A DNA stretch of 34,861 bases. It comes from Bacteroidota bacterium. Lineage in GTDB: Bacteria; Bacteroidota; Ignavibacteria; Palsa-1295. Where the stretch lies: assembly GCA_021825235.1 (NCBI GenBank), contig JAKAIL010000008.1, positions 1 through 34,861 of the forward strand, given 5' to 3'. Shown in pieces: positions 1 through 34,861 of this stretch (position 1 is the first letter of the stretch; every line of letters begins with the position of its first letter). The notes beneath the pieces were generated by a model. The model saw only the letters and a list, made by a program, of their open reading frames with translations. It ran no database searches and had not been told where the DNA came from. The position numbers and the translations under genes are program-made.

Positions 1-21
1 CATTGTCAGTAGTTCCGTCAT
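1..21 (-). CDS. 5' end of a transposase ORF (MTELLTM...), truncated by the contig end; probable ISNCY/IS1202-like integrase-core transposase
   Basis: ATG preceded by AGGAG on the minus strand. The N-terminus MTELLTM resembles ISNCY-type transposases (recalled, not searched). Confidence 0.5.
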
Positions 22-125
22 CGACCGCTCCTGCTGAAAGTTCGTCCAAACAGCAGTAGCGGTCTTCCCGAAACCCTGACATTTCTATTGTGCTAAGAAC
101 CTGACATTTCTAAGGTGCTACTACA
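1..125 (-). mobile_element. IS terminus (left contig end); element extends outwards beyond position 1
   Basis: Exact reverse complement of 34735..34859. Outer tip reads 5'-TGTAGTAGCACC. Contains two ~20-bp direct repeats (cctgacatttctaTTgtgct / cctgacatttctaAGgtgct) typical of transposase-binding sites. Confidence 0.85.
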
Positions 126-305
126 ATGGAGCAGAATTCATGGTCCGGCTCTTGACTTTGCCACGCCTATTTCGTACCTTGGGGTACTGATTCGGCGGTA
201 ATAGCGTTGGCATCGATACCCGCACCGCCGAAGGTTCTGTATCGCCTATCTGGGTTGCTTGCCCCAATGTGTGCGCTCTGAATATGTATCGTTACTGAAA
301 TTGGT

Positions 306-578
306 ATGCTTTCGCTGTTATTAGAAGATAGGATAAGTTCGCTCTGGGAGGCGGAACAGCATGTTTATGCTATTCCGGCCGCCGGAACCATGCCATCCCG
401 CCAATGGACCGCGCTTACGTTTGAGCGGCGCGTGAACCTTCGCAGCCGCGCACTCGAAATCTGGAGAGACTACCTGGAGCGGGACCGTGCGATGACCCCC
501 CATCCACCCATTGCCATTCCCGAATACCGGCAAATGCTCTCCCACCCGGACGGTGAATTGATTGTGGAAGAATTATGA
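306..578 (+). CDS. hypothetical protein (short ORF)
   Basis: 90-aa ORF with no recognised motif. Confidence 0.25.
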   Translation: MLSLLLEDRISSLWEAEQHVYAIPAAGTMPSRQWTALTFERRVNLRSRALEIWRDYLERDRAMTPHPPIAIPEYRQMLSHPDGELIVEEL

Positions 579-621
579 CCTACTGAACTTGCCCGGAACT
601 CGGGCTGTTCGGGGCGGTGCT

Positions 622-1342
622 ATGAAAATTTCTCGCGTTCGTTCCTTCGTGCTCGCCGCAAGCTTTCTTGGATGCATTCTCGCATCTGCAAAGGTATTCA
701 GCCAACCGCTCGATCCATACCGGCGCATTAACGATCCACTTGCTATTGCAAATCTCGGCGGCCCGGATAGCGGGCAAACGATCTACGATTACAAAGGAAG
801 TTCCGGGCCACGCGATACGGATGGCTATCAAATCCAGTCCTCGGCTACAGGTGCCGGCATTATCCGGCATTTGTGGGTTGTTTACAATGGTGGCGGTGAT
901 CCAGACAGCGACTATTTGAAATTATGGGTAGATGACTCCCTGCTCATTTCTGGAACGGCACCCGATTTTTTTTCGAAAGTTCACGGGCTCATTGGAGCGC
1001 CGTTTGATACCTCTTCCAGCGGAGCGGAAGTGTGCGAAACTCAGATCCCTTATCATCGGAATTTCCGATGGACTACTCGGGGCGAGTGGCACTTTTCCGG
1101 CTGCGCCTGGCAGCCAATTGACACGACAAAAACGACGTTGCCGTCTCTTTCGAGTCCGGCGTTTCGGAACGACCAGTTAGCGGCAGATTAATGCGCTCGG
1201 CGAAGAAGTACTGAGGTCTGTGGCCATTTCCGGTGGGCTGGCACGGACAATCTATATTCCGCCGCTTGCGAATGGTAGTTATTGGTTGAGCATTGAGTTG
1301 CCGAGTGGCCGGACGGTCGTCCCGGTTCAGTTAGGGCGGTGA
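622..1342 (+). pseudogene. internally deleted GH172/DUF2961-type T9SS protein (N-terminus and C-terminus only)
   Basis: Signal peptide + FDPYRW-like N-terminus (LDPYRRINDPLAIANLGG...GAGIIRHLW...CETQIPY) matches the N-terminus of the 1403..4072 protein. After a frame change and stop, INALGEEVLRSVAISGGLARTIYIPPLANGSYWLSIELPSGRTVVPVQLGR* matches the C-terminus of the same protein. Confidence 0.85.
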
Positions 1343-1380
1343 TCGGTGTACGAGAATTAATCCTGGAGCAGGAAATGTCG

Positions 1381-1388
1381 TATATTTG
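1381..1388 (+). promoter_or_regulatory. candidate Bacteroidota-type -7 element TATATTTG (TAnnTTTG)
   Basis: Exact match to TAnnTTTG 15 nt before ATG 1403. No clear -33 box identified. Confidence 0.35.
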
Positions 1389-1402
1389 TGCTTTCCTTTT
1401 CG

Positions 1403-4072
1403 ATGCACACGATGAAGCATACTCGTTCCAGTTTTTTTGTTCTGCTGATTTCGATTTTTTCGATTCGTATTGCTCAGGCTCAATACTTTGACCCCTACCG
1501 CTGGATCAACGACCCCTTAGCTATTGCCGATTTAGGGGGGGCGGATAGTGCTCCAATTATGCGAGCGTTCCGACTGGACAATGAATACGGTCCGCTCGAC
1601 ACCGATGGGTATGCCATAATGGCCTCTGATACCGGAGCGGGAATTATACGGCATCTCTGGGCAACGTTTTCTGATGGTGTAGCACCCGATTCCGCACGGC
1701 TTCGATTGTATGTAGATGATTCTCTTTTGATCGATGCAAAAGGCGAGGATTTTTTTCGATTAGCACATGGCCTCATACGCTCGCCATTCGATACGGCAAT
1801 TGCCGGCGGTTTCGATTGCGAGACTCAGATACCCTACAAACATTCGTTCCGGTGGGAGAATGAATATTGCTGGCTCATTCGTAACGCGGAATGGCAGCGA
1901 ATCGATACCACTAAAGCACCACTGGCTTCCCTGAATAGCGATACATTGGTCGCACAACAAACGCGCGCGGAAGCAAACTATTGGAAAACGGATCCATGGA
2001 AAACGGGAACAGATGTTCCATTTAGCGGAACCATAGGTGCTCGGGATACCATGGTATTAGCTGCTCTCTCAGGTCCAGCATACATTGAGGACTTGCATTT
2101 TGCCTTTACATCGCTCGATACCGCTATACTCCACAATTTGTGGCTGGAATGCTACTGGGACCGTTCGCCGAGCCCGAGCATCGATGTTCCCCTCTCCGAT
2201 TTTTTTGGTATTGCGATGGGCGTGCGGTCCATTCGATCATTCCGATTTCTCGTGGATTCCGCACACTCCACGCTCGATTGTTATTTTCCGATGCCGTTTC
2301 GCTCGAATGCGAAGCTGCTTATGATAAATCGGAATAGCAGTCCTGCCGCGTGGACAGGAGCGGTTCGCTATGAACCCACGCCCTGGAACCGGCATTTCGG
2401 ATACTTCGGGACGCAATTTCACGTGACGCCGGAGATTGCGGTGGGACGGTTGCATCCCCTGCTCCACGCGAAAGGGAGCGGACGTTACATCGGTGCTAAC
2501 TTTAATTACCCCGATTCGAAATTTTTTACCCCCGTCTTTATGGAAGGGGATGGATACATGATGGTTGATTCCATGCCCGTTTCGCCAAATGTAAACGCGT
2601 GGCCCTCCATCGAATATTCGGGGACGGAGGACTACTGCAATTCCGGCTGGTATTTTTCGAACGACAGCGCGTTCTCACTTCCGTTTGGGGGCTGCCCCAT
2701 TCGCTGGCCTACGATGTATCGGTTCCATATTGACGATCCGTATAATTATTCCAGCTCCATCGACATAGATTGGGGACATGGGTTTTTCAATGATTATACG
2801 ACGACGTACCGGACCACCGCATTCTACTATACGTCCTGGATCCCATTTTATCCGTCGTCCGATACTATCATCGCAGGAAATACCTGGACGATTACCGGTG
2901 CCGGCTACGCGCCGGACACCAGTATAACTGCTCTACTGGATGCAGACACGATCTATCGGGGACAGGCCGAGGCGGACGGTTCCATTGGCTTCAAACTTCT
3001 CGTTCCAACCTCCTGGCCGGTTGGCGATCATACCCTTTCAATCAATGGCCTCGAAAAACCGGAACGAATCACGGTGCTCGCTGCCCCGAAGCTACTCTAT
3101 GTGCAGGATACCGCAAACCGCCATTTTAGCGAGCGTGATTCCATCGAGCTCCGTGGATATGGATTCAACCCAGGCGAGCTGCTAACCGTAATGCTTGGCG
3201 ATACGATATTCCCGGCCCCTTCCACGATTGTAACAGACACCGACGGAGTCTTTCGAACCAAAATATTCCTTCCATGGGTACCAGAGGGATATTATCATGT
3301 GTATGCCAAGCGGCTTTCCGGCATGATTGTAACCTCGGATTCCAGTTTGTTCGTAACTCGCACGCTGAATTATGAATTTGAGGATCTGCCGATGACGGGC
3401 GGAGCATTTTATAGCTATGTTTCGCCGCAATGGAGTCAGGGTGCCATCGCCTTCTGTAATGGGAACTGGAAACGTGGCAGCGAATTCGATTTTACATTCC
3501 AGGTTCCCTTCGCCGATTCCTTTGCCGCGACCGTGTTCGGAGTCTCCAGCGATCGCTACGGAATCTATCGGACTTATATTGATGGAACCGATATGGGAGT
3601 GTATGATTGGTTCCGGAATCAGCCATGGGATGTGCTGACCCGAGACTCCAGTAATCTTTCACCAATTTGGCTCGATAAAGGCCAGCATCTCATCCGGTTC
3701 GTAAATGAAGGCTGGGATTCCGGTGCTGTCGAATATTCGGTGGCGCCGGATAATCTTCATCTCCGTCCGTTATCGAGTTCCTCGGGATCTGTTTTGGATG
3801 TAACGCCAACCATTCCAGCGAAGATGCCGCTGGTAGCGTTTCCCGATCCGTTGGACCAATTGGTCCTTTCTATTTCCGGAATACCGGATTCAGCGGCTAC
3901 CATTCCTGCAATTCTGTATAACGAACTCGGAAAACGAGTGCTTCAAACGTTCCTGCTGCCCGAAAGTGGAGTGCGAACACTGTACATTCCTTCACTTCCG
4001 AATGGTTCCTATTGGCTGAGTTTACAATTCTCCAGTGGTCGGCAGGTGATACCCTTCCAATTACATCGGTAA
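1403..4072 (+). CDS. secreted DUF2961 (glycoside hydrolase family 172-like) protein with C-terminal sorting-like domain
   Basis: Signal peptide; EGDGYMMVDSMPVSPNVNAWPSIEYSGTEDYCNSGWYF and QIPYKHSFRW motifs typical of DUF2961; C-terminal PSLPNGSYWLSLQFSSGRQVIPFQL. The ORF track starts at GTG 1388; ATG 1403 or 1412 is more likely. Confidence 0.85.
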   Translation: MHTMKHTRSSFFVLLISIFSIRIAQAQYFDPYRWINDPLAIADLGGADSAPIMRAFRLDNEYGPLDTDGYAIMASDTGAGIIRHLWATFSDGVAPDSARLRLYVDDSLLIDAKGEDFFRLAHGLIRSPFDTAIAGGFDCETQIPYKHSFRWENEYCWLIRNAEWQRIDTTKAPLASLNSDTLVAQQTRAEANYWKTDPWKTGTDVPFSGTIGARDTMVLAALSGPAYIEDLHFAFTSLDTAILHNLWLECYWDRSPSPSIDVPLSDFFGIAMGVRSIRSFRFLVDSAHSTLDCYFPMPFRSNAKLLMINRNSSPAAWTGAVRYEPTPWNRHFGYFGTQFHVTPEIAVGRLHPLLHAKGSGRYIGANFNYPDSKFFTPVFMEGDGYMMVDSMPVSPNVNAWPSIEYSGTEDYCNSGWYFSNDSAFSLPFGGCPIRWPTMYRFHIDDPYNYSSSIDIDWGHGFFNDYTTTYRTTAFYYTSWIPFYPSSDTIIAGNTWTITGAGYAPDTSITALLDADTIYRGQAEADGSIGFKLLVPTSWPVGDHTLSINGLEKPERITVLAAPKLLYVQDTANRHFSERDSIELRGYGFNPGELLTVMLGDTIFPAPSTIVTDTDGVFRTKIFLPWVPEGYYHVYAKRLSGMIVTSDSSLFVTRTLNYEFEDLPMTGGAFYSYVSPQWSQGAIAFCNGNWKRGSEFDFTFQVPFADSFAATVFGVSSDRYGIYRTYIDGTDMGVYDWFRNQPWDVLTRDSSNLSPIWLDKGQHLIRFVNEGWDSGAVEYSVAPDNLHLRPLSSSSGSVLDVTPTIPAKMPLVAFPDPLDQLVLSISGIPDSAATIPAILYNELGKRVLQTFLLPESGVRTLYIPSLPNGSYWLSLQFSSGRQVIPFQLHR

Positions 4073-4118
4073 TCATTACTCCCCCTCCAGAAGAAAAATG
4101 GGAATCATTTATGCGACT

Positions 4119-7100
4119 TTATTGCCGGACAATATCCAGGCTCTGCGACCAGTTCGATGCATTCACCCGCACGCGATACACTCCTGCGGGTACGGCAGTC
4201 AGATCGAGTGCTATCGAATGGTCCGGGCCCGGAAGCAGTGAAAGGGTTCGCTCCAGAACCGTTCTTCCCAGAGCATCGCTCACTTCGATGTTAGCGCCGA
4301 GGAGATTATCCGTTTGGTTCCTGTACATAACGGTGACCATTCCTGCCGTAGGATTGGGGATGACCCCATCGATCGCCAGGGTTCCCGAAAGCGCCTGTCG
4401 CAGCAATGGACCGTTACACGCCGTACGAAGCTGGAATGCACTTGCGGCAACCGTGGTGCTCGCAATGCAATCGGCTGGCCGATTCTGAGTCGAGGTGAAC
4501 TGCACGCTATCGAGCGAAAGCTGGGTCGAAAGCGCGCGTGCTTCGTATGCAATGAGGTGAAGTGTTGCAATCACGGAATCCGCGGGAACCGGCGAGACAT
4601 GCAACAGGTAGTGCGCCAGGCCATCGGCACTTCGGTAGTAGCCTGGCGGTCCGACCCAGGACTCATCGATCGAGGCGAGCTGCAGAAGATCGTCATCGAA
4701 AACCAAATCGAAAGCCATGCTGCTTACATCGCTTGGTAACGTTCCATGTTGAATAATGCGGTAGGTTACCGTGCCCCCAGGTCCGCAACTATCGATGGGT
4801 GAAAGCACGAGTTGCCACGGAACGGGATATTCAATCTCGCGCGAAAGCACGACCGGAGTGAATGCCGGTGTCGCATCGGAGGTAATCTGGAGAAGCCCTG
4901 TATTCGTTTGCTGGCCGCCCGATGTATCGACTTGCGTTCTAAGATAAATCGTGTCCCGCTGGTGTGGAGCAAGGCAGAAGGACGTTGCTTGCCCCGGTGT
5001 GAGAGTGAAGTGCAAATTGCTGGTTGCTATCGAGCTGACACAAACGGAATCGCAGCCGGTGTCTTCGATGAGGATGCTCGTGTCGCGTTCTTCGCAAATG
5101 GGAAGGGTTCCCATATCCACGGACTGTGTTGAAGCAGCGAGGGCTGCCATGCCATGCACAACATTTACGAAAAGCACCATTGTGGTATCTCCGGCATTGC
5201 TGCCATCGAGATTTTGATGATGGATAACAAGCGTATCGAACGATGCGCCGTGTTGCGAAGGGGAACAGAGCACAGGAACTACCACAGTGCCGCCATTGGA
5301 CAAAATCGTATCGCCCGCATTCACAAGCGAAAAATCGGTCGAGTTCGCCAGATGAATGCTTGTCAGCTTTGTGCTATCGCAGGCCAGGTTTTTCACCGTC
5401 ACGATAATTTGTGTGTCGCTCGTGCAAAACGGGCGATCTCCGAGCGAAATGGTATCGGGCGAAAGCGCGAGGGCGGGTCCGCCCTTGGGAACAATCGCCG
5501 TCAACTCGATGGTATCCGTTCCACTCGTAGGTCCGGTGTAGGAATATAAAAGATTGGCCGAGTAAGTTCCGGGCGTTGTGCTGGCAAAATGGATATAGAT
5601 CGTGTCCATCTGGCCGGGAAGCAGGGTGATAGCTCCAACACTGGGATTCGCTTGCCAATAATTGGAGAGTGATTGCGCCAAGGAAACAGAAAGGGTATCG
5701 CAGCCGGTGTTATGCAGCACGAGTATCGTATCCCATGTTGCGCAGGGCGCTGGCGCGGAAAACTGAAGCGCCCTTGGCGTAGCAGCGAGGGTTGATGTGA
5801 TGTGCGAATAATCAACGGAAAGCGAAATCGTCGTATCGAACGGAGTGTTCGATGGCTCGTAGGTTCCACGAATGCGGATCGAGTAATGTTGTGGACCGGA
5901 ATAGCTGCCGGGCAGGATCGCGACAGGTATCGTATCGCCCCCCGCGACGGTGGAATCGAAGGGGGCAATGAAGAGGCCCGGCGTGGCAATGGTTGCCGAC
6001 GTAACGACGAGCGTTTCGCAGCTTGTGTCCATTAGGTAAAGATCCGTCATTCCGCCGGCACATCCGACGGCAGAGCTCGGCGCGCTCGCGATGGCCGGTG
6101 CAAGCGTTCCCACGCCCGTCAGCACTCTTACAATTGCCGAAGCGCAAGGGAAGTCAATGGGTGTGATCGTGATCGAATCGGAATGCTGAAGGTGGTCCTT
6201 CGGGGTAAATCGGACAGTAAGATCGAGAGAGCCATTGGTCGTTTTGAGCGTATCCGGACCCAGGAGCTGAAACGCGCCCGAAGGATCGCCCGAGAGCCCG
6301 ACAGTAATCCTTCCCGTGACAAAGAACGAATCGACCTTGATTTGGAGCGTGGAACTATCGCACTCGGCGATCGTCGTTTGGAAGGTGGAATGGACAACGG
6401 GCGTAATATTATCCGCCTGAGACGTCCAGACCCCACCGCTGTCGTCGAAGGCGGTCACCGTAAGACCGCCGCAGCCATAGACGCAGAATTTGAGATCGTC
6501 CGTCGCTTCGATATGCTGCGGTCCTCCAATGCTATCCCAGTTCCCGCCGTTGTAACTGGTGTAGAGTCCATTGATGTTCTGGAAATACAGGCGGCTTCCG
6601 GACCCTTCAATATCATCGACCCAATGGACCGTTGGCATGGTGGGAGGATAGACTCTCCAGGTTTGGCCGTAATCTGTGGATTCCAAGATCTCGGAATTGC
6701 GAAGGTCTTCCGAACCGATAAAAAAAGTTTTGGTAACGGTGTCGGCGTAAGCGCACCATCCTCCATCCCAGAAAGGAGGCGGTACAGAAAATGGCGGGTT
6801 CCAGGAAGTTCCACCATCATTGGACCAATAGGCAAGCGTATGGCTTGAATCGTCGGCACTGCGAATCAAATGGAGTCCATCCATGCGCGCCACTGAGCCG
6901 GATGCTAATTGCGGGCTATTGCTATTATAGTCCCAGAACACATCGACTTCTTTGTTAATCTTGGGCGAAACGGAAAGCACAAGGTTCCATGTAACGCCCT
7001 TATCGGTGGAGGACCAACATTCATTGGCTGTTCGGTTCGAAACAGCCGCGTACAGCGTTTTGCCATCGAAGCAGCGGATAGTATAGATGCTGGAGTTCGT

Positions 7101-7322
7101 TGCAAGCGCGGCACTGCCTTGCTGCCAGGTGAGGCCATCGCGCGTGTAAAAGAATTGATCGACCGTTGCCGCGACGCCAGTCTGCTCGTTCCAAAAGTAG
7201 CCGCAAATACCCGTGGAGGGAAGCTGGCCGGAGGAATGCCAAACGCGTGCCTGTGCAAGAACGATGGTTGGAACGATTATTCCAAAAAACAGTAATGCGA
7301 ATGGAAGATGGCGAAGAGTCAT
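4119..7322 (-). CDS. T9SS cargo: BNR/Asp-box (sialidase/VPS10-like) propeller + ASH-like repeats + cohesin-like module + type A C-terminal sorting domain
   Basis: Signal peptide; repeated S-x-D-x-G-x-T-W Asp boxes; 'LDGVIPNPTAGMVTVMY...LTAVPAGVYRVRV' sorting domain. ATGA overlap with the upstream gene. Confidence 0.85.
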   Translation of the reverse strand: MTLRHLPFALLFFGIIVPTIVLAQARVWHSSGQLPSTGICGYFWNEQTGVAATVDQFFYTRDGLTWQQGSAALATNSSIYTIRCFDGKTLYAAVSNRTANECWSSTDKGVTWNLVLSVSPKINKEVDVFWDYNSNSPQLASGSVARMDGLHLIRSADDSSHTLAYWSNDGGTSWNPPFSVPPPFWDGGWCAYADTVTKTFFIGSEDLRNSEILESTDYGQTWRVYPPTMPTVHWVDDIEGSGSRLYFQNINGLYTSYNGGNWDSIGGPQHIEATDDLKFCVYGCGGLTVTAFDDSGGVWTSQADNITPVVHSTFQTTIAECDSSTLQIKVDSFFVTGRITVGLSGDPSGAFQLLGPDTLKTTNGSLDLTVRFTPKDHLQHSDSITITPIDFPCASAIVRVLTGVGTLAPAIASAPSSAVGCAGGMTDLYLMDTSCETLVVTSATIATPGLFIAPFDSTVAGGDTIPVAILPGSYSGPQHYSIRIRGTYEPSNTPFDTTISLSVDYSHITSTLAATPRALQFSAPAPCATWDTILVLHNTGCDTLSVSLAQSLSNYWQANPSVGAITLLPGQMDTIYIHFASTTPGTYSANLLYSYTGPTSGTDTIELTAIVPKGGPALALSPDTISLGDRPFCTSDTQIIVTVKNLACDSTKLTSIHLANSTDFSLVNAGDTILSNGGTVVVPVLCSPSQHGASFDTLVIHHQNLDGSNAGDTTMVLFVNVVHGMAALAASTQSVDMGTLPICEERDTSILIEDTGCDSVCVSSIATSNLHFTLTPGQATSFCLAPHQRDTIYLRTQVDTSGGQQTNTGLLQITSDATPAFTPVVLSREIEYPVPWQLVLSPIDSCGPGGTVTYRIIQHGTLPSDVSSMAFDLVFDDDLLQLASIDESWVGPPGYYRSADGLAHYLLHVSPVPADSVIATLHLIAYEARALSTQLSLDSVQFTSTQNRPADCIASTTVAASAFQLRTACNGPLLRQALSGTLAIDGVIPNPTAGMVTVMYRNQTDNLLGANIEVSDALGRTVLERTLSLLPGPDHSIALDLTAVPAGVYRVRVNASNWSQSLDIVRQ

Positions 7323-10051
7323 TGTTTTATAAATGTTTTTATCGAAGGGAGTCCCGCAACGCGTAAGCGAAGCGCATAGATACCGCCCGGCAGCAGGGAA
7401 AGGTCGAGCGGGATACGATTCAATCCTGGCGCGAGCATGAGAGAGTGCCTTCTCATTTCGCGGCCAATGTCATTCACGAGCGAAAGCTCGCCCGGTAAGG
7501 AGGCTCCTGCGTTGGAATAGATCGAAACGGTCGCATGGCCCACGGCGGGATCGGGATCGATTGCCTCGATTACCACCGTTCCCGTCTTGAGAAACCCTGC
7601 GAACTCCGGCGTTCCGCATTGAGTTAGCAGCGTGAATTGGGAACCCGCATGCGTTACGCTTGCGATGCAATCGCCTGTCCAGCCGGCGCTATCGGTTAAG
7701 AAAATGCTATCGAGCGTTAGCTCCGTTGAAAGTACTTTTGCCTGATAGGCCGTAAGGTGTAGCGTGGCAATAACCGAATCCGTTGGTACGGGCGCAACGT
7801 GCAATTCGTAATGTGCTTTGCCATCCGAGCTGCGGTAGTATTTTGGCGGAGAGACCCATGACTCGTCCACGCCCGTGAGTTGCAGAAGGTCGTCGTCAAA
7901 CACGATCTGGAAATCCACGCTACCGACATCCTGTGGCAGTGAGCCATGCTGAATGACATGATATACAACGCCTTGCCCAGCTTCGGAGCTATCGGGCGGA
8001 GAAAGTGCCAAGTTCCACGGTGCTGGATAGTTGATGCCGTGTGAAAGCACGACCGGCGCAAGCGGCGAGCCCGACGTGCTTACGATTAGAAGCGAATCCG
8101 TATTCGAGTTTGGATGGCCCGCCGTATCGACTTGCGTTGCAAGCCAGATGGTATCGCGAGCGCCCGAAGCGAGACAAACTGAATCGCCGCCCGCTACGAT
8201 CCGAAATCCGGTGCCCTGAAGGGCGATGCTGCTAATACAAATCGTGTCGCAGCCTACATTTCGCACGATGGCAAAGGTGTCGCGTTCGTTGCAGATATAG
8301 GACGGTGCCACACCGATGGCCGTGTCTCGCGCCGCAAGCGTATTGGAAGCCGCAAGAGCGCGGAGCGAAATTGGAAGCGTCGTATAAAAAAAAGAGAAAT
8401 CGGTATCGACACCCCATGCGTGTGGGAAGTAAAAGTAATCGTTAAGCAGGGAATCCATGCCCAGATAATGGCCATAGACGATGATGCTGTCGCTTATCGT
8501 TCCACTCATCCCGCTGGCACGGAAGGCGAAACGAAGCGAATCGTTAGAACCAATCCAAGTTGTGTCCGGCAGGAAGGTAGTGACGAGGAAATATTGCCGG
8601 AGATAGGGCGGAATATAGATGGAATCGATCGCGAGCCGATCGCAGGAGTCCGCGCGGATAAGCGCGGCTTCGGTATCGGCAATGCAGCTTGCTGCAAAGG
8701 CGGGCGGTGCGCCGATGCGGGCATCCGGGATCGCGACGACGTGTACCGTGCGCGTCTCGCTCCAGTCCGAGCAGTGCCAATGGTTCTCGAAGCTAAGTAC
8801 CACGTTCGACACCGGATGGTGCGGATCGTACTGCATCCACACCGTATCTTCGTGGTGAATCCGAAGGGGAATTACGCTATCGCTCATGGGGAACGCGAAA
8901 TCGCCGAGGCTATCGCGCATTGTAATACGGACGGTCATGCTATCGACATCGCTTTCCACCGTAACGGGAATTAAAAACGGGTTGCAGGTCGAAGCCAATT
9001 CGAGGGGCACGTTCATCGTGTCCTCTTGGGTCAGTGGCGCGCCATTGGAGTCCGTCATGCTTGGAGCGCCGTGTAGATCGTCCATGCCGCCGGTAGTGGT
9101 CATGAGGAGCACATCGTAGTCCCCGACACCGATGAGATGGACAACACAGGCGATGGCGACGTGCTCTCCCATCGGCCCCCATACAAACATCGGAAGCATA
9201 GCGCCGGAATCGATCGTAATGACGGAATTCCACGTCAGACCATCATCCGTGGAACGAAACATTCCCAGCGTGTCGGTGAGGTAAACGACGGTGGAAGCAC
9301 CACTCACAAACTCGCAATTTGTCCCGGATCCAGTGAGCACGGTCTGCCAGGTGGATCCAAAATCGGTCGAGCGGAAGGCAGTGCCCCAGGAGTTAGGACA
9401 CACATACACGTTCCGACAGGGGTCCGCGAATGCGCCGGTACTGAACGAATCGACCATTGGCACGCCGCTCGAAATCCAATTCAATCCTCCGTCCGTGGAA
9501 ACAAAAATATTCGCATCGCCCTGCGCGATACAGTGCAGGGTATCGAGCCGCGCAAAAACTTTCATGGGATCGTGCAGGGCGCGTATCATTCCGGAACCAT
9601 CGGCATACACATCGTTGGCATCCACAAGCCCGAGTCCGGAATATGTCCATGTCTTCCCGGAGTCGAGCGAGACCAGAACATCCGTTCCTCGAGAGGCTGC
9701 GTATAATTTGCCCTGAATGAATCGGAATCGCCGAATGTAGGAGAGCCCTGCCGGAACCGTCGCTACCTTCCAAAGCCCCATTGTTTGCACGTTTGGCGCG
9801 AGCCAGTAAATGGTAACTTTGCCATTAAAGGCGTTCGCCACAACGCTATTCCTGGGACCGAAGAAGTAGCTCGCCGTGTACGAGTACAATGGGACCGGAT
9901 GGTGCGCATCCCCGAGCGAGCCGACGTATTGCCATTCGGGCGGGAGCGATCCTCCTTGCTCCAGCACCCACTGTCCTCGCACGCTCGTAGTGCCGAGGCT
10001 CACAAGGCAGAGAATTGTCGCAATCGCACCAAAGACACGGGTACGGGTCAT
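7319..10051 (-). CDS. T9SS cargo paralogue: Asp-box propeller + cohesin-like module + C-terminal sorting domain
   Basis: STDGGLNW / STDFGSTWQ / STDDGLTWN Asp boxes; 'IEAIDPDPAVGHATVSIYSN...LSLLPGGIYALRLRVAG' C-terminus; paralogous to 4119..7322. Confidence 0.85.
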   Translation of the reverse strand: MTRTRVFGAIATILCLVSLGTTSVRGQWVLEQGGSLPPEWQYVGSLGDAHHPVPLYSYTASYFFGPRNSVVANAFNGKVTIYWLAPNVQTMGLWKVATVPAGLSYIRRFRFIQGKLYAASRGTDVLVSLDSGKTWTYSGLGLVDANDVYADGSGMIRALHDPMKVFARLDTLHCIAQGDANIFVSTDGGLNWISSGVPMVDSFSTGAFADPCRNVYVCPNSWGTAFRSTDFGSTWQTVLTGSGTNCEFVSGASTVVYLTDTLGMFRSTDDGLTWNSVITIDSGAMLPMFVWGPMGEHVAIACVVHLIGVGDYDVLLMTTTGGMDDLHGAPSMTDSNGAPLTQEDTMNVPLELASTCNPFLIPVTVESDVDSMTVRITMRDSLGDFAFPMSDSVIPLRIHHEDTVWMQYDPHHPVSNVVLSFENHWHCSDWSETRTVHVVAIPDARIGAPPAFAASCIADTEAALIRADSCDRLAIDSIYIPPYLRQYFLVTTFLPDTTWIGSNDSLRFAFRASGMSGTISDSIIVYGHYLGMDSLLNDYFYFPHAWGVDTDFSFFYTTLPISLRALAASNTLAARDTAIGVAPSYICNERDTFAIVRNVGCDTICISSIALQGTGFRIVAGGDSVCLASGARDTIWLATQVDTAGHPNSNTDSLLIVSTSGSPLAPVVLSHGINYPAPWNLALSPPDSSEAGQGVVYHVIQHGSLPQDVGSVDFQIVFDDDLLQLTGVDESWVSPPKYYRSSDGKAHYELHVAPVPTDSVIATLHLTAYQAKVLSTELTLDSIFLTDSAGWTGDCIASVTHAGSQFTLLTQCGTPEFAGFLKTGTVVIEAIDPDPAVGHATVSIYSNAGASLPGELSLVNDIGREMRRHSLMLAPGLNRIPLDLSLLPGGIYALRLRVAGLPSIKTFIKQ

Positions 10052-10153
10052 GGACCGTTTTCTTGTAGCTAAAGAGGTAAAAATTCGTCCCTATATAGAA
10101 GACCCGCGAGAAGCCAAAAGGTAACAGCCAATTCGCAGAAATTTTGAAAAAAG

Positions 10154-11573
10154 TCACTCGCGAATGAAGCAGGTCGTTCGTTCGAAGCCAGGGACGGTGA
10201 GCCGAAGGAGATACATCCCCGCCGGCAGGGATGCAACCGTGAGCAGAATTTCGTGGCCGGAACCCGGAACGAGTGTAGCGGAAAGCACAGCCACGGTCCG
10301 GCCGAGGGCATCTTCTATGGTAAGCCGCGCAAGGATCGCCTGTCCGGTCCCTAAGCTATAACGGAGTGTTGTGTGACCATTGGTCGGGTTCGGTACGATG
10401 CCATCGAGTGTCAGGGTTCTTCCCATCGCGTAGCGAAGTATCGGATTACCGCATTTCGGAAGGAGCGTGAAGGCACTCGTGGCTTCCGACGTGCTTGCAA
10501 TGCAATCGCTCGGGCGGCCAAGAGAAGAGGTGAGGGAAATACTATCGAGCACAATGGCAGTCTCAGTGTCCGGTGCAACGTAGGGAAGGAAATGAAGCGT
10601 GGCCAGTATAGAATCGCTTCCAACCGGTGCAATGCGAAACTGCTGGTGCAGGATGCGTGCCGCATCGCGCGAAGCTCCGATGGGAACCACCGAAGGTTCG
10701 TCCGCGCTCGCGAAGCCGAGTAGGTCGTCCTCATAGGAAAGTGTAAATTCCAACGCGATTACATCAGCGGGGAGTTGCCCGCGTTGCAGGACCTTATACG
10801 TTACTTGTGTCCCTGCGGTCGCGGAACCCGCCGCCGAAAGCCGCAGCGCCCACGGCACCGGATACGCAATACCCCGGGATAATGGGATTGGCGCAATCGT
10901 GGAAACCGCATTGCTGAGAATGGAAAGCGTGTCTGCGTTGATGGACGGGTGCCCGGTTGTATCGAGCCCCGTCTGAAGCCCAATCGTATCGCGTTGGCCG
11001 GGTGGGAGGCAACGGATGCTGTCACCGCGAGTAAGGGTAAATCCGGTTCCCGAAAGTGTGAGGCTACTAATGCAAAGGGTGTCGCAGCCGGAATGCTGGA
11101 CGATGACGAACGTATCGCGCTCTTCGCACGTGTAAGTCGGGCCATCCTCAATTGCGGTTGGGAACGCTTGCGCATGCTCGCGTTGACCGAACACCGCTGC
11201 ACGGAAGGTAATCGTCGTGTCGTGACTCAGGGAGCCATCGGCTCGACTAATATGGAGCGTAAGCGCTTCATAGGCGGTATCGTCCTTGGTTGCATGATAA
11301 ACAACAGCGATTGCAAATATTCCACCGGGTGGCAACATGGTATCATCCGCGTGCGGGGAGCTTAAGACCTGTGCGCCAGATGCCGTTACGCAAGTAGAAG
11401 AATTGCCCCGCGCCGCTCACGACGACGCCCTCGCCGCGGTTCCAGAAGTACCCGCATTGCAGCCCCAGACCGAGCGGCTGCCCGATCATGCGCCAAGTCA
11501 CGCTCGGGCCTTGTGCCCGCGTTACCGCGATCGAAAGTGAAACGAGGAGCCAAGCTCCGATGGCACGCCGCAT
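10154..11573 (-). pseudogene. internally deleted T9SS cargo paralogue (N-terminal ~75 aa joined out of frame to C-terminal ~394 aa)
   Basis: 11573..11343 encodes MRRAIGAWLLVSLSIAVTRAQ...CGYFWNRGEGVVVSGAGQFFYLRNG, like the N-terminus of 7322..4119 (CGYFWNEQTGVAATVDQFFYTRDG). It stops at LKLPARG*, then continues +1 as DDTMLPPGGIFAIAVVYH... with the shared C-terminal module and sorting domain. Confidence 0.85.
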
Positions 11574-11879
11574 AGATGAACCTTCTGATAGAGAGAACCG
11601 GAAGACGCCAAAATGTCACGGATTCAAAAAGAAAAAGTCAGAAGTCCACGGCTTTTCCTCATCCTTCCAACAACTTACAAACATGTTAACACCGGCGGTG
11701 GATAACCCCCGAAAACCATCTTGAAAGAATGTGGGAAAATATGGGTCGAATTAGCGAACAATTTCGACCCGAATTTAGTAGATTTGCCTAAGGATCGGAT
11801 ACGAATATTACAAGAGTAACTTCGTATCGCGGGTTCGAGGCTGAGGGCCGCCAAAGTTTAGAGACTACGAAGAGCTGCT

Positions 11880-12270
11880 TTATCGTCATGGAATCGGCTC
11901 CTTGCAAATAGGAACCGTTCCATTGGATGAGCGATCATCCAAACGCCCCCAGCCCCCGTAGCAGAGGAACGCCTAACGGCGCCTTCTGCGAATGTGATAC
12001 ACGGCCACGCCCCACGACGCGCCGTGCGAACAGCCCCGATCATGCCCACGCTGCCTTGGGGCGCCGGACCGCCGGCGCCAGAGGGTGTTCGGCCCCGGAG
12101 AAGGGACCCGAGACCACCCGGCAGCCCGCTTGAAAGACGATACAAACACGACGGAGTAACCGCCCGGAATCCTTCCACGGAAGGGTAAGGCGTTCTACCC
12201 ACCAAACCAGATTTTCGGAGCACCGAAATTTGGCCGAAAGCGGCGCAGGAACGCCCTTTCGCGCCGATCA
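11880..12270. other. hairpin-dense non-coding region; candidate structured RNA upstream of nrdJ
   Basis: Successive perfect or near-perfect hairpins: ttggatga-gcga-tcatccaa; cgcc-taac-ggcg inside gcaga..tctgc; cacggc..gccgtg; ggcgccgg-..-ccggcgcc; ccttcc-ac-ggaagg; ttcgg-agca-ccgaa inside ccaaa..tttgg. No convincing ORF. Confidence 0.45.
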
Positions 12271-12319
12271 TTAGTGCCCATTTCTCGGCCTTAAATAGGA
12301 TTCATCTAAGGCCTGAGCG

Positions 12320-12348
12320 TTGACAAAAGAACCATCACTTACGTTATC
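12320..12348 (+). promoter_or_regulatory. candidate nrdJ promoter (TTGACA - 17 nt - GTTATC)
   Basis: TTGACA at 12320..12325 and an AT-rich -10-like box ending 8 nt before the ATG, implying a near-leaderless transcript. Confidence 0.3.
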
Positions 12349-12356
12349 ATTAGGCT

Positions 12357-15300
12357 ATGCAAATCACTCGACGATTTACCAAGGCAGGCACAAGCCCCTT
12401 CGAGCAATTTCAGTACACGAAGCGCGCCAGCGTGCTCCGAAACCCCGATGGAAAACCCATCTTCAATATGGAGGACATCGAGGTGCCGAAGCACTGGTCG
12501 CAGGTGGCGACGGATATTCTCGCGCAGAAATATTTCCGGCGCGCCGGCGTTCCGCAGATGGACGCCTTCGGCACGCCGCTCCGCGATAAGAAGGGCGAAG
12601 TGATCACCGGCCCGGAACGATCGCTCAAGGAGGTTGCGCACCGCCTGGCCGGTTGCTGGCGCGCGTGGGGCGAAGAGCACGGCTACTTCAACACGAAGGA
12701 GGACGCACAGGCTTTCTACGATGAAATCGCCTATATGATTTTGCGCCAGATGGCCGCGCCGAACTCGCCGCAGTGGTTCAATACCGGCATTGCGTGGGCC
12801 TATGGCATTACCGGTACGCCGCAGGGGCACTGGTATGTCGATCCGAAGACGGGCGAGATGACGCGCTCGCAGGATGCTTATACCCATCCGCAGCCGCACG
12901 CGTGTTTCATCCAGTCGCTCAAGGATGATATGCTGAACGAAGGCGGCATCTTCGATCTTGTAACGCGAGAGGCGCGCATCTTTAAGTATGGTTCCGGTAC
13001 CGGAACGAATTTTAGCTCGCTTCGCGCCGAGGGCGAACGCGTCTCTGGCGGCGGCGCTGCTTCGGGCGTGATGAGCTTCCTTAAGATCAACGACCGTGCG
13101 GCCGGTTCCGTAAAATCCGGCGGAACGACCCGCCGTGCTGCCAAGATGGTGATCCTCGATATTGATCATCCCGACATCGAGCAGTTCATCGAGTGGAAAG
13201 CTTTGGAAGAGCAGAAAGTCGCCGCGCTTGTGGCGGGATCGAAAGTCTGCGATCTCTTTCTCAACACGATTATGAAGATCGCGGCCGATGGCGGCACGGA
13301 CCGCAAGGAGAACCACGATCTCGACATCGCGATCAAAAAGGCGCTTGCGCGTGGCGTGCCAATGAACTACATCGCGCGATGCCTTCGTATGGTCGATATG
13401 GGCTATGACCACATTGACTTCAAGACCTTCGACACCCATTACGAAGGCGAAGCCTACCAGACCGTGAGCGGACAGAACTCCAACAACTCCGTCCGTGTGA
13501 CGAACGACTTCATGCATGCCGTCCTTACCGATGGTGAGTGGACCTTAAAGTTCCGAACGACCGGTAAAGCCGCAAAAAAGCTCCCGGCGAAAAAGCTGTG
13601 GGAAGAGATTACAATGAGCGCGTGGGCTTCCGCCGACCCGGGACTCCAGTTCGACACGACGATCAACGAATGGCACACCTGCCCGAACGATGGCCGCATC
13701 AACGCGAGCAATCCGTGCTCCGAGTACATGTTCCTGGATGACACGGCGTGCAACCTGGCCTCGCTCAATCTCGCCTATTTCTATGATGACGAGACCGGCG
13801 CATTCAAGCTCGAAGATTACAAGCATGCGATTCGTTTGTGGACGATCGTGCTCGAAATCTCTGTGCTCATGGCGCAGTTCCCATCGCGCGCCATCGCACA
13901 GGGCAGCTACGATTATCGCACGCTCGGCTTGGGCTACGCAAATCTCGGGACTATCCTCATGACGGCCGGCATCCCGTACGATTCGCCGCAGGCGCTCGCC
14001 ATTGCCGGTGCGCTCTCGGCCATCATGACGGGGGAATCCTACGCGGCCAGTGCAGAGATGGCAAAAGATTTGGGAGCGTTCCCACGCTACGAAGCGAACC
14101 GGGAACCGATGTTGCGCGTCATTCGCAATCATAAGCTTGCGGCGTACAATGCTACGCCGGAACGCTATGAGCAGCTCACCATCAAGCCGATGGGCATTCA
14201 GCCGGAACACGCGCCGGAAGATCTGCTGCAGGCTGCGCGGGACGCGTGGGACCGCGCTCTTGCGCTCGGCGAGAAACATGGTTACCGCAATGCGCAGGTT
14301 ACCGTTATCGCACCGACTGGAACCATCGGCCTCGTGATGGATTGCGACACCACCGGCATCGAACCGGATTTCGCTATCGTGAAATTCAAGAAGCTGGCGG
14401 GCGGAGGGTATTTCAAGATCGTCAATCAATCGGTACACAAGGCGCTCACGAAGCTGGGATATTCCGAAAAGCAGATCGAGGAGATCGAGAAATATTCGAA
14501 GGGACATGGCACGCTCGTCGGATGCCCGCATATCAATCGCGGATCGCTCAAGGCGAACGGATTTACCGACGAAAAGATCGACGAGATCGAAAAGCTCTGC
14601 GATAACGTCTTCGATCTCAAATTCGCCTTCAACAAGTGGACGCTCGGCGAGGACTTCTGCGTGAAGCTTGGCTTTACGCCGTCACAGCTCGAGGATGCGA
14701 ACTTCAACATGCTTGCAGCGCTTGGTTACACGCGCGAAGATATCCAGGCTGCGAACGATTACGTGTGTGGAACGATGACGCTCGAAGGTGCGCCCGGACT
14801 GAAGGACGAACACCTTCCTATTTTCGATTGCGCGAACAAGTGCGGCAAGTATGGAACCCGATATATTCCCTACGAAGCGCACATTCGCATGATGGCCGCG
14901 GCGCAGCCTTTCATTTCGGGAGCGATTTCGAAGACCATCAACATGCCGAACGAGGCGACGGTGAACGACGTCTCGAAAGCCTATTTCGATTCGTGGAAAC
15001 TTTGTTTGAAGGCCAACGCGCTCTACCGCGATGGGAGCAAGCTTTCGCAGCCGCTCAATGCCTCGAACGAGGATGCCGACCTTGCCGAACAAGTCCTCTT
15101 CTCCGATTCCGAAGATGAATCGCTCGAGACCATCGACGCGGCAAAGCTGCACCAGCTTATGGAAGCCGAAGCCGTTGCGATGCCACCGGAACTTCGCCGC
15201 CATAAACTTCCCACCAAGCGCAAAGGATGGCTCCGCGAGGCCGTCGTGGGCGGACACAAAGTGTATCTCCGCACCGGCGAATACGAGGACGGAACCTTAG

Positions 15301-15896
15301 GCGAGATCTTTATCGACATGTATAAAGAGGGCGCATCGTTCAAGGGACTGATGAACTGCTTCGCCGTGCTTGCTTCGAAGGCGCTGCAATACGGCGTGCC
15401 GCTTGAAGAGTTGGTGGATACCTTCACCTTCACGCGCTTCGAACCTGCCGGTGCTGTGCAGGGACACGAAGCCATCAAGAATGCCACGAGCATTCTGGAT
15501 TACGTCTTCCGCGCGCTCGGCTACGAATATCTTGGCCGCCAGGATTTCGTGCATGTGAAAGCCGTGGACGACAACCACGATCATGGCATAGGGGCGCATG
15601 GCAATGCGCCCGGCAATGCGCCCGCGGTTGGGGAATCCACCGATGCCGTCGCCCAGCGCATCATCAGCGAGGACGACAACCTGGAACGCCTCCGCAGTGA
15701 ACGAGTGGAAGAACCTGTGATGATGTCGGAGTCAAAACCCTCCACTATCCACTCTCCACTATCCACTCTGCGTAACGAAGCCCGAAGCAAAGGCTACACC
15801 GGCGAGCAATGCTCCGCCTGCGGCTCCATGCGCGTGAAGCGCAACGGCGCCTGCACCGTCTGCGACGATTGCGGGACGACGAGCGGGTGCTCGTGA
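12357..15896 (+). CDS. nrdJ: vitamin B12-dependent (class II) ribonucleoside-diphosphate reductase
   Basis: [43 protein letters not shown]; catalytic core; Cys-rich C-terminus [34 protein letters not shown]. Confidence 0.97.
15591..15611. repeat. palindromic repeat within the nrdJ linker coding sequence (gggcgcat-ggca-atgcgccc)
   Basis: 8-bp perfect stem; similar in style to the intergenic palindromes just downstream of nrdJ. Confidence 0.6.
15742..15769. repeat. 14-bp tandem direct repeat (ccactatccactct x2) within the nrdJ linker coding sequence
   Basis: Two exact tandem copies encoding [10 protein letters not shown]. Confidence 0.75.
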
Positions 15897-15897
15897 G
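15860..15897 (+). repeat. copy 1 of the nrdJ 3'-end repeat (38 nt)
   Basis: 35/38 identical to 16692..16729. Confidence 0.85.
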
Positions 15898-15920
15898 GCA
15901 ATTATGAATTATGAAGGTAG

Positions 15921-16036
15921 GGACGTGCTGCGCACGTCCGGTAGCTCCGGAGGAGCGGCCCATTTGTAGCCCAGGGTGAAGCGAAGCGGAACCCTGGGTT
16001 GCGGAATTATTTTTGGACCATAAGCCCCGGAGGGGC
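15921..16036. repeat. cluster of intergenic palindromic repeats (four hairpins)
   Basis: ggacgtgc-tgc-gcacgtcc; gctcc-gga-ggagc; cccagggt..accctggg; gcccc-gga-ggggc. Confidence 0.75.
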
Positions 16037-16052
16037 GACATAAGTTCGAAGC

Positions 16053-16373
16053 GTGATAGAAGTCAAGGAATATCAAGCACAAAACGGCAAGAATTATTAT
16101 CAGGAGTGGCTTGAAACACTTGACAAATTAACGCTTGCGAAAGTTTTGAAACACGTTCGCAAGTTAAGCAAGGGCCTTGGTCATTTACGCGCTGTCGAAG
16201 GTAAACTATGGGAATTAAAAATAGATTTGGGCCCTGGTTATCGAGTCTATTTTTATCGAAAGGGGAATGAGCTGATCGTCTTGCTTGCCGGGTCGGATAA
16301 AAGCCAGCAGGAGCGAACTTTTAATCTTGCGCGGCGGCTTATAAAGAAAATAGAAAAGGAAGAGAGCGCATAA
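16053..16373 (+). CDS. type II toxin, RelE/ParE superfamily (addiction-module killer / HigB-like)
   Basis: GPGYRVYFYRKGNELIVLLAGSDKSQQ motif; GTG start; 1-nt overlap (TAATG) with the next ORF. Confidence 0.85.
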   Translation: MIEVKEYQAQNGKNYYQEWLETLDKLTLAKVLKHVRKLSKGLGHLRAVEGKLWELKIDLGPGYRVYFYRKGNELIVLLAGSDKSQQERTFNLARRLIKKIEKEESA

Positions 16374-16690
16374 TGCCTTTCATATCGCATGAAGAGACGA
16401 TGAAGAAGCACCTCGCCGATCCCGTCGTGGCGGCGGAGTATTTGAATGCATGCATTGAGGATGGCAACGACTGGCTTATTGCCGATGCGCTAAAAATCAT
16501 CTCCGAACTTCATGGCATGAAAAAGTCTCGCTCGCTCGTTCAGCAGATCGAAAAGTTAAAAGCCGGATTAGCTCCGGCCAAAATTCGCCTTCGTTTTGAA
16601 GCGGTACCGAAACGCAACGGACATAAAGCGCCATTGAAACCAAGCCCTCTCCGCGCACCTGCCACGAAGCGGGCGAGGAAAACGGCGTGA
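16373..16690 (+). CDS. cognate antitoxin-like protein (addiction-module antidote family, apparently lacking a full HTH)
   Basis: HLADPVVAAEYLNACIEDGNDWLIADALKIISELHGM matches the family N-terminus; coupled to the toxin gene. Confidence 0.7.
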   Translation: MPFISHEETMKKHLADPVVAAEYLNACIEDGNDWLIADALKIISELHGMKKSRSLVQQIEKLKAGLAPAKIRLRFEAVPKRNGHKAPLKPSPLRAPATKRARKTA

Positions 16691-16691
16691 A

Positions 16692-16729
16692 CTGCGACGA
16701 CTGCGGGACGACGAGCGGATGCTCGTAAG
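16692..16729 (+). repeat. copy 2 of the nrdJ 3'-end (encodes [11 protein letters not shown]-stop)
   Basis: ctgcgacgaCtgcgggacgacgagcggAtgctcgtAag; all three differences from nrdJ are synonymous in the nrdJ frame (GAT/GAC, GGG/GGA, TGA/TAA). Confidence 0.85.
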
Positions 16730-16755
16730 TTGCGGCGGCCCCATGAGAGTAGCAC

Positions 16756-16785
16756 AGAGGCCGTTGCAATTCGGCCTCTTTTTAT
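16756..16785 (+). terminator. rho-independent terminator
   Basis: agaggccg-ttgcaatt-cggcctct perfect 8-bp stem followed by ttttat. Confidence 0.85.
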
Positions 16786-16798
16786 AGCATTAGATATC

Positions 16799-17767
16799 AT
16801 GACCAGTCAAGAAATTGAATATTGGGCATTTAAAGTAATCGAATCGGTAACATCGAAACATCGGGTTGAGGATTCGAGGATTGAGTTGAAGGCCGACTGG
16901 CCTGAAGACTATAATAAGATAGCACGCAGAATTGCTGGACTCGCTAACGCGGCGGCTGGTGAACCTGTAATGCTGGTTTTAGGACTGTCGGAAGAATCAG
17001 GAGCAACAGGAGTGAATAGTGCTATTGATCTTGCGGATTGGTGGCCTCGCGTAACTTCTGAATTTGAAATGATGCATCCGCGAGTAAAGGATCTTCGGAT
17101 TCGAGCCCAGGATAAAGAGCTTGTAATTCTTTTTTTTGAAACGGACACGGCACCTTATGTAGTGAAGAATGCGGCGTACGGAACCACCTCAACCGGGGTC
17201 AGTTTAGAAGTTCCATGGCGTGAAGGTACGTCGATTCGGAGCGCGCGTCGGGCCGATTTGCTTAAACTATTGGTACCAAAACCACGGGCACCAAAAATAG
17301 AAATCATACGAGCAAGTTTTAGAGAGAAGATTGGTAGCTATGGGGAGCTTCGCATTGGATATGATTCGCAGTTGACATTATACGTTGCTCCTTCTGACCA
17401 GGATACGGTAACTTTTCCAATGTTTAAGACAGATGGATATTTCGAATTCGAAAGTGGCAGGACAGCCCCAATCACAATTCGAAATTTTGATGTTGAAAAA
17501 TCAGAAGGAGTCGCACAAGTCACAAAAACATCCAGCGGACTGACTTTCACAGGCCCTGGAGGGTTTTCCATGTATGTATATGCAAGGGCGTTGCCCGACA
17601 TTGAAAACATCTCCCCATCGATGCGGCTAGTAATTCGCTTTTTTGAGGCTGGCTCAACGTTGCCCGTTATCGCAACCCGAGAGTTCAAGAGCGGATTGAC
17701 CAAGGAACAATTGCTTCGGGAGATTGCCAAAGTTGCAGAATCTAAGACAGAGAGCAAAGCAACATAA
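16799..17767 (+). CDS. AlbA_2 / Schlafen-like putative ATP-binding domain protein
   Basis: RIELKADWPEDYNKIARRIAGLANAAAGEPVMLVLGLSEESG resembles AlbA_2 N-termini. ATG 16799 preferred over TTG 16730. Confidence 0.6.
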   Translation: MTSQEIEYWAFKVIESVTSKHRVEDSRIELKADWPEDYNKIARRIAGLANAAAGEPVMLVLGLSEESGATGVNSAIDLADWWPRVTSEFEMMHPRVKDLRIRAQDKELVILFFETDTAPYVVKNAAYGTTSTGVSLEVPWREGTSIRSARRADLLKLLVPKPRAPKIEIIRASFREKIGSYGELRIGYDSQLTLYVAPSDQDTVTFPMFKTDGYFEFESGRTAPITIRNFDVEKSEGVAQVTKTSSGLTFTGPGGFSMYVYARALPDIENISPSMRLVIRFFEAGSTLPVIATREFKSGLTKEQLLREIAKVAESKTESKAT

Positions 17768-17795
17768 TTTGAGAGACAAGATAGAAGTTTGGCTT

Positions 17796-18683
17796 TTAGG
17801 ACTTCGCTATTTGCGCATCATATAGCTTATAGCCTTTGGTCATTACTTTGAAATTCTTTCTCTCGTAGCCCTCGTCCTTAATTAGATCCTTGTATTCAAG
17901 CTCACGGAGGGCTTCGTCTAGTTCTGCGTCCTTCCGGGGTTCATCATGCGCTACAAATTGTTTACCATTAGTTTGAATAACCTGGCCGCCGATGAACTCC
18001 ATTCGATAAATGGTGCCATAAGGATCTTGACATGCCTCAGCTAAAATGTTTCTTGCGGTCTCGCTAAGAGTCTCCTCGGTCTCTCGACTGGACTCTATCG
18101 TTGAATACTGGATTGTATCTGAGAAGAAAGTCACTAGTGCACTCTGAATCGATTGCTGGATGTACTCGTTCGAATTCAAGAGTATCTCGAGGTGTTCCCG
18201 AAACTTCTCTTTCAGATCTGAGACGTTTTCGTACTCAGCGAACAGTCCGCGATATGGACTATTTTCTTGCATGCAGTCATTCTTGAATTCCCGGACCTGT
18301 TGAACCTGTCCTAAGTCTGCATTTGTAGGTGTTGCGGCCGAGGAGAAGTATATCATTGCAGGTTTACCGCTATCGATATGAGTACGAATCTCCTCAATCG
18401 TACCACTCGGATACTCGCCAGTAGGCGACCCAACCTTCGACCAAAAAATTGCCACAAGGATATCGCAGTGCTCAAGCATCTGCTTAATAATTATTGCTTG
18501 TGCTCGTTCACCAGATACAGGAGCGGTGCTAGATTCCCAGCGCCGCGGCAAAAGTATTAGCTTGCGATGTAGCGAGTTTGAGTAGTTCCATCGATGAAGC
18601 ACATTCTCGATTGCTGTGCGCTCCTCCATCACATCTGAAGGCGACGCGATCATTACCTCAATTGTAATTGATCCGTATGCCAT
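17796..18683 (-). CDS. DUF4062 domain-containing protein
   Basis: IEVMIASPSDVMEERTAIENVLHRWN...LPRRWESSTAPVSGERAQAIIIKQMLEHCDILVAIFWSKVGSPTGEYPSGTIEEI is typical of DUF4062. Confidence 0.85.
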   Translation of the reverse strand: MAYGSITIEVMIASPSDVMEERTAIENVLHRWNYSNSLHRKLILLPRRWESSTAPVSGERAQAIIIKQMLEHCDILVAIFWSKVGSPTGEYPSGTIEEIRTHIDSGKPAMIYFSSAATPTNADLGQVQQVREFKNDCMQENSPYRGLFAEYENVSDLKEKFREHLEILLNSNEYIQQSIQSALVTFFSDTIQYSTIESSRETEETLSETARNILAEACQDPYGTIYRMEFIGGQVIQTNGKQFVAHDEPRKDAELDEALRELEYKDLIKDEGYERKNFKVMTKGYKLYDAQIAKS

Positions 18684-18691
18684 ATAACATT

Positions 18692-19123
18692 TTAGAAAAT
18701 CGCTCTCACAATTTCTGTTGCAGACTGGCGGTTCTCTTCGTCTTGTTTGCTCTTGGAAGCCGCATGACTCTTATCTATCGGAATTGCACGATAGCCTCTT
18801 AGAGTATCGCGTATAGCTTGTTCCGTCTTTCCACGCTGACCCTCTTTCCTCCCCGGATGGCAAGCGCAGACAATAACATCACAGCGCTCTTGCTTAAGTG
18901 TTTTCAATCTCATTCTAAGAATACGGGCGACATCTCCACCGCTCCAAATCCCAATCTTGAATCCTCGCAATTCAAGAATATCCAAAAAATCCTTGCCCGC
19001 TCCATAAAAATAGTCCGGTAGCTGCTTTGCACCCAGACCAATTAATTCTCCATATGCATACCTAATTGATGTAGATTTGCCGACACATCCAGAGCCTCTT
19101 ATAAAAATAACTTTTTTACGCAT
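18692..19123 (-). CDS. small P-loop NTPase/kinase-like protein, operonic with the DUF4062 gene
   Basis: Walker A GSGCVGKST at the N-terminus; 8-nt gap to the downstream DUF4062 start. Confidence 0.65.
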   Translation of the reverse strand: MRKKVIFIRGSGCVGKSTSIRYAYGELIGLGAKQLPDYFYGAGKDFLDILELRGFKIGIWSGGDVARILRMRLKTLKQERCDVIVCACHPGRKEGQRGKTEQAIRDTLRGYRAIPIDKSHAASKSKQDEENRQSATEIVRAIF

Positions 19124-19268
19124 TAGTAATTATGAAAACTAACAGAAATAAAATCAAGTTGCAACAATAGTTATTCCCATCTATGCTTCTGCGGGTGGGT
19201 AGAAGTCAGTCCGAAACGGCGGGGACGACCGTGATCGTTTCTGGGAACACTTCTAATCTAACTACCTC

Positions 19269-19395
19269 ATGCGCCCCTCCGCTATTCCATCACCATCACC
19301 CTGCCCGGCTGCTGCGGCACCCAGAAGTGATCGCGAGCGAAGCGTTACACCGGCACGCGGCGGAAGACCGTTCCCGTGCCCTGGTAAGCGGCTGC
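19269..19395 (+). pseudogene. frameshifted fragment of a RibD-C/DHFR-family gene
   Basis: Nucleotide-level similarity to the 5' end of 19732..20286 (cgctattccatca-catcac...cggctgctgcg...caccggcacgcg-cggaa), with frame disruption. Confidence 0.7.
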
Positions 19396-19418
19396 TTGCC
19401 AGCGAGTGAAGCATGGCT

Positions 19419-19631
19419 TCACTCCACATGGGCGCTCGATTCGGCTTTGATCTCCTGAATTGTCTTCGATCCAAAATACTTCCGGGGATTCCCGCACATC
19501 CAGCAAGAGCAGGAGGCAAGATGATTGGCATTTTTCTCGGGATTGTCACACCATGTCAGGAGCTTGCGAGCACGTCGTTTCTTATTTTGAAGCGCGGCCC
19601 GCCGCTTCGCCCGGATTGTGGACTTGACCAT
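19419..19631 (-). CDS. small conserved protein with CSCWMCGNPRKYFG motif
   Basis: Basic N-terminus and a CxCxxCGNPRK zinc-ribbon-like motif seen in conserved small proteins. Confidence 0.7.
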   Translation of the reverse strand: MVKSTIRAKRRAALQNKKRRARKLLTWCDNPEKNANHLASCSCWMCGNPRKYFGSKTIQEIKAESSAHVE

Positions 19632-19676
19632 ATACGGACTAACTTCAAAAACCTAATTTTGTTACACATCAGGGTC

Positions 19677-19702
19677 TGGATTCCCGCTTTCGCGGGAATG
19701 AC
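19677..19702. repeat. dispersed palindrome tggattcccgctttcgcgggaatgac
   Basis: Same repeat at 21370..21395 and related at 21440..21480. Confidence 0.8.
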
Positions 19703-19731
19703 AGATCCGTCCCTGACCGTTTCTTAGGAAT

Positions 19732-20286
19732 ATGCAATCCCTTCGCTATTCCATCAACATCACATTGGACGGCTGCTGCGATCATCGGGAAGGGATCGCG
19801 GATGAAGAGCTGCACCGGCACGCGACGGAACTGCTCGCGCGGGCCGATGCGCTGCTCTTTGGCCGCGTGACGTACGAAATGATGGAAGCTGCATGGAAGT
19901 CTCACAATGGCGCGTTCGGCGATTGGATGGAACCCTGGATGGAACCGTTTGCACGCCAGATCGACGGGATGAAGAAGTATGTCGTTTCGAGTACGCTGAA
20001 AAGCGTCGATTGGAATGCGGAACTTGTGCGCGGCAATTTGGAGCAGATGGTCCGGGAACTGAAGCAGCAGCCCGGTAAGGGAATCCTTACGGGCGGCGCC
20101 CAGCTCCCATTCGCGCTCGCAGAGTTGGGACTCATCGACGAGTATGAGTTCGTGGTGCATCCGCGTATCGCGGGTCACGGCCCGACGCTCTTCGCCGGGC
20201 TATCGAAGCGTCTCGATTTGCGGCTCGTGAGCAGGCTGGAATATGGTTCCGGCGCGGTGGCGCTGCGGTATGAGGTGAGGAGGTAG
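19732..20286 (+). CDS. dihydrofolate reductase family protein (RibD C-terminal domain)
   Basis: MQSLRYSINITLDGCCDHREG...LLFGRVTYEMME...KYVVSSTLKSVDWNAELVRG...GKGILTGGAQLPFALAELGLIDEYEFVVHP. Confidence 0.95.
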   Translation: MQSLRYSINITLDGCCDHREGIADEELHRHATELLARADALLFGRVTYEMMEAAWKSHNGAFGDWMEPWMEPFARQIDGMKKYVVSSTLKSVDWNAELVRGNLEQMVRELKQQPGKGILTGGAQLPFALAELGLIDEYEFVVHPRIAGHGPTLFAGLSKRLDLRLVSRLEYGSGAVALRYEVRR

Positions 20287-20372
20287 TCCGCTGGAGCAAG
20301 CCCACAAGTTCGTCGCTTCTGAGGAACGGATGTATAAGTATTAGTCGTTTCATTGCAATCTTCAAGGAAGCA

Positions 20373-20789
20373 ATGACCCGTCTTGTCTTAGTTCTCACTC
20401 TTCTCATAGCCGGTTGTGCAGCGCCGGGACATTTGAATACACCCAGCGGCCGCCCAGAACTTACGGTACACGCCCCGATGGACCTTGCACAGAAGGCCTG
20501 CCTGCATTGGTTCCTCGCGAATGGGTTTATGGTGCAAAATCCCGGGAATACAAAAGAAATAATCGAGCTTTCGGGAAATCAATTCTTCCATGGTGGCGCC
20601 ACCAATGTGTGGATTACGTACAGTTTCTATCCGGTCAATAGCACAACCACTACGATATACGCTGCTAAGACTATTTGGTACCGGTTCGGCGGGGACACAC
20701 CGCAGACCTCCCAGGAAGACTACAAAGAATTGCAGAACGATCTGCAGGCCATTGCCGCAGACATTCCGAACGAAGGAACTGCGCCCTAA
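20373..20789 (+). CDS. putative lipoprotein
   Basis: Signal peptide with lipobox LIAGC. Confidence 0.7.
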   Translation: MTRLVLVLTLLIAGCAAPGHLNTPSGRPELTVHAPMDLAQKACLHWFLANGFMVQNPGNTKEIIELSGNQFFHGGATNVWITYSFYPVNSTTTTIYAAKTIWYRFGGDTPQTSQEDYKELQNDLQAIAADIPNEGTAP

Positions 20790-20861
20790 ACGTTCGAAGC
20801 TTTATAGTCTTCGCGGCACGCCCTCTTACAATAAACTCATGGGTCATCCGTCTTGCGCCGC

Positions 20862-21278
20862 ATGAGCCTATATTCTTTTGTCGAAGCACTTCATGTAATC
20901 GTTGCGGTGGGCGGGCTGGGGCAACTGGCCGCTATCCCCTTAATCGCCGGGAATCCCGAATGGGGGAACGTGGCGCTTCTGAAGCGCATGCTGCTCGGAG
21001 CGAGCGGGAGCCTGGTCGTCATGCTGCTAACGGGCATCTGGCTGCTCGGGCTGGAGGACTGGACTATGGCGCATGCCGGATGGTTCAGCGCCTCTATGAT
21101 GCTCTTTCTTGCGATGGGCGCGCTACTGGGAATTTCCCGCGGGACGCTCAAGAAGATTGTAGTTTCCAACGTACCGTTCTCGAAATCGCCGCTCGCGGGG
21201 CGGCTTCGCGCGCTCACGACCTGGGCCAGCATCGCGCTCGTGCTGATCGTGTTCCTGATGGAAGCGAAGCCGTTTTAA
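20862..21278 (+). CDS. integral membrane protein (DUF2269-like)
   Basis: Four hydrophobic segments; MSLYSFVEALHVIVAVGGLGQLAAIP. ORF-track start is 20853. Confidence 0.6.
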   Translation: MSLYSFVEALHVIVAVGGLGQLAAIPLIAGNPEWGNVALLKRMLLGASGSLVVMLLTGIWLLGLEDWTMAHAGWFSASMMLFLAMGALLGISRGTLKKIVVSNVPFSKSPLAGRLRALTTWASIALVLIVFLMEAKPF

Positions 21279-21369
21279 GGGACTCGTTGGAAAATGTGGA
21301 ATATTGATTTACGAGTCGTTGTTTTGGAACCGCATTTCACATAAGGAAACTCTTATTAAGGATAGCAGT

Positions 21370-21395
21370 TGGATTCCCGCCTTCGCGGGAATGAC
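21370..21395. repeat. dispersed palindrome tggattcccgccttcgcgggaatgac
   Basis: 25/26 identical to 19677..19702. Confidence 0.8.
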
Positions 21396-21439
21396 AATTG
21401 TGTGTGGGTTTTGCGCTTCGCGCCAAAGGTCTAGAAACG

Positions 21440-21480
21440 GTCATCCCCGTCCTCACGAAAGTGGGGAATGCGGGGATCCA
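21440..21480. repeat. related inverted palindrome gtcatccccgtcctcacgaaagtggggaatgcggggatcca
   Basis: Same repeat style in opposite orientation. Confidence 0.65.
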
Positions 21481-21517
21481 GCAACTTTATCAGAGTTTCC
21501 ATAAATCCCGCTTCAAC

Positions 21518-21958
21518 ATGCTGGAACGCCAGGGCCATCGGCTCCTCCAATTGGGAATTATCCTTCTCCTTTTCGTCTGCTTCGAAGGATTTTTTATTCC
21601 GGACCTTGCTTCGCCGACGCTGGGGCTTTCGGTCCACAAGCTGAGTTCGCTGCTCAGTGTCCTGATGCTGGCGATGGGTCTTCTGTGGCCACGCCTGAAG
21701 TTGCGCCCGGCACAGTCCCACTGGGCCTTCTGGCTTCTCGTTTACTCCTCGCTCATTATCGACTTTGCCTATGTGCTCGCCGCGGTGTGGGGCGCCGGGA
21801 ATGAAACCATCCGCATTGCCGGCGGGCCATATCATGGGACCGCACTCCAGGAAACGATTATCCGCATCCTGTCCTATTCGTCCGCGCCGACGGGCATTAT
21901 AGCGTTCGTGCTGATCTTGTATGGGTTACGAATCAAGGCGACGGAATTTTTGAAATAG
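21518..21958 (+). CDS. hydroxylaminobenzene mutase-like membrane protein
   Basis: LGLSVHKLSSLLSVLMLAMGLLWPRLKL...LVYSSLIIDFAYVLAAVWGAGNETIRIAGGPYHGTALQE. The upstream ORF extension is repeat-derived. Confidence 0.7.
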   Translation: MLERQGHRLLQLGIILLLFVCFEGFFIPDLASPTLGLSVHKLSSLLSVLMLAMGLLWPRLKLRPAQSHWAFWLLVYSSLIIDFAYVLAAVWGAGNETIRIAGGPYHGTALQETIIRILSYSSAPTGIIAFVLILYGLRIKATEFLK

Positions 21959-21970
21959 CCGATCGTCCCG

Positions 21971-22383
21971 TTACTTCGTGGAACAGTCTCTTCCAAAGGG
22001 ATCGCCCACGATAGACTCCGTATGCAGCACGCAAAACCACTTGCCGCTCTTCCGTACCCAGGTGGAAGCATCGGCGGCATCCAGAACGAGAAGCCTGCCA
22101 TCCAGCGTAAGCTCTTCGCGGATTTGATACGCGATGATGGCAACGTTCTCTGCCGGCAATAGGAACGTGGAATACTTTAGCTCATACCGTCGATAGTGAA
22201 TGCTCCACCTGCCATCATTTGCCGGAACAGATTCTGGTCGAGGGTCGCGGCACCCTGCGCACCGGTTACGATGCAGGAATTATCTATTAGTTCCAGGCAG
22301 GCATTCGTGTCTCTATTCTTCATTGCTTGCCAAAACGTATGTTCTAAGGTCAGAATATCTTGTCGCGTTTGCGTAGTGTCCAT
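21971..22383 (-). pseudogene. DUF4440/SnoaL-like (NTF2-fold) protein with a single frameshift
   Basis: 22383..22177 MDTTQTRQDILTLEHTFWQAMKNRD...AFTIDGM[S*] continues +1 as ELKYSTFLLPAENVAIIAYQIREELTLDGRLLVLDAADASTWVRKSGKWFCVLHTESIVGDPFGRD; a 1-nt loss at ...ATGAGCTAAAG explains it. Confidence 0.85.
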
Positions 22384-22451
22384 AAGTTACATGCGAGTTT
22401 CAAATAGCGAGCGAACACGAACGCGGAATCGGAAGTTGTGCGGCATGGGGG

Positions 22452-22865
22452 TTAGACCGGCCAAATGAATTCGAGTTCCTTCGAAACGGTAAAGTACGGA
22501 GCATAGTATTCCGGAAACTTCCTTAGCAGTGCCGCCTGATGCCCATTGTGGAAGCGCCGTTGCCCCAGCCAGGGAGGTATCGCGGAATTGGGGGGAAACA
22601 ACGGCCGATATGCAGCGATTTTTTCCAGACAGCTATCCTTATACCCTCGCCGACGCCATTCTTCACAGACCGACGTTCCATAGTCAATGAGCGTGTGTTC
22701 GTAGCCACGCCACATGCGTACTGCGGGATGGTGCTGCCAGGCATTGCTCTTCCCGGCCAGCGTGTGCAGAATTTGGAGTGTCTCCACGCGCTGTTTGCCA
22801 AGGCGTTTTGGATCGAGGACACGAGCGCTCCGCTCGAAGGAACGGTAGGGAAGAAACGTTTGCAT
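22452..22865 (-). CDS. MSMEG_6728-like / pyrimidine dimer DNA glycosylase family protein
   Basis: MQTFLPYRSFERSARVLDPKRLGKQRVETLQILHTLAG signature. Confidence 0.85.
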   Translation of the reverse strand: MQTFLPYRSFERSARVLDPKRLGKQRVETLQILHTLAGKSNAWQHHPAVRMWRGYEHTLIDYGTSVCEEWRRRGYKDSCLEKIAAYRPLFPPNSAIPPWLGQRRFHNGHQAALLRKFPEYYAPYFTVSKELEFIWPV

Positions 22866-23099
22866 TTCTTTGAAACGGATGAAAGGGGTCTGCCAGTTCG
22901 TACGCCTCGTCCCGTAAGGTTCTTCTACTTGAAGTAAAATTTCTTCGTCTGGCAGCAATTCCGTAAGTCACAGTTCTGCCATTTAATGGTTTTTTAAGGG
23001 GAGTTTCAGGTCTTCATGGTCCATGGCACGCGGTTGTGAAAAAGTTCTCACACGGGGAGGATCAGAATACCAAATTCACAAACACCTTCAGGAGAATTT

Positions 23100-23774
23100 A
23101 TGAAAAAAGTAGCATTTTCGGTTGCGGTCCTTGCAGTGTTGGGCTCTACGCTCTGGGTCTGTAAGACGAGCACGGAACCTTCCGGACCCAACGATCTGGG
23201 CGGTGATGGAAATATTGCGTTGAATACCGTCGGCAACACCTTTCTGAATTCCGTAAGCCTCGGTAGCTCCTATCTTTCCATTCCGGACACCATGTACGTT
23301 ATGAGCAACAACAATGGCTTCGTGACCTACCGCGTCTGGGCAGACCTTTCGCAGGTTCCTTCGCTGCGGGCACTGCTTCCCACAAACCGGTTGGATACCG
23401 CTGGGAACCTGAATACGACGATCCACTTGAAAATGACCTCCGAGGGTATTCAGGATTACCGGCTCGCGAGTTCCGACTGGACGAAGCCGTTCACCATCGT
23501 GAAGTACAGCGGTAACGTAGGGGATTCGTACCAATTCACCAAAGATGGCCAGATAGTGACGCGGTCCGTTACACAAAAATCCAGCACCGATGATTTCCCT
23601 TATGGCTTCATGTATATTAAAACGATGACGACGGAGGAGAGCCCGGTCGTCGGATTAAATGGTGTAACGAAAATAAAGTACATTACGAACCATAAATTTG
23701 GTCTGGTACAAATCGTAGCCATGCTCACGAATGGCAGTGAACTGAAGATTACGCTGTTTCCTAATTCATATTGA
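23100..23774 (+). CDS. secreted hypothetical protein
   Basis: Signal peptide MKKVAFSVAVLAVLGSTLWVCKTS; no family recognised. Confidence 0.8.
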   Translation: MKKVAFSVAVLAVLGSTLWVCKTSTEPSGPNDLGGDGNIALNTVGNTFLNSVSLGSSYLSIPDTMYVMSNNNGFVTYRVWADLSQVPSLRALLPTNRLDTAGNLNTTIHLKMTSEGIQDYRLASSDWTKPFTIVKYSGNVGDSYQFTKDGQIVTRSVTQKSSTDDFPYGFMYIKTMTTEESPVVGLNGVTKIKYITNHKFGLVQIVAMLTNGSELKITLFPNSY

Positions 23775-23822
23775 TTGTTCGAGACGGGCACAAAAGAGCT
23801 TGTCATACGTTTGGCAAGCTCT

Positions 23823-24233
23823 ATGTTATCCGCGCAGCAAGCCTACGAGGAACTATCCTATTATACCCTGGCGCATCCGAGTCCGGAATTCATCCACCAA
23901 TACGTCGTCGATGCGTACACTGCCCAGACGGCGGACGACCACACGAAGCCGATCGCGTTAACCTTTGCGCTGGTTGGGCTTTATCTTCATGTGGAAAAAG
24001 GTTACACGGGCCGCGAAGTCCAGCTTATCCATACACAGTTGGCCGCGGGACGAAGAGCGTGGCCAGCGTTCGAACGACCGCGCGAGCGGGGAGAGCTTTC
24101 TGTTGCGGATGTCCTTGCAGTCCCTGCCGGGCCGGAGCGCGATGCGAAGCTCGACGCCTGGTGCGCTTCCGTGTGGAAGGGGTGGAACGCGAGCCGGGAA
24201 CAGGTAATAGCGATTCGGAAGGGGTTTCCCTAA
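23823..24233 (+). CDS. DUF5946 family protein
   Basis: AYEELSYYTLAHPSPEFIHQYVVDAYTAQTADDHTKPIALTFALVGLYLHVEKGYTGREVQ. Confidence 0.85.
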   Translation: MLSAQQAYEELSYYTLAHPSPEFIHQYVVDAYTAQTADDHTKPIALTFALVGLYLHVEKGYTGREVQLIHTQLAAGRRAWPAFERPRERGELSVADVLAVPAGPERDAKLDAWCASVWKGWNASREQVIAIRKGFP

Positions 24234-24348
24234 GCTAAGACGTTGTAAAGTTCCGCTCATGATTAGATTCTCAGCTTTTGGGCAAGTGCATAGGATGGCA
24301 TGAAATAAGAAGTGAAGATTGGGAAGAATAATTTTCTCAGAAATCACC

Positions 24349-27300
24349 ATGCAAGCTTCCACTCGAAAAACCGTTGCCTGGACCGTGATGGCCTTCGTGG
24401 TCGCGCTGTGGGTCTTTATCGTTTTCTTTTTTGATGGGATTTTAAGCCATCTTGCCGAACAGAAGCTGATCGACCTCGTCGCCACGGCAACGCACAACGA
24501 ATACCAGTTGAGCTTCCGCACCTTCGAGTATCATCGGGGCACCGTCGATGCCACCGGGCTGGACCTGCGGCGCGTTGCCTACCGTGCCAATGAATACGGC
24601 ACCACGCTCCGCAATTTAGGAATTAGCGATACACGTGTTACCGGCATCAGCTGGTGGGAAGTTATTTTCGGGAATCCAATTACCCTATGGATGGCCCGGA
24701 CCTACGAGCCGCGTGCCTATCTCTGCAATTTCGCACAAGATCGCGACCAGTGGAAGTTACTACCGCCATACATTCCCATTAAGAGCGCTCCCTCGAATTT
24801 TTCACTCAAGTTCGATAGCGTGCTTATTCCTGGTATTTGGATCTATGGCCAGGAGGGAACTACGGACAAAAGTGCCGGGGTGATTTCATTTACCTGCCAG
24901 AATTTACTGTACAATGCGAGATCGACCGCGCCGATGAACCTTACCGAGGACCACGTTCGCCTCGAAGTGCCGTGGCTGCAATATGCCGATTCGGGAACGC
25001 GTTATCTTGTGCGTAATGCACTCCTCACGAGCACCGATTCTATGTTCAAAGTGGATACGTTTGCGTATGTGAGCGGTTCCGGGCCCACACAGATTCGAGC
25101 ATCGGGGTTTCGCGCGGACGTCATCAATTTTGATCGTGCTCTTGCCGGCGAAGGAATTGCCGCGCATAAAGTGCAAGCCGATACCTGGGGTGTAACGTTT
25201 GCGGCGGACACGACTCATCCCAATAATCAACCGAAAGGGATCTCCTGGCAGGACCAACTCGCGCGTTCGGTCGGTATCCCGATTCACATTGACAGCTTGA
25301 TGCTGAACCGAGGCGATCTCGATATCTACTTGGCACATGCCTCGATGGTAGGGGCGCACGGGCTCGATCTGCACATGGCCGCGATCGATTTCGATACGGG
25401 TGCGGCGGCACATCGTCCCGGATTTTCACAAGCCTTCGACCTCGACGCCCATACAGCGCGTTATGCCACAGGAGGCATGGCCATTGCGCTTACGAATTTT
25501 CATGGGAACATTCAGGATTCCCTCCTTACGGCCGGTAGTGTGGAATACGCTTCTGCACAAACTGCAAGGCGCAATCGTACCCGTCCCATGCAATTCCGGG
25601 ATGTACGCGCGACCGATGTCGGCTTTGCCGAATTACTGGCTGGGAAGGCAATCCTGGCCAGGTCGCTCGTAGCTCGCGGATGGAACGTTTCCGGCTTGCC
25701 GGTGCAAAGCGCGCCAAGTACAAAGCATTCAGCGAACGCGAATACGCGAATGGCCTCCTTGTATGCATCGCAGGAGAGTATTGCGCGCTCCGTGGGAATA
25801 CCAATCCGGATTGGAAAAATTGATTTGACGGGCGGACGGGTCAATATTTCTGGCCGCAGCGCTCCCACCATTTACGCCAATGGTGCGAGCATCGATGCGG
25901 TGGACGTTAGGGTGGATTCGAGCACGGCAGCAAGCCACCGGCTCCTGTTTTCCAAAGATGTAAATGTCGGCGCGACAAAATTCCATTTTGCCGATGTGGG
26001 CCGTTACAATTTGGTCGATTTGGACCGCGTTCATACACGCCTTAGCCGACGCGCTGTTTCGGCGCGGGCGGTGAGTTATACGAATCGTTCCAAGTTCGAG
26101 CCTCAACTCAACAATGCGACCTATCATCTGAAGGATATGGACCTGACCGGTATTGACTTCACCGGCCTGCTCGATAACAAACGCATTGCATTGGGAACAC
26201 TGAAGGCAAGTTCCTGGGCCATTGATCGTAGCTCCGATACAACCACCCAGCCACCTTCCTCCACCGCTCCCGCTGCGCAAAGCAAATCGTCATGGAATAT
26301 TCCTATTACTTTGCGCCAGGCAATTCTTCCGGATGGGACCGTTATTTTCCGCGAGCGGGACACCACCCCCAGCGGTTTTTCACCGACGCTCCAAAGTAAA
26401 ATCGCAACGCTGGAGGTAGCCGGGTTCCGGTTCCTGCCACCGAAAGGCAAGCGGCCTCGGCTGGGATATGACCAGGTAATTTGTGCGGTTCCAAGTTTTA
26501 CTTACGCGCCACTGGATGGATTCTATGCCGCCCGCATTCGAAACCTGAATGCGAACCTGAAGGACTCGCTCATTACTATGGATAGCCTTGGCTACGAGCC
26601 GAAGTATTCCGAAGACGAATTTACCGCCCTGCACCAATACGCTCGCGGACGCACCGATTTCCGGCTTGCTAATGTAAAGATCGTTGATATTGACGCACGG
26701 CGACTCATCAACGGCGGAGGCGTGGTGATCGATCAATTTATCGTGCCCTCGATGTGGATGGACTACTATAAAGATACCCGCAAGCCCGTCGATCCGCACC
26801 CGAGCCCCGCGGTCATGCCAAACGATATTGTTCGGTCCCTGCACTTGCCACTCACGGTGCGGTATATCGATATTCAGAAGGGCCATATTCAAATCCGCGA
26901 AAAGACGCAGCCGGGCGTGGCGCCGGGTGACTTCACGTTCGACAGCGTCAGCCTGGATGCCGAACCCATCACGTTCGATACCACAAGCCCCTATGTGGAT
27001 TCCACCACGCGGTTCGATCTGGCTGGGTATCTCATTGGGCAATCGCCCACCCGTGTGACCATCCTGTATCCCTTGCACGACTCGGAACTTAACTTAGGAA
27101 TCCGGGGAACGGTGGGGCCGTTCGATTTAACGGCATTGAACCAGTACGTCGTCAACGCGGACCGAATCCAGGTGAAGAGCGGCAATTTCTACCACGCCGA
27201 TGTGGACATGACGGTTCGGCATGACATCGCGACGACCTATGTGGCGCCCATTTATAATCACTTCAAAATTCGGATCTTAGACACGGAACCGGGAACTCCG

Positions 27301-27492
27301 GGCCTCGGACATCGGCTCGAAACGTTTATCGCCAATACCTTCGTCCTCCGCGAGGACAATCCGGATGAGGATGGCGGGCCGCCCGTCACGGCAACGACAT
27401 CGCTCACGCGAACGCAGTCCGAAGAATTCTTCCAATTCCTCTGGTTCGCGATACGGCAATCGCTGGGAACCGTGGTCGGCGGATTTAAATAA
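24349..27492 (+). CDS. large membrane-anchored AsmA-like protein
   Basis: N-terminal TM helix, then a long repetitive beta-rich sequence with AsmA-like SL.GN..D.L character; no close family recognised. Confidence 0.6.
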   Translation: MQASTRKTVAWTVMAFVVALWVFIVFFFDGILSHLAEQKLIDLVATATHNEYQLSFRTFEYHRGTVDATGLDLRRVAYRANEYGTTLRNLGISDTRVTGISWWEVIFGNPITLWMARTYEPRAYLCNFAQDRDQWKLLPPYIPIKSAPSNFSLKFDSVLIPGIWIYGQEGTTDKSAGVISFTCQNLLYNARSTAPMNLTEDHVRLEVPWLQYADSGTRYLVRNALLTSTDSMFKVDTFAYVSGSGPTQIRASGFRADVINFDRALAGEGIAAHKVQADTWGVTFAADTTHPNNQPKGISWQDQLARSVGIPIHIDSLMLNRGDLDIYLAHASMVGAHGLDLHMAAIDFDTGAAAHRPGFSQAFDLDAHTARYATGGMAIALTNFHGNIQDSLLTAGSVEYASAQTARRNRTRPMQFRDVRATDVGFAELLAGKAILARSLVARGWNVSGLPVQSAPSTKHSANANTRMASLYASQESIARSVGIPIRIGKIDLTGGRVNISGRSAPTIYANGASIDAVDVRVDSSTAASHRLLFSKDVNVGATKFHFADVGRYNLVDLDRVHTRLSRRAVSARAVSYTNRSKFEPQLNNATYHLKDMDLTGIDFTGLLDNKRIALGTLKASSWAIDRSSDTTTQPPSSTAPAAQSKSSWNIPITLRQAILPDGTVIFRERDTTPSGFSPTLQSKIATLEVAGFRFLPPKGKRPRLGYDQVICAVPSFTYAPLDGFYAARIRNLNANLKDSLITMDSLGYEPKYSEDEFTALHQYARGRTDFRLANVKIVDIDARRLINGGGVVIDQFIVPSMWMDYYKDTRKPVDPHPSPAVMPNDIVRSLHLPLTVRYIDIQKGHIQIREKTQPGVAPGDFTFDSVSLDAEPITFDTTSPYVDSTTRFDLAGYLIGQSPTRVTILYPLHDSELNLGIRGTVGPFDLTALNQYVVNADRIQVKSGNFYHADVDMTVRHDIATTYVAPIYNHFKIRILDTEPGTPGLGHRLETFIANTFVLREDNPDEDGGPPVTATTSLTRTQSEEFFQFLWFAIRQSLGTVVGGFK

Positions 27493-27524
27493 GGTCCACA
27501 GTACGGGATTGCATTCCGCACTGC

Positions 27525-28010
27525 TTATTGGAGGTACGCTCTAAGCATCCACGCCATTTTTTCGTGCTGTTCCATAAGGCCGGTAAGGAAATCCGTCGTA
27601 CCGGCATCGTGATACTTGTCCTGCACGGTCTCGATATCCGCACGGAGAATCTGGATGATGCGCTCGTGGTCCGCCAGCAGCACGGCGATCATGGCTTCCG
27701 CCTCGGGATTCTTTCCGGGCGATTCTTTGAGCCGCGTGTGTTCGAGGAACTCCCGCATCGTTCCCAAAGCCGTGCTGCCAATGGATCGGGCGCGTTCGGC
27801 AATGTCGTCCACGAAGCCATCGAGCGCTTCATACTGCGACTCGAACAGCTTGTGCATTTCCATGAAGCTTGCGCCAACGACGTTCCAATGATATTTGCGC
27901 GTTTTGGTATAGAGCAAATACTCATCGGCGAGCAGCACGTTCAGGATTCTGGCAACGCCCTCGCGCTGCTTCGGGCTAAGCCCGATTTCAATTGCTTTTT
28001 GAAGGTCCAT
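27525..28010 (-). CDS. dps: Dps family DNA starvation/ferritin-like protein
   Basis: LLADEYLLYTKTRKYHWNVVGASFMEMHKLFESQYEALDGFVDDIAERARSIG. Confidence 0.95.
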   Translation of the reverse strand: MDLQKAIEIGLSPKQREGVARILNVLLADEYLLYTKTRKYHWNVVGASFMEMHKLFESQYEALDGFVDDIAERARSIGSTALGTMREFLEHTRLKESPGKNPEAEAMIAVLLADHERIIQILRADIETVQDKYHDAGTTDFLTGLMEQHEKMAWMLRAYLQ

Positions 28011-28141
28011 AAGGATCGGTGTGATTTGTACGAAATCTTTCTAAGAAAAAACAACGGAAGGGATAGAAAGAGTGCAAGGAAGAACAAGAAGCCCCCTGCA
28101 ATTACCAGAATTAATTCCCGATGCGCTGAGAGCTGCTTCCA

Positions 28142-29335
28142 TCAAAAGCTTGTTTTCCTGCCCCGCAGGAGAACATTCCAGTAGATCCATCGGAGCGCCA
28201 GCTTTCCTAAATGGTTGGCGTGCGTTTCTTCCAAGCCGGAGAGCGGTCCCAAATGAGGTAGGGGATATTTCTCTGGAGCAGGTTGCCGGTCGTACCCGAA
28301 ATCAACAAAGATGGCTTTGTTGTAGCCCGATTCGATATAGCAGTTGGCATGCCCGTCGTAGCTCTGCTCCAGGGGCTCCCCGTGGATGTAATGAAGGATG
28401 TTCCTTGTCAAAACCTCAGACTCGAAATGCGCGACGGAACCAGCTTTCGATGTCATCACATCGGTGGCGTCGCCGAGCACAAAGACATTCTCGTTCACTT
28501 TCGATTGGAGGGTTCGCGGGTCCGTTGGAACAAAATGGCGCCGGTTTCCAAAGCCGGAACGCGCAATCGCCTGGTCGCCTGTGTGAATAGGAATGGTTAC
28601 CAACAGATCGTACGGCACCGTTTTGCCCTCCTCCGAAACGATTGAATGGTGGGGAGCATCAACGCGTTCCGTCTTGAATCCGTTGACGACCGTTATGCCT
28701 TTCCGTTTCGCGACGGGTTCCAACGTATCGGAGCAACTGGGTTTCATAGAAACCCGCGGTAACGGAGTAACATACGTAAGTTCCGTTCGCTCCCGGAGCC
28801 TATGCTGGGTAAGCCACCACTCTGCGAGGAAGGTGAACTCGATCGGTGCCACCTGACACTTGACCGGTAGTTCGAGAAGATGAATCACCAGCCGCCCGCC
28901 ATTCCAATCCTGGAGCGCCCGATGGAGGGCAATCGCACCATCTATCGTGTAGAAATCGAAGATTTGTTTGCGCCAGTCTTCTCCAAGCATTCCCGGAGTT
29001 AGCTCCGGTGCCGACTTTGAGCCGGTGGCAATGATAAGAATATCATAGCTCATCGTAGCTCCGGATTCGAGCCGAATTTGGTTCGTGTTCGGCTCGATCC
29101 GGTCCACCGTGGACTCCACATATTCGACGCCTTCTGGAATAAAATCCCGCTTTGGCCGAACGACATCTTTTTCGCTGTACATACCAAACGGAATAAAGAG
29201 GAAGCCCGGTTGGTAATAATGGTTCGGATATTGGTCCAACAGAGTAAGCTTCCACTCCGGCTCAAGCTTCTTGTATAGGTGGTTGGCCATCATTGTGCCG
29301 CCGGTCCCGGCTCCCAGAATCACTAATCGTTTCAT
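28142..29335 (-). CDS. NAD(P)/FAD-dependent oxidoreductase, sulfide:quinone oxidoreductase-like
   Basis: MKRLVILGAGTGGTMMANHLYKKLEPEWKLTLLDQYPNHYYQPGFLFIPFG; KCQVAPIEFTFL; FVLGDATDV. ATG 29335 preferred over 29398. Confidence 0.85.
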   Translation of the reverse strand: MKRLVILGAGTGGTMMANHLYKKLEPEWKLTLLDQYPNHYYQPGFLFIPFGMYSEKDVVRPKRDFIPEGVEYVESTVDRIEPNTNQIRLESGATMSYDILIIATGSKSAPELTPGMLGEDWRKQIFDFYTIDGAIALHRALQDWNGGRLVIHLLELPVKCQVAPIEFTFLAEWWLTQHRLRERTELTYVTPLPRVSMKPSCSDTLEPVAKRKGITVVNGFKTERVDAPHHSIVSEEGKTVPYDLLVTIPIHTGDQAIARSGFGNRRHFVPTDPRTLQSKVNENVFVLGDATDVMTSKAGSVAHFESEVLTRNILHYIHGEPLEQSYDGHANCYIESGYNKAIFVDFGYDRQPAPEKYPLPHLGPLSGLEETHANHLGKLALRWIYWNVLLRGRKTSF

Positions 29336-29548
29336 TCGCGTTTTCTCTCGTTCGGTTGTCTTCTTGCCAGTTTTCGAACCAATGATTGGCGTGGGCAAAT
29401 CACAGATTCTGACCTACAGCTAAATAGTGTTCCAACCAGTGAATGCAACGAAAAAAGGGGATAGTCTTCCTAACGTCAAGAGCGTGAACGTAAGAATTTC
29501 TAACAAGAAGGAAAGTTATCGGCAAAGGGTTATGTAAGCTCCCTGCCG

Positions 29549-30059
29549 TCATGCTGCGCGCTTTTTGAGTTCCCCTAGCATTTCCTCCAGAAATTTCACG
29601 ATCCGCTTTTTCTGCGTTCCTTCAGTGACGTTCCACTTGTCTTTCGTTGCGCGCTTGTGGGCGACCTTGAATTTAATGCCCGAAAGCGTGGTGGAATAAA
29701 AATTCGCGTTCGATGTTTCTTAACGGCGAAATTGAAGGTCCATTCGTCCGCGTCATTTTCTCTTCACGCCAAACGCCCTGGTCGTAGTACCACTTGTGAT
29801 GGCTGCCGACCTTCATGCCGGTATAGCGCTGGCCTTCGAATTCCTCCCACTCGTTGTAGGTCATTTCGTGGACCTTCCGGACCTGCGGATCTTCTTCGCT
29901 CTCTTTCGGCGTCACTTTGCGGGCGCGAAGGATTCCCGAGCGGACATGCTCCTCGTTCGCCTTACCGTTTGCGGAGGCTCGACCATTACGCGCATGGCCG
30001 TCGTGGGACACACCTTTGGTCAGGTGACCGGGAGCCCGGCGTCTGGATTTTGTTGGCAT
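29549..30059 (-). pseudogene. conserved hypothetical protein with multiple frameshifts
   Basis: ORF MTYNEWEEFEGQRYTGMKVGSHHKWYYDQGVWREEKMT continues in a second frame as ADEWTFNFAVKKHR and in a third as NFYSTTLSGIKFKVAHKRATKDKWNVTEGTQKKRIVKFLEEMLGELKKRAA*. Confidence 0.75.
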
Positions 30060-30205
30060 AATGGTTCACCGGTGCGCAAAGTTCGTACCGGGAAATTATT
30101 CTGGTCATCCGGAGCGTCATCATTTTGAAAACGTCGAACGATCGCGTTCTTTGCCACCTCCATGCACCGGGCGGGAGTCTACTACTGCCCGGGCACACGA
30201 ATTCC

Positions 30206-33200
30206 TTACCGCTCAATTGCCACACTTCGGCTCACTGCGTAATCTCCGGAGGATATTCGCAAGAAGTAGATGCCCGAGGGCAGGGACGACACATCGAGGC
30301 GTAGGGTATGAGGTACAGGGGTTACGGTATGGTTAGTGGATTGTAGCGGCGCGGTTTCCGCGACGGGACACTGGACCAAAACACAGTTCCCGAGTGCATC
30401 GAACAGCTGATATTCCATCCCCGGATGTCGGTTCCCGGATACCGTTATCGTGAGAGCGGTCGAAGCCGGATTGGGAACGATACGTTGAATGCGGAAGGCC
30501 ACCTGTCCCGTGAGCAATTTATCCTGCAAAATATGGTTACCACAGCGGTAAAGGTAAGCGAAGGCCGCGCCGGAATCGCCGATCGAGGCAATACAATCTC
30601 CGGGAAGATTGCGCGTGGTTGCAAGGGTGACATTCGACAGAGTGATCGGCGAATTCGCCGAATCGGTTAAGTATACCTGGAACATCAGCGTGCCAACGGT
30701 GTCGGAGGCCGGAAGCGGGGACAGAGAGAAGCTTTGGGTTTGGATTCCGGGCGACGAAGTGGTTTTCACGATGGAAAGGCCCATGCCGCTCGCCTTCAAA
30801 AAACTCAGAAGATCGTCATCGTGGGTAATATCAAAATCGAGTGCGGAGACGAGACTTCTTCGAATCTGGCCTTCGAGCAGTATATAGCACGTCACGGTCT
30901 GGCCGGCGGCGGCGCTATCTGATGGAGAAAGTACCAGCCGCAAGGTGGCGGGATGAAGCAGGCTTGCCGTAAGAGGCACAGCGAGCGTGTCCGGACCTGC
31001 AGTTGCATTGCTTAAGAATGATACCTTGCCCACCATACTGGAAGAGCTTGCAGCCAGGTGAATCCTGACTGAGGTAGAAGAATCCGGCAGAATCATCAGC
31101 GGGAATTCCGTATCCGCAGAATAGGCGGCATTGGCAAAAAATGCAGTGTCAATGGTCAGCGTATCGCAGCTCTAATTGTAAAGCCAAATTGTAGTATCGC
31201 GCGATTCGCACGGATACAGCGCACCGAAATCGCGGAGTGATGTATCCGCTAGAAGCGCCGATTGCCCACCTAGGCCGGAGCCATCGAAAGTGATTATCCT
31301 GTCACGGCCTGGATCGTTTACGATGTCTTGCGAATGGAATGAAAGCACGGCCGATTGGGTGCCCTTTCCACGCGGCGAGAACCGGATGATAATGGTCTCG
31401 GATGAATCCGGCAATACCAGTGAATCCGCTGGAACGGAAACGAGGGAGAAGTCTGAATCGCCCGATAATGTTATTCCCGAAATGACGGAGGTATCGCAGC
31501 CCGGATTGTAGAGCGTTATGGTTGTGTCGCGCGATTCGCACGCATAGAGCGCGCCGAAATTGCGAATCGAGGTATCAATATCCAGCACCGTGGCGCCTGT
31601 TGAGCCGAGGCCGGCAATAGTTACCATCGTGTCTTGTCCCGGATCATACGCGATGTTGCGCGAATGGAACGAAAGCGTGGCCGATTGCACCCCTTTTACC
31701 CGTGGCGCGAATTGAATAGTAATGATCTCGGAGGAATCCGGCAGGAGGACCGAATCCGTGGAAAGGGAAACAAGCGAGAAGCCGGAATCACCCAGTAATC
31801 TCATTCCCGAGATGATGAGCGTATCGCAGCCGGTATTGCGAAGCGTATCGGTAAGCACGGTATCGCCCGCGCAGAAGGAAATGCTGCCAGCCTGAAGTGA
31901 GGTGTCGCTCATCTCCAGTATTCCCAGACCCTGCTTGCTCTGGCCCTGGAACGGCATGAATGATTTTATATGCGCACCTGCTTCCTCGAGATAAAATGTT
32001 ATCGTGCCGTTTGAGATGTCATTTCCCACCGGTAAAAATTGCACGTGCAGCATCGCGCTGTCATCCGGAGCGATGGGAGCCAGGATGCTATCCAAAAGCT
32101 TAAAGCCGGAGCCATGCACGACTATGCTATCGACCACCAAGGGGAGGCAGCTTAGGTTTCGAAGGATCACGGTGGTATCGGGTGGGCGTGAGCAGGAAGA
32201 GACCGTTCCCATGTTGATGGCTGCTGGCCGGAGCGAGAAGGAATTAGCAGGATTCGTCGATTTAAGTTCGATTGCCACGATAGTGTCGGCGGTAGTGTCC
32301 CTGACCGAGTTAAAGTAATGGACCTTCAGGCGCAATGTGATGCTTGTGTCCTTGGTAAGTCGGCCAGAAGGGTTCCAATGATACCGGATAGAATCTTTCG
32401 ATCCTTTATACATGGCGAGCGGAAGCTTTGGAAGCGAATCGAATCCAAATGCTCCACTTGTGAAGGCGATAGAGTTCGAATCCAGCAGTGTCAGGCCGAG
32501 AATAAGAATTGCATCGCAGTGGTTATTCGAAAGCAGAAATCCACCGGTCGTATCCTGACACAATGTGGCAGAAGCGCGCGAAGGGTTACTGGAAAATTCC
32601 GGTACACCGCTTCCAACTGTGAGGGTAGTATCGAAAGAATATCGATATAACGTTCCCGGGGATTGATCGTCAAATGCATACACCGTTACGCCGCCTGTAC
32701 AATCCTCGATCGCACAGAAGCGCGTGTCCGGATGCGGACCAGGCCCGCCGATACATCGCCAGCTCACACCTTTATCGGTAGAGTAGTACATACCGTTGGT
32801 CTGGAGGTGCTGAAGCTGGCAAAAGAGGTATTTATCGCCGATGCCGGCTACTGTGCCGGTAGTCCATTTTGGAAACGAAGCAAGCGGTCCCCACGTCTTC
32901 CCGTAGTCCGTCGAATGATAGAGGATATTTGAGACTTCGGGCGCGGCATAGAAATTTGGCGTACCGCTATCGGGATAGACGGACCAGCATTCCGTCGCGA
33001 AATTTGAATTTTGCCATGTCAATCCGCCATCGGAACTATTCATCCAACTGCTTCCGCGAAAAACCGTCATAACGCCATGCAACGAATCGGCAAACCGCAC
33101 GCAATTCGTACTGCTCATCGGCCCATTGAAGAAGGTAGCGCCTCCATCCGTGGAGATGTGAAAGTAGTTGCCAAAATCGGTAATAATGACCGCTCGCGGC

Positions 33201-33652
33201 GTGTGAGTGACCGAGGTGCCCCACCCAACAAGCGGGGTTTGGTTCCATGTCATCCCAGCATCGGTGGTATGCCATAGGGCCCTGTTCCCCGCGCCGTGAT
33301 AGTCTGCGACCGCGATCCAGCCATGGAGAGAATCGATCATGTCAATGTCGTCGATACGTCCATCGTATCCGCTCGGAATAGTTGCCTGAACCCATGTTGC
33401 ACCGCCGTCCGTCGTTTTGTACAGCGCGACGGAGTTCGAAACACTATAGATGCCCAGCGTCACAAATCCGACCCTCGAATTCAGGAACTTAACGTTGGCA
33501 ATCAATCCATTGAAGGTCGCAACCTTTTTCCACCCTTGTGCCTGCGCTGAACCCGCACAGAAGATTCCGATAAAGAGAGCGAGGATTCCCAACATCCACT
33601 GGAACGCGGGTGATTTAAGAAACATGATTCTTCTCATAATCCCCAACTTCAT
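30206..33652 (-). pseudogene. T9SS cargo paralogue interrupted by one in-frame TAG (31172..31174)
   Basis: 826-aa ORF ends ...RDTTIWLYN*; the same frame continues without gap SCDTLTIDTAFFANAAYSADTEFPLMILPDSSTSVRIH... to the 296-aa ORF with sorting domain VSSLPSGIYFLRISSGDYAVSRSVAIER. Confidence 0.85.
31197..31856 (-). repeat. ~330-bp (110-aa) tandem ASH-like modules
   Basis: tcgcgcgattcgcacg recurs at 31197 and 31527; proteins GCDT.IISG..L.GDS.FSLVS...DS..LPDSSE.I.I.F.P..KG.QSA.LSFHS. Confidence 0.8.
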
Positions 33653-33883
33653 CGTTTATGGGAAATGAAACTGTAATTTCCAGCACGGCGAGAGTTCCAG
33701 GAGCGAAAAGCGGCTGGAAGAGACGTCACTACCACTAAAAACCACAACCTTGTAAAATGTTTCACGGAGAGACCAAGAAAATAGACTTCCAGCGGAAAGT
33801 ACCTTACTCCAATAGTCCTCATTCATGGGTAGAGTGGATGCATATCTCTTTATAATTGTTATCCTGCCAAACTTTAGGAACCA

Positions 33884-34327
33884 ATGTCCGATAACAACAC
33901 CAATACCATCACCGAAACCGAGCACTCTGCAATCAAGGAACGCCTGCGTTCCATTCCCATTTTTCAAACCTTGAATTACCGCTGTGATCGCATTGGCAAA
34001 GGCGAGGCGGTCTTCACCTTTCCGCACGATAAGAAATTCAACGGCATTTTCGAATCGTTCCACGGCGGGCTGATGATGACGCTCGCCGATAGTGCCGCTT
34101 CTGTGGCTGTTTTAAGCCTCGCTGGCGCTGACGCGATTACAACGACGACGGACATGAACATCCGCTTCCTTGCGCCGTGCTTAACGGACCTTACGGCCGA
34201 AGCGAAGGTAATTAAGTTTGGCGCTACGCTCTGCCCCGTAAGTGTCGAACTTCGCGATGCCGATGGGAAGCTGGTGGCCGTGGCGCAGGTAACCTATATG
34301 CGGCTGAGCAAGATGCCGAGGAGATAA
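33884..34327 (+). CDS. PaaI family hotdog-fold thioesterase
   Basis: FNGIFESFHGGLMMTLADSAASVAVLSL...TTDMNIRFLAPC. Confidence 0.9.
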   Translation: MSDNNTNTITETEHSAIKERLRSIPIFQTLNYRCDRIGKGEAVFTFPHDKKFNGIFESFHGGLMMTLADSAASVAVLSLAGADAITTTTDMNIRFLAPCLTDLTAEAKVIKFGATLCPVSVELRDADGKLVAVAQVTYMRLSKMPRR

Positions 34328-34333
34328 GCTAAT

Positions 34334-34591
34334 TTACGCTTCCGGTTCCATGTCGTCCGTCAGATCATCGTCGGGTGTGTTGATGATCTCTTCGGCGCGC
34401 TGGTAATCTTCGGGTTCGACGTAGAGGTGGAACCCATTCGAATAGTCGAGCGAGGGGATGACATTCGAGCGGTCCTGGGCTTCAATCATGGCTTCGATTC
34501 CTTCGCGTTCCAGTTTGCCGCGCACGAGCTCGGCTTCGAATTCGGTCTGGTAGGTGGAGAGCAGTTTCAGGTTCTTGATGCGTGGAGTCAT
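34334..34591 (-). CDS. DUF2007 domain-containing protein
   Basis: LKLLSTYQTEFEAELVRGKLEREGIEAMIEAQDRS...YVEPEDYQRAEEII. Confidence 0.85.
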   Translation of the reverse strand: MTPRIKNLKLLSTYQTEFEAELVRGKLEREGIEAMIEAQDRSNVIPSLDYSNGFHLYVEPEDYQRAEEIINTPDDDLTDDMEPEA

Positions 34592-34734
34592 ATCGAGTTC
34601 CGGAATTGTTAGCGGGTTTGCTGGCATCCTCCGCTTCCGAAGCCGGGGGAGGCCGTACGGTGTGATAGCGAAGAACCGCGCGCGCTCCTTCCTCGTTTCG
34701 CGTGCCTTCACTTTTTACAAAATTACGGTTTTAG

Positions 34735-34861
34735 TGTAGTAGCACCTTAGAAATGTCAGGTTCTTAGCACAATAGAAATGTCAGGGTTTCGGGAAGACCG
34801 CTACTGCTGTTTGGACGAACTTTCAGCAGGAGCGGTCGATGACGGAACTACTGACAATGAG
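34735..34861 (+). mobile_element. IS terminus (right contig end); element extends outwards
   Basis: 34735..34859 is the exact reverse complement of 1..125; begins TGTAGTAGCACC and has two ~20-bp direct repeats. Confidence 0.85.
34839..34861 (+). CDS. 5' end of the transposase ORF (MTELLTMS...), truncated by the contig end
   Basis: ATGACGGAACTACTGACAATGAG preceded by AGGAG. Confidence 0.5.

Follow-up and report, generated by a model that had tools for sequence, protein, structure and literature searches.

It is an old question how chromosomal toxin-antitoxin (TA) pairs, with neither transposase nor integrase, get into genomes, and the DNA examined here raises it at the end of a housekeeping gene. 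The window, by which we mean the whole 34,861-nt stretch of a Bacteroidota contig that was analysed, contains the end of nrdJ twice, with a TA pair between the two copies. We ask whether this arrangement is an insertion, which of the two gene ends is the older, how often TA pairs are found in such surroundings, and by what route they may have come there.

A second nrdJ end behind a toxin-antitoxin pair

The gene whose end is duplicated is recognised as nrdJ both by NF005736 and by the Pfam models Ribonuc_red_lgC, Ribonuc_red_2_N and TSCPD. Its last 38 nt (15860-15897) match the distal copy at 35 of 38 positions, while the best 38-mer match in 200 trials of a 2-kb first-order Markov null reached at most 23/38, which rules out chance similarity. 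The runner-up inside the window is likewise 23/38, and a search of the whole genome finds the repeat in these two places only, with no third copy. An earlier note, made from the sequence alone, had described a 38-nt repeat with three differences, all synonymous, and a strong terminator behind the distal copy. Both descriptions hold: the differences fall in the same codons (GAT/GAC, GGG/GGA, TGA/TAA), and the terminator lies at 16756-16779 with a T-run behind it. Both copies also share AACGGCG about 56 nt 5' of the stop codon, followed by a deletion of about 7 nt, and we read the short match as what is left of a tail copy that probably began further 5' than 38 nt.

Table 1. Features at the duplicated nrdJ end (positions in the window)
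Feature	Positions	Strand	Basis
nrdJ, B12-dependent ribonucleotide reductase, 1179 aa, end duplicated	12357..15896	+	NF005736, 1880 bits
Proximal nrdJ tail, at present the functional one; unit of ~60 nt that recurs in G003	15837..15897	+	repeat; G003/G007 alignment
Palindromic intergenic repeats in the gap between nrdJ and the toxin gene	15919..16040	.	sequence; similar ones in G005
Toxin gene, HI1419-upstream / Gp49 (RelE/HigB-like), 106 aa	16053..16373	+	TIGR02683, Gp49
Putative antitoxin gene, 105 aa	16373..16690	+	partner position; N-terminal half as in G003 cassette 2
Distal nrdJ tail copy	16692..16729	+	35/38 identical; 3' flank matches relatives' empty sites
Intrinsic terminator behind the presumed original nrdJ end	16756..16785	+	8-pair stem and T-run

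The earlier note had placed a RelE/HigB-like TA pair between the copies. A TA pair it is, but of the HI1419 type and with an antitoxin that has no recognised DNA-binding domain. The toxin scores 78.1 bits against TIGR02683 (cut-off 62.85) and 29.4 bits against Gp49, and is 55% identical to the toxin in the second cassette of a relative, G003, described below. The putative antitoxin matches no model in Pfam or NCBIfam, and its first 50 residues are 52% identical to the partner gene in G003 (L033 2515-2763). The window and G003 antitoxins have in common the N-terminal half and short basic C-termini, and both lack a recognised DNA-binding domain; HI1420-type partners at loci elsewhere in the phylum (e.g. 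L317) are longer.

Between tail and cargo the window also contains palindromes (ccggaggagc..., cagggtgaagcgaagcggaaccctg, agccccggaggggc), which occur as well in the relative G005 (L037, reverse complement, 2050-2185), where they stand before the second cassette gene. They look like dispersed REP-type elements. Past the nrdJ terminator, at 16799-18683, the window has AlbA_2/Schlafen and DUF4062-like matches, both sub-threshold. The corresponding DNA holds a GmrSD type IV restriction system in G003 (L033 3491-5170) and, judged from sequence alone, an OLD-like ATPase in G002 (L035 1701-3455) and an AIPR-like protein in G005 (L037 2530-5189, reverse complement), so that the region looks like a defence-gene hot spot.

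Empty and occupied nrdJ sites in relatives

Downstream of nrdJ we read relatives in the same family of the class Ignavibacteria / Kapaibacteria. Three of them, G001, G004 and G006, have a single nrdJ end, that is, an empty site. When the 70 nt after each stop codon were compared by local alignment, the flank behind the distal copy scored 28 for the window against G001, 44 and 39 for G003 against G001 and G004, and 40 for G005 against G006; no shuffle out of 300 equalled any of them, and against the empty sites the proximal flanks did no better than chance. Because it is the distal and not the proximal flanks that match, the DNA that begins just after the proximal stop codon and closes with the distal copy is an insertion at the nrdJ 3' end, which leaves nrdJ intact. 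A homologous flank with a terminator is present in G001 and G003, and in the congeners with empty sites nrdJ runs straight into the flank and terminator seen here after the distal copies. This is the arrangement that the earlier note had proposed looking for, and it supports two of its claims, namely that a TA cassette was captured at the nrdJ 3' end and that the distal copy with its terminator is the original nrdJ tail. Among the relatives read we found neither a TA-free genome with two nrdJ ends nor signs that the distal copy is a recent local duplication. The note had further likened the insert to elements that integrate into gene 3' ends; the anatomy bears the likeness out, but near the locus there is no sign of an integrase, which makes a homologous mechanism more likely than a site-specific one.

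The nrdJ-downstream DNA of G002, G008, G010 and G012 holds no second copy of the nrdJ end, and a search of 391 genomes of the class, which misses copies as short as that in the window, finds further displaced nrdJ tails in G003 and G007 only. No virus carrying the nrdJ tail was found in IMG/VR, nor was a donor species with the exact tail.

Multi-cassette arrays at nrdJ

Other cassettes that end in nrdJ-tail remnants, for which the note had suggested a search, do exist: three in G003, two in G005 and one in G007. In G003 the three stand in series after nrdJ, each closed by a copy of about 60 nt of the nrdJ end that starts 60 nt before the stop codon, at AAGCGCAACGG, and a terminator stands behind the last copy. 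They carry, in turn, a DUF4258 gene with an MqsA-like partner (sub-threshold), an HI1419 toxin with its antitoxin, and a DUF4160 gene with a DUF2442 gene. Of the two cassettes of G005, one has a VOC gene, which is not a TA gene, and the other a DUF2442 gene, and behind each stands a degraded nrdJ end; the DUF2442-like gene (L037, reverse complement, 2155-2475) has lost its stop codon and is fused in frame through the nrdJ tail, ending CGTTSGCS. G007, which belongs to another genus, has one ParE-type pair and then a decayed copy of the nrdJ end. Pfam matches to the cargo comprise Gp49, DUF4258, MqsA-like (below cut-off), DUF4160, DUF2442, ParE and PIN, and the cargo families differ among independently occupied nrdJ sites (HI1419, DUF4258 with MqsA-like, DUF4160 with DUF2442, ParE, VOC).

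Gene-end repeats around other TA loci

TA loci of the family were fetched blind to repeats and scored as flanked when one repeat copy lay on either side within 1.5 kb. Diverged direct repeats flank 4 of 14 TIGR02683 (HI1419) loci and 9 of 30 ParE loci (RelE, ParE and HI1419 together, 13/44), as well as 22 of 39 VapC/PIN loci, or 20 of the 31 where both flanks are complete. Over all sampled TA matches in the family this amounts to 35/83, about four in ten, a count in which some matches share one array and a few flanks (L107, L128) consist not of gene ends but of dispersed repeats or ones left unresolved. Control VOC loci are flanked once in 60 (none of the 30 drawn from the class, and of 30 from the same genomes one, by a dispersed repeat; VapC versus VOC, Fisher p=1.6e-10). 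An effect peculiar to nrdJ is ruled out by these surveys. Where the flanking repeats could be resolved they are usually the 3' end of a gene, and the host genes include a 346-aa ORF (L113), a T9SS-type gene (L122) and a 559-aa ORF (L372). In G041, a single-contig 5.2-Mb genome of another family, the end of the adenosylhomocysteinase gene (ahcY) is repeated with VapBC and HepT/MntA-like cargo, and a HicAB-like pair accompanies the repeated end of a response regulator gene; the TA names in these latter cases were read from the sequence unless a model match is cited. Cargo is found on either strand.

The end of a T9SS-type gene is repeated seven times in G001, where two TA pairs are interspersed with these units, and a scan of 0.8 Mb of that genome blind to TA genes yielded a single clear gene-tail array, which contains two TA pairs. 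The window's own genome carries a VapBC cassette between T9SS-type tails at both L353 and L356, and an 809-nt stretch that takes in the whole unit is 82.7% identical at the two loci. To judge from this, tails of one family that occur on many genes may let cassettes move between loci.

Divergence between the tail copies

We compared the tails in trimmed alignments of 24 copy pairs, of which those from the same array are not fully independent and to which distal decay adds noise. As a rule the two copies cease to resemble each other at the stop codon: the median overrun is 0 nt, and the resemblance stops between -11 and +7 in 22 of the 24 pairs and at +21 and +80 in the others. Such a boundary is expected if the copies are alleles of different species. 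The differences fall on first, second and third codon positions in the ratio 37/36/101 (n=174), a third-position share of 0.58, and equal use of the positions (1/3) is rejected (p=2e-11). If instead the gene end had been duplicated, with the distal copy drifting freely and the proximal one changing only synonymously, the share could not rise above 0.5, a ceiling that is exceeded with modest significance (p=0.02). The excess is pronounced at L372 (2/0/12), whose 171-nt tail has 13 synonymous codon changes and 1 non-synonymous one; the response regulator of G041 (2/4/3) and ahcY copy 2 (4/6/8) have no strong bias. The simplest account, for which the evidence is moderate, would be that the two copies are the ends of working orthologs from two species. 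For a 737-aa ORF at L341, the sole ortholog compared, that of G001, has an unrelated end, and the donor was not traced. A tree of ahcY tails places copy 3 of G041 outside its own gene, but several relatives yielded no tail for it and one row is wrong, and we do not rely on it.

How the cassettes may have arrived

On balance we think it probable that the end of a related species' gene was added together with the TA pair, that the resident end was left downstream, and that addiction keeps the insert in place. Donor DNA consisting of an nrdJ end and a TA pair would find its homology in the conserved coding end of the resident nrdJ and recombine there; nrdJ would then be completed by the tail that came in, and the displaced resident tail and terminator would end up behind the TA pair. 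The proximal tail of the window would thus be the imported copy and the distal tail the resident, original gene end, as the flanks of the empty sites suggest. The right-hand join might be made by homology-facilitated illegitimate recombination; alternatively, a small circle of one TA pair and one tail, excised from an array, could integrate by a single crossover. Direct repeats around the insert would favour its loss by recombination between them, and the TA pair would resist that loss, since a cell would be poisoned once the pair was gone. We infer that this is why mainly TA inserts survive and a VOC insert is rare. Repeated insertion would build the arrays. Two features count against such a course, because random illegitimate joins would not predict them: all G003 copies begin at one and the same 5' point, and the cargo genes end a few nucleotides from the tail copy.

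It is unlikely, in our judgement, that the repeats are instead long target-site duplications made by a transposition-like insertion, with the copies diverging later, as in the model for restriction-modification (RM) systems of Helicobacter. The overall anatomy is identical to the RM 'insertion with long and variable (~100 bp) target duplication' (PMC3031569, PMC3874152), and distal copies do decay at some loci (G007, ahcY copy 2). A target duplication, however, needs to end only somewhere past the stop codon, yet nearly all 24 pairs end at it; the third-position share passes the ceiling set by duplication and drift; and we noticed neither common inverted ends nor a transposase.

An integron-like site-specific system, quite improbable in our view, would have circular cassettes use the tail as attachment site under a recombinase encoded elsewhere, regenerating the gene end at each insertion. 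It would fit G003, where the 60-nt unit begins at the same point in all three cassettes, and it would also fit the compact cargo that runs up to the next copy, the arrays with 2-7 units and the varied cargo at one site. But the repeat differs with each host gene (nrdJ, ahcY, T9SS-type, L372 ORF) and ranges from 34 to 240 nt with no common core seen, attC core boxes (RYYYAAC/GTTRRRY) are absent from the nrdJ tail alignment by inspection, and no integrase was noticed among the ORFs around the nrdJ arrays inspected.

We give very little credence to a local tandem duplication of the gene end into which unrelated events later brought TA genes. The tail copies do adjoin their parent gene, but relatives with empty sites have one copy and no TA pair, on which ground we reject this course, VOC genes hardly ever lie between such repeats, and the one clear gene-tail array in the G001 scan holds two TA pairs. 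An artefact of assembly or binning is scarcely believable: several of the genomes at least are metagenome-assembled and several TA matches in G000 lie near contig ends, but the copies differ by 3-19%, keep their reading frames and lie inside long contigs of several independent assemblies, and single-contig G041 has the same pattern.

Comparison with known systems

Phages and islands that integrate at gene 3' ends (e.g. e14 at icd) supply a synonymously different gene end and displace the old one, but are much larger and bring an integrase with them, features not seen here. The RM systems inserted with a long target duplication (Nobusato et al. 2000 and Furuta et al. 2010, as summarised in PMC3874152 and PMC3031569) have the same overall anatomy. 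Like these, the cassettes bring an addiction-type pair without a transposase of its own, lie between direct repeats of the target that vary and are long, on the order of 100 bp, and have relatives with a single-copy empty site, here G001, G004 and G006 and at nrdJ, the one locus where empty sites were sought. Their cargo is TA or VOC and includes no restriction-modification system, so that they act alike without being members of that group; they differ further in that what is repeated is in most cases the 3' end of a gene, with the stop codon as its limit, in the allele-like divergence of two species, in the multi-cassette arrays and in the high frequency of TA cargo in one genus.

The mobile ORFs of fungal mitochondria, which duplicate C-terminal ends at atp6, atp9, cox2 and nad3 in Allomyces and Glomus (PMC3630166), have the same order of gene, imported in-frame C-terminal end, cargo ORF and displaced native end, although import is our reading for the bacterial case. 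Their copies, too, diverge largely synonymously, and the native end resembles that of a close relative (PMC3630166). Unlike the bacterial cassettes, they carry a homing endonuclease, by which the target is cut (PMC3630166), whereas here the cargo is a TA pair with RNase-type toxin families and no DNA endonuclease, on a bacterial chromosome. For the T6SS effector-immunity arrays of V. cholerae and for Rhs/CDI orphan tails, homology-facilitated illegitimate recombination has been proposed (PMC5361080); there, as here, a new module arrives at a conserved anchor, the old 3' part is shifted downstream and arrays are built, but the displaced tail is a variable toxin and not a housekeeping gene end whose protein sequence is unchanged. 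Integron cassette arrays also consist of compact one- or two-gene cassettes, mostly TA, with a repeat copy after each; in our case what is repeated is the coding end of a gene and changes from host gene to host gene, and neither an integrase nor attC boxes were seen. In the open-access literature we found no report of TA modules with the gene-end-duplication signature.

The insertion scars described here are abundant (35/83 sampled TA matches in one family); their synonymous differences make them datable, empty sites accompany them, and donor, order and mechanism can therefore now be tested. If the proximal end is indeed foreign, this would offer one explanation of the long target duplications reported for RM systems since 2000, and it would suggest that selection by addiction, and not a special mobility, sets which cargo survives between direct repeats. 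More tentatively, and with the odds somewhat against so broad a view, we speculate that these loci form an enzyme-less system of TA cassettes in which host-gene ends would serve as recombination or docking sites, each cassette would restore the host gene and addiction would prevent loss, giving integron-like arrays and making the 'target duplications' of addiction modules imported gene ends.

Loci beyond the family

The pattern is not universal, since none of 8 TA loci in E. coli K-12 is flanked. HI1419 loci elsewhere in the phylum are flanked in 5 of 25 cases, by repeats that are partly non-coding or parts of other repeats, and given this mixture we do not claim the same mechanism for the wider phylum. 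Non-coding direct repeats of 105-152 nt and about 91% identity enclose HI1419 TA pairs in two further genomes of the phylum (L328 818-969 and 2054-2205; L334 1236-1340 and 2256-2360), and one of these repeats contains a terminator; perhaps this is the same process at non-coding sites. At L317 the TA-flanking repeat (928-1014 and 3139-3225) resembles the start of a recC-like gene, a possible duplication of a 5' end and not of a 3' end.
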